Below, in pieces: positions 1-64,000 of a stretch of DNA of 64,000 nucleotides. The stretch lies in NCBI GenBank assembly GCA_000018565.1, contig CP000875.1:4541199-4605198 (forward strand), read 5' to 3'. The position numbers and the translations under genes are program-made. Each line of letters opens with the position of its first letter. Position 1 is the first letter of the stretch. This stretch comes from Herpetosiphon aurantiacus DSM 785 (GTDB lineage: Bacteria; Chloroflexota; Chloroflexia; Chloroflexales; Herpetosiphonaceae). The notes below the pieces were generated by a model. The model was not told the origin of the DNA, did not search any database, and saw nothing but the letters and a program-made list of their open reading frames with translations.

Positions 1-2
1 CA

Positions 3-446
3 ATTCCAGTTCCAGCAGCCTCGCCAACCCCAAGTGGTTGTATTACGACGTTTGGGCAAACCATTCGCAAGGCCCGCGACCCAATTTCCTATCAATGGTA
101 TACGATCGATAGTCGGGCCAGCGAAACGGCCTATGTAGCAGTAACGCTTGATCGGGTACAATTTTGCTCCGACCAAATTGTGCTGCACTGGAGCGTCCAA
201 AACACAACAGCTGGCATTGTTCAATTAGGTTTGACGAATAACAATATTGCGGTGAGCGACACCAGTGGCATTATCTATCGCCTACGTGAAGAACGCCAAA
301 CCATTCGCGTGCGCAACGGCAAAATTAGCAGTGGCACTGCAACCATTCCACGCTCGGTCAATTTGAGCGCCAATACCCTAACGATTGAGTTGCTCAACGA
401 GCCATTTGGCGGCCAGTTGTGGACCGTGCAAGTGCCCAAGAAATAA
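3..446 (+). CDS. C-terminal part of a secreted or surface protein (5' end outside window)
   Basis: An open frame enters from the left edge and ends at a TAA at 444-446, giving the last 147 residues of a longer protein. The fragment starts with a Pro/Ala/Ser/Thr-rich linker and continues as a beta-rich domain with two cysteines (about residues 14 and 54) and alternating hydrophobic strands. It looks like the small beta-sandwich domains that follow linkers in bacterial lipoproteins. I do not recognise a family, and without the N-terminus neither the signal peptide nor the function can be judged. An internal ATG at 180 would start mid-domain and is unlikely to be used. Confidence 0.7.
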   Translation: MPVPAASPTPSGCITTFGQTIRKARDPISYQWYTIDSRASETAYVAVTLDRVQFCSDQIVLHWSVQNTTAGIVQLGLTNNNIAVSDTSGIIYRLREERQTIRVRNGKISSGTATIPRSVNLSANTLTIELLNEPFGGQLWTVQVPKK

Positions 447-545
447 AGAACATAGAACATATATTCAGGGGCTAGGAGTGGGGGTGAGAGATCTTAAAAC
501 CTAGATGCTACCCTTCATGATCTTCGTGTGCTTTGCGGTTGCACC

Positions 546-636
546 TTTTGATTTCTGACTTTTGATTTCTGACTTTTGATTTCTGACTTTTGATTTCTGA
601 CTTTTGATTTCTGACTTTTGATTTCTGACTTTTGAC
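546..636. repeat. 14-bp tandem repeat array upstream of recD2
   Basis: Six perfect head-to-tail copies of TTTTGATTTCTGAC (546-629) are followed by a half copy (630-636). The array ends six bases before the recD2 ATG, so no Shine-Dalgarno site fits there. The unit is built from the same words (CTTTTGA, TTTCTG) that occur dispersed in other intergenic gaps at 17.3, 36.2 and 51.7 kb. Confidence 0.95.
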
Positions 637-642
637 GTAACT

Positions 643-2802
643 ATGGATCAACTAACAGGCAACCTAGAACGCATCACCTATCGCTCGGATGAAACGGGCT
701 ATACCGTGGCGCGTTTGAAAGCCCAAGGCCAGCGCAGCGTGATCACAATTGTTGGGCGTTTGCCCGATGTGCAAGTTGGCGAACAGTTGCAACTTGAAGG
801 CCAATGGATCGAGCATCGAACCCATGGCCGCCAATTTGAAGTTGCTAGCTATCAAACTGCCCGGCCAACTGGCAACGAAAGTATTGTGCGCTACTTGGCA
901 TCGGGCTTATTGCCAGGCATTGGTCCAGTCAATGCCCAACGCATCGCTGATACCTTTGGTGAAGCCACGCTCGATGTACTTGATACTATGCCCGAACGCT
1001 TACGCGAAGTAAAAGGCTTAGGCACGAAGAAAATTGCCGCAATTATCGTAGCCTGGCAAGAACAACGTGCAATCAAAGCCTTGCTCGAATTGGGCCAAGC
1101 CGTTGGGTTAACGACAGGTTTAGCCTTACGCATTTTTCGGCACTATGGCGAGCAGGCTAGCCAGATTGTGCAACACGACCCTTATCGTCTAGCCTTAGAA
1201 ATTGAAGGCATTGGCTTTCCGACTGCCGACCACATTGCCCAAGCTTTGGGCGTAGCGCGAGATGCTCCCAGTCGGGTGATTGCTGGATTGCGCTATACCC
1301 TCAGCATGGTTGCCAACACCGAAGGCCATTGCGCTCTGCCCCAAATCGAGTTAATCGCGCAAACTCAAACCATCCTAGAATTACCCCATGAGCTGATTGC
1401 CGAACAATTGGCGGTGGCAACCGAATCAGTGTTATTGGTGCTTGATGGCGATCTAGTCTATTTACCAGCCTATTATCATGCTGAAACCGAGTTAGCACAT
1501 AACTTGCAGCGCTTGCAACAGCTCCCCAGTGCAATCCAATTGCGCTTCAAGCAGCAAAGCGATGCGATTATTATGCGCCAATTGCATAATGCGAGCTTCG
1601 ATTTGAGCCAACGCCAAGCCGAAGCCGTGCTGGCCGTGCTCCGCTCCAAAGTGGTGTTGCTAACTGGCGGGCCTGGCACAGGCAAAACCACCACAGTCCG
1701 CGCAATTTTGGCCTTGCTCCAACAAGTTGGGTTACGCACAATTTTGGCGGCTCCAACCGGACGCGCCGCCCGTCGTCTCGCCGAAACCACCAATCATCCA
1801 GCTGCCACAATTCATCGCACCCTCGAATATAGCGGCGGCGCTGGCAATGACCGCTGGGGCCGCAACGAACATGCCCAACTAGTTGCCGATTTAGTGGTCA
1901 TCGACGAAACCTCAATGCTCGACATTGTGCTGGCCCATCATATGGTCAAGGCCTTGGCTCCAACCACCCATTTGCTCTTGGTTGGCGATCCTGATCAGTT
2001 GCCAGCAGTTGGGCCAGGCGCTGTATTGCGCGATTTGTTGGCTAGCAACCGCATCACAACCGTCCATTTGGATACGATTTTTCGCCAAGCCGCTGATAGC
2101 CAAATTATCACCAATGCCCATGCAATCAATCAAGGCCAGTTACCCAGCGTCAATCAAGGTGATTTCTATTGGTTTCCGCGCAGTAACCCAGCCGAATGCG
2201 GTGCGATGATTGTGGATTTGTTGACTACCCGTATTCCACGCCAATTCCCGCAATTTGATCCTCTGCGCGATATTCAGGTGTTGGCAGCAACCCATCGGGG
2301 CGCGGCAGGCGTGCTCGAATTAAACAGCCAACTGCAAGCAGCACTCAACCCGCCAAACACCACTCGCCAAGAAGCCACGATTGCTGGCACGCTCTTTCGC
2401 GAAGGTGATCGGGTTATTCAAACCCGTAACAATTATGATCTCGATGTCAGCAATGGCGATTTAGGCCTGATTCAAACGATTGATCTCGAAGAACGCACGG
2501 TTAGCGTTTATTTTGACGATACTCGCAACGTCGTCTATCAGTGGAATGAGTTTGATGAAGTGGCCTTGGCGTATGCAATTAGCGTACATAAAGCCCAAGG
2601 CTCAGAATATCCGGTGGTGATTGTGCCAATGTTGCGTTATTACAATGTGCTGCTCAACCGACCGTTGCTGTATACCGCCATCACTCGCGCTCGTCAATTG
2701 GTGATTCTGACTGGCGATTGGCAGGCCGTCGAATTTGCGATTGCCCAACGCCGCAGTGGGCAGCGCATCACGGGGTTAAGCCAACGCTTTGGGATGCATT
2801 GA
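643..2802 (+). CDS. recD2: RecD2-type ATP-dependent DNA helicase
   Basis: A 719-residue superfamily-1B 5'-3' helicase of the RecD2/YrrC type, found in bacteria as a stand-alone enzyme for DNA repair. It has an N-terminal OB-like domain (about 1-80), helix-hairpin-helix segments (LLPGIGP and KGLGTKK, about 90-200), then the motor core. Walker A GGPGTGKTTT is near residue 342, Walker B is VVIDETSM, motif III is LLVGDPDQLP, and a C-terminal UvrD_C_2 domain carries SVHKAQGSEYP and TAITRAR. Length is normal for RecD2. The start is set by the family N-terminus (short leader, then GNLERITY). There is no Shine-Dalgarno site because a tandem repeat occupies the leader. No recB or recC is present. Confidence 0.95.
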   Translation: MDQLTGNLERITYRSDETGYTVARLKAQGQRSVITIVGRLPDVQVGEQLQLEGQWIEHRTHGRQFEVASYQTARPTGNESIVRYLASGLLPGIGPVNAQRIADTFGEATLDVLDTMPERLREVKGLGTKKIAAIIVAWQEQRAIKALLELGQAVGLTTGLALRIFRHYGEQASQIVQHDPYRLALEIEGIGFPTADHIAQALGVARDAPSRVIAGLRYTLSMVANTEGHCALPQIELIAQTQTILELPHELIAEQLAVATESVLLVLDGDLVYLPAYYHAETELAHNLQRLQQLPSAIQLRFKQQSDAIIMRQLHNASFDLSQRQAEAVLAVLRSKVVLLTGGPGTGKTTTVRAILALLQQVGLRTILAAPTGRAARRLAETTNHPAATIHRTLEYSGGAGNDRWGRNEHAQLVADLVVIDETSMLDIVLAHHMVKALAPTTHLLLVGDPDQLPAVGPGAVLRDLLASNRITTVHLDTIFRQAADSQIITNAHAINQGQLPSVNQGDFYWFPRSNPAECGAMIVDLLTTRIPRQFPQFDPLRDIQVLAATHRGAAGVLELNSQLQAALNPPNTTRQEATIAGTLFREGDRVIQTRNNYDLDVSNGDLGLIQTIDLEERTVSVYFDDTRNVVYQWNEFDEVALAYAISVHKAQGSEYPVVIVPMLRYYNVLLNRPLLYTAITRARQLVILTGDWQAVEFAIAQRRSGQRITGLSQRFGMH

Positions 2803-2924
2803 TGGATGTCTCGCAGGATCAAGCGCTGCGCTGTGGAAGTGTCAAACATCCTACACTTAAATATTAGCCTTTTATGCTACTCTATGCACAGCATATTGTG
2901 AGCTGGTTGCGATTGAGGATACCG

Positions 2925-4316
2925 ATGACGATACGAGAGCATGTTGCATTAAGTGTTGCGCAAATGGCGCAATGGGCAAGCCGCCAGTTTGGCTTTGGTG
3001 GCGGCACAAATTTGCCTGGCCGAATTGCTCGGCGGATTGCGCCCGATGTACTGCGCCATCAAACTAAGCGCTTATCCGGCGGGGTGGTGTTAGTTTCAGG
3101 CACGAATGGCAAAACTACGACCAGCCGCATGATTGCAGCAATTTGTAGCCAGCAAGGCCAACCCGCCTTGCACAATCGCGCTGGGGCCAATTTGATCACC
3201 GGCTTAACTGCGGCTACGCTTGATTTAGGCATTTGGGGCCAGCCGCACTATCAACGGGCCTTGTTTGAGGTTGATGAAGCCCATTTACCTGCGGCGATTG
3301 CTGAAACCCAGCCACGGGTGGTGCTGTTGCTCAATCTCTTCCGCGATCAGCTTGATCGTTATGGTGAGGTTGATACGCTAGCCGCCAAATGGCAAAAAGT
3401 ACTTGCCAGCTTGCCGAGCACCAGCACGGTCGTTTTGAATGCTGATGATCCGGCGGTGGCCGATTTGGCGACCGGCTTGCAAGCTCAAGTACTCTTTTAT
3501 GGCCTAGAAGATCAACGCCATGGAAACGATGCCCTGCGCCATGCCGCCGATTCGATTTTCTGTCGGCGTTGTGGCCAGCCCTATCGCTACGAGCCAGCCT
3601 ATTATGGCCATATTGGGCGCTATCATTGCCCAGCTTGTGGGCATCGGCGGCCTGAGCCAAACGTTATTTTGCGCCAATTGGAGCTCGATGGCACGCGTGG
3701 TAGCACATTGCGGGTGATTGCGGGGCAAAACCAAGGGCAGCAAGCTCTCGAATTAAATTTACCCTTGCCTGGGCTTTACAATGCGCTTAATGCCTTGGCC
3801 GCGATCGCCGCAACCAGTGCCTTGAATGTACCTTTGCCAATCATCCGCAACGCATTAGAGCAATTTAGCGCCGCCTTTGGCCGAATCGAACGCTTTGAAT
3901 ATCAGCAAAAATCGGTGTTGATGGCGCTGATTAAAAATCCAATTGGGGCAAGCGAAACGGTACGCATGATTACGAGCGGCAGCCAAGCACCGCTTAATCT
4001 GATGATCGCAATCAACGATAAAATTGCCGATGGCACTGATGTTTCATGGCTTTGGGATGCCGATTTTGAAGCATTAGCTGGCCATACACAGCGGATTGTC
4101 GTGAGTGGCACGCGGGCCGCTGACATGGCTAATCGCCTAAAATATGCAGGAATTGACCAGCACCAATTGCAGGTAGAGCCAGATTTGGCTCAGGCCTTTG
4201 ATCTAGCAATTGCTGGCGATGAGCCGTTGACGATGTTGCCGACCTATACTGCCATGCTTGAAATGCGTGAGGTATTGGTTGAACGAGGCGTACTCAAGCC
4301 ATTTTGGGAAAGCTAA
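2925..4316 (+). CDS. murT: MurT-like amidoligase subunit (lipid II isoglutaminyl synthase)
   Basis: A Mur-ligase-fold protein of 463 residues. In firmicutes and actinobacteria MurT pairs with the glutaminase GatD to amidate D-Glu of lipid II. Visible features are the ATP loop GTNGKTT (59-65), a Cys4 zinc ribbon (C213, C216, C235, C238) inserted in the central domain, and the C-terminal DUF1727 domain with the DVSWLWDADF motif. Asp372 there matches the MurT Asp that completes the GatD catalytic triad. I chose the ATG at 2925 because a TGAGGA lies 7 bases upstream and the N-terminus then matches the family. A frame extension to ATG 2874 lacks a ribosome site. GatD, normally adjacent, is absent; the next gene is a cupin. 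Confidence 0.88.
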   Translation: MTIREHVALSVAQMAQWASRQFGFGGGTNLPGRIARRIAPDVLRHQTKRLSGGVVLVSGTNGKTTTSRMIAAICSQQGQPALHNRAGANLITGLTAATLDLGIWGQPHYQRALFEVDEAHLPAAIAETQPRVVLLLNLFRDQLDRYGEVDTLAAKWQKVLASLPSTSTVVLNADDPAVADLATGLQAQVLFYGLEDQRHGNDALRHAADSIFCRRCGQPYRYEPAYYGHIGRYHCPACGHRRPEPNVILRQLELDGTRGSTLRVIAGQNQGQQALELNLPLPGLYNALNALAAIAATSALNVPLPIIRNALEQFSAAFGRIERFEYQQKSVLMALIKNPIGASETVRMITSGSQAPLNLMIAINDKIADGTDVSWLWDADFEALAGHTQRIVVSGTRAADMANRLKYAGIDQHQLQVEPDLAQAFDLAIAGDEPLTMLPTYTAMLEMREVLVERGVLKPFWES

Positions 4317-4334
4317 GATTACGGGGGAATGCTG

Positions 4335-4745
4335 ATGACCGACCAAGCGAGCTGTGTCATTATTCGACCAAACGAGCAGACCGGATTTGCTGGCAAACAA
4401 GGCCTCGATTATTTTAGCGGAATCGCTGCGGAAACTGCGGGATCGCAAGCAATTTGTATGCATATGTTGCGCATGCCAGCAGGAGCACGGGCCAAAGCGC
4501 ATCACCACGAAAACCACGAAACGGCAATTTACATGCTTAGCGGTACCGTCGAAATGTATTATGGGCAACAATTAGAACACCATGCGGTGGTAAACGCTGG
4601 CGAATATGTGTATATTCCAGCTGGAATGCCACACTTCCCATTTAACCCGTACACTGAAGAAGCCGTGGCAATCATTGCCCGCACCGATCCTCACGAGCAA
4701 GAAAGCGTTGTGTTACGCCCTGATTTAGAACGGTTGAGCAGTTGA
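4335..4745 (+). CDS. Cupin-domain protein
   Basis: A 136-residue single-domain cupin. The first cupin motif is HHHENHETAIYMLSG, with three histidines and a glutamate for metal binding. The second is GEYVYIPAGMPHFPFN, with the distal His. Such small cupins are metal-dependent isomerases, dioxygenases or sugar-binding proteins, and the substrate cannot be told here. The start at 4335 is favoured because GGGGGA lies 7 bases upstream; the ATG at 4329 would sit on top of it. It begins 18 bases after murT and is probably co-transcribed. A perfect palindrome terminator follows. Confidence 0.85.
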   Translation: MTDQASCVIIRPNEQTGFAGKQGLDYFSGIAAETAGSQAICMHMLRMPAGARAKAHHHENHETAIYMLSGTVEMYYGQQLEHHAVVNAGEYVYIPAGMPHFPFNPYTEEAVAIIARTDPHEQESVVLRPDLERLSS

Positions 4746-4789
4746 TTTTAACCTAGAACGAGCCGATCAGCCCGTGAGGTACACAGCGC

Positions 4790-4825
4790 AAAACTCCCGT
4801 TATCAAGCTTGATAACGGGAGTTTT
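4790..4825. terminator. 36-bp perfect palindrome, bidirectional terminator
   Basis: AAAACTCCCGTTATCAAG is followed at once by its exact reverse complement. In both directions the stem ends in TTTT. It lies between the convergent cupin (ends 4745) and the minus-strand gene ending at 4850, so it can terminate both. Confidence 0.9.
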
Positions 4826-4849
4826 GGTCATTGCGTTCGTTGCCCAATT

Positions 4850-6598
4850 TTAGGGTTGTTGAATCATCAACGGTTCAGCTGAGGTAGCTTGGGCATTCGG
4901 CGGGAACTCGCCAGTATTACCAGCCCAGTCACGCGCCCGCGCACGAAAGCCATAGGTACTATTTTCGGCATCAGCAGCGCTTACATCAATGATAAAGGTA
5001 TCTTTCAGTTCGGTCGTTGTGACCAACCAATCGACCCATTCACCACCATTGCGTTGCACCTGTACATCGAAACTAGCCACCCCTGTGCTATCGTCTTGGC
5101 CGTTCCAATGCACCTCGTAGCGGCCCGCGCCGAGATCCTTGACATCGATGATGGTAGCGTTTGGTGCAGTGTTATCGGAGCGCGGCAACCAAGCCATGGC
5201 ATCGTAACGCACGCTCAAGCCCTCTTCACCAGTCACATCATCGAGCCGAATTTCATTACCACCCTTGAAGTAATAGACCCCCAAAGAATACCATTTATTC
5301 TGATTGGCCTCTTGATCGACGCGTACTTTGGTATTGCTGCCGTCGTGAGCAATCACGTAGGTGGCATTTTTGGTGGCTGGCTCGCCACACGGCGGAATAT
5401 AGGCCATCACCTCGTAGAAACCAGGGTTGGTAATTGGCGCTTTCCAAACCCCAAGGTTATCAACTTGGCTTTCGTTGGCGACGCTCTTGGTCCAACGGTG
5501 TGAACCATTGAAACCACAGCGAGCATCGAACCATGTGCCTTGCATTTCGCGGAAGCTATTATCGCGATTATCGACCAAGATCGAGCCTGCTGGCGGCAAG
5601 GCCACTGGCAATGGAGTTGCGGTAACATTCGGGGTTGGGGTTGCCGCAGGCGTGCCAGCCCCAGGATCGTAGCCTTCCCACAAGAATGTTACTTCAACCC
5701 AGGCATTATCCGGAATACCTAAATCCCAGAATGTTCCATCGGCGATATCAATGCCGTTGGGTAAATTCGGGCGGCGACCACGCTCATCGCGCCCGCCATT
5801 GTAGCCATCATAATAGGCGGCTTGAGCCTCGGGCAAACCGCGTGGCAAATCTTTCCACGACTGACGATTGGTTGACCAATAGTCATCACGGGTATTCCAC
5901 GGCCCTACATCCCAAACTGGCACAACCTTGGAGCGACCTTTGTAGGTCACGCGCACTTGGTATTCATAACCCCGATACGATGAGAGTGCTCGCCATGAAG
6001 GCAAGGCCACAAATTGATCGTATGGGCGAATGATATGGCCGTTAGCCGTCCGATGGCCGACCAAACCCTCGCGAGTGGCATAAATTCGGTAGGTTGGTGC
6101 TTGCGATTCAGCCTGAATCGTCATACCATCTGACCATTCAGCCACCATTGTGACCGAACGCGCCCGTGGTGATTCGCCATTGGCCAAAAGCCACAAACGA
6201 TATTGAATCACGCTACTTGGGCGTTCGAGCGCAACTCGGCCACCACGTGGAGCCTCTTGCCACATCTGCCACGAACCGCTGGGATTTTTGCCACGCACAT
6301 CAAAGCGCACAGCACTCCCAGTCGTCAAGGTTGTATCGGTATCAATTACAACCGCAGCAACGACTGATTCAAATTGATGCTCGGAAGAAAGGTAACTACC
6401 TGCTTGCGGATAATCACCAACGAATGCAGGAGCGGGAGGGGCGTTGGGAGCGAGGGTGATAGTGCCACTGCCGACCAACCCATCAAAGCTGCCAGCCGTT
6501 AAATCATCAACCCAAACTTGCTCTGGACCAGCATTAATCGTCAATACTGGCATAATCAAGAGGGCAATGGCGACGGCGGCGAGCAAATAACGCCGCAT
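4850..6598 (-). CDS. Secreted multidomain protein: double-psi-barrel-like, Golvesin-like and FnIII-like domains
   Basis: A 582-residue secreted protein. It begins with a signal peptide (RRYLLAAVAIALLIM, cleavage near INA). An N-terminal beta region (about 30-165) follows. The central region (about 170-310) has a GHRTANGHII...FVALPS pattern like the double-psi beta-barrel of RlpA/3D-type cell-wall proteins. Next comes a Thr/Pro linker and a domain starting ILVDN that resembles the Golvesin/xanthan-lyase C-terminal domain (about 335-465). A fibronectin-III-like C-terminus ends the protein. It probably acts outside the cell on polysaccharide or cell wall, but I cannot name a reaction. The ATG at 6598 has AGGAGG 9 bases upstream; the TTG at 6607 would abut that site and is rejected. 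Confidence 0.8.
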   Translation of the reverse strand: MRRYLLAAVAIALLIMPVLTINAGPEQVWVDDLTAGSFDGLVGSGTITLAPNAPPAPAFVGDYPQAGSYLSSEHQFESVVAAVVIDTDTTLTTGSAVRFDVRGKNPSGSWQMWQEAPRGGRVALERPSSVIQYRLWLLANGESPRARSVTMVAEWSDGMTIQAESQAPTYRIYATREGLVGHRTANGHIIRPYDQFVALPSWRALSSYRGYEYQVRVTYKGRSKVVPVWDVGPWNTRDDYWSTNRQSWKDLPRGLPEAQAAYYDGYNGGRDERGRRPNLPNGIDIADGTFWDLGIPDNAWVEVTFLWEGYDPGAGTPAATPTPNVTATPLPVALPPAGSILVDNRDNSFREMQGTWFDARCGFNGSHRWTKSVANESQVDNLGVWKAPITNPGFYEVMAYIPPCGEPATKNATYVIAHDGSNTKVRVDQEANQNKWYSLGVYYFKGGNEIRLDDVTGEEGLSVRYDAMAWLPRSDNTAPNATIIDVKDLGAGRYEVHWNGQDDSTGVASFDVQVQRNGGEWVDWLVTTTELKDTFIIDVSAADAENSTYGFRARARDWAGNTGEFPPNAQATSAEPLMIQQP

Positions 6599-6851
6599 AA
6601 TCGACAACCTCCTACAAGTGTGAATTCAGCCCACGAACCACAGCAAGGCAATACATGGCCATAAACTCCACGTTCTTAGCGTTCATGGCAACAAACATCT
6701 CAACAGGGAGATGGGGCTTGGAGGCCAATCATAGCGGGTTGATACCTTAAAGTCAATAATAATTTTCAGCTAATTATCAGGTTTTTCTCAGTTTGGGCTA
6801 TTTTGGGGCCACATATATGCTAAAAATAGCCATAAAAAAGGAGTTATTCCA
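6599..6851. other. Divergent intergenic region
   Basis: This gap must hold the promoters of the secreted protein (minus) and the VOC protein (plus). The right part is AT-rich and holds an inverted repeat, GGCTATTTT (6796-6804) with AAAAATAGCC (6822-6831), 20 bases before the VOC start. This could be a leader hairpin or an operator. I see no convincing promoter hexamer pair. Confidence 0.4.
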
Positions 6852-7499
6852 ATGATGCCGTTAGCCACATGGATCGATCATTTAGTTGTCACTGCGCCCG
6901 ATCTCGCACTGGGCGTGGCCTATATCGAAGATTTGTTGGGCGTGCCGATGCAGGCTGGTGGCCAACATCAGGCGATGGCAACCCACAATTGTTTGCTCAA
7001 ACTAGGCGAGCATTGCTACCTCGAAGTGATCGCGCCTGATCCAACGCTGGCTGCACCCGATCGCCCACGCTGGTTCGCATTAGATTCGTTGCAGCCAACC
7101 AGTGCTCCGCGCTTGGCAACTTGGGTCGCGCAAACAATCCTGATTCAGGCGGCAAGCGAATTGCTGCACCAACAACTTGGGGTGGTCACGCCGATGCGCC
7201 GTGGCGATTTAGCTTGGCAAATCACGATTCCCGCCGATGGCAGTTTGCCGTTTGCTGGCGTTGCGCCAATGTTGATCGAATGGCCACGCGAGCAACATCC
7301 AATCCAGCGATTAACCGATCAAGGTTGTCGTTTATTGCAGTTGGAGCTACACCACCCTCAGGCCAGCCAGATCGAAATCATGCTCAGCCAAATTGGTATG
7401 AAGGATGTAATTCGTTGGCAAACTGCCGCCCAGCCACAATTAATCGCCACGATTGCAACCCCAAGCGGGATCAGACACATCGAGCAAGCGCCAGGATGA
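6852..7499 (+). CDS. VOC/glyoxalase-like domain protein
   Basis: A 215-residue protein whose N-terminus (WIDHLVVTAPDLALGVAYIE, then DLLGVPM) is the classic opening of the vicinal-oxygen-chelate fold, of the Glyoxalase_3-like type. HLVV supplies the first metal His, and YLEVIAPDP in the second strand group supplies a Glu. Such proteins are metal-dependent lyases, dioxygenases or resistance proteins, and no substrate is indicated. Start ATG 6852 has AAGGAG 9 bases upstream. It is monocistronic, in a divergent arrangement with the preceding gene. Confidence 0.8.
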   Translation: MMPLATWIDHLVVTAPDLALGVAYIEDLLGVPMQAGGQHQAMATHNCLLKLGEHCYLEVIAPDPTLAAPDRPRWFALDSLQPTSAPRLATWVAQTILIQAASELLHQQLGVVTPMRRGDLAWQITIPADGSLPFAGVAPMLIEWPREQHPIQRLTDQGCRLLQLELHHPQASQIEIMLSQIGMKDVIRWQTAAQPQLIATIATPSGIRHIEQAPG

Positions 7500-7667
7500 A
7501 AAGTGAGGGGCTAGGGGCTAGGGATCAGTGGGTAGGAATTGGGGCTAGATTTTAACGCAGAAGCGCAGAGGATAGATCAAGGGGCTAGGTTTACTACGCA
7601 GCCACAGCAGAAACGAAAGTAGCCTTCGTAGTTGCCAGCCCCGTGTGGATCAGATCAAACTTAACCC
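7500..7667. repeat. Dispersed intergenic word repeats
   Basis: The gap between convergent genes consists largely of recurring words: GGGGCTAGGGGCTAGGG, TTTTAACGCAGAAGCGCAGAGG and GGGGCTAGG again. Related words recur at 46.26-46.3 kb and elsewhere. No coding potential is seen. Confidence 0.6.
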
Positions 7668-8228
7668 CTAGCCCTTAGCAACTGATTCCTTGTTTGGATC
7701 AAACTTGCGTGGCGCGACTGGAGCTTGATCGCCAACTTGTAACTGACATTGCCACCAACCAACATCATGCCAACGCTCGTGTTTAAAGCCTGCTTGGCGA
7801 TAAACCCCAACTGGCGTAAAACCCAACGCCTCATGCAAACCAACACTTTTAACATTGGGCAAGGTGATACCAGCATAGGCCGAATAATAGCCAAGCCCAC
7901 GCAAAATCGCTAAAAGCTGTTGGTATAACGCCCGACCAACACCTTGGCGCTGGGCAGTATTAGCCACATACACGGTGGTATCAACCGACCATTGATAGGC
8001 CGCCCGCGTTCGGTGCTGGCTGGCATAAGCATAGCCTTGCACCACAGCCTGTTCATCACACCAAACCAGCCATGGGTATGATTCGAGCGTTTTGCCGATA
8101 CGCTGGCCCATTTCAGCCACACTTGGAGTTTCTATTTCAAATGAGATTACGGTTTGCTCAACAATTGGCGCATAAATCGCCTGAATAGCCACCGCATCAG
8201 CCACCGTCGCAACACGAATTTCAGCCAT
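7668..8228 (-). CDS. GNAT N-acetyltransferase (phosphinothricin acetyltransferase-like)
   Basis: A 186-residue single GNAT domain. The opening EIRVATVADAVAIQAIYAPI and the following TVISFEIETPS match the phosphinothricin/methionine-sulfone N-acetyltransferase group (Pat/YwnH-like). Motif A for acetyl-CoA binding is AQRQGVGRALYQQLL, and a YAGITLPNVKSVGLHEALGF stretch follows. It probably acetylates an amino-acid analogue or xenobiotic; substrate specificity is uncertain. The start at 8228 (MAEIRV) has GAGGT 5-6 bases upstream; an extension to 8264 lies over the neighbouring terminator and is unlikely. Confidence 0.82.
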   Translation of the reverse strand: MAEIRVATVADAVAIQAIYAPIVEQTVISFEIETPSVAEMGQRIGKTLESYPWLVWCDEQAVVQGYAYASQHRTRAAYQWSVDTTVYVANTAQRQGVGRALYQQLLAILRGLGYYSAYAGITLPNVKSVGLHEALGFTPVGVYRQAGFKHERWHDVGWWQCQLQVGDQAPVAPRKFDPNKESVAKG

Positions 8229-8240
8229 AGCCACCTCAAC

Positions 8241-8286
8241 TAAAAAGAAACCAGCCCTCTGCATGATAGCTGAAAAGGGCTGGTTT
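8241..8286 (-). terminator. Intrinsic terminator of the acyltransferase gene
   Basis: On the minus strand AAACCAGCCCT pairs with AGGGCTGGTTT, followed by CTTTTT. It lies just after the stop codon at 8292 and before the GNAT start. Confidence 0.85.
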
Positions 8287-8291
8287 GAAAG

Positions 8292-9440
8292 TTAGGCAGC
8301 GTCAGCGTTGAGGGCTGGGCGAACTTCTGGATCACGCGGTTCAACCGCAGGTTTGGCATTGTTTTTCAGCGACATTGGATGTTCAACCACAATAAATAAC
8401 GCTGCGCCAACCACCAGCGTCAAGCCAAACATCAACGGCAAGATCAGCCAAAAGAACCAGCCAGCCGTCGGGGTAGCGGGCAGTAATTTAGCAAGCAGCA
8501 TAAAGCCTGCATGCAAGGCCAAGCCATGAATCAAATAATACGAATAGCTCATATTGCCCAACCAACGCAGTGGTGTCCACGAAAGCGCTTGTTTGAGCCA
8601 CGATTCAGTTTGGCTAAAACAGTGCCAGCATACCAGCAAAAAGCCACTGAAAATTAATGTAAACCGAATCGCATTACCCAGCGTGCCAGTCAGCGGCAAC
8701 AACGGTGCACAGGTTCCCATAACCAAACCAAGCAAGCCGAGCCAAGCCGCTGGCGTGCGCTCGCGATACGATTCCAACAATTCGTGCAGCAAAATGCCAG
8801 CAATAAACATCGCCAATTTCAGCGGGCCTTGCCAGATGATACAAACGGCGGTGAGCACCACGCCAACCACGCTGAAAAAGCCGATCCGCCATTGGGGGGT
8901 TTTGCCACGCAAGCCAATCGCCACGACGATGACTGGCATAATCAGATAATAAAATACTTCATAACTCAGCGACCAAGCCACCGTAATCATTGGCTCAATC
9001 GGCAGCAACCCAGGCAAAAAGATTAAGTTTTGAATGAAATAGAGCGTTGCAGCAGTTACGCCGCTGGGGATTTTGCTTTCAGCCGGAAAAAGAATTGATA
9101 ACCCCAGATAGACCATGAAAATCACAAAGAATGTCGGGTAGATCCGCCGAATTCGTCGCCCAATAAAGCCCATATAGGCTTGCTGACGTTTAATCAATGA
9201 GGCATAAATTAAGTAGCCACTGAGCACGAAAAATAAATCAACCCCAGTGTTGCCAACCATTGCCAATGCATTATTAATCGTTGCGGTTGGGCTATCGCTG
9301 AATAACCACGGCTGAATTGAACTACGAAAGTGCACCAAAAACACCAGAAAAACTGCGATTCCGCGCAAGCCTTCCATCGAGCGCAGGTTGGTTCCTGCTA
9401 AACCACGGGCTAGCTCAAAGCGCTGCCGAAAAAATGCCAT
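8292..9440 (-). CDS. Acyltransferase-3 family membrane protein
   Basis: A 382-residue integral membrane protein of the acyltransferase-3 (OafA/NodX) family, which O-acylates cell-surface sugars or other exported molecules. Family signatures are LRGIAVFLVFLVHF (catalytic-type His at the end of TM1), GVDLFFVLSGYLIY, the RRIRRIYPTFF motif and SYSYYLIHG near the end. About ten hydrophobic segments are visible. The short C-terminal tail is polar and cytosolic. Start ATG 9440 has GAGGAGG upstream. It stands alone, so the acceptor cannot be deduced. Confidence 0.9.
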   Translation of the reverse strand: MAFFRQRFELARGLAGTNLRSMEGLRGIAVFLVFLVHFRSSIQPWLFSDSPTATINNALAMVGNTGVDLFFVLSGYLIYASLIKRQQAYMGFIGRRIRRIYPTFFVIFMVYLGLSILFPAESKIPSGVTAATLYFIQNLIFLPGLLPIEPMITVAWSLSYEVFYYLIMPVIVVAIGLRGKTPQWRIGFFSVVGVVLTAVCIIWQGPLKLAMFIAGILLHELLESYRERTPAAWLGLLGLVMGTCAPLLPLTGTLGNAIRFTLIFSGFLLVCWHCFSQTESWLKQALSWTPLRWLGNMSYSYYLIHGLALHAGFMLLAKLLPATPTAGWFFWLILPLMFGLTLVVGAALFIVVEHPMSLKNNAKPAVEPRDPEVRPALNADAA

Positions 9441-9640
9441 AATGCCTCCTCAGCAAAATTCGCCAACCAATCGATGCCCCACACTGCAAAAAACTCAGAA
9501 CTCAAAGAATCACCGCCACAGGCAGCAACAATGCCAAACAGTTCAGCGTCGATGGGATATCAGTGTGAGGATCGCAGGCTGCGATTGATACGACCTAGTA
9601 TAGTAGAAATGAATCAATTGATCAAGAACTCGATCTAAAT

Positions 9641-9674
9641 AAAAAAGCAACTTTATCGTCAAAAATAAAGCTGC
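9641..9674 (-). terminator. Intrinsic terminator on the minus strand
   Basis: On the minus strand GCAGCTTTAT (9674-9665) and ATAAAGTTGC (9656-9647) form a 10-bp stem with one G-T pair, followed by TTTTTT. The nearest upstream minus gene is the CoA-transferase ending at 9990, 316 bases away, so its transcript would have a long 3' end or there is an unseen short transcript between. Confidence 0.75.
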
Positions 9675-9989
9675 CTCCTTACATTATTGTTGCTAAAATT
9701 ATCTTTAGCAAATCAATTATCATTATTCATCGAATGCAGATTAATTCTGCTTAGCATTATTCGTTTGGCCCTGTTCAATCAAAATATTGGCATTATTTTG
9801 GGTCTTGTTGATCGCAATCGAACGATTATTAACAATATTTAATGAATTCGATTATCCAAACAATGCTCAGCCTGAGCATTTGACCAAAATAGCCCGAAAC
9901 CAGCAAACAAGCGTTCGTCCAGCATCAAAGATCCTAACAGCTATCGGTACTAGCAACTTTAGCAGAGTCATGGCGGGGTTGCAATTAAA
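9675..9989. other. AT-rich gap with no recognised gene
   Basis: About 315 bases between the CoA-transferase stop and the terminator are clearly richer in A and T than the flanks. No minus-strand reading frame of useful length is present. The only plus frame here (from 9787) runs into the CoA-transferase antisense and has no ribosome site. It could be a 3' untranslated region, a small RNA ended by the terminator, or decayed sequence. Confidence 0.5.
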
Positions 9990-11156
9990 TCAGTCGGTTT
10001 TAGATGGTACTTTTGGGTTAAATTGTTGGTGAATTTCTTGGCTATGTTGTCCCAGTAGTGGTGGGGCCAAACGAATACTCGCGGGTGTTGCCGAGAATTT
10101 AAACGGAATTCCCAAGACTTTTAAATCACCAATCGTTGGGTGTGGCACACTGACCACCATTTCACGTGCCAACACCTGCGGGTCGTTCAACACTTGACCA
10201 ACGCTGCGCACTGCGCCCACCGGAATGCCCGCCGCCTGAATTAACGCCACCCACTCGGCGCTTGGTTTTTGGCCGAACTGGTGATTCAGCAAATCAACCA
10301 ATGCGCTGCGGTACTGCACTCGTTGCGGGTTGGTGCTAAAGCGTGGATCTTCCGCCCAAGCTGGTTGTTGCAAAACAGCACATAACTGTTGCCATTGGCG
10401 ATCATTGCCGACGGCCAAGGCAAACGCGCCATCGCTGGCCTCAAAGGTTTGATAGGGCACAATCGTAGGGTGAGCATTACCATAGCGGTTTGGCTCCTCG
10501 CCAGTTACCAAATAGGCACTGCCAACATTCGCCAACCAAGCAACTTGGGCTTCTAACAGCGAAATATCAATATGCTGCCCCAAACCTGTGCGTTCTCGGG
10601 CATACAACGCCGCCAAAATCGCGTTGCTCGCCAACATTCCAGTCGTCAAATCGACGACAGCAACTCCAACTTTGCTGGCCTCGCCCTCGGCGGGTCCGGT
10701 AATGCTCATCAAACCTGCAGTCGCTTGCACAATAAAATCATAGCCTGGCAGCTCAGCTTCAGGCCCAGTCGCGCCCATTCCGCTGATTGTGAGCGTGATC
10801 AAACGGGGATTTTGCTCGCGCAGGCTGGCTAAACTCAAGCCAAAGCGTTCGAGCGTGCCAGGCCGAAAGTTCTCAACCACAATATCGGAGTGGTTGGCGA
10901 TTGTGCGAATCAACGCAGCATCAGTGGCAGTTTTGAGATCGGCGACCAATGAGCGTTTATTGCGATTGACCGCCAAATAGTAGGCGCTCTCGCCAGCAAC
11001 AAACGGCGGCCCCCAGCGGCGGGTATCATCGCCTTGCGGCGCTTCAACTTTAATCACATCAGCCCCAAGATCGCCAAGAATCATGGTGCAATATGGGCCT
11101 GCCAGCACCCGTGAGAGGTCGAGCACGAGCAGGCCATCGAGCGGAGAACTCAGCAT
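9990..11156 (-). CDS. CaiB/BaiF family (class III) CoA-transferase
   Basis: A 388-residue protein with the full class III CoA-transferase pattern: VLDLSRVLAGPYCTMILGDL, DVIKVEAPQGDDTRRWGPPF, NRNKRSL, and VENFRPGTLERFGL. Asp169 in VVDLTTG matches the catalytic Asp of formyl-CoA transferase. The enzyme moves CoA between carboxylic acids through an aspartyl intermediate. Which acids (oxalate/formate, succinate, carnitine, mesaconate) cannot be read from the sequence. Length is typical. No good Shine-Dalgarno site precedes the ATG at 11156. It follows the GT39 gene by 44 bases on the same strand, but a functional link is doubtful. Confidence 0.9.
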   Translation of the reverse strand: MLSSPLDGLLVLDLSRVLAGPYCTMILGDLGADVIKVEAPQGDDTRRWGPPFVAGESAYYLAVNRNKRSLVADLKTATDAALIRTIANHSDIVVENFRPGTLERFGLSLASLREQNPRLITLTISGMGATGPEAELPGYDFIVQATAGLMSITGPAEGEASKVGVAVVDLTTGMLASNAILAALYARERTGLGQHIDISLLEAQVAWLANVGSAYLVTGEEPNRYGNAHPTIVPYQTFEASDGAFALAVGNDRQWQQLCAVLQQPAWAEDPRFSTNPQRVQYRSALVDLLNHQFGQKPSAEWVALIQAAGIPVGAVRSVGQVLNDPQVLAREMVVSVPHPTIGDLKVLGIPFKFSATPASIRLAPPLLGQHSQEIHQQFNPKVPSKTD

Positions 11157-11200
11157 TGAGCAGTACCGTTAACTAGAAGGAAGTAACTTCCTCAGGCGAA

Positions 11201-13285
11201 TTATTCGCCACAACGATACAATGATGAATTGTTTTGAGCAAATTGTGCGCCACCAGTGTTGCCATTGGTGGGGGCTGCTTGAGCATTTGGCATTTGGCCA
11301 TTTGGCAAATCAAAGCCTGCTTGACTGTTCGGTGCATCAGTGACTGCCGTACAGTTTTGCTGGACCCAAGTTTGCACCGTTGAACTGCCACCACGGCCAG
11401 CGCCGCCCATACCGCCAGTCATGATGTAGCGCAATTTGCCGTCGGCTACCAACTGGGCAATATCAGCGGCATCAATCACCGGATCACTGCCGGAGAAACC
11501 GCCCATCATCAAAACAGGCCGCCCAGTTTCAATCACCAACGACGAACCCATCATCGAGCTTGGCACGGCGAGCATATAGTAAGTATCGCTAGTACGCTCT
11601 TGTAGATAGGTTGCCAAAGCGCTGGGGCTGCTGCTATCCGAGCGGTTACGATTGCCAGCAAAGCCCGCCGCAAAGCCAGTGGCATTATCGGTTGGGGCAG
11701 CGGCGCTGGGCAAGGTTGTATTCATTTGCTCCATCGCCGACGTTTTGTAGGCCCATTCACTAGGGATGAGCAGAATCGCGGCGATGCCAACCGCCGTTGC
11801 TGCCACCCGCCACGAAGCTCGGAATGCCAAGCCAGCCGCCACCAGCGCCAACCCAAGTGCCACTGAGGGAATCAGCCAGCCGCTGACGCTGGGCTGCGCA
11901 GCAATCACTTGCACTACCAAGGCCGCTGCTACCAAACCAATGAGCCATAAACCAACGATCTTGCTGGCGCTGCGTCGCCAAACCGTGATGCCAATTGCCA
12001 GTGTGCCGGCAATCGCCGGAGCAATCGTAGCGCTATAGTAGCCATGCGAAAAACCAGCAAAACTCAGCACGACAAAGGCAGTAACCAGCCAACCAGCCCA
12101 GCCCCAAACATCGGCATCGGGCCAGCGGCGTTGCTTGATGTAGTGGGCAGCCAAGCCAACCACGGCGAAGAGTGCCGCTCCTAGCAACCAACCAATGTTA
12201 GTGTTCATCGGTGAACTGAACATTCGGAATAAACCCGATTCGCCGCTATCCATGCCTGGGCCACCGCCACCAGTGCGGCCAGTTTGGCCGCCAAATTGGC
12301 CGCGCATGCCTTCATCGGTCATACCGTTGGGCGGAGTTTGTGCGTTGCCATTGGGCATTGCAGGCATTTGAGCATTACCATCGGTGGCATTGGGTCGCTG
12401 GCGATCATCAGTTGTTGGAATTGCGCCGCCCATGGCTTGGCCTTCGCGTCCAGTCAAGCGCTCAACCCCGTTGTAGCCCAAAATCAAGTTGACAACCGAG
12501 TTGGTATCGCTACTACCGATGTATGGCCGTTCGCTGGCTGGAACCAGATCAACCGCGATTGCCCACGAAAAGCTGACCGCCAACAGCACAGGTGTGGTCA
12601 GTCCAAGTTGCCAAAGCTTACGCCACCAGCCAGTTTTGGCAGCAAAAAAATACATCGCATAAAAGGCTGGCAAGGGCAAAAAGGCCTGTAGCATTTTGAT
12701 ATTAAAGCCGAGGCCAACCACTGCACCTGCCAATAACAAATATTTAGTGCTGGCACGTTCGGTTGCCACCAAAAACAAGGCCATCGCCCCAACCAAAGTC
12801 ACGATCAACAACGCATCAAGATTGTTAGTACGTTCGACGGCGATGCTAATTGGGCTAATCGCCTGAATCGCTGCCGCCAATAAGCCTGCCGACCGCCCCC
12901 AGCGCCGCGCCACAATCCAATATAGCAGGCCAATTGTGGCTAGCCCAGCCAAAACTTGCGGCAGCACCACCACTGTGCCACTAACCCCAAACAACTTGCC
13001 AAAAATCGCCTGAATCCATAACCCTAGCGCTGGCTTGTCAATTGTGACTGAGCCACCAGGCTCGGCTGCTGCAAAGAAGAAGTTATGCCACGATTGGGTC
13101 ATGGCAACGGTGGCGGCGGTGTAGTAGGTATTGCCTTCAGCTACAGCAGCGAAATTCTGCAAACGCAGCCAGCCAGCACATAGCAAAATGATACTCAGCA
13201 GGACCAACGCTTGGCTACGGGTTAATTGGGCAATCCGCCAAGCCAATGGGCGGCGCAGATTGCTCGTCGTGGTTGATGCGCTCAT
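11201..13285 (-). CDS. GT39-like membrane glycosyltransferase
   Basis: A 694-residue integral membrane protein of the dolichyl-phosphate-mannose mannosyltransferase/ArnT superfamily (YkcB/YycA-like). It uses a polyprenyl-phosphate sugar to glycosylate a target outside the membrane. The N-terminal region after TM1 has the loop EGNTYYTAATVAMTQSWHNF and then GSVTIDKPALGLWIQ, typical of the acceptor/donor site. About 11-13 membrane segments follow. A long Gly/Asn/Met/Pro-rich outside loop (about 290-350) and a Gly/Asn/Gln-rich C-terminus are low-complexity. Its start overlaps the GtrA stop by four bases (ATGA), so the two are translationally coupled and the GT2 upstream is probably in the same operon. 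Confidence 0.9.
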   Translation of the reverse strand: MSASTTTSNLRRPLAWRIAQLTRSQALVLLSIILLCAGWLRLQNFAAVAEGNTYYTAATVAMTQSWHNFFFAAAEPGGSVTIDKPALGLWIQAIFGKLFGVSGTVVVLPQVLAGLATIGLLYWIVARRWGRSAGLLAAAIQAISPISIAVERTNNLDALLIVTLVGAMALFLVATERASTKYLLLAGAVVGLGFNIKMLQAFLPLPAFYAMYFFAAKTGWWRKLWQLGLTTPVLLAVSFSWAIAVDLVPASERPYIGSSDTNSVVNLILGYNGVERLTGREGQAMGGAIPTTDDRQRPNATDGNAQMPAMPNGNAQTPPNGMTDEGMRGQFGGQTGRTGGGGPGMDSGESGLFRMFSSPMNTNIGWLLGAALFAVVGLAAHYIKQRRWPDADVWGWAGWLVTAFVVLSFAGFSHGYYSATIAPAIAGTLAIGITVWRRSASKIVGLWLIGLVAAALVVQVIAAQPSVSGWLIPSVALGLALVAAGLAFRASWRVAATAVGIAAILLIPSEWAYKTSAMEQMNTTLPSAAAPTDNATGFAAGFAGNRNRSDSSSPSALATYLQERTSDTYYMLAVPSSMMGSSLVIETGRPVLMMGGFSGSDPVIDAADIAQLVADGKLRYIMTGGMGGAGRGGSSTVQTWVQQNCTAVTDAPNSQAGFDLPNGQMPNAQAAPTNGNTGGAQFAQNNSSLYRCGE

Positions 13286-13707
13286 GCGACCACCTCATGT
13301 TCAAGATTAAATGTCCAAATTCGATTCAAACCAAAATTCCAAGCAAAACCAACCATCGTCGCCACTCCCTTGGCTAGCACATAGCCATGGCTTTGCCAAA
13401 GATCATTGAGCGGAGCTTCGGTTACGGCCACAATCAAGGTATTGATCACCAAGGCGCTTAGGCTAATTGCCCCAAAGCGTAAAAATTGCGGCAACCAAGC
13501 GGGATTGTTGCTGGCAAACGTCCAACGGCGATTCCACCAAAAGTTATTGATGATGCCGACGCTGTAGGAAACAATGTTGGCCAAAATCGTCGCCCAACCC
13601 AGCATTTTGAGCATGCCCAGCAAGATCAGATCGACCAAGGTTCCGCTGAGGCCAACCAAGGCGAAACGCCACCAACGTTGCCGATCTTCAGCGATTAAAA
13701 TAGTCAT
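13282..13707 (-). CDS. GtrA family membrane protein
   Basis: A 141-residue protein with four membrane helices and the GtrA/DPMS_3 signature: RWWRFALVGLSGTLVDLILL, then NNFWWNRRWTF, and a repeat of that turn NFGLNRIWTF near the end. GtrA proteins help move polyprenyl-phosphate-linked sugars across the membrane. It lies between a polyprenyl-phosphate glycosyltransferase (GT2) and a GT39 enzyme, the standard trio: make the lipid-linked sugar, flip it, use it outside. The ATG at 13707 has GGAGG upstream; the longer frame to 13914 runs into the GT2 gene and is not used. Confidence 0.92.
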   Translation of the reverse strand: MTILIAEDRQRWWRFALVGLSGTLVDLILLGMLKMLGWATILANIVSYSVGIINNFWWNRRWTFASNNPAWLPQFLRFGAISLSALVINTLIVAVTEAPLNDLWQSHGYVLAKGVATMVGFAWNFGLNRIWTFNLEHEVVA

Positions 13708-13846
13708 GGAAACGTCCTCCGACCGTGGTTTTGTAACAACTGCTAAATAGCCATGACGTACCGCTTCGATCTCCATTGATGTGGCTTGCGCAAACTTGAG
13801 TGTAAACAGCACAGCGCAATTGGTACACAACTGGCTTAATCTCGAT

Positions 13847-14584
13847 TTAGAGGATGGCGGGCTTGGTTGTGCGGCTCTCGCGATTGAGCACGCGATAAAG
13901 CTGCAATAATTCACGAAACGCCCGCAAAATAACGCTCAATTTGGCTCCAGTTGGCTTGCCTGCAACCCGTGGGCGATGGCCAATAATCGCCACTTCGGCA
14001 ATCTGAAAACCTGCGCGTTTGGCCCGCACTAATAATTCAGCGCTAAAGGTGGCCCCGCGTGATTGCACCTGTTGGCGCAGCGTATCGATCACCCGTTGAT
14101 CGAGCATTTTGAAGGCGCAATCGATATCGCGAGCGGTGTAGCCAAACAAAAGCGTCACCAAATGGCTCCAACCCCAGCCATTCAAGCGGCGCAACACTGG
14201 GTCGCGGCGCGGTGCACGATAGCCCACCACCAACGGCGCATGATGGCGACGCGCCACCAATTTTTCCAATTCAGCCAAATCAAATTGACGATCTGCATCG
14301 CAGAAAAAAACCAATTTGCCCATGGCGTTGGTTAGGCCTGTCCAAACCGCTGCGCCATAGCCTTGGTTCATGTCGTGATTGATTAAATGCACCTGGTGAT
14401 GGCGGGTTGCCACATCGCGCACAACGTTGGCAGTCTGATCGTGGCTGCCATCATTGACCACCACAATCTCGCCGTTCAGGCCAAGCTGGTTGAGCACTTG
14501 AATGGCATCGAGAATGCTGGCTTCAATATTTTCAGCCTCGTTATAGGCCGGAAAAACAATCGAAAGATCGGGCTGCGAATCCAT
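13847..14584 (-). CDS. GT2 family polyprenyl-phosphate glycosyltransferase
   Basis: A 245-residue soluble glycosyltransferase family 2 enzyme of the DPM1/ALG5 type. Motifs visible are LSIVFPAYNEAENIE, VVNDGSHDQT, and FCDADRQFDLAE (the DxD-type metal site). A conserved C-terminal part includes DIDCAFKM and GATFSAELLVRAKRAGF. No C-terminal membrane helices are seen. It should transfer a hexose from a nucleotide sugar to a polyprenyl phosphate. The ATG at 14584 has AGGAGG 7 bases upstream; the ATG at 14632 does not. GtrA follows after 139 bases. Confidence 0.9.
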   Translation of the reverse strand: MDSQPDLSIVFPAYNEAENIEASILDAIQVLNQLGLNGEIVVVNDGSHDQTANVVRDVATRHHQVHLINHDMNQGYGAAVWTGLTNAMGKLVFFCDADRQFDLAELEKLVARRHHAPLVVGYRAPRRDPVLRRLNGWGWSHLVTLLFGYTARDIDCAFKMLDQRVIDTLRQQVQSRGATFSAELLVRAKRAGFQIAEVAIIGHRPRVAGKPTGAKLSVILRAFRELLQLYRVLNRESRTTKPAIL

Positions 14585-14764
14585 TGGCGGGCCTCCTAAA
14601 CACACGAGCGATTGGTGGTCGGTGCTTGTCATAGCACTAGAATGTTTGCTTGGCTTTACTATCGGCCAGCCGTGTGAAAAAATCGTGAATAAACATCGCT
14701 AAATTTGTGTAGAAGCTGGGGTACACTGAATATTGTTTCAACTTGGCAATAGGAGTGGTGTGTT

Positions 14765-15334
14765 ATGATCGATTTTGGGCCGTTGAAGGAAGGGAAACTA
14801 ACGTTGGGCGAGCTTGGGGCAAGCTTGAGCAAGCAAGATCTATGGGATGCAACCGACGAGATGATCGGCGACCTACTCGGTTTATTAACTGATGCGGTTG
14901 ATGCCGATATCGTCTTTGTGCCATCCGATCCCAAGGCCAATGATCCTGGAGCTTCAGAGGAAGAAAAGGATATGGCTTGGACGTTTGGCCATTTGATTTG
15001 CCATGTGACTTCGAGCAACGAAGAGGCCGCCTTAACCGCCTTGGCCATGGCTTCGGGCATTTTGCCTAATGAACGGTTGCGCTACGAAACCCCATGGCGC
15101 GATTTGCAAACCCTTGAGCAAGCTCGCCAACGCCTCGAAGAAAGCCGCCGTATGTGCCTGAGCATGCTCGATGCATGGCCCGACCAACCCCATCTTGAAA
15201 TTAGCAAAGTGTTGTATGAAGCATGGGGGCCGCTCAACGCCCATGGCCGCTACTTCCTTGGTTTGAAGCATTTAAACGATCATGTTGCGCAATTTCACGA
15301 AGTAATGCGCCAAGCCAAAGCCGCCCGCAGCTAA
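14765..15334 (+). CDS. DinB-like four-helix metalloprotein
   Basis: A 189-residue all-helical protein. FGHLICHVTSSNEE in helix two and HLNDHVAQFHEV near the end place His residues as in the DinB/YfiT metal site, where three His usually bind a divalent metal. The superfamily includes thiol-dependent transferases and damage-induced proteins of unknown role. The 15-residue acidic loop around PKANDPGASEEEKD is solvent-exposed. Start ATG 14765 has AGGAG upstream. An intrinsic terminator closes this one-gene unit. Confidence 0.75.
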   Translation: MIDFGPLKEGKLTLGELGASLSKQDLWDATDEMIGDLLGLLTDAVDADIVFVPSDPKANDPGASEEEKDMAWTFGHLICHVTSSNEEAALTALAMASGILPNERLRYETPWRDLQTLEQARQRLEESRRMCLSMLDAWPDQPHLEISKVLYEAWGPLNAHGRYFLGLKHLNDHVAQFHEVMRQAKAARS

Positions 15335-15352
15335 ATTTCACTTGCCAGAAAA

Positions 15353-15387
15353 CAAGGACACATCGCGATTAAGCTGATGTGTCCTTG
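15353..15387 (+). terminator. Terminator hairpin after the DinB-like gene
   Basis: CAAGGACACATC (15353-15364) pairs perfectly with GATGTGTCCTTG (15376-15387) around an 11-base loop. The downstream tract (TGGTTTAA) is only weakly T-rich. Confidence 0.7.
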
Positions 15388-15513
15388 TGGTTTAACCCAT
15401 GATCTAACCGTTTGGAACATGATCATGCGACCAAAGACTGATATTGTTATGCACATTTTAGCATATACTATATAGTCTGCTGGTTCGGGATAACCATCAA
15501 AAAGGAGGCATGC

Positions 15514-17280
15514 GTGAAGCATCTAGATCAGTATCGACGGCTACTGGCGCACCTACGGCCTTACCCTAGGCAAGTGTTCTATGCCTATGGTTCTACTCTA
15601 TTGGCGGTTGGTTTAAACATCGCAATTCCGCAATTGCTCAAACAAGCAATTGACGAAGGCATTGCTAGCGGTTCAAGTCGTGCTTTGCTGATTACAGCAC
15701 TGATTATTTTGGGCGTGGCGGTGGTACGGGTAATTTTTGGCTTTGCTCAACGCTACTATGGCGAATGGCTGAGCTTTCGAGTGGCCTATGATTTACGCAA
15801 TCGTTTTTACGATGCGATTCAACGGCTGCCATTTTCGTTCCATGATCGCTCACAAACTGGCGACCTGATGAGCCGCGCCACCAGTGATATTACCGAAACT
15901 GAGCGCTTTGTTGGGGTTGGGCTACTCGAACTTAGCTCAACTATGCTCTTACTATTCGGCATTATCGTGGCGATGGTCGTTGAAGATTTACGCTTGACTG
16001 GCTTGGCACTCTTGCCCTTGCCTGTGCTGCTCTACGCCACAATTCGCTTTGGCAACACGGTTGAGCCGCTGTTTACCAAAATTCAAGAGCAAATGGGCAA
16101 GCTTTCGACTATGATGCAAGAAAGCCTGACTGGTATTCGCGTGGTCAAGGCTTTTGCGCGTGAGCCATATGAACTTGAAAAATTTGATCGTGATAATGGC
16201 GAGTGGTATAACCGCCGTTTTGCGGTAATTCGCATTTGGGGCAATAGCTGGCCCTTTTTCAACTTTTTGGTCGCCATCAGCGTGATTATTTTGCTCTGGA
16301 TTGGCGGACCACAGGCGATGAACGGCACAATTACGGTTGGCTCGTTATTCGCGATGATCAGCTATGTGCTATTGCTGAATAACCCTGTGCAACGCTTGGG
16401 CTTTACCGTCAACTTGGCAGCGACAGCGGTAGCAAGCTCGGCTCGCGTATTTGAAATTATCGATACGTTTGATGAATTAGCCGATAAAGCTGATGCCCAT
16501 TCGTTGGAGCATGTGCAGGGCAACGTTAAATTTGAGCATGTTTCGTTTGCCTATCGCGAAGGTGGCCGCCCAACGTTGCACGATATTTCGTTCGAGGCCA
16601 AGCCTGGTCAAGTTGTGGCCTTGATGGGGCCAACTGGCTCAGGCAAAAGCACGATTACCAATCTCATCCCACGCTTTTACGACCCAATCGAAGGTCGGGT
16701 GTTGGTCGATGACCACGACGTGCGTGATTTGGCAATTCAAAGTTTGCGCCAACAAATTGGGATTGTACTGCAAGATTCATTTTTATTTAGCTCAAGCATC
16801 GCCGATAACATTCGCTACGGTCGGCCTGAGGCCAGCGATGAAGAAGTGATTGCGGCAGCCAAAGCAGCGCGTGCTCATGATTTTATTTTGCATTTTAGCG
16901 AAGGCTACCAAACCAAAATTGGTGAGCGTGGCGTGACCCTCTCTGGTGGTCAACGTCAGCGCATCGCGATCGCTCGTGCCTTGTTGCTCAACCCACGCAT
17001 TTTAATTTTGGATGACTCGACATCGAGCGTTGACACGGAAACTGAGCACTTGATTCAACAAGCGCTTGAACAACTGATGCAAGGCCGCACAACCTTTGTG
17101 ATTGCCCAACGCTTGCTGACGCTGAAAAATGCCGACCAAATTTTGGTGCTCGATGCTGGCAACGTCGTGCAGCATGGCACGCACACCGAGCTACTGGCCC
17201 AACCAGGCTTGTATCGCACCATCTACGATCTGCAACTCAAAGATCAAGAGGAAAGCCTTGTTGAAGAACAAAGGGCATAG
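15514..17280 (+). CDS. ABC exporter half-transporter, degenerate-site subunit
   Basis: A 588-residue ABC exporter half with a six-helix membrane domain (about 20-300) and a C-terminal ATPase. Walker A is GPTGSGKST near 372, and the signature LSGGQ is intact. The Walker B is followed by Asp (ILILDDSTSS) instead of catalytic Glu, and the switch His is Gln (VIAQRLLTL). These are the marks of the degenerate-site partner in heterodimeric exporters such as TM287/288 or BmrCD. The GTG start at 15514 has AAGGAGG 6 bases upstream. The partner gene follows after 71 bases. Substrate unknown: drugs, lipids or peptides are all possible. Confidence 0.92.
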   Translation: MKHLDQYRRLLAHLRPYPRQVFYAYGSTLLAVGLNIAIPQLLKQAIDEGIASGSSRALLITALIILGVAVVRVIFGFAQRYYGEWLSFRVAYDLRNRFYDAIQRLPFSFHDRSQTGDLMSRATSDITETERFVGVGLLELSSTMLLLFGIIVAMVVEDLRLTGLALLPLPVLLYATIRFGNTVEPLFTKIQEQMGKLSTMMQESLTGIRVVKAFAREPYELEKFDRDNGEWYNRRFAVIRIWGNSWPFFNFLVAISVIILLWIGGPQAMNGTITVGSLFAMISYVLLLNNPVQRLGFTVNLAATAVASSARVFEIIDTFDELADKADAHSLEHVQGNVKFEHVSFAYREGGRPTLHDISFEAKPGQVVALMGPTGSGKSTITNLIPRFYDPIEGRVLVDDHDVRDLAIQSLRQQIGIVLQDSFLFSSSIADNIRYGRPEASDEEVIAAAKAARAHDFILHFSEGYQTKIGERGVTLSGGQRQRIAIARALLLNPRILILDDSTSSVDTETEHLIQQALEQLMQGRTTFVIAQRLLTLKNADQILVLDAGNVVQHGTHTELLAQPGLYRTIYDLQLKDQEESLVEEQRA

Positions 17281-17340
17281 AACATAGAGCATAGGACTTT
17301 GTTGGTGTTTTTTGACTTTTGACTTCTGCCTTTTGATTTT
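17277..17340. repeat. Word repeats filling an intercistronic gap
   Basis: The gap between the two exporter subunits consists of a CATAGAACATAGAGCATAGG word and a run of TTTTGACTTTTGACTTCTGC and TTTTGATTTT words. These are the same families found at 0.55, 19.2, 32.4, 36.2 and 51.7 kb. The run stops just before the ribosome site of the second subunit. Confidence 0.8.
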
Positions 17341-17351
17341 ATGAGGGTGTT

Positions 17352-19205
17352 ATGACAACCAAAGCTTTAGCACCGTCGCGTAAGCGCGATGATGAAATAG
17401 AAAAAAAGGTCGCCGATTTATTGCCCAAGGACGATGAAAATAGCTTGGGCAAGGCCTATGATCCACGGTTGATGCGGCGACTCTTGGCCTTTATCGGGCC
17501 ATACAAACGCACCATGACCGCCGCAATTGTGCTGATGATTATTGGCACAGTGCTGTCGGTCGTCTCGCCATGGGTGATTGGTCAAGCAATTGACGTGGGA
17601 ATTAAAGCTCAATCGCTCGATTCGCTCTACACTTGGACAATCATTTTTGCAGTGGTTTCGTTGGGCGAATGGCTTTCCAACCGCTCACGGATTCACTTGC
17701 TGGCGATTGTGGGCACGGGCGTGGTTGCCGATGTGCGTTCGGCGCTCTTTCGCCATTTGCAGCGTTTATCGCTCAATTTCTACAATCGCTACAGCGTTGG
17801 CCGCTTGATGAGCCGCCTCATTTCTGATGTTGATGTCTTACAAGATTTTGTTACTTGGTCGATTACTGGGCTAACGCGGGCAACCTTCTCGCTGGTTGGC
17901 ATCACAATTGCCATGCTCTTGCTGAATTGGAAATTAGCGCTGGTAACCTTTGCCGTGCTGCCAATTATGGTCATCGTGACCAACTACTGGCGAGTGCGCG
18001 TGCGCCAAGCCTATCGCTCAACCCGCGAACGGATCGCCTTGATCAACGGCTATTTGAACGAATCAATCTCAGGCATTCGGGTAACCAAGAGCTTTGTGCG
18101 CGAAGCAGCCAACGGCGAGCACTTCGATGATCTGAATCGCTCATATTTTAACGCCAACACCAGCGCTGCGCGGCTAGCGGCAACCTTTTTTCCCGCTGTC
18201 GATTTTATGGGTTCGTTGGCAACGGCCTTGGTCGTGGGCGTGGGCGGTTGGCTGGTGCTCGGCGATAATCTTACGCCGGGGGTTTTGGTGGCGTTTGTGC
18301 TATATGTCAGCCGTTTCTTCGACCCAATTTTGGAGTTAGCGCAACGCTACAACACCTTTCAATCAACAATGGCTTCTTCAGAGCGCATGTTTGCCTTGCT
18401 CGACACCGAGCCAGATATGCTCGACGCGCCGAATGCCCAAGCCTTGCCTGCCGTGCGTGGTCATGTGATGTTTGATCATGTGTCGTTTGGCTATGCCGAC
18501 GGCGAGCCAGTGCTGCGCGATGTGACCCTCGAAGCCCAGCCAGGTGAAACAATCGCTTTGGTAGGCGAAACAGGCGCTGGCAAAAGCACGATTATTCGTT
18601 TGCTTGGGCGCTTCTTCGATGTCACCGATGGCGCAGTTTTGGTCGATGGTCATGATATTCGAGAGGTAACCCAAGCCAGCTTACGCCAACAATTGGGCAT
18701 CGTACTGCAAGATACCTTCTTGTTTGGCGGCAGCATCACCGAAAATATTCGTTATGGCCGTTTGGATGCGAGCGATGACGATGTAGTTGCTGCCGCCAAA
18801 GCGGTTGGGGCACACAAGTTTATCGAGCGCATGCCCGAAGGCTACGCCACCGATGTTGGCGAAAATGGGGTCAATTTGAGTGTGGGCCAACGCCAAATTC
18901 TCTCATTTGCGCGGGCCTTGTTGGCCGATCCGCGCTTGCTGATTTTGGATGAAGCGACCAGCAGTGTCGATACCACCACCGAGCGCCAAATTCAGGCCGC
19001 CTTGGATACACTGATGCGTGGCCGAACCAGCTTTGTGATTGCCCACCGTCTGAGCACAATCACCAATGCTAGCAAAATTGTGGTGCTTGATCGCGGCCAA
19101 ATTAGCGAAATGGGCACGCATGCCGAGTTGTTGGCCCGTCGAGGCCGCTACTACAACCTTTACACCATGCAATGGAGCAAAGGCAACGGCACGATTGGCG
19201 AGTAA
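17352..19205 (+). CDS. ABC exporter half-transporter, catalytic-site subunit
   Basis: A 617-residue ABC exporter half and partner of the preceding gene. A charged N-terminal extension (about 45 residues) precedes six membrane helices. The ATPase has Walker A GETGAGKST near 405, Walker B LLILDEATSS with the catalytic Glu, and the switch His in VIAHRLSTI. Its signature motif is altered (NLSVGQ). So the canonical ATP site is made of this subunit's Walker motifs and the partner's LSGGQ, while the other site is degenerate on both sides. Start ATG 17352 has GAGGG upstream. Confidence 0.93.
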   Translation: MTTKALAPSRKRDDEIEKKVADLLPKDDENSLGKAYDPRLMRRLLAFIGPYKRTMTAAIVLMIIGTVLSVVSPWVIGQAIDVGIKAQSLDSLYTWTIIFAVVSLGEWLSNRSRIHLLAIVGTGVVADVRSALFRHLQRLSLNFYNRYSVGRLMSRLISDVDVLQDFVTWSITGLTRATFSLVGITIAMLLLNWKLALVTFAVLPIMVIVTNYWRVRVRQAYRSTRERIALINGYLNESISGIRVTKSFVREAANGEHFDDLNRSYFNANTSAARLAATFFPAVDFMGSLATALVVGVGGWLVLGDNLTPGVLVAFVLYVSRFFDPILELAQRYNTFQSTMASSERMFALLDTEPDMLDAPNAQALPAVRGHVMFDHVSFGYADGEPVLRDVTLEAQPGETIALVGETGAGKSTIIRLLGRFFDVTDGAVLVDGHDIREVTQASLRQQLGIVLQDTFLFGGSITENIRYGRLDASDDDVVAAAKAVGAHKFIERMPEGYATDVGENGVNLSVGQRQILSFARALLADPRLLILDEATSSVDTTTERQIQAALDTLMRGRTSFVIAHRLSTITNASKIVVLDRGQISEMGTHAELLARRGRYYNLYTMQWSKGNGTIGE

Positions 19206-19330
19206 GAACATAGAGCATTGAACATCGAGCATAGGGGCGCTGGGAATTTCGGTTCTCAGCGCCGCTTAATTTTGATCCACGAAGGGCACGAAGGACACGA
19301 AGGGCCGAAACCACGAAGGGCGCAAAGATC
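19206..19330. repeat. Dispersed word repeats (AACATAGAGCAT and CACGAAGG families)
   Basis: Directly after the stop codon come AACATAGAGCATTGAACATC words, then CCACGAAGGGCACGAAGGAC and further CACGAAGG units to about 19330. The second family also forms the 3' end of the comEC gene at 46.23 kb. Confidence 0.8.
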
Positions 19331-19389
19331 GTGAAGGCTGCTTATTCCGCTAGCCCAACCCTGCATCCTGAACACTCAACCTTTTCTGC

Positions 19390-20382
19390 TTATCGTGGTT
19401 TTGCAGGCGTAGCTTTGGTTTCAATGGTTGGGGTAATTGGATGTTTGCTGACGATCATTTCTATCACCGTACTATTGCGTTGCCATTCGACTGAATCGCC
19501 TGGGGAAGCAACAACTGCCAATTGGTAAATACCTACTTGCGGCGACCACCTTTCATTGATCTCAACAAAGGTATAGGGTGGCGTATCATCAATTCGATAT
19601 GGAGTATCTCCATCAAACAGAAAGGCGACATGACCAATCGTTGCGGGGTTTGTATGCACTTGGAGATTAAAATGCTTTGTTGGCAACGAATCAAGGATGA
19701 TAGTCGCAGGATTGGGCATGGGATCAAAGCCCGGGATTGGCTGGTTTGTATCGCCATCAAGCAAGCTCACCCCTAAAATCTCGATCCTTGGGGCAATCGT
19801 CGGAATAGAAATCGTTGGCCAAATAGTAGTGGTTGGATTGAGCACAATCGGCATGCCTTCCAGATCCGTCCATTGATAGGTTTCTAAATTGAACAGAGAC
19901 TCAAAGTGCCCGCCAACCGAAATAACCAGCGATGGCAACATCTCTCTGACAATCGTCAAGCCGCCTAGCTCGACAGGAAAATGAAAATGATTGATAAATT
20001 CACCATTTTTATAAATCGTAAGAAACCCAGCAAGAACCGCGTAATTGGCTGGTTTATGGCGAACGCCATTGGCATCGACGAAAAAATCGTTGCCATTAAC
20101 TAAGCCATGCCAACAGTTGATGGTAAAACTTGCTGGCCCAGGTTCTTCAGTATAAGTACCACATTCTTTTTGGGTAAAAAGCCGATATTCGCGGGTTGGA
20201 GTATTCACAATTGGTTCGTAGATAATCAATGGGGCTTGGGTATGCGATGGTTCAATAGGGCTTGTGGCTGTTTGAAGGGTGGCTGATTGAGCGGAACGTT
20301 CGTCATTGCTTATCTGTGTACGACCACAACTTACTGCCAAGATCACGACCACGATCAACCCAATCAACAAACGATAGCGCAT
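19390..20382 (-). CDS. Lipoprotein of unknown function
   Basis: A 330-residue protein with a lipoprotein signal peptide: basic MRYR, a hydrophobic stretch, and the lipobox LAVSC with Cys19. A Ser/Thr/Gln-rich spacer is followed by a folded domain (about 65-180) containing two Cys, then a Pro-rich strand region and a C-terminal beta-sandwich-like domain (about 200-310) with a FLFDGDTPYRIDDTPPY stretch like Ig-type domains. I do not recognise a family. It is expected on the outer face of the membrane. Start ATG 20382 has AAGGAAGAGG upstream. Monocistronic. Confidence 0.75.
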   Translation of the reverse strand: MRYRLLIGLIVVVILAVSCGRTQISNDERSAQSATLQTATSPIEPSHTQAPLIIYEPIVNTPTREYRLFTQKECGTYTEEPGPASFTINCWHGLVNGNDFFVDANGVRHKPANYAVLAGFLTIYKNGEFINHFHFPVELGGLTIVREMLPSLVISVGGHFESLFNLETYQWTDLEGMPIVLNPTTTIWPTISIPTIAPRIEILGVSLLDGDTNQPIPGFDPMPNPATIILDSLPTKHFNLQVHTNPATIGHVAFLFDGDTPYRIDDTPPYTFVEINERWSPQVGIYQLAVVASPGDSVEWQRNSTVIEMIVSKHPITPTIETKATPAKPR

Positions 20383-20558
20383 CGTAAAACCTCTTCCTTC
20401 TTTAATTCTACTCAGTTTGCTATTAGCCTAATGTGTGCAGCCAAGCCCAAGCAATGATAATTAGCTGAAAATGGGCTTATAGTCAAAAAGCTAGGTTAAT
20501 GATTCACGAAGGTCGATACGGCTATGGGTTCTGCGTTCACATTCCGATCCCCAATCCC

Positions 20559-20771
20559 CAACTACCGACCTTACAAGAGTAGGTTTTAAGATCCCTCACC
20601 CCCGACCCCTCTCCCACGGCGGCGGGCGAGGGGCGTTCCACTGTTCATGATGGAGGGTTCCCCCTCGCCTCGCTCGGCGGGAGAGCGGGCTAGGGGGTGA
20701 GGGACTGCCAATCGACGGCGAATCCCATCCAACGATTGTTTAAAACCTACCCTTGTAAGCAACTACCGACC
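20559..20771. mobile_element. MITE-like element with terminal inverted repeats and flanking duplications
   Basis: The body (20570-20759) begins with CTTACAAGAGTAGGTTTTAA and ends with TTAAAACCTACCCTTGTAAG, inverted repeats matching at 19 of 20 positions. CAACTACCGACC occurs directly outside each end (20559-20570 and 20760-20771; the last base can be assigned either way), as a target duplication would. Inside, the ends pair further: CCCTCACCCCC (20593-20603) with a GGGGGTGAGGG (20693-20703). The 190-bp body could fold into one long imperfect hairpin. It has no coding capacity. Confidence 0.75.
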
Positions 20772-20875
20772 CCCAACTCTTAGGTTCTTTGCTCTATGTT
20801 CTTTGTTCTTGTGATTCATCCTGCATGCTGGGCGTTGCGTAGAATATAACTGAAATACATGCTAGGAGTACGCTG

Positions 20876-21613
20876 ATGAAATTGGTTAAACGCCTTGCGA
20901 TTGGGCTAGTTTTGCTGTTAATCATAGGAGTTGTCGGCTTTGTGGTGTGGGCGAGTAATCCCGCTGCCGCCATGGCAACAGCCAACGAAGCCTTAGTTTC
21001 CGACCAAACCGTCACGGTGACAGAAACCGATTGGCTGATTTTTGAGCCAAGCGCAGCACCAACCACAGGCCTAATTTTCTATCCTGGGGCACGAGTTACG
21101 CCTGCAGCTTATGCCCCGCTGGCTCATGAATTGGCCAGCGCTGGCTACTTGGTTGTGATTGTGCCAATGCCGCTGAATATGGCAATTTTTGGCTCCGACC
21201 GCGCCGATGCGGTGCTGGCGGCTTATCCGCAGATTGAGCATTGGGCGCTTGGGGGGCATTCGTTGGGTGGTGCCATGGCCGCGAAATACACCTATGAACA
21301 TCCCGATACCATCGATGGTCTGATTCTGCTGGCGGCCTACCCGACGGCCTCGAACAGTTTGGCCGAGCGTGAGCTAGCTAGCAGCATGATTTATGCAAGC
21401 AACGATGGATTGGCAACATTAGTTGATATTGAAGCAGCCCGACCACTGATGCCAAGCACCACTCGTTGGGTTGAGATTCAGGGTGGGAATCATGCCCAAT
21501 TTGGCTGGTATGGTGAGCAATCGGGCGATTTGCCAGCCACCATTAGCCATGCAGAGCAACAACAGCAAACCCTAGATGCAGCGCTAGACGTATTGCAACA
21601 ACTTGATCAATAA
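20876..21613 (+). CDS. Membrane-anchored alpha/beta hydrolase
   Basis: A 245-residue alpha/beta-hydrolase with an N-terminal membrane anchor or signal (LAIGLVLLLIIGVVGFVVW). The nucleophile elbow is GGHSLGG with Ser129. The likely acid is Asp177 (ASNDG) and the base His206 (GGNHAQFG), in the right order and spacing for a triad. It belongs to the small dienelactone-hydrolase-like group (alpha/beta hydrolase_5). An esterase or peptidase role outside the cytoplasm is likely; the substrate is unknown. Start ATG 20876 has TAGGAG upstream. The GT39-like gene follows closely. Confidence 0.88.
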   Translation: MKLVKRLAIGLVLLLIIGVVGFVVWASNPAAAMATANEALVSDQTVTVTETDWLIFEPSAAPTTGLIFYPGARVTPAAYAPLAHELASAGYLVVIVPMPLNMAIFGSDRADAVLAAYPQIEHWALGGHSLGGAMAAKYTYEHPDTIDGLILLAAYPTASNSLAERELASSMIYASNDGLATLVDIEAARPLMPSTTRWVEIQGGNHAQFGWYGEQSGDLPATISHAEQQQQTLDAALDVLQQLDQ

Positions 21614-21646
21614 TGCTGTGATAGATTGATCAAGTTGGCTGATTAC

Positions 21647-23689
21647 ATGGATGAACGTTTTCGTTGGTGGCCGACCATTCGGCGCTATCGACTGATATTA
21701 ATGCTTTTGCTGGTTGGGGCGGCAGCGGTTCGCTTAGGGCTATGGCTATTGCCAAGCCACCAACCAGCCAATGATGAAGTTGAATACCTCGCGGTTGCCC
21801 GCGATTTGTTGGCAGGCCAAGGTTGGCGTTTTTATGATGCGTACCCATGGCTACGTGCTCCGTTGTACCCGCTCTATCTGGCGGCAACCCTCTGGTTAAG
21901 CAACAACGATCCCCAACATGCCTTGCTCTTTAATATCGGTTTGAGCCTGATTCACCTGTGGTTGCTGTGGTTACTTGGGCGCGATTGGGCTGGCGATCAT
22001 CCTCATGCTGAAAAAGTTGGCCTGTGGACAGCTGGCTTGGCTAGTGGTTTGTTGACCTTCGCAACTTTTGCCAATTTATGGATGAGCGAAACGCTCTGGA
22101 ATGTGCTTTGGGCTAGCAGTTTGCTGCTGATCCTGCGTTGGCAGCGGACGAAACAACTACGTTTTGCCTTGGCAGCAGGCTTAACGATTGGCCTGACGAT
22201 TCTGACGCGCTCGTTGCCCTTAGCATTTGTGCCAGTATTAATTGGCTGGATGTGGTGGAATTGGCGAGGTTGGCGGAGTGTGCAGCATGGCTTGGCCTTG
22301 GGCTTAGTCGCCTGTGCGGTGGTTGCACCATGGTCGTTACGCAATTGGCTGGCTTATGGCCGTTTGATTACGGTTGAAACTGGCTTTGCCTATAATCTAT
22401 GGGCATTTAGTGAACCAGCACTTGAGCTAAGCGAGATTAATACTATTCTCGCGGCGATACCTAATCCAGCGGAGCGAGCTGATTATGCCTCAGCCAAAGG
22501 CCGCGAGTTGTTAGCCGCCGATCCGAGCATTTTGGCGCGTAAGCCTTGGACGAATACGGTGTATCTCTGGCGGATCAAGCCGATTGAGGATCGTTTTATT
22601 CAGGCCAATTATTATAGTGATGTGGCTTTACCATATTTAATTGCTGCCTTGATTTTCGATGATATGTGGTATGTGCTGTGTGTCGTGTTGGCACTATGGG
22701 GCTTTGCGCGTGCTCCGCGTGATGCCCGCTGGTGGCTGGCCTTGCTCTGGGTGGGTTATATTGTTGGTAGCACGATGTTCACCCACGGCGAGGCCCGTTA
22801 TCGCCAGTTTTTCTGGCCAATCATGCTGATGTATGCGGCGTTTAGTTTGGCTAAATTACGGGTCAGCACGCCAATTTGGCAACGCTTGGGAGCAAGCGCA
22901 CTCGGCCTAATCATTGGCTGGGTGATTATTGATCATTCGCCTTGGCAATTGCTGCAACAGCAAATAAGCCGTGGTTGGTGGCGCTGGCAAGCCGACCAAG
23001 CCCTAGCGGCTGGCGATTTGGCCCAAGCTGAGGCAGCAAGTTTACGCGCACTCAATCGTTTGCCTTCTGCTGATGGCTGGTTGGCCTTGGCCAACATTAA
23101 AGAGCAATTTGGTCAAGCTGATGCTGCACTCGAAGCCTATATTGCTGCGGCCAATCACAACCGCGATTATCCCTTGGCTAGCTATCGCTTAGGCAATTAT
23201 TTACTCAAACGCGGGGATCTGGCAGCGGCGCGTGAGGCCTGGGCTAACCCCTATGTTGATCGCACCAGCCTGCTGGATTGGGCTTGGCGGTCAGCCGATC
23301 GCTCAGCCGAAACACAGATCGATCTTGGGGCTGGCTTGGATATTGGCTTGATCGAGGGATTTTATCCGGCTGAAAACCTGAATGCGAGCACCGCCCGTTG
23401 GTCAACCGCTCATGCTCGTTTGCGCCTGCCTGCGGGCGAGGCTGGCGTTGTCCGTTTGCGGATTGCCAATCCACGGCCAGGCGATGCGCCAGCGGCAAAC
23501 CTGCAAATCTGTGTTAGCGAGCAGCACTGTATCCATGCCGAACTTGGGGCTGAGTGGCGGGTGCTGCATCTGCCACTTGCTGAGAGTTCAAACGAACGTC
23601 AGATTGAACTATTGGCTCAGCCATGGCAAGCCCCAAGCGACCAACGTCAGCTGGGCATTGTGGTGGATTGGGTTGAATTAGCGAGGTAA
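21647..23689 (+). CDS. GT39-like membrane glycosyltransferase with TPR-like C-terminus
   Basis: A protein of about 680 residues. The first loop after TM1 has PANDEVEYLAVARDLLAG, the acidic pair typical of PMT/ArnT-like enzymes, followed by some ten membrane segments to about residue 440. Then come two or three TPR-like helical pairs (AGDLAQAEAASLRALNRLPS, QADAALEAYIAAANHNRDYP, KRGDLAAAREAW) and a C-terminal beta domain with two Cys. It probably adds a sugar to an exported target. Neither the ATG at 21647 nor an in-frame TTG at 21626 has a clear ribosome site; translation may be coupled to the hydrolase ending at 21613. Confidence 0.8.
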   Translation: MDERFRWWPTIRRYRLILMLLLVGAAAVRLGLWLLPSHQPANDEVEYLAVARDLLAGQGWRFYDAYPWLRAPLYPLYLAATLWLSNNDPQHALLFNIGLSLIHLWLLWLLGRDWAGDHPHAEKVGLWTAGLASGLLTFATFANLWMSETLWNVLWASSLLLILRWQRTKQLRFALAAGLTIGLTILTRSLPLAFVPVLIGWMWWNWRGWRSVQHGLALGLVACAVVAPWSLRNWLAYGRLITVETGFAYNLWAFSEPALELSEINTILAAIPNPAERADYASAKGRELLAADPSILARKPWTNTVYLWRIKPIEDRFIQANYYSDVALPYLIAALIFDDMWYVLCVVLALWGFARAPRDARWWLALLWVGYIVGSTMFTHGEARYRQFFWPIMLMYAAFSLAKLRVSTPIWQRLGASALGLIIGWVIIDHSPWQLLQQQISRGWWRWQADQALAAGDLAQAEAASLRALNRLPSADGWLALANIKEQFGQADAALEAYIAAANHNRDYPLASYRLGNYLLKRGDLAAAREAWANPYVDRTSLLDWAWRSADRSAETQIDLGAGLDIGLIEGFYPAENLNASTARWSTAHARLRLPAGEAGVVRLRIANPRPGDAPAANLQICVSEQHCIHAELGAEWRVLHLPLAESSNERQIELLAQPWQAPSDQRQLGIVVDWVELAR

Positions 23690-23691
23690 GT

Positions 23692-24519
23692 ATGCGCCGT
23701 TATTGGTTGATTGGCATTGGCTTGGCCTTGGTGGTAGCCTCGGTACTGTTTGCGCGTCCGCTCAGCCAACGGGCGTTTGTGCCGATCGCCCAGCGCAATT
23801 CATGGTGGCAACCGAGCGTTAATTCCACCATGCAACTACAATTCACTGGAACACCGCTTGATCTTTCGGTTGATGTAACGGTGTATGACTTGGATTTGTT
23901 TGATACCAGCAGCGCAACGGTCAGCCAACTGCATAGCCAAGGCCGTAAAGTTGTGTGCTACATCAATGTTGGCGCTTGGGAAGATTGGCGCGATGATGCC
24001 GCTGCGTTTCCGAGTAGTGTGCTGGGCAATGATTATGATGGCTGGCCAGGTGAAAAATGGCTGGATATTCGCCAAATCGACTTGCTTGCGCCGATTATGC
24101 GAGCACGCATGGATGCATGCAAAAGCAAAGGCTTCGATGGCATCGAGCCAGATAATATCAATGGCTATCAAAATAATACTGGTTTTCCATTAACTGCCAA
24201 TGATCAATTGATTTTCAACCGCTGGCTAGCCAACGAAGCCCATAGCCGTGGCCTATCAATTGGCCTAAAAAACGATTCCGAGCAAATCAGTGAGCTGATC
24301 GATTATTACGATTGGGCATTAACTGAAGATTGTTTTGACCAAGGCTGGTGTGCCGAATTAAGTCCATTTATTGCCGCAGGCAAGCCAGTATTCGCGATTG
24401 AATATACTGATACTGGGGCACAAACCAGCCAATTCTGCCCCCAAGCCCGCCAACTGGGAATTAAGGCCATGCTCAAACATCGTAATCTTGATGCCTATCG
24501 GCTGGGCTGTACGCCCTAA
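23692..24519 (+). CDS. GH114-like endo-alpha-1,4-polygalactosaminidase
   Basis: A 275-residue protein with an N-terminal membrane/signal segment (LIGIGLALVVASVLF) and a TIM-barrel domain of the GH114 (TM1410) type. Recognisable pieces are VDVTVYDLDLFDTS, GRKVVCYINVGAWEDWR, WLDIRQIDLL, GFDGIEPDN (acidic Glu152/Asp154) and GLKNDSEQ. These enzymes cut galactosamine-rich exopolysaccharides, which fits biofilm attack by a predator. It starts 3 bases after the GT39-like gene with only a weak GAGGT site, so it is probably co-translated. Both proteins may deal with surface polysaccharide. Confidence 0.88.
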   Translation: MRRYWLIGIGLALVVASVLFARPLSQRAFVPIAQRNSWWQPSVNSTMQLQFTGTPLDLSVDVTVYDLDLFDTSSATVSQLHSQGRKVVCYINVGAWEDWRDDAAAFPSSVLGNDYDGWPGEKWLDIRQIDLLAPIMRARMDACKSKGFDGIEPDNINGYQNNTGFPLTANDQLIFNRWLANEAHSRGLSIGLKNDSEQISELIDYYDWALTEDCFDQGWCAELSPFIAAGKPVFAIEYTDTGAQTSQFCPQARQLGIKAMLKHRNLDAYRLGCTP

Positions 24520-24609
24520 AATCCACAATAAAACCGTTCCCCTCGCTCCATGCATCGTAAGGTTCAGCGATCACTATCTGCTCACCATCAATTATCCTTG
24601 AGGAGATAC

Positions 24610-24650
24610 GGGGGAATTAAAGCCCACTGCGGCTTCCGCCTTGAGGCGGC
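24610..24650. repeat. Copy of a two-hairpin intergenic repeat
   Basis: The sequence GGGGGAATTAAAGCCCACTG followed by a CCGCCTTGAGGCGG hairpin is closely similar to the reverse complement of 29537-29576. No SAM-riboswitch-like fold was found in this leader of the methionine enzyme. Confidence 0.7.
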
Positions 24651-24791
24651 GATGCAATAAGGGGATGCAGGAATTATGAGTTCGATCATTTAAAGCGTAT
24701 ACCTGCAAATGTTAAGCAATATGCTATAGTTACTGGCGATCAATGGGGATCGTGCGACAACAACTTTACCAATGGACAAGGAACTAAGGCT

Positions 24792-26645
24792 ATGGCAAAT
24801 CCATTTTTGGAACAACTAGGGCAGCGAGCCTTACTATGTGATGGCGCGATGGGTACGCAACTGTATGGTCGCGGCATCGATTTTGACGAGTGCTTCGATG
24901 CCTTGAATCTGACCCAGCCAGATGTCGTGCGTGAAATTCACCAGAGTTATATTGAGGCTGGGGCCGATATTATTGAAACTAATACCTACGGCGCAAATCG
25001 CTTCAAATTGGAGCCATTTGGCTTGGCCGATAAAGTCCGCCAAATTAATCATCGTGGCATGAAGCTGGCCCGCGAAGCCCGCGAAATAGCTGGCACCAAC
25101 ACCTTAATTGCCGGTGCGGTTGGCCCTTTGGGTGTTTTATTACAACCCTATGGACCCCTAACCGAGCAAGCAGCCCACGAAGCCTTTGCCGAACAAATTG
25201 GCACCTTGCTGGAGCAGGGCGCTGATCTGTTGATGTTCGAGACATTTAGCGACTTGCGCGAGATGCTGATTGCCGTCAAAGCTGCGAAGCAAGTTGGCGA
25301 TTTGCCAATCGTGGCGCAGATGACCTTTGCCGAAGATGGCCGCACGGTGCTGGGCAACACGCCTGAGGAAGTGGTGCGCAAATTGGTTGAGCTGGGCGTG
25401 GCAGTAGTTGGGGTTAATTGTTCGGTTGGCTCGCAACGGGTTTTTCGCGTGGTACAAAGCATGCGAGCCGTCAATCCGACGATTCCGATCTCAGCACAAC
25501 CAAATGCTGGCTGGCCAACCGAGCGCCATAACCGCGTGTTTTATCCGTCGTCGCCTGAATATATGGCCGATTATGCCCGCCGCATGGTCGAAGAATTGAA
25601 TGTGCAAATTGTTGGCGGCTGTTGTGGCACTACTCCGCAGCATATTAGCAACATGCACAGCGCCTTGCAGGATCTGAATCCAGCTAGCACGCTGAATATT
25701 ACGATTGTTGATGATGAAGTGCCAAGCGTCCAATTGCCCAGCAAGAGCGCCGAAACGACCCAACTTGGCCGCATGTTGGCCGATGGTGCGTTTGTCACGA
25801 GTGTCGAAATCGATCCGCCTAAAGGCCATAATCCACGGCGTTGCCTCGAAGGTGCTCGCCAAATGCAGGCCGCTGGGGTCAATTTCATCAATGTTGCTGA
25901 TAGCCCGATGGCACGGGTGCGCATGAGTGCCTTGCCCATGTGTAACTTGATTCAGCAACAAGTTGGCATGGAAACGATTCTGCACTTTACCACCCGCGAC
26001 CGCTCATTAATGGGCCTACAAAGCGATTTACTCGGTGCGCATGCCTTGGGTGTGCGCAACATCTTGGCATTAAAGGGTGATCCGCCCTCGTTTGGAGCCT
26101 ATCCTGGTACATCGGGGGTATTCGATGTTGATACCATCGGCTTGGTTAAGGTAATTGCGGGTATGAATAGCGGGGTTGATACGGCTGGCAACGATATTGG
26201 CACACCAACCAACTTCTTAATTGGCGTAGCGCTGAATATCAATGCCGAAGACCCCGATTGGGAAATTGATCGGTTGCATCAAAAAGTAGCAGCCGGTGCG
26301 CATTATGCCATGACCCAAATTTCATATGATGCAACAGAGCTTGATCGGTTCCTTGATAAGCTTGGCCCACTGCCAATTCCGATTATTTTGGGCTTGATGC
26401 CAGTGCAGAGCTATCGCCATGCCTCATTCTTGCATAACGAAGTGCCAGGCATTACCTTGCCCAAGGATGTGTTGGAGCGTATGAAAGAAGCTGGGGCCAA
26501 TGGTCGGGCGGTCGGAGTACAAGTTTCACAAGAAATTTTGGCTGCTGCCTACGATCGCATTCAAGGGGTCTACATCATGCCATCGTTTGGGCGCTACGAA
26601 ATGGCCGCCGAAGTGTTGGAAGTGTTGAAAGCCGCTAACGCGTGA
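24792..26645 (+). CDS. Bifunctional homocysteine S-methyltransferase / methylenetetrahydrofolate reductase
   Basis: A 617-residue fusion like B. subtilis YitJ. The N-terminal half (about 1-295) is a homocysteine methyltransferase domain: LLCDGAMGTQLYGRG at the start, zinc Cys in GVNCSVGSQ, and the Cys pair in GGCCGTTPQHI. The C-terminal half (about 320-617) is an MTHFR barrel: SVEIDPPKGHNP, HFTTRDRSL, NILALKGDPP and a final GVYIMPSFGRYE. It links folate one-carbon reduction to methionine synthesis. It lacks the cobalamin domains of MetH. Start ATG 24792 has AAGGAAC upstream. Single gene; no regulatory element recognised in the 272-base leader. Confidence 0.93.
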   Translation: MANPFLEQLGQRALLCDGAMGTQLYGRGIDFDECFDALNLTQPDVVREIHQSYIEAGADIIETNTYGANRFKLEPFGLADKVRQINHRGMKLAREAREIAGTNTLIAGAVGPLGVLLQPYGPLTEQAAHEAFAEQIGTLLEQGADLLMFETFSDLREMLIAVKAAKQVGDLPIVAQMTFAEDGRTVLGNTPEEVVRKLVELGVAVVGVNCSVGSQRVFRVVQSMRAVNPTIPISAQPNAGWPTERHNRVFYPSSPEYMADYARRMVEELNVQIVGGCCGTTPQHISNMHSALQDLNPASTLNITIVDDEVPSVQLPSKSAETTQLGRMLADGAFVTSVEIDPPKGHNPRRCLEGARQMQAAGVNFINVADSPMARVRMSALPMCNLIQQQVGMETILHFTTRDRSLMGLQSDLLGAHALGVRNILALKGDPPSFGAYPGTSGVFDVDTIGLVKVIAGMNSGVDTAGNDIGTPTNFLIGVALNINAEDPDWEIDRLHQKVAAGAHYAMTQISYDATELDRFLDKLGPLPIPIILGLMPVQSYRHASFLHNEVPGITLPKDVLERMKEAGANGRAVGVQVSQEILAAAYDRIQGVYIMPSFGRYEMAAEVLEVLKAANA

Positions 26646-26720
26646 GCATGCCCTCGCCCCCTGCCGTATAATGGTAGGTTGTTAACAATGGTTGGGTGGA
26701 ATTTCCTGTCGATTAATATG

Positions 26721-26817
26721 CCCCCACCCCTGGCCCCTCTCCCGCCCAGCGAGCGAGGGGGAACCACCAAACCAAAAGCCCCTCACCCGCCGCAGAGGGC
26801 AATGGGTGAGGGGGCTT
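26721..26817. repeat. GC-rich hairpin repeats (CCCCTCTCCCGC / GAGGGG family)
   Basis: Two imperfect hairpins follow each other: CCCCTCTCCCGCC with GCGAGCGAGGGGG, and AGCCCCTCACCC with GGGTGAGGGGGCT. Related hairpins occur inside the element at 20.6 kb and at 29.7, 38.0 and 41.6 kb. Confidence 0.7.
26774..26817 (-). terminator. Likely terminator of ruvX
   Basis: On the minus strand AGCCCCCTCACCC pairs with GGGTGAGGGGCT and is followed by TTTGG. It lies 42 bases after the ruvX stop. It is the right half of the hairpin repeat and may also act on the plus strand. Confidence 0.6.
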
Positions 26818-26858
26818 AGCCTTTATTGCAACCTCAACTGATTGTGACAACGATCAGT

Positions 26859-27335
26859 TCACTCCCAATCGTCGTGGTCGGGGTCGTGGTAGCGCGGGCG
26901 GGGCGGCGCAATCGAGCTCATATAATCTTGCAGAATCAAAATCGCAGCTAATTCATCGACATGATCGCGATGTTTGCTTTTTTTGATGCCCATGGCTTCG
27001 AGCGAACGCTCAGCCTCAACGCTGGTAAAGCGCTCATCATACAAAGTAATCGGAATCTTGGTGCGTTTTTCCAGCCCACGACTGAAGGCTTGCACCGCTT
27101 TGGCCTGTGCCCCAACCTCGCCACGCAAGGTCAAAGGCAAGCCAATCACAACTTCAACCACCTCGTGCTCAGTAATCATGTGCAAAAGCTGAGCATAGGC
27201 TTTATCAGTTGGCTGTGCTGGCAAGGTCGGCTGGCCGCTAGCAATAATTCGGTCGGGGTCGCACATAGCCACCCCGATTCGTTTGTTGCCAACATCCAAA
27301 GCGATGATTCGGCCATGGGTTGGACGCTCACTCAT
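26859..27335 (-). CDS. ruvX: RuvX/YqgF family putative Holliday-junction resolvase
   Basis: A 158-residue RNase H-fold protein. The N-terminus IIALDVGNKRIGVAMCDP supplies the first catalytic Asp, VVIGLPLTLRGEVG the middle strand with the nucleotide-type loop, and LYDERFTSVEAER plus HRDHVDELAAILILQDYM the last acidic residues. The family acts in Holliday-junction processing and, in E. coli, in pre-16S rRNA maturation. Its ATG overlaps the stop of the upstream gene by four bases (ATGA), so the two are coupled. The basic/acidic C-terminal tail is extra to the fold. Confidence 0.93.
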   Translation of the reverse strand: MSERPTHGRIIALDVGNKRIGVAMCDPDRIIASGQPTLPAQPTDKAYAQLLHMITEHEVVEVVIGLPLTLRGEVGAQAKAVQAFSRGLEKRTKIPITLYDERFTSVEAERSLEAMGIKKSKHRDHVDELAAILILQDYMSSIAPPRPRYHDPDHDDWE

Positions 27336-29299
27336 TCCTGCACCTGAATATTAATTTCGGCTGGATCAACGGGCAAGCGCTCAACTTCGGGCACTGACAC
27401 AATATCGCCAATCAAGCCACTTTCGCGCAAAGCTTCCAACTGCACCAAGGCTTCGGCTGGGGTTAGGCCTTTGATGCTATCAGCGATTTTCAGTTTAGTG
27501 CTATCGGGTAAACCAACTGCGGTTTTGGGAGCAACTTCGACCGTTGCCAGCAACAAACTAGCACCTGAATCATCCAAGCGCACTTGGCTACGCACAATGC
27601 TGGTGGTATCGGTACTGAATGATGGGTCTTTGATCCGCAAGGCATTCGGCAAAGCTCGATTCAACTGCTCGGCAAAACTGCCACGCACCGCCAAGCCTTG
27701 GAAATTCGCTGTTACGACCAACTCAAAACCGCCATCGGTTTCGGGCACTGGTCGGGTTTGAATATCGTAAAGCGAAGGGTCTTGAGTCAAGGCATCGACA
27801 TTCGGCAAAAATTCAACATCAGCCAAGACTTCGCCTTCTTGTAGCACGGTTTGCATTTGAGCCGGAATCGCACTGCGGAATTGGGCTACTGCTTGGGGCA
27901 GTAACGGCATCCAATCGCTTTCGACTGGCAATTTTAGCAGCGCAGTTGTGCCGCCTTGAATTGGCTCAGGATTGATCGAAAAGAGTGCACCTTCATAGCC
28001 TTCAATCGTCCAAACCGGATCTTGGCTAGCAGGCATGTTGTAGCGCGTACCACCAGCACTGGCCACGATTTGCAATGAACCAACCCCGCTGACAATTCCG
28101 GCAAAGTTGCCTGTTGCGGCAGGAATCGTCGTTTCGGCTTGGGTCAAAAAGATAATTTCTTCGCCAGCCGAGTTGAGCACTCGAACCCGCGTATTAGCAG
28201 GAATTGGGTAGGCCTGGGTGTTGCGGTTATAAACTTCGAGGATGCCAGTCGCCGCTTGATCAGGTTGTTCGGTTGCCGTAATGACCGTACCACGCACGCT
28301 CACCGAAATTGGCACGTTGATCAAGCGCCCTTGAATTGCCGCCGAGCTTGGTTCGCTAATTGGGTCGGCTTGATAGTTGAGCCGCACATCTTCGTAGGTT
28401 TGGCCGCCAGAGGTTGGAGCTGGTCGCACCACCACGGTTACGCCGCTGGCCAATTTATTGCCAAACAGCAGCCATAACAACGCGATAATTGCAATCGCCC
28501 CTAGAATAACCATACCCCACAAGGGATAATTGCGTTTGGGCGCGGTTTGTTGTTTGAGTTCAGCCTTTTCGTCAGCGCGTTTTTGCTCGGCCCGAGCACG
28601 GCGAGCTTTGGCATCTTGGCGATGCATATCATCGCTAGTTAATTCAATATCCTCGGGGCGAATCCGTGGGCGAGCTGGCGCAGCGCTGGCCGTATCGCCA
28701 CTCAGCGCATCAGAAAGATCGTTGAATGAATCAAAATCCCAGCTATCGTTGCCACGCGCTTGTTCATGTTGGCGCAAGCCAGTTTCGCCAGCAGTCGAAG
28801 CCACTGAAAGGCTATCAAGGGCATCAGCCCAATCGTCGATTTCGCTGCGGGCTGGTTGACTGGGGGCTGCCGTTGGAATCGGCTTGCTAATGCTGGGGCT
28901 GGTTTGCAACCGATCGGTGGTGGAAGCAGAGGGCAACCCTTCCAGCGAAGCCAAAAAATCTTCTTCAGGGCTAGCTGGTGCAACTGGTTTAGCTGGAGCT
29001 GGCGGAGCAGCAGGCGCTTTGGTTGAAACAACGGCTGGCTCAATTTCGACCACCATCATCTGGCAAGTCAAAGCCGCCTTAACCACCTTGGGATCGCTGG
29101 TATAGAGCGTTAACTCAATGCCCTCGCGATTGGCAGTTTCGCGCAAGCGATCACAGGTTTTACGGCTTTGTAACGAAATCGAGCCTTCGGGCATGAAAAT
29201 ATCAACATGCTCTGCTTTGGCATTGCGCACTTGCTGAATAATGCTATCAATTGGATCAGCAAGGGCAATCGTGATCAGTTCAGTTTTGCCAGTTGTCAT
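27332..29299 (-). CDS. Membrane protein with Rossmann-like N-domain and baseplate-J-like outer domain
   Basis: A 655-residue protein with one membrane helix (about 259-280). The cytosolic part has a Rossmann-like domain (1-90: VRNAKAEHVDIFMPEGS, then LTLYTSDPKVVKAA), a Pro/Ala linker and an acidic/basic coiled stretch. The outer part (about 290-655) carries baseplate-J/gp47-like motifs: NTQAYPIPANTRVRVLNSAG, TIPAATGNFAGIVSGVG and a terminal EALVQLEALRESGLIGDI. No other phage-tail gene is present. The start at 29299 has a GGGGGC upstream and a better N-terminus than ATG 29365. Coupled to ruvX. Function unknown; the same architecture is familiar in Chloroflexota. Confidence 0.8.
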   Translation of the reverse strand: MTTGKTELITIALADPIDSIIQQVRNAKAEHVDIFMPEGSISLQSRKTCDRLRETANREGIELTLYTSDPKVVKAALTCQMMVVEIEPAVVSTKAPAAPPAPAKPVAPASPEEDFLASLEGLPSASTTDRLQTSPSISKPIPTAAPSQPARSEIDDWADALDSLSVASTAGETGLRQHEQARGNDSWDFDSFNDLSDALSGDTASAAPARPRIRPEDIELTSDDMHRQDAKARRARAEQKRADEKAELKQQTAPKRNYPLWGMVILGAIAIIALLWLLFGNKLASGVTVVVRPAPTSGGQTYEDVRLNYQADPISEPSSAAIQGRLINVPISVSVRGTVITATEQPDQAATGILEVYNRNTQAYPIPANTRVRVLNSAGEEIIFLTQAETTIPAATGNFAGIVSGVGSLQIVASAGGTRYNMPASQDPVWTIEGYEGALFSINPEPIQGGTTALLKLPVESDWMPLLPQAVAQFRSAIPAQMQTVLQEGEVLADVEFLPNVDALTQDPSLYDIQTRPVPETDGGFELVVTANFQGLAVRGSFAEQLNRALPNALRIKDPSFSTDTTSIVRSQVRLDDSGASLLLATVEVAPKTAVGLPDSTKLKIADSIKGLTPAEALVQLEALRESGLIGDIVSVPEVERLPVDPAEINIQVQE

Positions 29300-29467
29300 T
29301 GGGTTGCCCCCAAAGCTTTCAGAATGAACACACATCGGATGCTGTGGTGTTGGCAGGATCGGCAATATTGTACAACGATCTTATCCTGATGAGGGCAACA
29401 CCACAGTTTGGTCCCTCATTGGGCGATTGGGGTAAGCTAAGAGTGGGTCATCACCCTTAGCCCATTC

Positions 29468-29674
29468 CTTTCAAGGATAAGTTTTAACCAATGGTATGGA
29501 TGATCACCAAAATCAGTGATCACCACCCTTCCGTCCCGCCTCTAGGCGGGAAACGCAGGGGGCTTTAATCCCCCTGCACCCCCTCAATGACAATTCGGGA
29601 TTGTCTCACATCCATCGATGAACCACCGATTCCGTGGTTCGAAACAGGCCTCGATTAAAATCTACCATTACAAG
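29468..29674. repeat. Degenerate relative of the 20.6-kb inverted-repeat element
   Basis: The left end CTTTCAAGGATAAGTTTTAA and the right end TTAAAATCTACCATTACAAG (29655-29674) match the element ends at 20570 and 20740 at about 16-17 of 20 positions, in the same inverted arrangement, 207 bp apart. The middle holds two perfect hairpins: CCCGCCTCTAGGCGGG (29535-29550) and GCAGGGGG with CCCCCTGC (29555-29577). No flanking duplication is visible. It fills most of the 436-base gap between alaS and the baseplate-J-like gene. Confidence 0.6.
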
Positions 29675-29682
29675 TATAGTGC

Positions 29683-29729
29683 CCCCTCGCCTAGCTGGGC
29701 GGGAGAGGGGGCTAGGGGGCAAGGGCTAT
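29683..29729. repeat. GC-rich hairpin repeat after alaS
   Basis: CCCCCTCGCC and GGCGGGAGAGGGGG face each other around CTAGCTG. It lies a few bases after the alaS stop and could act as its terminator. It belongs to the hairpin family also seen at 20.6, 26.7 and 38.0 kb. Confidence 0.6.
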
Positions 29730-29735
29730 TTCCAG

Positions 29736-32405
29736 TTACAGCAAACCGTTGGCTTCGGCTAAGGCTTGATCAAGCGCAGCCGCATCGCGACCGCCAGCTT
29801 GGGCAAAATCGGCGCGACCGCCACCACCACCGCCAACTTTGGCAGCCAAGGCTTTGACTAAATTGCCAGCATGCCGACCAGCTTTGACTTGATCAGCGGT
29901 TGCAGCGGCGAGCAGCAAAGGCTTGCCATCGATTACCGTGCCGAGGATCACCACGCCACTGCCAATTTTATCGCGTAGTTGTTCGCCCAAACGGCGGAAG
30001 CTATCAGCATCGCTGGCTTCAACGCGGGCGACCACCAATGGCGTGCCAGCTTGCTCAATTTTTTGGGCGAGCAAGCTATCGACTTGACCAGCAGCAATTT
30101 CGCCGCGCAAGCGTTCGATTTCGTCGCGGCGAGCTTTTTGGTCGAGCAACAGGGCATCGAGTTTTTCTTCAACTTTGCCTGGTTGTGCACCCAGTTTATC
30201 GCCGAGCGTGCGAATCAATTGGGCTTGTTGGCTGACCCATTCAGCAGCAGCGCGGCCAGTTACTGCCTCGATCCGCCGCACACCTGAGGCAACCGAGCCT
30301 TCGCTGACGATTTTGAAGAAGCCAATTTCGCCAGTGCGGGCAACGTGAACACCACCGCAAAGCTCGCGTGAGCATACTGGCGCTTCGCTGTTGGTATGGA
30401 TGTGATCACTTGCATTGCCACAACCAACGGTGACCACCCGCACCACATCGCCATATTTTTCGCCAAACAAGGCCATTGCGCCCAATTCGCGGGCTTGCGG
30501 CAAGGCCATTTCGGCAGCCTCAACCTTGCTATCAGCGCGAATCCAGGCATTAACTTGATCTTCGATTTGCTGGAGTTGTTCGCTGCTCAAGCCTTTTTGG
30601 TTGTTGAAGTCGAAGCGCAAGCGTTCGGGTGCAACCAACGAGCCTTTTTGCTCAGCGTGATCGCCAAGCGTATCGCGCAAGGCTCGGTGCAGCAAGTGGG
30701 TTGCTGTATGATTACGCACAATATCGCGGCGACGCGCTGCATCAACCGTTACGGTGACTTGCTCGCCAAGGCTCACGCTGCCTTTGCTGACTTTGCCACG
30801 ATGGACAAATACACCAGGCACGGGCTTTTGCACATCGTCGATCACGATGGTGCCATGTGGCCCGACCAACACACCACTATCGCCCATTTGGCCGCCGCTT
30901 TCGGCATAGCAGGGCGTGCGATCAAGCACAAAGGCCACTTCTTGACCACGTTGAACCGTGCCAAGCTCCTCGCCATCGAATTCGAGCGCCAAAACATGAC
31001 CCCAGCTTTCCAGCTCGTTGTAGCCAGTAAAGCTAGTTGGAGCCAAATTACGCTCAGCCCAGCGTTCGGTCACTGCACCTTTTTTGAATTGAGCAGCACC
31101 ACGGCCTCGAGCGCGTTGAGCCTCAAGTTCAGCCTCATAGCCCGCCAAATCAACCGTCAAACCACGTTCAGCCACGATTCGTTCGGTCAAGTCGAGCGGA
31201 AAGCCATAGGTATCGTAGAGCTTGAAGGCATCAGCACCGCTGAAAACGGCTTTGTCGGCTTGATTGGGCAGCATCGCTTCGAGTTGGCGCAAACCACCAG
31301 CCAAAGTTTTGTTGAAGCGTTCTTCTTCGCCCGTCACAACCTCGGCAATATAGGCTTGTTTGCTGCGCAACTCAGGGTAGGCAGCACCCATCATATCGAT
31401 CACAGTTGCGATCGTTTCGGCCAAAAACGGCGCTTTGAAGCCGATCGTTTGGCCAAAATAGGCCGCCCGCCGCACCAACCGCCGCAACACATACGAACGA
31501 CCTTCGTTACCAGGCCGCAAGCCATCGGCAATCATAAAAGCGATCGAGCGGCTATGGTCGGCTACAACATGATAAGCCGAGCTATTGGCTTGATAATGGT
31601 CGCTGCCAGTGCCCAGCAATTCCATCACCGTGTGGATAATTGGCGTGAACAAGTCGGTTTCATACGAGCGAAACACGCCTTGCTTAACAATTGCCAAGCG
31701 TTCGAGGCTCATGCCTGTGTCGATTGATGGCTTGGGGAGCAGCGTCAATACACCGTTTTCATCACGGTTGTATTGCATAAACACCAAGTTCCAAATTTCC
31801 ATATAGGTGTCATCTTCAGAGTTAACACCTTCAGGCACTTGGTTATCAGGATCATCGCCGATGTAATAATGAATTTCTGAGCATGGCCCGCGTGGCCCGA
31901 CATCACCTGCCGACCACAAATTATCTTTGGCATCGAAGCGCAAAATCCGCTCGGCAGGCATATAGGCCAGCCATAAATCATGAGCTTCTTCGTCGGCAGG
32001 AATTTGCTCATCGCCTTCGTAAATGCTGACCCACATGCGTTTGGGATCAAGCCCAATTTCTTGGGTCAGAAACTCCCAGGCAAAGCGGATGGCATCTTTT
32101 TTGAAATAATCGCCAAACGAAAAATTGCCCAGCATCTCAAAAAAGGTGTGGTGGCGCGGCGATGGCCCAACATTTTCAAGGTCGTTTTGCTTGCCGGAGA
32201 TGCGCAAACATTTTTGCGATGAAACTGCGCGGCTGTAGGGACGGCTTTCGCGACCTAAAAAGACATCGTTAAACTGAACCATCCCAGCCACTGTAAACAA
32301 CAGGGTGGGATTATCGGCAGGAATCAGCGAGCTACTTGGCACGACGGCGTGCCCTTGCCGCGCAAAGTAGTCTAAGAAACGCTGCCGTAGCTCTGAACCT
32401 TTCAT
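29736..32405 (-). CDS. alaS: Alanyl-tRNA synthetase
   Basis: An 889-residue full-length AlaRS. The class II catalytic domain opens with LRQRFLDYFARQGHAVVPSS and holds motif 2 around QKCLRISGKQNDLENVG and HHTFFEMLGNFSFGDYFK. The central editing domain has HTATHLLHRAL and the zinc-site CGGVHV. The C-terminal C-Ala domain ends with the Gly-rich VGGGGGGRADFAQAGG. It charges tRNA-Ala and clears mischarged Ser/Gly. Start ATG 32405 follows GAGGTTTCC. Monocistronic, with word repeats both upstream and downstream. Confidence 0.97.
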   Translation of the reverse strand: MKGSELRQRFLDYFARQGHAVVPSSSLIPADNPTLLFTVAGMVQFNDVFLGRESRPYSRAVSSQKCLRISGKQNDLENVGPSPRHHTFFEMLGNFSFGDYFKKDAIRFAWEFLTQEIGLDPKRMWVSIYEGDEQIPADEEAHDLWLAYMPAERILRFDAKDNLWSAGDVGPRGPCSEIHYYIGDDPDNQVPEGVNSEDDTYMEIWNLVFMQYNRDENGVLTLLPKPSIDTGMSLERLAIVKQGVFRSYETDLFTPIIHTVMELLGTGSDHYQANSSAYHVVADHSRSIAFMIADGLRPGNEGRSYVLRRLVRRAAYFGQTIGFKAPFLAETIATVIDMMGAAYPELRSKQAYIAEVVTGEEERFNKTLAGGLRQLEAMLPNQADKAVFSGADAFKLYDTYGFPLDLTERIVAERGLTVDLAGYEAELEAQRARGRGAAQFKKGAVTERWAERNLAPTSFTGYNELESWGHVLALEFDGEELGTVQRGQEVAFVLDRTPCYAESGGQMGDSGVLVGPHGTIVIDDVQKPVPGVFVHRGKVSKGSVSLGEQVTVTVDAARRRDIVRNHTATHLLHRALRDTLGDHAEQKGSLVAPERLRFDFNNQKGLSSEQLQQIEDQVNAWIRADSKVEAAEMALPQARELGAMALFGEKYGDVVRVVTVGCGNASDHIHTNSEAPVCSRELCGGVHVARTGEIGFFKIVSEGSVASGVRRIEAVTGRAAAEWVSQQAQLIRTLGDKLGAQPGKVEEKLDALLLDQKARRDEIERLRGEIAAGQVDSLLAQKIEQAGTPLVVARVEASDADSFRRLGEQLRDKIGSGVVILGTVIDGKPLLLAAATADQVKAGRHAGNLVKALAAKVGGGGGGRADFAQAGGRDAAALDQALAEANGLL

Positions 32406-32424
32406 TTAGGAAACCTCAAGGTAC

Positions 32425-32509
32425 TAAGAACATAGAACAAAGCGCATAGAACAAAGCCAATTATCGTGCTCAAGCCTTTAATGTTCTATGTTCTATGCTC
32501 TGTGCTCTC
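32425..32509. repeat. Inverted pair of AACATAGAGCATA words
   Basis: AAGAACATAGAACAAAGCGC (from 32427) faces its approximate inverse TGTTCTATGTTCTATGCTCT (from 32482) across a core of about 25 bases, so the pair can fold. It lies in the upstream region of alaS. Confidence 0.75.
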
Positions 32510-32544
32510 ACGATTATACACGATGCTGATGGGCTATTTGTGCA

Positions 32545-33348
32545 TCAGGTTAGGCTTAATTCAAACAAACTATAGGCTTCGTTGGTATTACGCCAGTTGA
32601 GTTGGGTGATTAATTGAGCTTGCCGACTGCCCCGCCAAACTGGAGTTAATAAATTTTCGCATTCGGGCAGGGTACGAGCATGAGCCAAAAGCCGGGTTTG
32701 GGCGGCCAAATCACCCTCAATTTGGGCAATAAAGCCATCGTGTTCGCAAATCATCCAACCACTGCCATCCGCCAGAACATACAATTCTTGGCGCTCGGCA
32801 CAGCGTTCAAGCTCAGCTTGATCGAGGTTGCGCACCGTCCACTGATAGACATAGCGACCCGCTTGCTCCTGCAAATTCGCCGCTTGGCTCAGATCAACCA
32901 AACGTGGGTCGGGCAAAACTTCGGCTTGCGCAGCAGGCAGATCATTCAATTCGTACCACTCAATAAAGCCTACATTGGCAAAATTGAGTTTTTCGGCCAT
33001 CGAATGCATGCGCTGATTACTCTGCTCGGTCATATAGCCAAGCGTAGCTGCGCTCCAACTTTTGGCCCAAGCAATCGAATAGTCGATCAATTCGCGACCC
33101 AAACCTTGGCCTTGAAGCTCAGGATGAATGCGTAAACCACCAAACCAAGCCTGAGTTGGCGAGAGCACGCGCAGGCGCAGCACCACGACTGGAACTTGCC
33201 AACCTGCCATCTCGCCAACATACAAATGGCCTTGCGGCAACCAATATTCCCAAACATCGCCAATATAATCGGGCTGACCATTCCAGAGGGTGTTGCACCA
33301 AGCTACAATCGGCTCGCGATCGGCGAGAGTTGCTGGGCGCAACGTCAT
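32545..33348 (-). CDS. GNAT acetyltransferase, probably two-domain
   Basis: A 267-residue protein. The first GNAT domain (1-150) opens MTLRPATLADREPIVAWCN and has motif A FGGLRIHPELQGQGLGRELI. The remaining 115 residues look like a second, degenerate GNAT-like half without a visible CoA loop. Substrate unknown. The ATG at 33348 lies one base after the stop of the pseudo-GTPase gene (TAGAATG), so translation is coupled and the two proteins are likely partners. An ATG at 33390 would overlap that gene by 40 bases and is less likely. Confidence 0.82.
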   Translation of the reverse strand: MTLRPATLADREPIVAWCNTLWNGQPDYIGDVWEYWLPQGHLYVGEMAGWQVPVVVLRLRVLSPTQAWFGGLRIHPELQGQGLGRELIDYSIAWAKSWSAATLGYMTEQSNQRMHSMAEKLNFANVGFIEWYELNDLPAAQAEVLPDPRLVDLSQAANLQEQAGRYVYQWTVRNLDQAELERCAERQELYVLADGSGWMICEHDGFIAQIEGDLAAQTRLLAHARTLPECENLLTPVWRGSRQAQLITQLNWRNTNEAYSLFELSLT

Positions 33349-33349
33349 T

Positions 33350-34006
33350 CTATTTGAGATCGTCGTCGTCGTAGGCATGTAAATCATCAAACTCTATATC
33401 ATCAAGGTCAACAGCGCTGCCGTCGCTATCGAAGTCATCAAGGTCAAAGCCAATCCCAGCCAAGCCCGAATCTTCTTCGAGACCACTGGTGAGCGTATGC
33501 AAAGCCCGTTGCAACGTTGTAGCATTTTCAGCTGCAAAATACGAGAGGCTATTAGCATTCAAACGGGCTTGCTGACCATCATCAAGTGGGCTGGCTCCCA
33601 GCAAAATCACGGGCATCGAGGCAATCGTTTTGCCGTAGGTGCTCAAAAAGCGTTCGAGTTCGCGCTCAGCAAAAATTGATTGATCTTCACTTTCGAGATC
33701 AAGCAGCAAAATCACGCCATCGGTATTATGCAACACATGCTGGCGATCAGCGGCAGTCGATCCAGCCGAACGCAAGGTATGCAACATATAAACAGGCTTG
33801 ATATCCCCAAGGGCAGCATTTGCAGGACGGTAGCGAGCTACGAGGGTTGGTTCTTCGGCTGGCGGGGTATCCCACGTTACTTCGCGTTCAGCTAATGGAA
33901 TCGCTGTAACCAATTGGGCGGCTAGCTTCACTGCATTGCGGGTAGGTGGGCCAAACAACACGACCTTGCAATGCCATTCATTTGTCTCATGATTGAGCCG
34001 TGACAT
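33350..34006 (-). CDS. MglA-like pseudo-GTPase with acidic C-terminal tail
   Basis: A 218-residue protein that follows the MglA/Ras-like pattern: CKVVLFGPPTRNAVKLAAQL at the P-loop, VYMLHTLRSAG at the G3 position, NTDGVILLLDLES, and MPVILLGASPLD at G4. Every nucleotide-binding motif is altered: the P-loop GKT is NAV, the TVPGQ-type G3 is TLRSA, and NKxD is GASP. It therefore probably does not bind GTP normally. The last 40 residues are mostly Asp/Glu. Start ATG 34006 has GGAGGA 5 bases upstream. The GNAT gene follows in a coupled arrangement. The family assignment is from pattern only. Confidence 0.65.
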   Translation of the reverse strand: MSRLNHETNEWHCKVVLFGPPTRNAVKLAAQLVTAIPLAEREVTWDTPPAEEPTLVARYRPANAALGDIKPVYMLHTLRSAGSTAADRQHVLHNTDGVILLLDLESEDQSIFAERELERFLSTYGKTIASMPVILLGASPLDDGQQARLNANSLSYFAAENATTLQRALHTLTSGLEEDSGLAGIGFDLDDFDSDGSAVDLDDIEFDDLHAYDDDDLK

Positions 34007-34101
34007 AGCTCCTCCGAAATTCCACTGCAAAAACGATGGGCAGTCGCAAGGATTATAGCATTGTCTCGCAGATTAGCGCTAGCGTTTAATCACAACTCAA
34101 G

Positions 34102-34136
34102 CTGGCCTCTCGCGCACGAAGACGGCGAGGGGCCAG
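34102..34136 (-). terminator. Hairpin after the GH42 gene
   Basis: CTGGCCTCTCG and CGAGGGGCCAG pair (one G-T) around a 13-base loop, 28 bases after the beta-galactosidase stop. No clear T-run follows, so termination is likely but not certain. Confidence 0.55.
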
Positions 34137-34163
34137 TAGTTTACAACATAGTCCAATCAAAGC

Positions 34164-36098
34164 TTATAGGGGTTTGAGCCAGCGAATACCTAAACTTTCG
34201 ATTGAACAATCGCCACTGCATTGCTCGCCACTCAAGCGATCGTGCCAAGTGCCTTGAAGTTTGACGCTTTGGGCTTGTTCGCCATGGTTGAACCACAACA
34301 CGCCATCGGTCAACTCGATGCGTTCAATTTCGTTGGGCAAGCGTTGGGCAGCGGGCCAGAGCCGTGGCAGCAGATCGCCCAAAATTTCCTCGGTGGGATA
34401 GCAGCCCATCAATACTGCTAGGCCTTTGCCATAGGTCGCGGCGGTGATTGCAGCCTGACCCTTTGCGTAGCTTTTGCTCCAGGTTGCTAAGCTATTGGCA
34501 TGGCTCACATTCAGCACTTCCATCCAAAGTGGTGCGGTGTGGCTCGTCTCGCCAAATTTGACTGCCCACGGCTTGGCTGGGTCGAGGGCGCTCCACTCGG
34601 CAACATCAGCCCCAAATAAATCGGTCAAGCCGCTGGGGAAGCCATCGGGAGCGGTGCGATTGTCGCGGCGTTTGGTTAAACTGCGTGGCGTGCAGATCAA
34701 CGTGCCGCCTGCCTGAACCCACTCACGCCAGCCCGCAGTTTCAGCAGGATTATCGAGCATTGGGGCGACAGCAATCGCTAGTTGATAGGCAGCGAGTGGC
34801 GTGCCACGCTGCACAATATCGACCCCAACGCCATAGCTGGTAAGCGTGCGATGGATGGTGCGCAGCAATTGCCAATAATTCCAGCCTTGAGCATGCGGAT
34901 CGAGTTGTTGCGCCCAATGATCGTCGTAGGAAACCAGCAAGGCAACCTTGCGCGGTGCAGCTTCGGGCTGGCCATGCTGCTGCCATTCGTTGGCAACAAT
35001 CCGCGCTTCGGTGCTGCCACGCGCTGGCCGATTGGCATGATCGCGCAGGCCGCTATGATATTGCTCTTGGCCGAGCCAACATGCCCGCCAGCGGAAATAC
35101 AGCACATTGGCTGCACCATGGGCGGCATCTTGATAGCTCCACAAGCGCACTTGGTTGGGTGGCACTGGTGGATTGGTGGGAGTCCAATTGATTTGGCCTG
35201 GCTGTTGCTCCATCACCCAAAATGGCTGACGCTTGAGGCCACGAATATGGTCGTGATACATCGCCACCGCTTGCCAATCGGGAAAGCCATGCGGGTAATT
35301 ATCCCAAGCAATTGTATCGACTTGCTGCGCCATATCAAACCAATTAATCTCATCGTCGCCAGGTGCGATGTTGGTTAAAATCGTGCGATTTGGAGAGTGC
35401 TGGCGCAAAATTTCTGCCTGCATCGCGCAATATGCTACCTGCTGATCCGAGGCGAAGCGGCGATAATCGAGCACTAACGAGGGATTATGGCCGCCGCCAA
35501 CTGGTACATTTGGCAAGGGAATTTGTTGCCAATCGCTGTAGGTTTGGCTCCAAAAGGCCGTGCCCCATGCTTCGTTGAGGCCTGCTAAATCGCCATAGCG
35601 TTGGATCAGCCATTGGCGAAAAGCCGCAGCACAATGTTCGCAGTAGCAACGCGCCGAGCCATGATTGCCAATTTCGTTATCGATTTGCCAAGCGGCAACC
35701 GCTGGATGCTGACCATAGCGCTCGGCCATGGCCGTGACGATCTGGCGGCTATATTCGATGTACTGAGGATTGACCAAACAAGCTTGGCGACGACCACCAT
35801 GGCCTAAACGACGGCCTTGGGCATCGATCCGCATTAAATCGGGCTGGTTATGCGTTAGCCAAGCAGGCGGGGTAGCGGTGGGCGTGCCAAGCACAATGTT
35901 CAAGCCTTGGCTCGCCAAGGTTTCAATTGCTTGGTCGAGCCATACCCAATCATACTGGCCAGCGGCTGGCTCCATCAAAGCCCAAGCAAACTCGCCAATC
36001 CGCACATATTCCAAGCCCAAGGCCTGCATCTGTTTGGCATCATCGGCCCACCACGTTTGGGGCCAATGCTCGGGGTAATAACAAACACCTAATGGCAT
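34164..36098 (-). CDS. GH42 beta-galactosidase
   Basis: A 644-residue GH42 enzyme, last gene of a sugar-uptake operon. The barrel begins PLGVCYYPEHWP. Acid/base Glu142 sits in DNEIG, nucleophile Glu297 in WVMEQQPG, and Cys107/151/153/156 form the zinc site typical of GH42. A Rossmann-like trimerisation domain (about 390-590) and a small C-terminal beta domain follow. It has no signal peptide, so it splits imported beta-galactosides in the cytoplasm. The ATG at 36098 has AGAGG upstream and matches the family; ATG 36128 falls in repeat sequence. Confidence 0.95.
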   Translation of the reverse strand: MPLGVCYYPEHWPQTWWADDAKQMQALGLEYVRIGEFAWALMEPAAGQYDWVWLDQAIETLASQGLNIVLGTPTATPPAWLTHNQPDLMRIDAQGRRLGHGGRRQACLVNPQYIEYSRQIVTAMAERYGQHPAVAAWQIDNEIGNHGSARCYCEHCAAAFRQWLIQRYGDLAGLNEAWGTAFWSQTYSDWQQIPLPNVPVGGGHNPSLVLDYRRFASDQQVAYCAMQAEILRQHSPNRTILTNIAPGDDEINWFDMAQQVDTIAWDNYPHGFPDWQAVAMYHDHIRGLKRQPFWVMEQQPGQINWTPTNPPVPPNQVRLWSYQDAAHGAANVLYFRWRACWLGQEQYHSGLRDHANRPARGSTEARIVANEWQQHGQPEAAPRKVALLVSYDDHWAQQLDPHAQGWNYWQLLRTIHRTLTSYGVGVDIVQRGTPLAAYQLAIAVAPMLDNPAETAGWREWVQAGGTLICTPRSLTKRRDNRTAPDGFPSGLTDLFGADVAEWSALDPAKPWAVKFGETSHTAPLWMEVLNVSHANSLATWSKSYAKGQAAITAATYGKGLAVLMGCYPTEEILGDLLPRLWPAAQRLPNEIERIELTDGVLWFNHGEQAQSVKLQGTWHDRLSGEQCSGDCSIESLGIRWLKPL

Positions 36099-36115
36099 AG
36101 AAACCTCTTTTAGAA

Positions 36116-36209
36116 AGTCAAAAGGCAAAAGTCAAAGGGCAAAATGCCTATGCAGCTTGAAAATATCCTTGGTTCTGCCTTTTGATTTTTGCCTTCTGCC
36201 TTTTGATTT
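36116..36209. repeat. Inverted word repeats between permease and beta-galactosidase genes
   Basis: AAAGTCAAAAGGCAAAAGTC (36116 on) faces TTCTGCCTTTTGATTTTTGC and TTCTGCCTTTTGATTTT (36172-36210) across about 25 bases. The permease stop codon lies at the inner edge of the repeat. On the transcript this would be a long A/U-rich intercistronic hairpin. Confidence 0.8.
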
Positions 36210-37087
36210 TACCCTTTGACTGCGCCTGCGAGTGCGCCGGAGATGAATTGGCGCTGGAAGGCGATAAAGATCATCATAATTGGTAGGGTGGTGAGCGCTG
36301 TGCCCATCATCAATTGGCCATAATCGATAATTGATAAGCCAACGAGGGCGTTGATCCGCACGGGCAGGGTTTCCATGGCTTTGTCGCGCATAATAATCAA
36401 CGGCCAGAAGAAGCTGTTCCATTGAAACATAAACGAATAAATTGCCAAGGCCGCCAAGGTTGGGCGCATCGTTGGCAGCGCCACGCTGGTGAAAACCCGC
36501 CACTCGCCAGCACCATCAATTCGCGCAGCATCAAGCAGATCATCAGGCAAGGATTGCATGCTTTGGCGCATCAAGAAGATGCCAAATGGATTAGCTAGGG
36601 CAGGCAAAATCACCGCTTGATAGCTGCTGATCCAGGTTGGATCGCCAAAGAGCGTAATTTTGGCCATGAGCTGAAACAGTGGCACGGCGGTGACATGATA
36701 GGGAATCATCAAAACTAACAAAAACATGCCAAACAAGATTGAGCGCCCGCGAAAGCGGAATTTGGCAAAAGCATAGCCCGCCAGCGAAGCGATAAAAACG
36801 CTGAGGCTGGCATACACCACCGCAATAAATGCCGAATTGAACAGCGAACGCCCAAAGCCATTGGCAAACAGGCCTTGAATATTCGACCAAGCAGCGCTGC
36901 CAAACCACAAATGTGGTGGAAAGCGCAGCACTTCGCTTGAGGGCTGCGAGGCTTGGACAAACATATAGTAGAAGGGGAATAGTGATAAAAATGCCCCAAC
37001 GACCAATAAGAGATAGATCGCGCCACGCTGGAAGCGGCTCACAAAGGGCTTAGGCACAAGTTCATCGGAAAGCTTGGTTTTTGCCAT
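36209..37087 (-). CDS. Sugar ABC transporter permease, MalG type
   Basis: A 292-residue binding-protein-dependent permease with six membrane helices. The EAA loop, which docks the ATPase, is DDLLDAARIDGAGEWRVFTS, followed by VALPTMRPTLAALAIY. The C-terminus RQFISGALAGAVKG is typical of MalG-type subunits. It partners the MalF-type permease 3 bases upstream. No ATPase gene is in the operon, so a shared MsiK/MalK-type ATPase elsewhere must power it. Confidence 0.95.
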   Translation of the reverse strand: MAKTKLSDELVPKPFVSRFQRGAIYLLLVVGAFLSLFPFYYMFVQASQPSSEVLRFPPHLWFGSAAWSNIQGLFANGFGRSLFNSAFIAVVYASLSVFIASLAGYAFAKFRFRGRSILFGMFLLVLMIPYHVTAVPLFQLMAKITLFGDPTWISSYQAVILPALANPFGIFLMRQSMQSLPDDLLDAARIDGAGEWRVFTSVALPTMRPTLAALAIYSFMFQWNSFFWPLIIMRDKAMETLPVRINALVGLSIIDYGQLMMGTALTTLPIMMIFIAFQRQFISGALAGAVKG

Positions 37088-37090
37088 CGC

Positions 37091-37987
37091 TTAGTCCTCC
37101 CCGCGCTGGGCGATGCGAAATTGTAAAAGCGAAAAGACGGCGATGATCAAGACCATGGCGTAGGCAATTGCTGAAGCATAATTAAACTCGGCATTTTGGA
37201 AGGCCGTGCGATAGAGCAAGGTGGCCATGCTGAGGGTTTCATTAGATGGCCCGCTGCGGGTCAGCAGATATGGCTCATCGAAAATTTGCAACGTACCAAT
37301 GGTTGAAAGCACCGTGGTTAGCAAAATCGTGGGGCGCATCATCGGTACGGTAATCGCCCAGAATTTGGCCCATGCGCCTGCGCCATCAAGCTCTGCCGCC
37401 TCGTACAATTCGGTTGGGATACTCTGCAAACTGGCGAGATAAATCACCATGTTATAGCCCGTCCAGCGCCAGGTAATTGCCATAACCAGCGAGAATTTAG
37501 CGGGCCAAGCATTAGTAAGCCAGGGCACAGGCTGCACGCCCAAGCCATTGAGCACATAGTTGATCAGGCCTTTTTCATCATTCAGCAGCAGCCGAAAGAT
37601 CAAGGCTACCGCGAATAAGGCGGTAATTGCTGGCAGAAAATAAATTAAGCGAAAGGCTGTGCGAAATTTGAGCACGGCGCTATTGAGCAACACCGCCAAG
37701 ACCATGGCGAGGCCAAGTTGCAGTGGCACTTGAAATACCAGCAAAAACACCGTGTTGATTAGTGCTTTACGAAACACCGTGTCGCCGAACAAGCGCCGAT
37801 AGTTATCGAGACTGAAGCCGCTGTTAGGGTTGAGTTGGCTCTCAAAGCTCAATTGCAACGAGGCAATAATTGGGTAGAGCATAAAGATGCCAAAAATCAA
37901 CAATGCTGGCAGTAAAAACATGTACGGGGTTAGTCGCCGTCGCCATTGGTGGCGGCGCTCTGCTGGTGTAAGTAGCTGCGACCCCAT
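37091..37987 (-). CDS. Sugar ABC transporter permease, MalF type
   Basis: A 298-residue permease with six membrane helices and an EAA loop TELYEAAELDGAGAWAKFWA followed by ITVPMMRPTILL. The N-terminal RRLTPYMFLLPALLIFGIFM is typical of MalF/UgpA-type subunits. It forms the channel with the MalG-type product. The binding-protein gene ends 80 bases upstream, separated by a strong hairpin; the start ATG 37987 follows AGGAGG. Confidence 0.95.
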   Translation of the reverse strand: MGSQLLTPAERRHQWRRRLTPYMFLLPALLIFGIFMLYPIIASLQLSFESQLNPNSGFSLDNYRRLFGDTVFRKALINTVFLLVFQVPLQLGLAMVLAVLLNSAVLKFRTAFRLIYFLPAITALFAVALIFRLLLNDEKGLINYVLNGLGVQPVPWLTNAWPAKFSLVMAITWRWTGYNMVIYLASLQSIPTELYEAAELDGAGAWAKFWAITVPMMRPTILLTTVLSTIGTLQIFDEPYLLTRSGPSNETLSMATLLYRTAFQNAEFNYASAIAYAMVLIIAVFSLLQFRIAQRGED

Positions 37988-38022
37988 AGAACCCTCCTAG
38001 GCAAAGGCCATTAATTCAAACT

Positions 38023-38049
38023 CCCCTCTCCCGCCATACGGGAGAGGGG
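38023..38049 (-). other. Intercistronic stem-loop after the binding-protein gene
   Basis: CCCCTCTCCCG and CGGGAGAGGGG form a perfect 11-bp stem with a 5-base loop in the 80-base gap between the binding protein and the first permease. Not followed by a T-run. By analogy with malE-malF it may protect the upstream mRNA and raise binding-protein output. Confidence 0.7.
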
Positions 38050-38067
38050 TTGGGGTGAGGGTATGAC

Positions 38068-39402
38068 CTATTGGGCGATTTCGCGGCCAGTTTGGTTGGC
38101 CAATTCGGCAGCAGCTTCTTGCAGAGCTTGTTTGGGGTCCATGCCTTGGCTCAGCACTTTGGCTTGAGCTGAAGCCAAAACTGCTTGGCCTTTAGCATAG
38201 TCTTTGGTGTAGGTTGCTGGTGGAATGTTCTTAATTTCATCAGCAAACAACTTCCAAATTGGTTGGTTGTTGAAGAAAGCCACTGGCTTGCTATAGAGGT
38301 CAGCGCTGTAGGCTGGCTGATAGCTTGGCCAAATGCCGAATTTTTCCATCATAATGTTTTGGCCTTCGCTGGTGGCCAAGGCATGCTCAACGAACAACCA
38401 AGCTGCATCGAGATTTTTGGTTGCAGCCGGAATTGCCAAGGTCGAGCCACCAAGGTTGGCAGCGCGATTGCCGCCTTTTTCGAAGGCTGGCAACAACATC
38501 ACATCCCATTTGCCTGAAAGATCAGGCGCTTGGTCGATGATTGTGCCGCTATACCAGACCCCAAATGGAACCGTGGCAACATCGCCATTCTTGGTCGCGG
38601 CAACTGTACCATCCCAACCATTGATATTGGCAACTAAGCCTTTATCGTTGATTTCTTTGAGCAAGGTCAGCGCTTGTACCGATTTGTCATTGGTCAGGTT
38701 GATTTTGCCATCGTTATTGAAATAACAGCATACGCCCAATTGGCTGGTCATCATGCGGAAGCCAGCATCATCGGCCACAATATCGACTGGCAAGAGCTTG
38801 GTTTTGCCATCGGTCGCGGCCAAAATCTTTTCGCCAGCAGCGATCAAATCGGCCCATGTTTCGATCGATTTAGGATCTACGCCAGCTTGCTCGAAAATAT
38901 CAACGCGATACCACAAACCAGTTGGGCCGGAATCCCAGGGAATCGAGCGAATTTTATCGCTAATTTTGGATTGGGCCCATTTGGAAGGATCGAAATCTTT
39001 TTCGTATTTGCTGGCGCGGCTGGTTAAGTCGGCCAAGCCATCGGGGAAGGTTGACGTATAGACATCCATGCGGTCGGATTCGATCGCGACTACATCGGGT
39101 AAGCCCGCGCCGCCAGCTTGTAAGCCCGAAGTTAGCTTATCGTAGACATCTGTGCGTCCAATATCTTGGACAGTAACTTTGACGTTGGGGTATTTTTGGT
39201 TAAACGAGGGAACCGTTGCTTCGAGGCTCTTGGCGGCCACATTCCAAGCCCAAACCGTAATTTCGCCCTTAACTTCGGCGGGATTGGTCGAGCCGGTGTT
39301 GCTGGTAGTGGTTGCGGTGCTATCACTGCCACAGGCAGCCAAAATCAGCGTCAATACCAACAGGCTAATTAACGAACCATGAATCTTGCGACGAACCATC
39401 AT
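38068..39402 (-). CDS. Extracellular sugar-binding lipoprotein (family 1)
   Basis: A 444-residue solute-binding protein of the MalE/family 1 type. The signal peptide ends in the lipobox LILAAC; a Ser/Thr-rich linker follows. The core has ITVWAWNVAAKSLEATVPSF, NVKVTVQDIG, and LGGSTLAIPAATKNLDAAW near the end. It is first in an operon with two permeases and a GH42 beta-galactosidase, so a beta-galactoside or galacto-oligosaccharide is the likely ligand. The ATG at 39402 has AAGGAG 5 bases upstream; the second ATG (39399) is also possible. The frame extension to 39429 has no support. Confidence 0.93.
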   Translation of the reverse strand: MMVRRKIHGSLISLLVLTLILAACGSDSTATTTSNTGSTNPAEVKGEITVWAWNVAAKSLEATVPSFNQKYPNVKVTVQDIGRTDVYDKLTSGLQAGGAGLPDVVAIESDRMDVYTSTFPDGLADLTSRASKYEKDFDPSKWAQSKISDKIRSIPWDSGPTGLWYRVDIFEQAGVDPKSIETWADLIAAGEKILAATDGKTKLLPVDIVADDAGFRMMTSQLGVCCYFNNDGKINLTNDKSVQALTLLKEINDKGLVANINGWDGTVAATKNGDVATVPFGVWYSGTIIDQAPDLSGKWDVMLLPAFEKGGNRAANLGGSTLAIPAATKNLDAAWLFVEHALATSEGQNIMMEKFGIWPSYQPAYSADLYSKPVAFFNNQPIWKLFADEIKNIPPATYTKDYAKGQAVLASAQAKVLSQGMDPKQALQEAAAELANQTGREIAQ

Positions 39403-39539
39403 CGGGTCTCCTTGCGCTACATTGCACATACCACCATACTGCGAATTATTAGGTACGTTCTGGCTTGTGGAAATTTAATCGGGGCTGACCTCCTTTGCTT
39501 AGCTCTAGGTACGCATTAACAGAGATCATGGATTAAATT

Positions 39540-39568
39540 ATTATAGCTATCATAGCATATTCTGGCTA
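39540..39568 (-). promoter_or_regulatory. Putative promoter of the beta-galactoside operon
   Basis: On the minus strand TAGCCA and TATAAT are 17 bases apart. The -10 is a perfect match, the -35 matches 4 of 6. Transcription would start near 39533, giving a leader of about 130 bases. Confidence 0.6.
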
Positions 39569-39573
39569 TTTCG

Positions 39574-39587
39574 TGGGAGCGTTTCCA
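39574..39587. promoter_or_regulatory. LacI/CcpA-type operator
   Basis: TGGGAGCGTTTCCA is a near-palindrome with the central CG of LacI-family sites and fits the cre-like pattern TGNNANCGNNNNCA. It lies just upstream of the -35 hexamer of the beta-galactoside operon. No LacI-family gene is present in the window. Confidence 0.65.
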
Positions 39588-39702
39588 TTGCTTGTAACGA
39601 TCCATTTCAGTGCTTTCTAAGCTTACTTTCAGCCATCGCTCATTAACGGCGAGTGATGCAGTCTGTTACGCTTAGGGCGAAGATAGTTTATTGGAGGATG
39701 CT

Positions 39703-41118
39703 ATGCGTCGCTTGATCGCTCTTGGCGTGCTCGGATTGGTGCTTACGAGTTGTGGCCAAACCACGAAACAACCATCAGCAGCAACGCCAAGCCCAAGCCA
39801 AGCCTTGTTGATTACGCCAACGCTGGTAGAGCCACCACCCACACTTACAGTCCTCACCAGCGCTTTACCGACCCATTTTGATTTCGTTGAAGCCGAACCA
39901 TTATTCGTAGAAGCAATCCCGCCAGCATTGGAAGTCCAGCGGGTTGATGCGGATCTCCGTTGGCAAGAATTGCCCAACGCTGCCTTGCTCGTACTGAGTC
40001 AACGTTTTGATGATTCTGTCGCTGCCTTGAATTATCGTGATCTAGGGTTGTTTGATCCACAAGGCCAGCTTTTATTTTCGCCCAACCACGAGCTAGAAAA
40101 GCTTGGTTGGTGTAGCTCTGAGCATTCTGCTTACGCCCCGTCTGCCCAATGGTCAGATGATGGTCGCTGGTTTTTGCTTGGTTGCCAAGCCGAGTTGGAA
40201 CAATTTCGCTATGCGATTCTTGATCTTGCCAAAAATCAATGGCTGCTAATTAGCGCCGCCGATTCGACGGGCGAACAGCCTTCGGATGTTGGTGTCTTGC
40301 TCCAACATAACCAATTTTGGCTGACCTATAATCATGCTCCATCACCAGCAACATGGGTCTATCAGTTTGAGCCAGCTACTGAGCACACAACCGAAATCAG
40401 CGTTTTTGCGACGATGGATAGCAATGTTTCTAGTGGATTAATCGATATGCAAGCACAACCTGATGGTCGCATGTTGTTTCATGGTTGGCGGGCAGCAGCA
40501 CGAGGTTTATATTTATGGCAAGCAGGCCAATTATATAGATTACAGTTTGAGCAACCGTTGCTGCTTGATGAGCGCCTAATTTGGGCTGAAAACAATGAAG
40601 CTGCGCTGGTTTATCATACCCAATCGATTTCATCAACCCTTCAACAAACCTACGAACTTAAGCTTGATCTAAAAACCCAGCAGGTAAGCCTTTCCAATAC
40701 TAGCACCGCTTGGATCGCACCACCCGCAACGGTTGCTCGCAATGGGTATAGCTGGAACTTACGGCTTGATGGCTGGCATTTTGAGCATAACCAACAAGCA
40801 GTAGCGTGGTTGCCAAACACCGAGCAGTTATTTACAGCTTTTGGCGATTGGCGCAAAACTGATGGGGATGCTTGGATCTGCCAAGTTGAGCAAGGGGTTG
40901 GGGCCAATGTTTTAGCCATTGATGCTACTGGCCAAAGCCGCCAATTTTTGCATTATCCCAATGTGGGGTTTAGTTATCCCGATTGTGTCAGCGAATCGCC
41001 ATCTGGATTGCTGGCAATCAGCCTCAGCAATAACCGAATTGTGCTAGTTGATGCCCAAGGTCAAGAATTGGCGACAATTGTTGGGGCTAGCCGTGGCTGG
41101 CGGCCAACAGGAGAATAG
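39703..41118 (+). CDS. Lipoprotein of unknown function
   Basis: A 471-residue predicted lipoprotein: MRRLIALGVLGLVLTSCG with the lipobox LTSC, then a Thr/Pro/Ser-rich spacer. The rest is strand-rich with repeated hydrophobic/aromatic blocks (LFDPQGQLLFSP, WSDDGRWFLLGC, LVDAQGQELATI), which suggests a beta-propeller, but no standard repeat is clear. Cytoplasm-free location on the outer membrane face is expected. The ATG at 39703 has GGAGG 5 bases upstream; the TTG at 39691 would contain it. The HEAT-like gene follows after 28 bases. Confidence 0.75.
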   Translation: MRRLIALGVLGLVLTSCGQTTKQPSAATPSPSQALLITPTLVEPPPTLTVLTSALPTHFDFVEAEPLFVEAIPPALEVQRVDADLRWQELPNAALLVLSQRFDDSVAALNYRDLGLFDPQGQLLFSPNHELEKLGWCSSEHSAYAPSAQWSDDGRWFLLGCQAELEQFRYAILDLAKNQWLLISAADSTGEQPSDVGVLLQHNQFWLTYNHAPSPATWVYQFEPATEHTTEISVFATMDSNVSSGLIDMQAQPDGRMLFHGWRAAARGLYLWQAGQLYRLQFEQPLLLDERLIWAENNEAALVYHTQSISSTLQQTYELKLDLKTQQVSLSNTSTAWIAPPATVARNGYSWNLRLDGWHFEHNQQAVAWLPNTEQLFTAFGDWRKTDGDAWICQVEQGVGANVLAIDATGQSRQFLHYPNVGFSYPDCVSESPSGLLAISLSNNRIVLVDAQGQELATIVGASRGWRPTGE

Positions 41119-41146
41119 CCGCTATCTTAATTCAAGGGTGCGAAGA

Positions 41147-41656
41147 ATGATCGAATCTGGATCAACAGCCTTAGATTCACATACCTACTCAGCGGTTGAA
41201 TTGGTACGCTATGCCTTGCATGATCCTGCCAAGTTCAAGCAGGTTGATGCCATGCTGGTTCAGCGGATGCCCGACCCTGCTGCTGCCAAATTGCTAATTG
41301 CTGCATTTGAGGCTGGCACAGCTCCCGCGTGGTTGGTAGCGTATTTGATTGGGCGGATTAGTGCAGATTGTGGATATGCAACGGCTCGCACAATTGTGCT
41401 GGCTACGCCTGGCCAGCTAGCCGAGAGCTATGCGGCGGTGGCAATGGTGCGCATTCGTGGAGCACGAGCCTTTGCTGATTTGGCTGAATTGCTTAAAACC
41501 GCCCCGCAACGTGCTAGCCGCGAGGCCGCAGCGAGTGGGCTGGCTGAGTTTGGCTCGGTTGAAGCGACTGAGCTCATTTTGGCGGCAGGCCAAGCCCAAA
41601 CAATTCGGGCAACTATTGCGCGACGCTTGCTCACCCCAACCCCTCGGCAATTGTAG
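41147..41656 (+). CDS. HEAT-repeat-like helical protein
   Basis: A 169-residue all-helical protein with paired helices like HEAT/PBS-lyase repeats (AAKLLIAAFEAGTAPAWLVAYLIG, RGARAFADLAELLKTA and AAASGLAEFGSVEATELIL are three of the helices; each is listed only in part as a cue). Such proteins are usually protein-protein adaptors. The ATG at 41147 has AAGGG upstream; the longer frame from 41048 overlaps the lipoprotein gene. The last codons (TPTPRQL) come from a hairpin repeat that also holds the stop codon. Confidence 0.65.
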   Translation: MIESGSTALDSHTYSAVELVRYALHDPAKFKQVDAMLVQRMPDPAAAKLLIAAFEAGTAPAWLVAYLIGRISADCGYATARTIVLATPGQLAESYAAVAMVRIRGARAFADLAELLKTAPQRASREAAASGLAEFGSVEATELILAAGQAQTIRATIARRLLTPTPRQL

Positions 41657-41666
41657 GCGAGGGGTT
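41637..41666. terminator. Hairpin containing the stop codon of the HEAT-like gene
   Basis: CAACCCCTCG (41637-41646) pairs with CGAGGGGTTG (41657-41666); the TAG stop is in the loop. It lies between convergent genes and could terminate both, although T-runs are weak. Confidence 0.6.
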
Positions 41667-41682
41667 GAGTGCAACGCATGAT

Positions 41683-42522
41683 TTAGGGAGTAGCAACTTT
41701 TTGCTTGAGGCTATTTTGTAGTTCGCTGCTCAAATTGGTGAAAAAGGTGTATTTGGTTTTTTCTTCGATGGTGGCAACCGAAACGATATAATCGCGCCAA
41801 TCTTTATCGCGAATGCCATCGCGATTGGGCATTCGCAACGCAATCACTTCGGTGTTGCGGTTGATATCGCTGATCTGATCGTTAGCATCAAGCACCAGCG
41901 CAATCTTCCAAACATACTTGGGCACGCGAATTTTTGGGTCGCCAATGCTGCCGTCGGAGCCTTCGGGGCCAGCGATCAGATAAAGTTGCTTGCCATCACG
42001 CACCAAATCGCGGCAATAATCCTCAAATTCTTTCCATGGGCCTTGGTTATTGTCGGGAGCTTGCGGCACGATGTTAGTCATATAAAACACCGAGCGATTG
42101 ATACTTTCCGAGGCGGTGCGATCGGCTGATGGCAACATGTGGCCGCGATCATAGCCGCTGTTGGTGTAATCGGTCGGCTTAACTCGATACCAGCCTTCGG
42201 GCAAATCGGGGTCGGTGGTAAATTGGCTGCGGTCGGTGTTGCCTAAATCGCCAATATCGAGATGCCAACTGACCCAATTGAGAATATTCAGTTTGCGATT
42301 ATAGGCCAAACTATATTCTGGGCGCTGGATCAAGTAGTTATCGCTGCTGCTAGTTTCGGGCAAGGCTCCACTAGGGTTGCCCAACGCCATGTGATTCACT
42401 TCGGCTTGCGGTTGATTTGAATTATTGGAGCTACCTGGTTTTGGCGTGGCCAGAAATTGCTGAGCATCGCAGCCACTCAACAATACAATCAGCGTGATGA
42501 TCCCAATCCAAAAACGGCGCAT
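41683..42522 (-). CDS. DNA/RNA non-specific endonuclease, lipoprotein
   Basis: A 279-residue beta-beta-alpha-metal nuclease of the NUC1/Serratia nuclease family. The active-site DRGH is at 125-128 (GYDRGHMLPSADR), and NIVPQAPDNNQGPWKEFE carries the metal-binding Asn. The lipobox LLSGC at residue 18 means it is tethered to the cell surface rather than freely secreted. It would degrade nucleic acid of lysed prey or environmental DNA. The start at 42522 has GAGG 6 bases upstream; longer frames lack a signal peptide at the N-terminus. Monocistronic. Confidence 0.92.
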   Translation of the reverse strand: MRRFWIGIITLIVLLSGCDAQQFLATPKPGSSNNSNQPQAEVNHMALGNPSGALPETSSSDNYLIQRPEYSLAYNRKLNILNWVSWHLDIGDLGNTDRSQFTTDPDLPEGWYRVKPTDYTNSGYDRGHMLPSADRTASESINRSVFYMTNIVPQAPDNNQGPWKEFEDYCRDLVRDGKQLYLIAGPEGSDGSIGDPKIRVPKYVWKIALVLDANDQISDINRNTEVIALRMPNRDGIRDKDWRDYIVSVATIEEKTKYTFFTNLSSELQNSLKQKVATP

Positions 42523-42622
42523 AAACATCCTCACAGCAACTAGAATGGTTTCTGCTAGGCAGTGTAGCACAGTTGGGCGCTTTAAACGTGCATGAGCATT
42601 GGTAATCATTCTCACAATACAC

Positions 42623-42651
42623 AAAAACACACGCCCCACATGGAGCGTGTG
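42623..42651 (-). terminator. Intrinsic terminator of the M4 protease gene
   Basis: On the minus strand CACACGC and GCGTGTG pair around a 10-base loop and are followed by TTTTTG. It begins 26 bases after the protease stop. Confidence 0.85.
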
Positions 42652-42676
42652 CTTGGAAACGAGATTTAGCTAGTGC

Positions 42677-44275
42677 TTATTGTACGCCACAAGCCGTCCA
42701 GGCTTGAGCAGTTGCGTTGTATTCAGCGCTGCTTGCGCCATAGAGGTCGCGGGCGGCGTTGAGGGTTGCGGTGCGCACGGCCTTGAAGTTTGAGCTTGGG
42801 GTCAAGTAGACCGTCAAGGCACGATAGAAGATCGCAGCGGCTTTTGGTCGGCCAATGCCAGTTACTGCTAAGCCAGAGGTGCGGTTGGTTCCACCTTGAG
42901 CCAACAGATAGAAGACTTGGTTTTGAATCCCACTGTTGATGTGCACGCCGCCATTATCGCCAGTGCCAGTGTAGCGCTTGCTGTAGTGGTCGGGGTCGCC
43001 TTCGGCGGCTGGGTTCGACATATTGCGCAACGCATCGCCAGCGGTGGCTGGGGTGTAGATGTCTTCGCCAATCAGATAATCGCCTGTGCCGCTGCTATAT
43101 TCGACCATTGTGCCGAAAATATCCGAGAATGATTCATTAGCAGCACCTGATTCGTTGCTATAGATCAAGCCAGCGGTTTTTTCGGTCAGACCGTGGGTAA
43201 TTTCGTGGCCTGCAACATCGAGCGAAACCAATGGACGGAAGGTTGTGCCATCGCCATCACCATAGGTCATGCTTGAGCCGTTCCAGAAGGCGTTGTTATA
43301 GCGATTGCCATAGTGCACGCGGCTCAATACGCGGAAGCCATTGCCATCGATGCCACGGCGGCCAAAGCTGCTCAAGTAGTAGTCCCAGGTCAATTGAGCG
43401 CCATAGTGGGCATCAACGCCAGCGCTTTGAACGTTGGCAGTCGTGTTGGTTCCCCAAACATTATCAGCATCGGTGAAGGTGCTACCGCCAGTGGTGCGGT
43501 TGTTCATGTTGGTGGTGTACATCCCGCCGCGTGAGTTATCGCGCAGATAGTAAACCCCACTCACCAAGTCGGTGGTAATTGAGACATTGCCGCTGTATAA
43601 GCTCTTGCCAGTCCCAGTCGCGTTGACTCCATCCATGTCGTTGTAGTACAACTCAGTTTCGCCAGTTTTGGCGTTGATGAAGAACTCGTGGTGAGCGGTT
43701 GCTTCGCTGCCATCTTCAATGTGCAAGCTTACTTGGAAGACGATCACCGAATCTTTGCCTTCGCGTGGCAAGATTTTGAGTTCGCTACTGACTTCTGTAC
43801 CGCTCGCGTTTTTGGCGTTGAAATCATACTTGACTTGGCTTTGAGCAATTTTGATCGCCTCGGCCGAGCTTAAGCTAGCGCTGGTATCAATCCCATCAAC
43901 CGCGAAGAGTTCACCACTTTCTTGGGTCACATTGCCTTTATTGTCGAGGTGCGCAATGACTTGGCCGCCAAAGACTGGCAAGCCAGCATAGGTTTGGTCA
44001 AGGCGCACGTTGATGCCCAGATCATCTTGATCAACGCCACGCACTTGCAAATTGGCGCTATTGGCACCCTTGCCAGCGAAGTGATTCAAGCTGGTATCAA
44101 CCGCTGCGGTGACCCAATCTGGGCGCACGCCTTTGGCTTCGGCTTCGCGATAAGTGCGGATCAACTGCCCGCGAACTTTGTCGTAATCTTGAGCACCAGT
44201 GCTAACAGCAGAACCAAAGACAGCCCCAACTAAACCGAGCAATGCAGCCACAGTGATTAAACGTTTGCGAACCAT
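42677..44275 (-). CDS. Secreted M4 (thermolysin-like) metalloprotease
   Basis: A 532-residue secreted neutral protease precursor. Signal peptide 1-28, an FTP/PepSY propeptide (about 35-215), then the M4 catalytic domains. The zinc ligands are His357 and His361 of HEITH and Glu381 of NESFSD. The catalytic Glu is 358, and the downstream His in GGVHINSG stabilises the transition state. Length is normal. It would be exported and self-activated, a good fit to a predatory or scavenging lifestyle. The ATG at 44275 follows GGAGG at a rather long 12-base spacing. A strong terminator follows. Confidence 0.96.
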   Translation of the reverse strand: MVRKRLITVAALLGLVGAVFGSAVSTGAQDYDKVRGQLIRTYREAEAKGVRPDWVTAAVDTSLNHFAGKGANSANLQVRGVDQDDLGINVRLDQTYAGLPVFGGQVIAHLDNKGNVTQESGELFAVDGIDTSASLSSAEAIKIAQSQVKYDFNAKNASGTEVSSELKILPREGKDSVIVFQVSLHIEDGSEATAHHEFFINAKTGETELYYNDMDGVNATGTGKSLYSGNVSITTDLVSGVYYLRDNSRGGMYTTNMNNRTTGGSTFTDADNVWGTNTTANVQSAGVDAHYGAQLTWDYYLSSFGRRGIDGNGFRVLSRVHYGNRYNNAFWNGSSMTYGDGDGTTFRPLVSLDVAGHEITHGLTEKTAGLIYSNESGAANESFSDIFGTMVEYSSGTGDYLIGEDIYTPATAGDALRNMSNPAAEGDPDHYSKRYTGTGDNGGVHINSGIQNQVFYLLAQGGTNRTSGLAVTGIGRPKAAAIFYRALTVYLTPSSNFKAVRTATLNAARDLYGASSAEYNATAQAWTACGVQ

Positions 44276-44784
44276 AAAGAATTATAACCTCCGCAATTTG
44301 TAGGGATTTCGAGAACAACTAGCTCATCAGCAAGCCACCACATAAAACAGCAGCTTATTCAAAATTGACGAAAATAGTCATACAGCTGGCGCATCAACAA
44401 CGAGCGTTGTTCATAGCCAATTACGAAATTGCAGTGCCGTGGCAGGTCTGGCGCTGGCTTCTCTGATGAGGTCGGGCGACATCATGCTAGAAGTCATCGG
44501 TTGGCCAAAGCTGGAGCATTATCATGCTCATGGCGCTTATGGAAGGGTCTGAGTCTTGGTTTGCTTGAATAGTACTATCGGCGCAAGAAAACAATACCAC
44601 GCCCTATTTCAATATGCAAAATTGTTGATACGTTGTTTCAACTAATTTTTAACTATTTTTAGGCCACTACAAAGGGATAAAAATTATTTTACTATTTTTC
44701 ACCACCATCCAGTGGCAATAGTGACATGGGGGATTTTTAGGGGATTGCGGCTCTAAAAAACCAGCATTATTGAGGAGTTTGCAT
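44276..44784. other. Divergent intergenic region, 509 bases
   Basis: It separates the M4 protease (minus) from comEC (plus) and must hold both promoters. The right third (44600-44720) is very AT-rich. An imperfect palindrome GTTGATACGTTGTTTCAAC (44624-44642) could bind a regulator. I see no open frame, RNA gene or repeat family member in it. Confidence 0.4.
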
Positions 44785-46266
44785 ATGCGACTTTGTGGTT
44801 TTACTGCTGGCTGGCTGCTTGGGCTGTGGTTAAATGATAGGCTACAAATAGCATGGTATCTATATTTTATGGCATCAATAGCGATTATTTTACTCATTAT
44901 CTATATCCGAAAATCATGGCGGGTTATGCTGATAGCAATATATGCTGGTACTATGCTAGGGGTAGTACGAATGGCGGTCAGTCAAAATTCCTCAAATCTT
45001 GACGATATTCGTCAACAGATTGGCATGACAACTCGTTTAGAAGGAGTAATTGTCGGCCAGCCGCAATGGACTCCACAGCAACAACGGGTGGTTTTAGCCG
45101 TCCATGCTTATCAAGATAATCAGCAACGAGTTGCCACAACTGGCAAGATTATGTTAACTCTTCCAGCCGAGCCACCACGCAGTAATGGCGAACGTTTGTT
45201 AGTCAGCGGCACAATCATCACGCCAACCGCTAGCCCAAATTTCGATTATGCCGACTATCTACGTCGCCGCTCGATTTATGCCATGCTTGAGCCTGCAACC
45301 GTTGAACAAGCCTTGCCTGCAAAAAATTCAGTCTATCAACGCTTAATCGCGCTCAAACAGCGCTCGCAAACAATCATCAACCAAACGTTGCCGCAACCGC
45401 AAGCAGCAGTTTTGGTCGGAATGTTGCTGGGAGTCAAAAGCAGCGTGCCTCAAACTGTGTGGGATACCTTCAATCGCACTGGGCTTTCGCATATCTTAAT
45501 CATCTCAGGCTGGAATATTACAATTGTGGTGGCGGCGTTATTGGGTTTGGGCAAGGCCTTAAAGCTTAGTCAACGCCACGCCACCATGGTGGCAATTGGC
45601 GCAATTGTGGTGTATGTAGCCTTTGTGGGAGCTAGCGGGGCTGTGATTCGCGCTGCCTTGATGGGCGCAATCGTGGCACTAGCCCAGCCGCTTGGTCGCA
45701 AATCCGATGCTTGGGCGGCACTCGCGGCAGCAACTTGGCTCATGACCCTGATCGATCCGCACACCTTATGGGATTTAGGCTTTCAACTATCAGCTTTGGC
45801 CACGGCGAGCTTGTTTGCTTGGGGCAAGCCAATTGAAGCTCAATTGCGGCAGTGGCTGCGTTGGCGCTGGCTCGAATGGATGATCGAGCCATTGACCGCA
45901 ACATTGGCCGCCCAAATTTGGACACTGCCGATCATTCTGTATCATTTTGGTAATCTCTCGTTGATTGCACCCGTCGCCAATGTACTGATTGTGCCAGTTG
46001 TGCCGTTGATTATGGCCAGCGGCGCAATGCTAGCATGCTTGGGGTTGTTTGGCCGTTGGTTAGCATTGCTGGCCTTGCCAATCACATGGGCGGCATTAAC
46101 TTGGGTCGTTGAGGCCGCCGAATGGCTGGCCGATTTATCTTGGGCAGCGGTCGAAATTCCTAGGTTTGGCATGAGCTGGCTGGTGCTGGCGTATGGCTTG
46201 AGCGTTGGGGCGAAGGCGTGGATGGTTAACCACGAAGAACGCGAAGGACGCGAAGTAAGAATTTAA
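44785..46266 (+). CDS. comEC: ComEC/Rec2 family DNA-uptake channel without lactamase domain
   Basis: A 493-residue polytopic membrane protein. The N-terminal part has two or three helices and a DUF4131-like soluble domain (about 60-180). The competence domain (about 190-450) has the signatures NRTGLSHILIISGWNITIV and GASGAVIRAALMGAIV. ComEC carries single-stranded DNA across the membrane during transformation. The usual C-terminal metallo-beta-lactamase domain is absent: the frame stops soon after the last helix, and its last 12 residues (NHEEREGREVRI) are read from a dispersed CACGAAG repeat. The ATG at 44785 has TGAGGAG 7 bases upstream. Confidence 0.9.
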   Translation: MRLCGFTAGWLLGLWLNDRLQIAWYLYFMASIAIILLIIYIRKSWRVMLIAIYAGTMLGVVRMAVSQNSSNLDDIRQQIGMTTRLEGVIVGQPQWTPQQQRVVLAVHAYQDNQQRVATTGKIMLTLPAEPPRSNGERLLVSGTIITPTASPNFDYADYLRRRSIYAMLEPATVEQALPAKNSVYQRLIALKQRSQTIINQTLPQPQAAVLVGMLLGVKSSVPQTVWDTFNRTGLSHILIISGWNITIVVAALLGLGKALKLSQRHATMVAIGAIVVYVAFVGASGAVIRAALMGAIVALAQPLGRKSDAWAALAAATWLMTLIDPHTLWDLGFQLSALATASLFAWGKPIEAQLRQWLRWRWLEWMIEPLTATLAAQIWTLPIILYHFGNLSLIAPVANVLIVPVVPLIMASGAMLACLGLFGRWLALLALPITWAALTWVVEAAEWLADLSWAAVEIPRFGMSWLVLAYGLSVGAKAWMVNHEEREGREVRI

Positions 46267-46297
46267 CGCAGAGGCAAAGAGAGGGCTAGGGGCCAAG
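46231..46297. repeat. CACGAAG and TTTAACGCAGAGG word repeats at the comEC end
   Basis: CACGAAGAACGCGAAGGACG and related units run across the comEC stop codon (46264-46266) and pass into TTTAACGCAGAGGCAAAGAG and GGGCTAGGGG. The same words occur at 7.5 and 19.28 kb. Confidence 0.8.
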
Positions 46298-46505
46298 AAA
46301 CATAGTGGTAAACCAGAAAACAACTTAGAGCTAGCAGAAAATCAAACAAATCAGGGGCTAAAAATGGCTCACTCTTTGCGAAGTTTCATCCATAATTATG
46401 AGACTTCGTACACCTAGGGTTAACCGCCCTCCGAGCAAACCACCCGTACTTCGGGCTTCCCCACGAATGCGAATAGTATTAGCCAAAGATCACAGTAAAG
46501 CTTCA

Positions 46506-46534
46506 TAGGCAGCACATTATCGATCGCCTATAAT
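46506..46534 (+). promoter_or_regulatory. Putative promoter of the cupin gene
   Basis: TAGGCA and TATAAT are 17 bases apart. A start near 46541 would leave a very short leader ahead of the GGAGG at 46548. Confidence 0.5.
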
Positions 46535-46558
46535 CAATATAATCAGCGGAGGTTGCCT

Positions 46559-47008
46559 ATGTCACAGCTTACGGAACCTTGGGTGTTTGAGGAAAACCCA
46601 ATGGTAAATACCCAGCACAGCCAGGTTGCGGTCAAATTAACCGGCGCGGATACTGATGGGGCGTTTTCGTTAGTTGAATATACCAGCTTGCCTGGAACGA
46701 GCGTTATGCAACACATCCATACCCGTGAAGATAAAACCTTTATTATTCAAGCGGGGGTCTTTGAGTTTTGGATTAATGGTGAGACGATTGTTGCCGAGGC
46801 GGGGGCAACGGTTAATCTCCCAATGGGCGTGCGCCATTCATTCCGCACGCTTGGAACCAGTCCCGGCATAGCATTGATAGTTGCGGCTCCGGCAGGTTTC
46901 GAATATTATTTCAATGATTTCAGCCATGCCCTTCAAGAATTTGGCTTACCATTGCCTGCTGCCGCTTTGCAGCAGCTGAATCAAGCCTATGGAATCATTT
47001 TTGAATAA
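46559..47008 (+). CDS. Cupin-domain protein
   Basis: A 149-residue single cupin. The metal motif is QHIHTREDKTFIIQAGVFEF (His, His, Glu) and the second motif is GATVNLPMGVRHSFRTLG. It resembles small cupins near quercetinase/oxygenase families, but no substrate can be given. The ATG at 46559 has GGAGG 6 bases upstream; the TTG at 46553 abuts it and is rejected. The NlpC/P60 gene begins 15 bases later, so they are probably co-transcribed. Confidence 0.85.
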   Translation: MSQLTEPWVFEENPMVNTQHSQVAVKLTGADTDGAFSLVEYTSLPGTSVMQHIHTREDKTFIIQAGVFEFWINGETIVAEAGATVNLPMGVRHSFRTLGTSPGIALIVAAPAGFEYYFNDFSHALQEFGLPLPAAALQQLNQAYGIIFE

Positions 47009-47023
47009 TAAGGATTCGTCAAT

Positions 47024-48199
47024 ATGCCCCGATTGCCAATCCTCGCACGGGATCGTCGGCGCTTGCAGATCGCTGGGTTATTGCTTGGCGCTGGGTTAAC
47101 TGTGCCGTTGCTGCTTTGGTGGACGTTTCCCGCAACCTCTCCCGCGCCGCTTGGGGCAACGGCCACACCGCAAATTGTGCGCGTCGGCGCAACCCTCGAT
47201 GAGCCAATTCCTGCTGATTGGCAAGCCCCCGTTTTAAACCCCGAACTCGAAGCCCAGGCCTTGGCTATCCCTGAAACCTTGCCGTTAACCGCTAGTGCGC
47301 TATTGTATGATTCGATCTCTGCTGATACGGTCTTTACTACAACAATTGCTGGGTTGGTTGCCAGCGAGGAATTGAATTTGCGCGATGGCCCGAGCGTTGA
47401 TTATTTGCCCATGGCGATTTTGCTCAACACCACGCCGTTGACAGTAGTTGGCCGATTTGAGGGCTGGCTGCAAGTTGTAACCCCGCAACGAGCGCTTGGT
47501 TGGGTTGATGATAGTTATGTGGCCTTGGCCAGTTCAGCCCAAACCCTGCCCCAAGTTAATCTGCATGCCGACCCAAATCCAGTTTTAGTGGCGGGATTAA
47601 CGGTTGAACGAGCTAATGTTCGCTCGAAGCCGCAAACTGAAGCTGAAATTATCACGACCTTGAGCGCTGAGCATGGGCAAGTCAATTTATTGCAACAACG
47701 TGAGGGTTGGTTCAATGTGCGCACCAACGATGGCACTGAGGGCTGGGTTTCCGCCGAACTGTTACAAGCCGATGCCTATATTTTGCGGCGTGTGCCAACC
47801 TTGAGTGCCTCGCCCAACGCGCTTGAAGCGGTGCGTTTGGCCCGCAAATATGTAGGCTATCCCTATGTTTGGGGCGGCGAAACTCCGCGCGGTGGCTTCG
47901 ATTGCTCAGGCTTGGTGCTGTATGTTTATGGCAAATTAGGCATCGATATGCCCCATAGCGCCGCCGAACAATGGACTGGTGGTTATGGCGAGAAAGTTGC
48001 TAGTCGCCGCGATTTAGTGCCTGGCGATATTGTTTTTTTCAAAAATACCTATAAAAAAGGCGTGAGCCATGTGGGCATTTATGCTGGCAATGGCAAAGTG
48101 ATTCAGGCGCTCTCCGAGAGTTTAGGCATTCGCGTTTCCGATTTATCCAATAGCTATTGGAGCAGCCGCTATGTTGGGGCAATTCGGCCATTTCCCTAG
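47024..48199 (+). CDS. NlpC/P60 cell-wall hydrolase with two SH3b domains
   Basis: A 391-residue exported peptidoglycan hydrolase. A basic N-terminus and one hydrophobic helix (about 15-33) anchor or export it. Two bacterial SH3 domains (about 108-167 and 190-248, each ending in a GWV motif) bind the wall. The C-terminal NlpC/P60 domain has Cys294 in GGFDCSGLV and His349 in SHVGIY, as in gamma-D-Glu-diamino-acid endopeptidases. Start ATG 47024 has AAGGA upstream. Its stop codon overlaps the stop of the convergent STAS gene. Confidence 0.93.
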   Translation: MPRLPILARDRRRLQIAGLLLGAGLTVPLLLWWTFPATSPAPLGATATPQIVRVGATLDEPIPADWQAPVLNPELEAQALAIPETLPLTASALLYDSISADTVFTTTIAGLVASEELNLRDGPSVDYLPMAILLNTTPLTVVGRFEGWLQVVTPQRALGWVDDSYVALASSAQTLPQVNLHADPNPVLVAGLTVERANVRSKPQTEAEIITTLSAEHGQVNLLQQREGWFNVRTNDGTEGWVSAELLQADAYILRRVPTLSASPNALEAVRLARKYVGYPYVWGGETPRGGFDCSGLVLYVYGKLGIDMPHSAAEQWTGGYGEKVASRRDLVPGDIVFFKNTYKKGVSHVGIYAGNGKVIQALSESLGIRVSDLSNSYWSSRYVGAIRPFP

Positions 48200-49281
48200 T
48201 TCAATGCCGATTGTAAATCGCGATAGATCGCCACATTATCAAAAACAATCCCCAAATTGACCAAAGCTTGAGCTACCTCTGGCCGCACGCCAATTAGGGC
48301 AACCTTGGCTCCCAGCAATTGGGCAGCATCAATCAAACGCAGTAATCCAGCAGCCACATCATTATCAAACCATGAAAGCCCCGTTACATCGAGCAACAAG
48401 CGTTGAGCACGACGACGTTGAATTTCGCCTAAGGCAATCGCCTGTAAATCGCGTAAGCGTTCATTTTCCACAGTGCCGACAATTGGCAACACCAAGGTAT
48501 CGCGGCTAACTGGCAGCACTGGCACGCTTAATTCGCGAATTGTTTGGCGTTGTTGCTCAATTTGGGCAACATAGGCTGCTTGCTCTTGATTACGTTGCTG
48601 TAATTCGCCGAGCGTCTGTTGCAATTGCTGGGTGCGTTGCTCAACTTGTTGTTCTAACGAATCGCGCGATTCTTCTAGCGAATAATTAATTCGTTTGACT
48701 TCACGCAAGGTCAAATTCAAGCGTCGATGAAAACTAAACAAAATTGAAATAATCATGGTGACGATTGGTGCACCAGAGGTAATCATAATCAACAGCACAT
48801 TGATTTTTGGATAATTATATTGATCATTGAAGATAAAGCCAAAAAACAAAATGATAATAATTGAAAGCCAAGCCACAATACTAATCCGTTTGAGGTTATA
48901 GCTATTAACAAACTGAACCGCAATAATCAACATCAAAAAAACATACAAAACACTGAGTGGCCATTCAATTGGATTGAAAAAGGTAATGATCATTGGCAAT
49001 AAGGTACAGCCAAGCATCATAAGGTAAATACTACGATTGATCTCATTCCGGCGAGCAAAAAAGCGAGCGGCAATGAAAAATAAGCCTTGTATCAGCACCG
49101 CAAAACCGCTAAGCGGAATTTTCGATTGCATGATGAAATCCGAGGCATCGGGAATCATCACAGTCAGGCCAGCCCCGGTAAATAGTCCAAGGTAAATTGC
49201 GATGGCAGTTAAGCCCAGATAACGGCCTAAACGCAGATGATCAGGCAGTTGATCAGGGTCAACAATGCGAGTGCTTTGCAT
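48196..49281 (-). CDS. Membrane STAS-domain protein (RsbR-like)
   Basis: A 361-residue protein: six or seven membrane helices (about 20-185), a coiled coil rich in Gln/Glu (about 195-245), and a C-terminal STAS domain (about 250-360) that follows the RsbR/stressosome pattern. Thr300 in LLLDVTGLSWFD matches the phosphorylated DxTG Thr of RsbR, while the other RsbR Thr (DTERA-type) is Asn here (ENERL). It may link a membrane signal to a sigma-factor or cyclase partner switch. No RsbS, RsbT or sigma gene lies nearby. It overlaps the NlpC/P60 gene tail by four bases. Confidence 0.85.
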   Translation of the reverse strand: MQSTRIVDPDQLPDHLRLGRYLGLTAIAIYLGLFTGAGLTVMIPDASDFIMQSKIPLSGFAVLIQGLFFIAARFFARRNEINRSIYLMMLGCTLLPMIITFFNPIEWPLSVLYVFLMLIIAVQFVNSYNLKRISIVAWLSIIIILFFGFIFNDQYNYPKINVLLIMITSGAPIVTMIISILFSFHRRLNLTLREVKRINYSLEESRDSLEQQVEQRTQQLQQTLGELQQRNQEQAAYVAQIEQQRQTIRELSVPVLPVSRDTLVLPIVGTVENERLRDLQAIALGEIQRRRAQRLLLDVTGLSWFDNDVAAGLLRLIDAAQLLGAKVALIGVRPEVAQALVNLGIVFDNVAIYRDLQSALN

Positions 49282-49345
49282 AGATCACGTTCCTTTTGCC
49301 ACACAGTGTTGCTATTGTATCAAATTTTCGACATATGCTAATACA

Positions 49346-49375
49346 ACAAAAGAGCAGCCAAGCTTGGCTGCTCTT
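49346..49375 (-). terminator. Terminator of the small helical protein gene
   Basis: A perfect 26-bp palindrome, AAGAGCAGCCAAG and its inverse, is followed on the minus strand by TTTTGTTG. It lies 27 bases after the stop codon. Confidence 0.85.
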
Positions 49376-49402
49376 GATCAATTGAGTTAGGCGATGTTGG
49401 GA

Positions 49403-49615
49403 CTATTCTTTGTTGCCAAACAAGCCGCCGAGCAAGCCTTTGGCTTTATCAGCGACATCCATAATATTTTCGCCCGTCAGAAAGCCCTCGACTTGACCGC
49501 GCAAACCTTCTGGCAGTTTATCGCCCAAAAAGCCTTTGACCACTTCAACCGCCTTGTTGGCTTGCTCTTCGTTTAAGTTGGCCTTCTCGACAAGTTGGGC
49601 AATTAACTCTTTCAT
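49403..49615 (-). CDS. Small helical protein of unknown function
   Basis: A 70-residue soluble protein: MKELIAQLVEKANLNEEQAN, a second amphipathic helix, a LPEGLRGQVEGFL turn, and a Gly/Lys/Phe-rich end. Similar small proteins of uncharacterised families (DUF2267-/DUF937-like in style) occur widely; I cannot name one. The clear ribosome site (AGGAGT), its own terminator and normal codon use support a real gene. No functional link to neighbours. Confidence 0.75.
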   Translation of the reverse strand: MKELIAQLVEKANLNEEQANKAVEVVKGFLGDKLPEGLRGQVEGFLTGENIMDVADKAKGLLGGLFGNKE

Positions 49616-49690
49616 GGGTCACTCCTACGCTGCAAAAATCCTAACACTCTGAGTGTAGGCTCAAAAGTTTACCTAAAGGTTAACGAACGG

Positions 49691-51616
49691 TTAGAAAGCC
49701 TTGGCTTTGGCGCGTTCACGGCCATAAACCAAAATATCATCAAGGAAGCGCGATGGATTACGTTGGTTGCGTTGGCGTTTTTTGGCATGCGAAAGATAGA
49801 GTTGTTCACCTGCGCGGGTCAAGGCCACATAGCACAAACGCCGCTCTTCTTCCACCCCGCCTGCTTCGACCAACGAACGTTCGTGGGGCAATGTACCTTC
49901 TTCCAAGCCCGCCACGTAGACAATTGGCCATTCCAAGCCTTTGGCTCCGTGGATGGTCAGCAATTGAACAGCATCACGCTCATCTTTGTCTTCAACGTTG
50001 GTCAGCAGGGCAATTTCCTGCAAAAAGGCTGCGAGGCTGGTATGTTCGCCAGCAGCAACCCGTAATTCTTCAAGGTGGGCCAGGGCATCACTGCGCTCAG
50101 GGTCGTTCCAGTCTTTTTCGATCATGGATTGATAGCCACTTTCTTGCAGCACCGTTTGCAACAAGCCCTCGGGTGGGTAGCTGCCGCTAGCCAATTTGCG
50201 CCAACGATAGACTTTGCGTGCCCAATCGCTGACCATTTGGCTGGCTCGATCACTCAAGCCTTCCCATGCTTCACGCTTCAACAAGGCTTCACCGAGCGGT
50301 AGTTCCAGTGCAGCAGCTTTGCTGGTGAGATGGGCGATTGTGCTAGCGCCAATGCCACGCGCTGGCACATTGATAATCCGATTCATGCTCAGGCTATCGC
50401 TGGGATTAGCAATAATCCGCAAAAAGGCCAAAGCATCGCGAATCACCCGCCGATCGTAAAACCCCGCTTGACCCTTGAGCGAATAGGGAATCCGTGCTTG
50501 GCGCAGCGCCGTTTCTAGGCCACGGCTCATATGCCGCGAACGATACAAAATCGCAATATCTTTGCTGCGACGACCTGTGCTCAGCAAATTACCAATTGAT
50601 TTGGCAATCGCATCGGCTTCGGCGCGATCATCAGTAGCCTCGTTGATCACCAAGGCTGGCACTGGCGGCGAACGACGCGCAGCTTTCAAGGTCAAGGCTG
50701 GCACAGCGACCGAATGGCGCATCACGGCATAGGCCGCATCAAGAATCTCTTGGCGCGAACGATAATTGGTCAACAACTCAACCACTTGGGCTTCAGGGAA
50801 ATCGCGGGTGAAGCGATTGATGATCGTGTAATCGGCGTTGCGAAAACCATAGATCGATTGTTGGGCATCGCCAACCGCAAACAATGAGCGTGGGCGCTGA
50901 GCAACTGGCCGTGAAAGTAACTCGAGCAAGGCATATTGGGCCGAATCGGTATCTTGATATTCATCGACCAACACATGCGCCCAGCGCGATTGAACTTCAT
51001 CGAGCACATCGTGATGCTCAAACAACAGCTTGTAGGTCATCACGATCATATCATCGAAATCAACAGCATTCGAGCGCTCAAGCTGACGTTGATAGGTGCG
51101 ATAAATCGCTGCTGCATATTGACTGACCGGATCACTAGCCATCTGCCGAGCTAAGGTTGGTGGTTGCATGCGGCTTTTGAAGCGCGAAATCAAATTGAGC
51201 ACTTGCGGTGCTTCAAGATCGTGCGGCATGCGTCCGGTATAGCCATCCATGGCTTGTTGCACCAGTTGCAATTGCTCATCGCCAGCGTAAATTGTAAAGT
51301 TGGCAGTGTAATTGCGAATTCGTCCATTAATATGTTGGCGCAGCAATTTGCCACAAATCGCGTGGAAGGTTCCGGCAGTCAGGCCACGGCTACGCTTGCC
51401 CAAAAGATCGCGCAAGCGGGTACGCAGTTCGCTGGCGGCTTTGTTGGTGAAGGTCACCGAAACAATCGAATCGGAGCTAGCGCCCTGCTCGATTAAATAG
51501 GCGATGCGGTAGGTCAGCACGCGAGTTTTACCGCTGCCCGCGCCAGCCTTGACCAAAACTGGCCCAAGCTGCGCCATTACCGCCGCCCGTTGTTCGCTAT
51601 TGAGTGTATCAAACAT
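49691..51616 (-). CDS. UvrD/Rep-family ATP-dependent DNA helicase
   Basis: A 641-residue superfamily-1A 3'-5' helicase. Motifs in order: Q-motif LNSEQRAAV, Walker A AGAGSGKT (about 24-31), Walker B DEYQDTD, VGDAQQSIYGFRNAD, LTIHGAKGLEWPIVYVAGLE, and RLCYVALTRA. It is shorter than UvrD/PcrA (about 720) because the C-terminal tail ends soon after motif VI. It is likely a repair or replication-restart helicase. The ATG at 51616 has no clear ribosome site; word repeats occupy the leader. Confidence 0.95.
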   Translation of the reverse strand: MFDTLNSEQRAAVMAQLGPVLVKAGAGSGKTRVLTYRIAYLIEQGASSDSIVSVTFTNKAASELRTRLRDLLGKRSRGLTAGTFHAICGKLLRQHINGRIRNYTANFTIYAGDEQLQLVQQAMDGYTGRMPHDLEAPQVLNLISRFKSRMQPPTLARQMASDPVSQYAAAIYRTYQRQLERSNAVDFDDMIVMTYKLLFEHHDVLDEVQSRWAHVLVDEYQDTDSAQYALLELLSRPVAQRPRSLFAVGDAQQSIYGFRNADYTIINRFTRDFPEAQVVELLTNYRSRQEILDAAYAVMRHSVAVPALTLKAARRSPPVPALVINEATDDRAEADAIAKSIGNLLSTGRRSKDIAILYRSRHMSRGLETALRQARIPYSLKGQAGFYDRRVIRDALAFLRIIANPSDSLSMNRIINVPARGIGASTIAHLTSKAAALELPLGEALLKREAWEGLSDRASQMVSDWARKVYRWRKLASGSYPPEGLLQTVLQESGYQSMIEKDWNDPERSDALAHLEELRVAAGEHTSLAAFLQEIALLTNVEDKDERDAVQLLTIHGAKGLEWPIVYVAGLEEGTLPHERSLVEAGGVEEERRLCYVALTRAGEQLYLSHAKKRQRNQRNPSRFLDDILVYGRERAKAKAF

Positions 51617-51620
51617 AGTT

Positions 51621-51773
51621 TTTTAAAGGCAAAAATCAGAAGTCAAAAGTCAAAAAATCGAATATAAATGGTATCATCAAAATCGCAGGATTACTTTAAT
51701 TGATTAAAGTACCAAAAAAGGGCAAAAATCAAAGGCCTAGTATTCTGCCTTTTGATTTTTGCCTTTTGACTTA
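51621..51773. repeat. Inverted word repeats around the helicase promoter region
   Basis: AAAGGCAAAAATCAGAAGTC and AAAGTCAAAA (51625-51656) face TTCTGCCTTTTGATTTTTGC and CTTTTGACTT (51743-51773) with about 85 bases between. The design (arm, core, inverted arm) is the same as at 36.1 kb. The SAM hydrolase stop codon is at the edge of the right arm. Confidence 0.75.
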
Positions 51774-52589
51774 GCTTACAAAGCGAATTCGCAGGCTATC
51801 GCCGATGCCAACGCCGAGCATGCGAGCTGCATTACCATTGCGCACCGCCAGTTCAAGCCGTTCGCTAGAACCAAACAACGCCATCACCATGCCCCATTCG
51901 CTATCGGCGTAAGTGCGGCAAATTCGGCCAATTTGCTGATCGAGAATTCCAATTTCAACTTGCTCGATGCCACCATGCTGAGCAATAAAATCACGGGTAA
52001 TATTGGTAATACAATTGCCAAAATTATCAACGTGGATGATGCGGCCTTCCCAAGCATCGTCAGGGCGTTGACGTGGCTCAGCCAAAGGCAAGTCGATCAA
52101 TTCGGCCAATGGTTGGCCCAATTCCTCAGGCTGCACACCTTTTGAAAGATGCGCGGCAACTGGCGCGAAAATATCGCGGCCATGGAAGGTAGCACTAACC
52201 TTGGGCAACCACCAGCGATCATCAGTTAATTCGATCAACTGTAATTGCTCACGCCCAAATTCGGCGACTAAATCCTTCCAAATATACGAAAGCACACCAT
52301 TATCAGGAGCCACAAAGGCCCAACGGGGCGAACACAACGCCACAGCTTTACGATCACCGCCCACACCTGGATCAACAATCACCAAATGAACAGTGCCATC
52401 GGGAAAGTAGCGATAGCCTGTGTGCAATAAATAGGCCGCTTGGGCAATCCGTTGGGCATCGATTTCATGGGTCACATCGATCAAGGTTGCCTGAGGATTA
52501 ACCGAAAGAATCACGCCTTTGAGCACTGCGCTATACGCATCAACGCTGCCAAAATCGGTTGTCAGCGTTAGAATTCCATTGGGTTGCAT
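51771..52589 (-). CDS. SAM hydrolase (adenosine-forming), DUF62/chlorinase-fluorinase family
   Basis: A 272-residue protein of the S-adenosylmethionine hydrolase/halogenase fold. The N-terminal ILTLTTDFGSVDAYSAVLKG carries the conserved Asp, and VIVDPGVGGDRKAVAL and FVAPDNGVLSYI complete the SAM site. The second domain has HVDNFGNCITNIT. Most members split SAM to adenosine and methionine rather than halogenate it. Start ATG 52589 has GGGAG upstream. Stand-alone gene; no methionine gene is next to it. Confidence 0.93.
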   Translation of the reverse strand: MQPNGILTLTTDFGSVDAYSAVLKGVILSVNPQATLIDVTHEIDAQRIAQAAYLLHTGYRYFPDGTVHLVIVDPGVGGDRKAVALCSPRWAFVAPDNGVLSYIWKDLVAEFGREQLQLIELTDDRWWLPKVSATFHGRDIFAPVAAHLSKGVQPEELGQPLAELIDLPLAEPRQRPDDAWEGRIIHVDNFGNCITNITRDFIAQHGGIEQVEIGILDQQIGRICRTYADSEWGMVMALFGSSERLELAVRNGNAARMLGVGIGDSLRIRFVS

Positions 52590-52686
52590 AAACTCCCGCC
52601 TACAAGTTGCTTAGGTCAATAGTTGTTAACGCAGTTTAGTATACGAGAAGCCACAACGAAAGGCAAAAGTAAAGAATCGAGAACAG

Positions 52687-52732
52687 AAAACCCTCACATC
52701 CTCGTCCACAGCAGTGGCAAAAAACGTGAGGG
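52687..52732 (-). terminator. Terminator of the HExxH protease gene
   Basis: On the minus strand CCCTCAC (52732-52726) pairs with GTGAGGG (52697-52691), followed by TTTTC. The loop is long (28 bases) and could form an inner stem. Confidence 0.6.
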
Positions 52733-52774
52733 AAATCCAACGTTTATTGGTGAAAGCAACGATTCAAACCAGAT

Positions 52775-54304
52775 TTAGGGTAAGGCATTCAAGGCATTGC
52801 GCACCAAATCTTGGTTCGAACTAAAAATAATCACAAATTCTTGGCCACTGCCTTTGACTCCAACATGGACATCATCATCACTTCGGTTTGGATCTCCAGC
52901 CCGTAGCAGCAAATCGCCATTTGGGTTAAGCGTACCATTGAATAAGCTCAAAAATTCATCACCATCGGCGGCGCTATCCCAGCGCAATGTCCATTGCAAC
53001 ACAGGCGTGAAATCGCTGTTGTGTTCATACAGGGTCATGCGACCGCCGCCAATTCCTGCTGCCGCAGCTTCCATATCGCCAGCAGTCGCGGTATATTCGA
53101 GCAACGCTTTAACATCGAACTCGCCAACCGTATTGGTCATAGCGGTTGTCCAATCAGCACCGAGCACTGGCAACAGATCAAATTGATCGGGCAGGGTTGG
53201 GTTATCGCGGGTGGCACTCAAATATTTTTCAGGGTGCAAAATTTGCTCGGTCGAGGTTGGTGGGTCTTGCAACGCCTTAGTCACTGCCTCCCAACCACCT
53301 TCGGCATAAACTGCTTCAGCAAACGCTAAACCATCTTCATAAGGAAAGACTAGCCCATCGCGCAACACGCCAGGCACTTGATCAAGAATGCTGCTGCTAT
53401 CTTGTTGTTCTTGCAAGGTGCGCAATAATTCTTGCAACTCGGCAGGTGACATGCGTGGAATAAGATCGTTTTGCAACCAATCGCTCATTAATTTGGTTGC
53501 ATCGCCTTCAACCAACGAACGAAATGCTAAAGATCGATCAGCATCAAATTCGCCAACTTTCAGGCCATCTTGCAGATTAATCAATTGATCTTGCAAGTTA
53601 TGATTAAATTCATGGGCATAGGTAATTTGATCAGCTGGTGGAAATTCACTGTTTTCAGCAATAATATAGAAGGTATCAGTTTCGGGATCATAAAATCCAC
53701 CAATTTGCTCAGTTTGCAAATCAATATAGAGTTGTTGCAAATCAATATCTTTTTCGGCTAAACCAAGCATCCACAATTGGCTGGTTTCACGGCGAAAATC
53801 TTCGGGAGTATTTTCGGTTTCCATTTCGCGCACAATATAATCACGCAATTCATCGCGGGTGAGCATGCGTCGTGTGACGGGGCGTTCTTCTGGCAAACCA
53901 CGCAACGCGATCACTTCTTGCTCAATTTGCTTCATCACTTCAACAATTTGTGCTGGCGGCTCCACGCCACCTGGGCCGGTTGGGGTCGGGGCAGCCGGAT
54001 CAACCGTCGGAGTCGGGCCAGCTTCAGGCGTTGGCTCAAGCGCTGGGCTGGTCGGCTCAGCAATGCTGGTTGGTGGGTTATTCAAACGCTCTTGTAAATC
54101 ATTCACTTGGTCTTGCAGCTGACGGTTTTTATCTTGCACCTCATCAGCAGCAGTAATTTGATCTTTTAATTTGCCAAATTCAGCTTGGGTCGTGGCATCG
54201 CGCGAGATAATTGTGCCGCGTTCAAACCAGAGCCAACCGCTAGCACCAAGCGCTACCAACAGCAATACCACCAAACCAACAATCACGGAACGTGTTCGAT
54301 TCAT
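52775..54304 (-). CDS. Membrane-anchored zinc metallopeptidase (HExxH)
   Basis: A 509-residue protein: N-terminal membrane helix (about 8-27), coiled coil (about 40-77), a Pro/Thr/Ala-rich linker (78-118), and a large soluble domain outside the cell. HEFNH (231-235) with Glu267 in LVEGDA forms a gluzincin-type zinc site (HExxH plus downstream Glu). The rest does not match a family I can name. It may be a processing or surface protease. The ATG at 54304 has AAGGAA 6 bases upstream; the ATG at 54310 touches it. Confidence 0.8.
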   Translation of the reverse strand: MNRTRSVIVGLVVLLLVALGASGWLWFERGTIISRDATTQAEFGKLKDQITAADEVQDKNRQLQDQVNDLQERLNNPPTSIAEPTSPALEPTPEAGPTPTVDPAAPTPTGPGGVEPPAQIVEVMKQIEQEVIALRGLPEERPVTRRMLTRDELRDYIVREMETENTPEDFRRETSQLWMLGLAEKDIDLQQLYIDLQTEQIGGFYDPETDTFYIIAENSEFPPADQITYAHEFNHNLQDQLINLQDGLKVGEFDADRSLAFRSLVEGDATKLMSDWLQNDLIPRMSPAELQELLRTLQEQQDSSSILDQVPGVLRDGLVFPYEDGLAFAEAVYAEGGWEAVTKALQDPPTSTEQILHPEKYLSATRDNPTLPDQFDLLPVLGADWTTAMTNTVGEFDVKALLEYTATAGDMEAAAAGIGGGRMTLYEHNSDFTPVLQWTLRWDSAADGDEFLSLFNGTLNPNGDLLLRAGDPNRSDDDVHVGVKGSGQEFVIIFSSNQDLVRNALNALP

Positions 54305-54461
54305 GGACATTCCTTCAAAACTAGGCCGAAATCTCTCAAACGTGTATTGAGCATATCACAGCTTTGGCCGCTTGGAAGTGAAAAAGTGGTGAGCAGTTGG
54401 CGTTCATTTGCCGATTGCGTGTACAATCAATAGAGCGCGATTCACTCACAATGAGGTTCTT

Positions 54462-55127
54462 ATGGAAAGTATTAGCGTTTTTTTAGTCGATGATCATTTG
54501 GTTGTTCGCCAAGGCTTGCGCGATTTTCTCGAACTCCAAGATGATATTGAAGTTGTCGGCGATTCGGGAATGCCGGTTGAGGCAGTTGGCCAGATTAAGC
54601 AACTGTTGCCTGATGTGGTGATTATGGATTTGGTGATGCCTGAAATCGACGGGGTAGAAGCCACTCGCCGCGTCAAGGCCGTCAGCCCCACCACTCAAGT
54701 GATTGTTCTGACTTCGTTCTCTGATGATGAAAAAGTCTTTCCGGCAATCAAAGCAGGGGCAATATCCTACCTATTAAAAGATGTTAGCCCGTTGGAATTA
54801 GCGCGGGCTGTGCGTTCCGCCAAACGCGGCGAGGCGGTGTTGCACCCTGAAGTGGCCGCCAAATTGATGCAAGAATTCTCTGCGCCGCGCAACAACGACC
54901 CCGATGCTGAAGCCCTGACCGAGCGCGAAATGGATGTTTTGCGCCTGATCGCCCGCGGTCATTCCAACCGTGAAATTGCCGATTCGCTGATCATCAGTGA
55001 GAAAACTGTCAAAACCCACGTCAGCAACATTTTGTCGAAATTGCACTTAGCGGATCGTACCCAAGCCGCGATTTATGCCCTACGCCAACGCCTCGTCCCC
55101 ATGGATGATCCTTTACCTGGACGCTAG
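54462..55127 (+). CDS. NarL/FixJ-family response regulator
   Basis: A 221-residue two-domain regulator. The receiver domain has the acidic pair DD at 10-11, phosphorylatable Asp56 (VVIMDLVMPE), Thr in VLTSF and Lys in LLKDVSP. The LuxR-type HTH (about 148-210) contains LTEREMDVLRLIARGHSNRE and KTVKTHVSNILSKL. It is a full transcription activator type, but no histidine kinase is adjacent, so it is an orphan. The start at 54462 has GAGG 5 bases upstream; the frame extension to 54408 runs into promoter sequence. A terminator follows. Confidence 0.95.
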   Translation: MESISVFLVDDHLVVRQGLRDFLELQDDIEVVGDSGMPVEAVGQIKQLLPDVVIMDLVMPEIDGVEATRRVKAVSPTTQVIVLTSFSDDEKVFPAIKAGAISYLLKDVSPLELARAVRSAKRGEAVLHPEVAAKLMQEFSAPRNNDPDAEALTEREMDVLRLIARGHSNREIADSLIISEKTVKTHVSNILSKLHLADRTQAAIYALRQRLVPMDDPLPGR

Positions 55128-55138
55128 TTTGGCGCAAG

Positions 55139-55172
55139 CCGCCGCTCAGTTGAGTGGCGGTTTTAGTTTTTT
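55139..55172 (+). terminator. Terminator of the response regulator gene
   Basis: CCGCCGCTCA and TGAGTGGCGG form a 10-bp stem (one G-T) followed by TTTTAGTTTTTT. The T-tract touches the stop codon of the convergent minus-strand gene. Confidence 0.85.
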
Positions 55173-56214
55173 AGGCCGATTTTTCGTTAATTTTTTGCAC
55201 ATCCCACACTATCTTACTCCATCGGCTATAGAATAATTGATACTTCTCGCCTTTGACCAGCTCAAGATAGTGCTGTTGCTTAACTGATACCTTGCCAAGT
55301 TTTTGAAATTTCGCCGTATATTCAACTCCAGGATTGCTATGTCTCTTATCAAAATCGATAAATGTATCGATCGTAGATTCAACCTTTCCTGTAATAAAAT
55401 CGATAACTTGAAATACTATTCCTTTAAATAAATTCAGAAATATAAACAGAATTACAGAAGATACTATAATACCTATAGATGCATTATCAGAATTCCATAA
55501 TAATCTTTTTATATAACTACCTAAAAATAGATAAATTAATATCATAAAAATCACAAAATTCACAATCGATACTATAATTTCTTTACGTTGATTAAGTGAT
55601 AATTGACCTACTCCTTGAACACCCTCATTTGGTGAGTAGGATATTTGTTTTTCGCTTAATACATTATCAAGAACTGCTTGATTCGATTCAAGTTTCACCT
55701 TCCAAAGCTTTTTACTTTTTTGGCTATACATTACTCGATAGAATGATTGCAATTCAACAGTATTATATATTTCTTGATCAACTTGAAAATCACCAAGACG
55801 CTTAAAAAAAGCCATATAGATGATGCTTCCTTTATGACCATAAAACCGATCTACTTTGAGTAATTGGTCCGATTCAACGTACACAACACTATTGACAAGA
55901 TCATGTAAATCTTTATTAAAATATGTAGCAGCAACAATCAAGCCAATCACGATCAACAATGGAATCAACGTAAAATTTTTGGGTGAAACAAGCGTAAAGA
56001 TTCCAATAATTGGCACTAAGGCAAATAATAATGGAAACAAGGCTTTGATGAAATGATACCAGCGTTGTTTGCCGGTCATTGGCATGCTTGGAGCCTGCTT
56101 TGAACGAGGCGTTGCAGGCTTTAATTCAGTTTTTTCGGCTAAATCCGGCCAGCCACAGCGTTCACACGTAGCTTGATTATCAGGAATTTTGGTATAACAA
56201 TTTGGGCAATTCAT
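55171..56214 (-). CDS. Zinc-ribbon membrane protein, two repeat modules (family member 4)
   Basis: A 347-residue member of a four-gene family. An N-terminal zinc ribbon (CPNC...CERC, residues 3-21) is followed by a linker, two membrane helices (about 58-98), a first module (about 118-180: LKVDRFYGHKG, AFFKRLGDF, YRVMYSQKSKKLW), two more helices (about 210-275), and a second module (280-345: AKFQKLGKVSV, YQLFYSRWSKIVW). I do not recognise the module. ATG 56214 matches the MxCP start of its paralogues; ATG 56217 is equally spaced from the AAGGAG. The gene is clearly AT-rich. Confidence 0.8.
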   Translation of the reverse strand: MNCPNCYTKIPDNQATCERCGWPDLAEKTELKPATPRSKQAPSMPMTGKQRWYHFIKALFPLLFALVPIIGIFTLVSPKNFTLIPLLIVIGLIVAATYFNKDLHDLVNSVVYVESDQLLKVDRFYGHKGSIIYMAFFKRLGDFQVDQEIYNTVELQSFYRVMYSQKSKKLWKVKLESNQAVLDNVLSEKQISYSPNEGVQGVGQLSLNQRKEIIVSIVNFVIFMILIYLFLGSYIKRLLWNSDNASIGIIVSSVILFIFLNLFKGIVFQVIDFITGKVESTIDTFIDFDKRHSNPGVEYTAKFQKLGKVSVKQQHYLELVKGEKYQLFYSRWSKIVWDVQKINEKSA

Positions 56215-56268
56215 CATTTTACTCCTTCGCTCATCGCATCAATAATTAGCTTAACCAATAATTTAGGT

Positions 56269-57270
56269 TTAAGAATCGAGTAATTGTGCCTCCCATAACT
56301 TTCTAGTCCATCGACTATACGTAATTTGATATATTTGATTTTCAACCAGATCTATATACTGTTGCTCATTAATATTCAGGCGATTATTGCCTTCAAATAT
56401 TGCATAAAAACGTTTCCCTCTTCGGCCATAGGTAAATTCCACCCGAATCAATCGATCATTGTCAAGCTCATTCGTATTCGAAATCAAATCTAATAGAGCA
56501 AGAACAATCATTCCTAGGTTATAAAAAATAAAGATATATATAATAATTATAAATACATTTAAATCAGATAACGCTAAAGCTGGATTAAAAATAACATATA
56601 TTGGATACAAAGAAACAAGAATACTATGTCTCATCAGCATAAATAATAATTCTTTTCGCTGAATAAATGTTATTTTTCTTTGTTTATCACTTATATTTTC
56701 CTGATGATTTGGTTTTATATCAGAAATTATGTTAGCTGGTTTTTCATCTTCAATTTTCATGCTCCAAACGATTTTACTTCTTGGACTATACTGTATCTGA
56801 TATATTGCTCCTAACTTAGCGTTATCAAACATCTCAGCATCAATTGTCACACAGCCAAGATCTTTAAAGAAACCAAAGTAGTAAGTTCTGCTATTTTGAA
56901 CACGATCAACCCTAATGAGTTGGAATGACTTAATATAGGAATTTCCGTCAATTAATTCATGCAAACTAGAGATTTTATAAATACCAATAATTATAACACC
57001 AATACCTAGCGTAAATACTAACCAATTAAATTGCATTGGTAAAAGAATACCAAAAATAATAATATTTGGTATTGCAAGCAGTAATAACCCAAAAAGGCTA
57101 CTCAGAAAAAGACTCCAACGTTGTTTGCCGTTTAGGGGCACAGTTGTACGACGAACTGAGTTCACCTGGGATTTTGGTGATTGAGTGTTTCTTGGTACAC
57201 CAGGCCCACCACATTTAGGGCAGCGGGTTTCACCTGATGGGAATTTGATATAACAATTTGGACAATACAT
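56269..57270 (-). CDS. Zinc-ribbon membrane protein, two repeat modules (family member 3)
   Basis: A 333-residue paralogue of the gene at 55171-56214 with the same plan: zinc ribbon (CPNC...CPKC), a KQRW motif at the first helix, two membrane helices, module one (about 110-172: FFKDLGCVTID, YQIQYSPRSKIVW), two helices and module two (272-332: AIFEGNNRLNI, YQITYSRWTRKLW). The strongest AT bias of the window lies here, with many ATA and TTA codons. It starts 32 bases after the 104-residue paralogue. Function unknown. Confidence 0.8.
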   Translation of the reverse strand: MYCPNCYIKFPSGETRCPKCGGPGVPRNTQSPKSQVNSVRRTTVPLNGKQRWSLFLSSLFGLLLLAIPNIIIFGILLPMQFNWLVFTLGIGVIIIGIYKISSLHELIDGNSYIKSFQLIRVDRVQNSRTYYFGFFKDLGCVTIDAEMFDNAKLGAIYQIQYSPRSKIVWSMKIEDEKPANIISDIKPNHQENISDKQRKITFIQRKELLFMLMRHSILVSLYPIYVIFNPALALSDLNVFIIIIYIFIFYNLGMIVLALLDLISNTNELDNDRLIRVEFTYGRRGKRFYAIFEGNNRLNINEQQYIDLVENQIYQITYSRWTRKLWEAQLLDS

Positions 57271-57302
57271 AACTCTGTTCCATCGTTCTCACATGCTAGA
57301 AC

Positions 57303-57617
57303 TTACTTTTCGCGTTTACTCCGCCAAAGATCAAAGATTAATCGGCCTATTTTAGCTACTAGATACACGCCAAAAATCGCCATCAGCAGCCAATACAACC
57401 AGCCATATGAGCTGAAAAACCACCAACAGAAAATGAGCATTATTGACCAAGGCACCAAGCCAACCAAAAAGAATTGCCATGCTTGCTTGGCAGTCAATGG
57501 CCGAGAACCTAGCGGAGCAACTACTACCTGTAAGGCTTGTTGATTGATTACAAAACCGCAATTATCACAATTACCAGCGGTGGTTGTAATCGGTGCAGTA
57601 CATTCTGGACATTGCAT
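57303..57617 (-). CDS. Zinc-ribbon membrane protein without repeat module (family member 2)
   Basis: A 104-residue paralogue: zinc ribbon (CPEC...CDNC, residues 3-20), the family motif LTAKQAWQFFL before two membrane helices (about 45-90), and a basic tail. The C-terminal module seen in the other three members is missing, so this is either a minimal member or a shortened copy. The AGGAA upstream of ATG 57617 and the tight spacing support translation. Confidence 0.75.
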   Translation of the reverse strand: MQCPECTAPITTTAGNCDNCGFVINQQALQVVVAPLGSRPLTAKQAWQFFLVGLVPWSIMLIFCWWFFSSYGWLYWLLMAIFGVYLVAKIGRLIFDLWRSKREK

Positions 57618-57638
57618 CGAGATTCCTATTCTGCTGAA

Positions 57639-58343
57639 TTAGCCAAGCTGTTGCATCGCCCACAGCCGTTTGCTACGAGGGCTATAGGTCACTTGGTAAA
57701 TTGCCCCTTGAAAGGCTCCATCGTAGTTTTCGCGGCCAATATTCAAGCGGCCAATTCGTTCGAAATGCCCATAATAGGTTCGGCTATTTTTATTTTTAAC
57801 AACTTGGGTTTTAGTCAAGCGATCAACTTGGACTTGGGCCACGCCACTGAAAAAATCGGCCAAATTCATAATTGCTTGCCAACCCACCACCAAGCCAAAT
57901 AGACCCAAAATAAACCAAAAAAAGCTAATTTCCTCGGAACCCCCCGATCCTCCAATAAACCAAATGGGGATCGCCAAGATGATGAGTGGAAAAAACGCGC
58001 CAAACAGCAATTGGGTCTTTTGGCCACTGGTCAAGGTCACCGTTGTGGGCATGGCGTTGCCCATCATGGTGGCGTTTGGTGGTGGTGCAACGCTTTGCAG
58101 CGGCGCTTGATCCCAGGTCGAGGCTGGCTCAGCAGTTGGTTGCTCCCACGCTGCCGAAGCAGGCATGGTTGGCTCCCAAACCCCAGCATCATTGGTTTGA
58201 TCGCGACCCCAAGCATTGGCGGTTGGCGATTCACCAAAGGCGGCTGAGGAAGTTGCGGCTGCGGGCGCACGTAATGGCCAATCGCAACGCGGGCATTTTT
58301 CAGTGCTATTTGAAACATTGCTATAACAATTTGGGCATTTCAT
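57639..58343 (-). CDS. Zinc-ribbon membrane protein, one repeat module (family member 1)
   Basis: A 234-residue first gene of the four-gene unit. Zinc ribbon (CPNC...CPRC, 3-20), a long Ala/Pro/Trp-rich linker (21-100), the family motif LTSGQKTQLLFG, two membrane helices (about 108-160), then one module (175-232: VQVDRLTKTQ, HFERIGRLNIG, YQVTYSPRSKRLW). Its base composition is closer to the genome average than that of members 3 and 4. The ATG at 58343 has GGAGG 8 bases upstream; the ATG at 58358 overlaps that site. Confidence 0.82.
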   Translation of the reverse strand: MKCPNCYSNVSNSTEKCPRCDWPLRAPAAATSSAAFGESPTANAWGRDQTNDAGVWEPTMPASAAWEQPTAEPASTWDQAPLQSVAPPPNATMMGNAMPTTVTLTSGQKTQLLFGAFFPLIILAIPIWFIGGSGGSEEISFFWFILGLFGLVVGWQAIMNLADFFSGVAQVQVDRLTKTQVVKNKNSRTYYGHFERIGRLNIGRENYDGAFQGAIYQVTYSPRSKRLWAMQQLG

Positions 58344-58467
58344 TAGCAGTTCCTCCATTAATAGTGTACGCCTAGAATCATCGCGTGTTGCGCGAGCCAG
58401 CAGCGATCAGGCAGAATCCCCCCAGATGGGCTAGATCGGGATAGTTCAAAATACCGATAAAGCTTGC

Positions 58468-58496
58468 TTGACAGCGCTAATCTGGATTGTTATAAT
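58468..58496 (+). promoter_or_regulatory. Consensus promoter of the chvE operon
   Basis: TTGACA (58468-58473) and TATAAT (58491-58496) are separated by exactly 17 bases, a perfect sigma-70-type promoter. Transcription should begin near 58503, inside the operator array. Confidence 0.9.
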
Positions 58497-58501
58497 GCGA
58501 C

Positions 58502-58541
58502 CGTTATCGATAACGGGATCGATAACGGGATCGATAACGAG
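58502..58541. promoter_or_regulatory. Tandem operator array of the chvE operon
   Basis: CGTTATCGATAACG (58502-58515) is a perfect palindrome. It opens a run of three 12-bp units ATCGATAACGGG, ATCGATAACGGG and ATCGATAACGAG (58506-58541). The site covers the predicted transcription start, as expected for a repressor of the LacI, GntR or ROK type. Its regulator is not in the window. Confidence 0.85.
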
Positions 58542-58705
58542 GTCGGTACCACCTCTAAAACCCTCCCTTCCATTCGCCGTTCCAAACTTAAGCTACAGTG
58601 TTCGCAACTTGTGTTCGTTGGGTGTGCAATTAAGCTCATCAACAGCATTTGTGGCAAAACCCAAGCCACCGCCCACGAAAACTTACTCCAAGGAAGGACA
58701 TGACG

Positions 58706-59839
58706 ATGAAGTCTCCTCGCGCGAAGTTCATGATGGTTTTGATGTTGCTCATGACAATGGTTTTGGCCAGCTGTGGCGAAGCCGCAACTCCAACCACTGC
58801 GCCAACCGATGGCGGCACTGGTGGCACAACCGCCAGCAGCGATAACAGCAAATTCACCATTGGGATCTCAATGCCCACCAAATCATCAGCCCGCTGGATT
58901 GCCGACGGCGATAATATGGTGAAATATTTCCAAGAAAAAGGCTTCAAAACCGACCTTCAATACGCTGAAGACGATATCCCAACCCAACTTTCACAAATTG
59001 AAAACATGGTCACCAAAGGGGTCAATGTTTTGGTGATTGCGGCAATCGATGGCGAAACCCTCTCAGATGTTCTGCAAAGTGCTAAAGACAAGAAAATTCT
59101 GGTTATCGCCTACGACCGCTTGATCAAGAAAACCCCCAACGTTGACTACTACGCCACCTTCGATAACTTCCAAGTTGGGGTCTTGCAAGCCCAATCAATC
59201 GAAACCAAACTTGGTTTGAAAGAAGGCAAAGGCCCATTCAATATCGAGTTGTTCGGTGGCTCATCCGACGATAACAACGCCTTCTTCTTCTACAATGGCG
59301 CTATGTCGGTCTTGCAACCTTACATCGATAGCGGCAAGTTGGTGGTTGGTAGCGGCCAAACTGGTATGGATAAAGTTGCCACCCTGCGCTGGGACGGTGC
59401 TACCGCCCAATCACGCATGGACAACATTTTGAGCGCCTTCTACGGCGACAAACGGGTTGATGCAGTGCTTTCACCATACGATGGTATCAGCATCGGGATC
59501 ATCTCATCGCTCAAGGGTGTTGGCTACGGTAGCGCCGACAAACCAATGCCAGTCGTTTCAGGCCAAGATGCTGAAGTGCCCTCAGTCAAGTCAATTATCG
59601 CTGGCGAACAAAGCTCAACCATCTTCAAAGATACCCGCGAGCTTGCTAAATCAGTGGTAGGTATGGTCGAAGCATCATTGTCAGGCAAAGAAGTTGCCGT
59701 CAACGATACCAAAACCTATGACAATGGGGTCAAAGTTGTTCCTTCACAATTGCTGGTTCCGGTGGTCGTCGATGTAACCAACTGGGAAAAAGTATTGATC
59801 GACAGTGGTTACTACAAAAAAGAAGACATAACCAAATAA
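58706..59839 (+). CDS. chvE: ChvE-type monosaccharide-binding lipoprotein
   Basis: A 377-residue periplasmic-binding-fold protein. The signal peptide ends in a lipobox (LASC), as suits a cell without a classical periplasm. The mature part follows Agrobacterium ChvE closely from memory: [78 protein letters not shown] and [19 protein letters not shown]. ChvE binds arabinose, galactose, glucose, xylose and others. The ATG at 58706 has AAGGAAGG 8 bases upstream. It heads an operon with its ATPase, permease and a ribulokinase, pointing to L-arabinose. Confidence 0.93.
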
Positions 59840-59935
59840 TTCTGGCAGCAAGGTCTGTGTATGGGCAAGGCTCATGCACAGACCTGCTTGCATATGAACA
59901 ACTTGGCCATCTTCTCAGCAAACGAGGCACAGGTT

Positions 59936-61474
59936 ATGTCTGATGTACTACTTGAAATGCGCGGAATCACCAAAACCTTTCCTGGGGTCAAAGCGCTGAA
60001 TGATGTCAACCTACAAGTGCGCCGAGCCGAAATTCATGCCTTGGTCGGCGAAAATGGCGCAGGCAAATCAACCCTGATGAAGGTGCTCAGCGGAGTCTAT
60101 CCCCACGGAACCTACACTGGCGAGATTATTTTCGAGGGCCAAGAATGTCGTTTTAACGATATTAGCGCCAGCGAAAAACTGGGGATCGTGATTATTCACC
60201 AAGAACTGGCCTTGATTCCGTTTCTCTCCATTGCCGAAAATATCTTTCTCGGCCACGAAACTGCCTCACGCGGCGTGATCAATTGGAATACGGCGATTGC
60301 CAAAACCCAAGCATTGCTCAAAAAAGTGGGGCTGAGTGAATCGCCCAATACCTTAATTACTGATATGGGCGTGGGCAAGCAACAACTGGTGGAAATTGCC
60401 AAAGCGCTTGCTAAAGAAGTTAAACTGCTGATTCTCGATGAACCAACTGCTAGCTTAAACGAAAGCGATAGCGAAGCCTTGCTCGACTTGCTGCTGCAAT
60501 TCAAACAACAAGGCATTTCATCAATTCTCATTTCGCACAAACTGAATGAGGTTTCGCAGGTTGCTGATGCGATTACAGTGCTCCGTGATGGCGCAACCAT
60601 CGAAACGCTCGATTGCCACAAAGAACCAATTAGCGAAGACCGAATTATCCGCGGCATGGTTGGCCGCGATTTGAGCCATCGTTTCCCGCCGCGCGAGGCC
60701 ACGATTGGCGAAACCATGTTTGAAGTCCGCGATTGGAATGTCTATCACCCACTCCACGCCGAGCGCAAAGTTGTCGATAACGTCAGCTTTACTGTGCGCA
60801 AAGGCGAAATCGTCGGGATCGCTGGCCTGATGGGTTCGGGCCGCACCGAATTAGCAATGAGTATTTTTGGCCACGCTTATGGTAAGCATATCAGTGGCCA
60901 TGTATATAAAAATGGCCGTGAGATCGATGTTCGCACGATCCAAAAGGCCATTCGCAATGGCATTGCCTATGTCACCGAAGATCGCAAAAGCTATGGTTTG
61001 GTGTTGATCGATGGGATTAAAAATAATATTACCCTCGCCAATCTACCAGCCGTCGCCCGCAACTCGGTGATCAACGAGCCAAAAGAGTTGCGCGTCACCA
61101 ATCAATATCGTGATGATTTAGCAATTCGTAGCTCCAGCGTCTTGCAAAAAACCGTTAATCTCTCTGGTGGCAATCAGCAAAAAGTCGTGTTAAGCAAATG
61201 GCTGTTTGCCAGCCCCGATATCCTGATTCTCGATGAGCCAACCCGTGGGATTGATGTGGGAGCCAAATACGAAATCTACACGATTATCAATCGCTTGGCG
61301 CAAGAAGGCAAAGCCGTCATTGTGATCTCTTCGGAATTACCCGAAATTCTCGGCATGTGTGATCGCATTTATGTGATGAATGAAGGCCAGATTGTGGGCG
61401 AAATGCCTGCTGCTGATGCCTCGCAAGAGAAAATCATGAAATGCATTATGCAGCAGGAGGTTAACCAGCCATGA
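59936..61474 (+). CDS. gguA: Sugar ABC transporter ATPase, GguA/MmsA type
   Basis: A 512-residue double-ATPase of the RbsA/XylG/GguA type. The first domain has Walker [10 protein letters not shown] and [11 protein letters not shown]. The second has a degenerate Walker A (GLMGSGRTE), as usual in this group, and signature NLSGGNQQK, then [12 protein letters not shown]. The ATG at 59936 opens with the family N-terminus [17 protein letters not shown]; the frame extension to 59861 has no ribosome site. It ends four bases into the permease gene (ATGA), so both are coupled. Confidence 0.95.
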
Positions 61475-62688
61475 GCGCTGAACTAAAAACCAACGAATCC
61501 AGCAAAGCGGCTGGTTTCAATTTCGCCACCGTTGTCGATTTCTTCAAAAATAATATGCGCGAATATGGCATGCTGGTTGCCCTTGTGATCATTGTGCTGT
61601 ATTTTCAATTTCAAACCGATGGGGTGCTGCTGCAACCACTCAATGTCACCAATGTGATTTTGCAAAATAGCTATATCGTGGTGATGGCCTTGGGGATGTT
61701 GCTGATCATCGTGGCAGGCCATATTGACCTCTCGGTCGGCTCGGTGGCAGCCTTCGTTGGAGCGGTGGCTGGCTATATGCTGGTCGAAAAAGATTATCCA
61801 ATCATTGTTGCCTTTGCTGCTTGTATCGCCATCGGTGCAGCAATTGGCGCGTTTCAGGGCTATTGGGTGGCCTTTCGCAAAATTCCAGCCTTTATTGTGA
61901 CCCTCGCGGGCATGTTGATTTTTCGTGGCTTGACCTTGGTCATGTTAGGTGGTACATCACTTGGCCCCTTCCCCTCAAGCTTCCGCGAAATGAGCACAGG
62001 CTTTATCGGCGACCCAATCGGCGGAGCTGAATCAGCTCTCCACATCACGACACTGATCGTAGGCTTAGCCTTTGCGGCAATCATCGTTTACTTAGATCTA
62101 GTCGGTCGCAAAAATAGCCGCTCGTTCAACTTCCCAGTCATGTCAACTCCATTGTTTATCGCCAAAAATGCCTTGATTGTTGGGATTATTCTAGCCTTCT
62201 GCTATATCCTCGCTTCCTACGAAGGCTTGCCCAATGTCTTACTAGTGTTGATCGGCTTAATCGCGCTGTATATGTTTGTTACCAAAAAGACTGTGATTGG
62301 GCGACGGATTTATGCCTTGGGTGGCAACGAAAAAGCCGCTAAGCTCTCTGGTGTGCCAACCGACCGATTAACCTTCTATACCTTCATCAACATGGGGGTT
62401 TTGGCAGCCATCGGTGGGTTGATCTTCACCGCTCGTCTGAACTCGGCCACACCCAAGGCAGGCACAGGCTTTGAGCTTGATGTAATCGCCTCAGTCTTTA
62501 TCGGTGGTGCATCAGCCTCAGGTGGCATCGGCACAGTCTTTGGCGTGGTGATCGGGGCACTGGTGATGGGCGTGCTCAACAACGGTATGTCGATCGCTGG
62601 GGTAAGCGTCGATTGGCAACAAGTGATCAAAGGCGCTGTGCTGTTGGTCGCAGTCTACTTCGATGTATCCAGCAAAAATAAAGGTTAA
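61471..62688 (+). CDS. gguB: Sugar ABC transporter permease, GguB/XylH type
   Basis: A 405-residue permease of the RbsC/XylH/GguB type with about ten membrane helices. Characteristic parts are [59 protein letters not shown] and a final [20 protein letters not shown]. It forms the channel for the ChvE-bound sugar. ATG 61471 has AGGAGG upstream and overlaps the ATPase stop. Confidence 0.95.
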
Positions 62689-62700
62689 TTGCAGGTAGCC

Positions 62701-62730
62701 AAGGCATTAGCCTCGCTAGGCTAGTGCCTT
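62701..62730 (+). other. Intercistronic hairpin before araB
   Basis: AAGGCATTAGCCT and AGGCTAGTGCCTT form a 13-bp stem (one T-G pair) with a CGCT loop. No T-run follows. It may stabilise the transporter mRNA or reduce araB output. Confidence 0.6.
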
Positions 62731-62751
62731 ACCAATCTAAAAGGAGTTGCC

Positions 62752-64000
62752 ATGAGTCGGCAAACATACGCGATCGGTGTCGATTTCGGCACCGAGTCGG
62801 GCCGTGCTGTGCTCGTTGATGTGCGCAATGGTCAAGAAATCGCCACGGCAATTTATCCCTATGCCAATGGTGTGATCGACGAGAAGCTGCCTGGCACCAA
62901 CATTCGGCTGGAGCCAGATTGGGCACTACAAGACCCCAATGATTATCTCGATGTGTTCAAAATAACCATTCCTGCTATTCTCAAAGAAAGTGGCGTTGAC
63001 CCAGCCAATGTGATTGGGATTGGGGTCGATTTTACTGCTTGTACGATGTTGCCAACCAAAGCCGATGGCACGCCATTGTGTATGCTGCCTGAGTGGCGCA
63101 ACACTCCTCATGCCTGGGTCAAATTGTGGAAACATCACGCGGCCCAGCCAGAAGCCAACCAACTTAACCACCTTGCTCGTGAGCTTGGCTATAGCTTTCT
63201 TGATCGCTACGGCGGCAAAATTAGCTCGGAGTGGTTTTTTCCCAAGGCTTGGCAAATTCTCAACGAAGCCCCCGAAGTCTATGCCGCCGCTGATCGTTTG
63301 ATCGAAGCGACTGACTGGGTAGTTTGGCAATTAACTGGGGTCGAAACCCGCAATGAATGCACCGCAGGCTACAAAGCCATGTGGTCGAAATCCGAGGGCT
63401 TTCCACCCAACGAATTTTTCAAAGCACTCGACGAACGTATGGAACAGATCGTCGATCAAAAAATGTCGCGCACGCTCTTGCCGCTTGGCGCAAAAGCTGG
63501 CGGTCTCAGCCAACAAGCCGCCGAATGGACGGGCTTACTGGCAGGCACAGCAGTTGCCGTCGCCAATGTTGATGCCCACGTCACCCTGCCAGTTACTGGC
63601 AACACCGAAATCGGCACGATGGTGATGATTATGGGCACCAGCACCTGCGACGTGATGAACGGCGAACATCGCGATGAATTGCCAATTGTCGAGGGCATGT
63701 GCGGGGTGGTTGATGGCGGGATCGTGCCAGGCATGCTGGGCTACGAGGCAGGCCAGAGCGGGGTTGGCGATATTTTCGCTTGGTTTATTGAGCATGGCGT
63801 GCCTGGCGACTATTTTGAGCAAGCTAAGGCCGAAGACATCAATATTCACACCTTGCTCGAACGTGAAGCCGCCAAACTTCAGCCTGGCGAGAGCGGTCTC
63901 TTGGCGCTCGATTGGTTCAATGGCAATCGCTCAACTTTGGTCGATGTTGAACTCAACGGCTTGGTGTTGGGCATGACCTTGGCCACCAGCGCACCCGAAA
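62752..64000 (+). CDS. araB: Ribulokinase (3' end outside window)
   Basis: The first 416 residues of an FGGY-family kinase that phosphorylates L-ribulose in arabinose catabolism. AraB signatures: IGVDFGTESGRAVLVDV at the N-terminus, IGIGVDFTACTMLP, GGKISSEWFFPKAWQIL, IEATDWVVWQLTG, and GTSTCDVMNG with the conserved Cys of ribulokinases. The frame stays open to the window edge; full AraB is about 550-560 residues. ATG 62752 has AAAGGAG upstream. It follows the transporter genes and supports arabinose as the transported sugar. Confidence 0.94.
   Translation, partial: MSRQTYAIGVDFGTESGRAVLVDVRNGQEIATAIYPYANGVIDEKLPGTNIRLEPDWALQDPNDYLDVFKITIPAILKESGVDPANVIGIGVDFTACTMLPTKADGTPLCMLPEWRNTPHAWVKLWKHHAAQPEANQLNHLARELGYSFLDRYGGKISSEWFFPKAWQILNEAPEVYAAADRLIEATDWVVWQLTGVETRNECTAGYKAMWSKSEGFPPNEFFKALDERMEQIVDQKMSRTLLPLGAKAGGLSQQAAEWTGLLAGTAVAVANVDAHVTLPVTGNTEIGTMVMIMGTSTCDVMNGEHRDELPIVEGMCGVVDGGIVPGMLGYEAGQSGVGDIFAWFIEHGVPGDYFEQAKAEDINIHTLLEREAAKLQPGESGLLALDWFNGNRSTLVDVELNGLVLGMTLATSAPE

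Follow-up and report, generated by a model that had tools for sequence, protein, structure and literature searches.

Four adjacent genes, here called P4, P3, P2 and P1 in order of transcription, lie on the minus strand of the stretch of Herpetosiphon aurantiacus DSM 785 DNA analysed here (64,000 nucleotides, C1:4541199-4605198, 'the window' below). Herpetosiphon aurantiacus is a predatory, filamentous bacterium. The genome of its strain 114-95T has 6,785,430 bases, with a chromosome of 6,346,587 bases (PMC3368417). The initial annotation of the window described four such genes with gaps of 21, 32 and 54 bases between them. The open reading frames are present as it described, and the first two gaps hold, but the third is 51 bases and becomes 54 only when the second ATG of P1 (56214) is taken as the start codon, which yields 347 amino acids. 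It was also right that these proteins combine a zinc ribbon, membrane helices and a duplicated module, and that the module occurs zero, one, two and two times, the copy numbers from P4 to P1 being 1, 0, 2 and 2 (Table 1). The anatomy of the proteins, as described here, is very probably correct.

Table 1. Features of the gene cluster and its immediate surroundings, as positions in the window
Feature	Positions	Strand	Details
LuxR-type response regulator, convergent neighbour, outside family	54462-55127	+	
Terminator-like stem-loop between P1 and LuxR-type gene	55136-55163	.	12-bp stem, T tail in + direction; consensus match only
P1, zinc ribbon and two units	55171-56217	-	ORF, 348 aa, GC 34%
P1 second unit	55195-55602	-	HMM E 1e-34; element order repeated in two-unit model, pLDDT 67
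P1 first unit	55693-56079	-	HMM E 5e-40
P2, zinc ribbon and two units	56269-57270	-	ORF, 333 aa, GC 32%
P2 second unit	56284-56670	-	HMM E 5e-35
P2 first unit	56755-57135	-	HMM E 4e-39
P3, zero-module protein: zinc ribbon, LTAKQ and TM hairpin	57303-57617	-	ORF, 104 aa
P4, one-unit protein: zinc ribbon, Trp-spaced linker and one [2TM-OB] unit	57639-58343	-	ORF, 234 aa
P4 OB-like barrel	57645-57842	-	strands in AF2 unit model
P4 repeat unit (LTSGQK, TM hairpin, OB barrel)	57651-58034	-	HMM E 1e-50; AF2 model pLDDT 91
P4 linker, probably disordered	58035-58283	-	five Trp, spacings 23, 11, 10, 11

The ribbon, the linker and the repeat unit

The M-x-C-P-x-C start that had been pointed out holds, all four proteins beginning with CPxC...CxxC, and the spacing expected of a ribbon, CPxC-x10/11-CxxC, is found in them and in relatives from Herpetosiphonaceae. 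Judged by their sequence, the paired CxxC motifs form a putative zinc ribbon; the best score with the Pfam zinc ribbons (PF13240/PF12773/PF10571) is 20-20.5 bits, under the curated cut-offs of 25-29. In P4, ~83 residues separate ribbon and membrane, and most of them are A, P, S, T, G, Q or N; the Trp residues of this linker number 5-7 in P4 orthologs and 11 in one relative. Random placement gives a Trp spacing like that of P4 with a frequency of 0.005 to 0.0001, for a spacing window that was picked post hoc.

How large is the repeated element? It had been put at ~60 residues, and this has to be revised: iterated HMMs give ~129 amino acids, Q-motif and transmembrane (TM) hairpin included. The order within a unit is LTxxQ(K/R), two membrane helices, the second with an Asp close to its end, and then a five-stranded barrel with the motifs YYxxF..G and YxxxYSxxSKxxW. 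The unit HMM recovers every copy in the cluster, and the relatedness of the five modules passed both shuffling and leave-one-out HMM checks: pairwise alignments have Z of 8-27 with the observed score reached in 0 of 2000 shuffles, and four modules recover the fifth in each case (E 2.4e-15, 4.6e-15, 6e-12, 6e-11 and 6e-11). P3 terminates directly after its hairpin, at the point where a barrel would start, and so looks like the cluster architecture minus the barrel; its similarity to P1 extends from the zinc ribbon to the hairpin start only (28%, E 5e-5). Positions that are nearly invariant are for the most part Q, Y, D, S, W, F or G, and a catalytic residue set is not evident among them.

The supposition that the module was uncatalogued stood. 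Pfam and NCBIfam searches, whether with the unit alignment, the window proteins or their far relatives, gave no matching model and nothing above any cut-off, the Pfam model of DUF3592 (PF12158) has no match at the cluster, and a PDB search by sequence profile gave a match at chance level only (E 1.4). Literature searches yielded no paper joining Herpetosiphon, zinc ribbon and membrane, and for zinc ribbon, OB-fold, Chloroflexi and transmembrane the sole match concerns other systems.

Predicted fold and side of the membrane

Structure prediction of a single unit, that of P4, by AlphaFold2 from an alignment of 26 rows gave a mean pLDDT of 91 and a pTM of 0.77. The model has helices at 8-34 and 41-68, followed by strand-strand-strand-helix-strand-strand (E70-86, E89-96, E100-104, helix, E117-123, E128-135), and this predicted barrel has the strand order of an OB-fold, b1-b2-b3-alpha-b4-b5. 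When both modules of P1 were predicted together the order of elements was seen twice, though at low confidence (pLDDT 67). Foldseek with the unit model gave no match at E <0.001. A second structural pass with VIA-align, from which 50 rows were listed, gave the OB domain of LEF-3 at Z 10.7, 3rd4 at Z 9.6 and numerous OB folds of SSB/PriB (Z 7-8.5), the best compact match being DUF2500 3q6c (Z 10.3, rmsd 1.6 A, 64 residues aligned); there is no NfeD entry among the matches listed, which excludes nothing.

On which side of the membrane would the barrels be? By sequence charge count the turns of the hairpins, of 4-13 residues, have 0-2 K/R, and every other segment has 2-17. Because the turns are short and K/R-poor, the positive-inside rule indicates that the ribbons and all the barrels should face the cytoplasm.

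Turnover in Herpetosiphon and relatives beyond it

Among six Herpetosiphon species genomes the main cluster varies from 3 to 7 genes, with 1-2 further family genes per genome ~10 kb from it. H. aurantiacus and G001 have P4, P3, P2 and P1; G003 has P4, a second P4-like gene and P3, the two-unit genes being absent; H. geysericola has P4, two more one-unit genes, P3, a unit-plus-hairpin gene, P2 and P1, and the remaining two species have that set minus P2. A unit-plus-hairpin homolog (L055 8376-9290) reads, from its sequence, as one full unit and a barrel-less second hairpin (hairpin E 30). P3 is present in all six genomes at 69-81% identity, and P1 is intact in five. Beyond the window, ~10 kb away, a zinc-ribbon/one-unit paralog (L013 6235-6949, minus strand) stands beside a LacI-type gene; in H. 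aurantiacus a difference of one base from G001 splits it, and it has intact relatives in other species.

The old duplications proposed at the outset are borne out by a tree of units, in which P1 and P2 share a clade of first ('a') units (100/99) and a clade of second ('b') units (99/97), so that the two-unit form predates the P1/P2 split and one two-unit gene was duplicated; the long branches of the tree were flagged, and its deep joins are less trustworthy. P4 is under strong purifying selection (dN/dS 0.08-0.16 among orthologs) and the two-unit genes evolve faster (0.31-0.48 for P1/P2). The two-unit genes have a GC content of 32-38% in the species measured versus ~51% for P4, and those of the window (55171-57270) have GC 32-34% and GC3 25-29%, the genome being at ~51%. 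In the cluster P4 forms the conserved core together with P3, and the two-unit genes are variable accessories.

Outside the genus, relatives of P4 were found in 15 of 60 near genomes, and the unit profile has matches in at least 24 of 400 Chloroflexota genomes, a lower bound, the first pass having scored the best candidates alone. Relatives from several other genera have a single unit and are without the zinc ribbon. Weak matches led to a further set of proteins with the motif DLxxNRxGxLsxxQ, then 2TM, then a barrel. Profile matches between the unit and that set have E of 1e-10 to 7e-6 in one direction; in reverse, a profile of four of the DLxxNRxGxLsxxQ proteins found three P4 and the G101 unit (E 3e-7 to 6e-6) and a fourth P4 (E 2e-5), and hhalign of the two profiles gave a probability of 81%. 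Both have a Q-motif, then a TM hairpin, then a barrel. However, the DLxxNRxGxLsxxQ proteins have NRxG ahead of Q, those listed are without the zinc ribbon, and they end near 'YYxPxSxxxLSxE' where the cluster units have 'YSPxSKxxW'; NRxG is absent from the cluster proteins, and the family model matches their orthologs from model position 13. Going by these profile comparisons, the unit belongs to a wider, scattered Chloroflexota family of 2TM plus barrel proteins. Tandem copies in that family occur in other Chloroflexota genomes (L108, L122, L120 and L124), and so the amplification is not unique to Herpetosiphon.

An examination of conserved synteny gave no consistent partner gene: the neighbourhoods of the single-copy relatives differ, and include sugar ABC genes and DNA-repair genes, identities that are a reading of the sequences. 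In one genus of the same order (L049, L051) a single-unit relative is downstream of a prepilin-peptidase-like gene, and in another Chloroflexota genome (L092 2903-6177) a Ser/Thr-kinase-like zinc-ribbon gene is directly ahead of a two-unit relative. In the window itself, 58468-58540 has a 12/12 sigma-70 promoter, TTGACA-17-TATAAT, ahead of sugar-transport genes, and beside it is a repeated GTTATCGAT with the look of a LacI-type operator.

Possible roles and known systems

What might these proteins do? With rather less than even confidence, we favour their being membrane-tethered cytoplasmic adaptors, NfeD-like in their working but not NfeD. Three points put this reading first: the conserved positions have a structural look, a catalytic set is not evident, and NfeD offers a precedent, as a membrane protein that binds flotillin with its cytosolic OB-like domain (PMC11222466). 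The zinc ribbon would be at the N-terminus on the cytoplasmic side, followed by zero, one or two ~129-residue units, each with LTxxQ(K/R), a TM hairpin and an OB-type five-stranded barrel back on the cytoplasmic side. Barrels and ribbon would bind protein partners and may stabilise the complexes of these, much as NfeD acts on flotillin through its OB-like domain. More units would give higher valence, and P4 could gain further repeated contacts from its Trp-spaced linker. OB folds bind many types of ligand, and protein binding here is a choice, not a result.

An alternative that we consider distinctly unlikely has the OB barrels and zinc ribbon as binders of RNA or single-stranded DNA on the cytoplasmic side of the membrane. 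The structural matches include SSB, PriB and LEF-3, and P4-type modules have a net charge of +6 to +8, but the charge of many paralog modules is near neutral (net -1 to +3), the neighbourhoods examined have no recurring DNA or RNA gene, and DUF2500, the closest compact match, is not, to our knowledge, a nucleic-acid binder. Or is there little function to account for? The two-unit genes could be decaying duplicates or AT-rich acquisitions in low-function gene turnover, in keeping with their low GC relative to P4, their higher dN/dS, the absence of both P1 and P2 from G003 and the frameshifted distant paralog; yet their dN/dS is still <1, five genomes have an intact P1, the aromatic positions persist and P4 is left unexplained, and this reading too is unlikely.

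The initial annotation had looked instead to a sensor or a surface-attached assembly, and neither was supported. A membrane sensor that signals to the adjoining LuxR-type regulator, or acts for the arabinose/sugar genes nearby, would fit the place of that regulator beside the cluster, seen in each of the six Herpetosiphon genomes and in one MAG of Herpetosiphonaceae, and the sugar operon that sits between the cluster and the distant paralogs. However, the regulator is convergent, outside the operon and ~3.8 kb off in L044, its linkage being ascribable to general synteny; neither a sensor partner nor a conserved operon was found, the cluster is without a histidine kinase domain, and the hairpin turns are too short for a ligand domain, all of which makes a sensor improbable. 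A surface-attached or extracytoplasmic assembly, which membrane helices and a repeated module could call to mind, is highly improbable, as both the positive-inside pattern of loop charges and the cysteine zinc ribbon point to the cytoplasm.

A broader and rather doubtful proposal is that units of [TM hairpin + cytoplasmic OB barrel] make up a Chloroflexota superfamily that has gone unrecognised. Herpetosiphon would have added the zinc ribbon and the Trp-periodic linker, and tandem amplification would have produced multivalent scaffolds for the organisation of complexes on the inner face of the membrane, possibly with orphan SPFH proteins. Though the value of the present analysis is mainly in annotation and hypotheses, with the role inferred, it defines a domain unit that is missing from Pfam and NCBIfam, with a predicted fold and membrane side, and links a genus-level gene cluster to a family in scattered lineages of Chloroflexota. 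The tandem arrangement of hairpin plus OB barrel, with a copy number that varies between close species, is a testable case of valence gain in membrane adaptors.

Several known systems bear comparison. TcaA-like zinc-ribbon membrane proteins also have an N-terminal ribbon ahead of a membrane helix and gave weak ribbon matches, but the match is confined to the ribbon region, 18 of 550 bits and far under the cut-off. The N-terminal domain of ComEC, DUF4131 (PF13567), has membrane helices and an OB-type domain, as does the unit, and a few unit relatives have weak sub-threshold matches to it (best E 0.0012); the cluster family, however, is without the competence channel downstream in the chain. With NfeD (PF01957) the likeness is in a cytoplasmic OB-like domain on a membrane protein (PMC11222466). 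Membership of the NfeD family itself was considered and rejected, the Pfam NfeD model having no match in the cluster. By Pfam search the H. aurantiacus genome has a single NfeD match (C1:1726938), beside its own SPFH gene, and six Band_7 matches, none at the cluster and five of them additional to the SPFH partner of NfeD. DUF2500 (PF10694, E. coli YhhM) has a compact barrel of equal strand order behind a membrane segment, but YhhM has one membrane helix and is without zinc ribbon or repeats. Its Pfam model has no match in the 400 Chloroflexota genomes, host included, and hhalign with the unit gave a probability of 1.6%, the DUF2500 profile being a shallow one of 4 sequences; the modelled unit thus resembles DUF2500 in barrel structure with no detected relation in sequence. 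Set beside these systems, the cluster proteins are predicted to be a kind of membrane-anchored OB-fold protein that the libraries searched had yet to catalogue.
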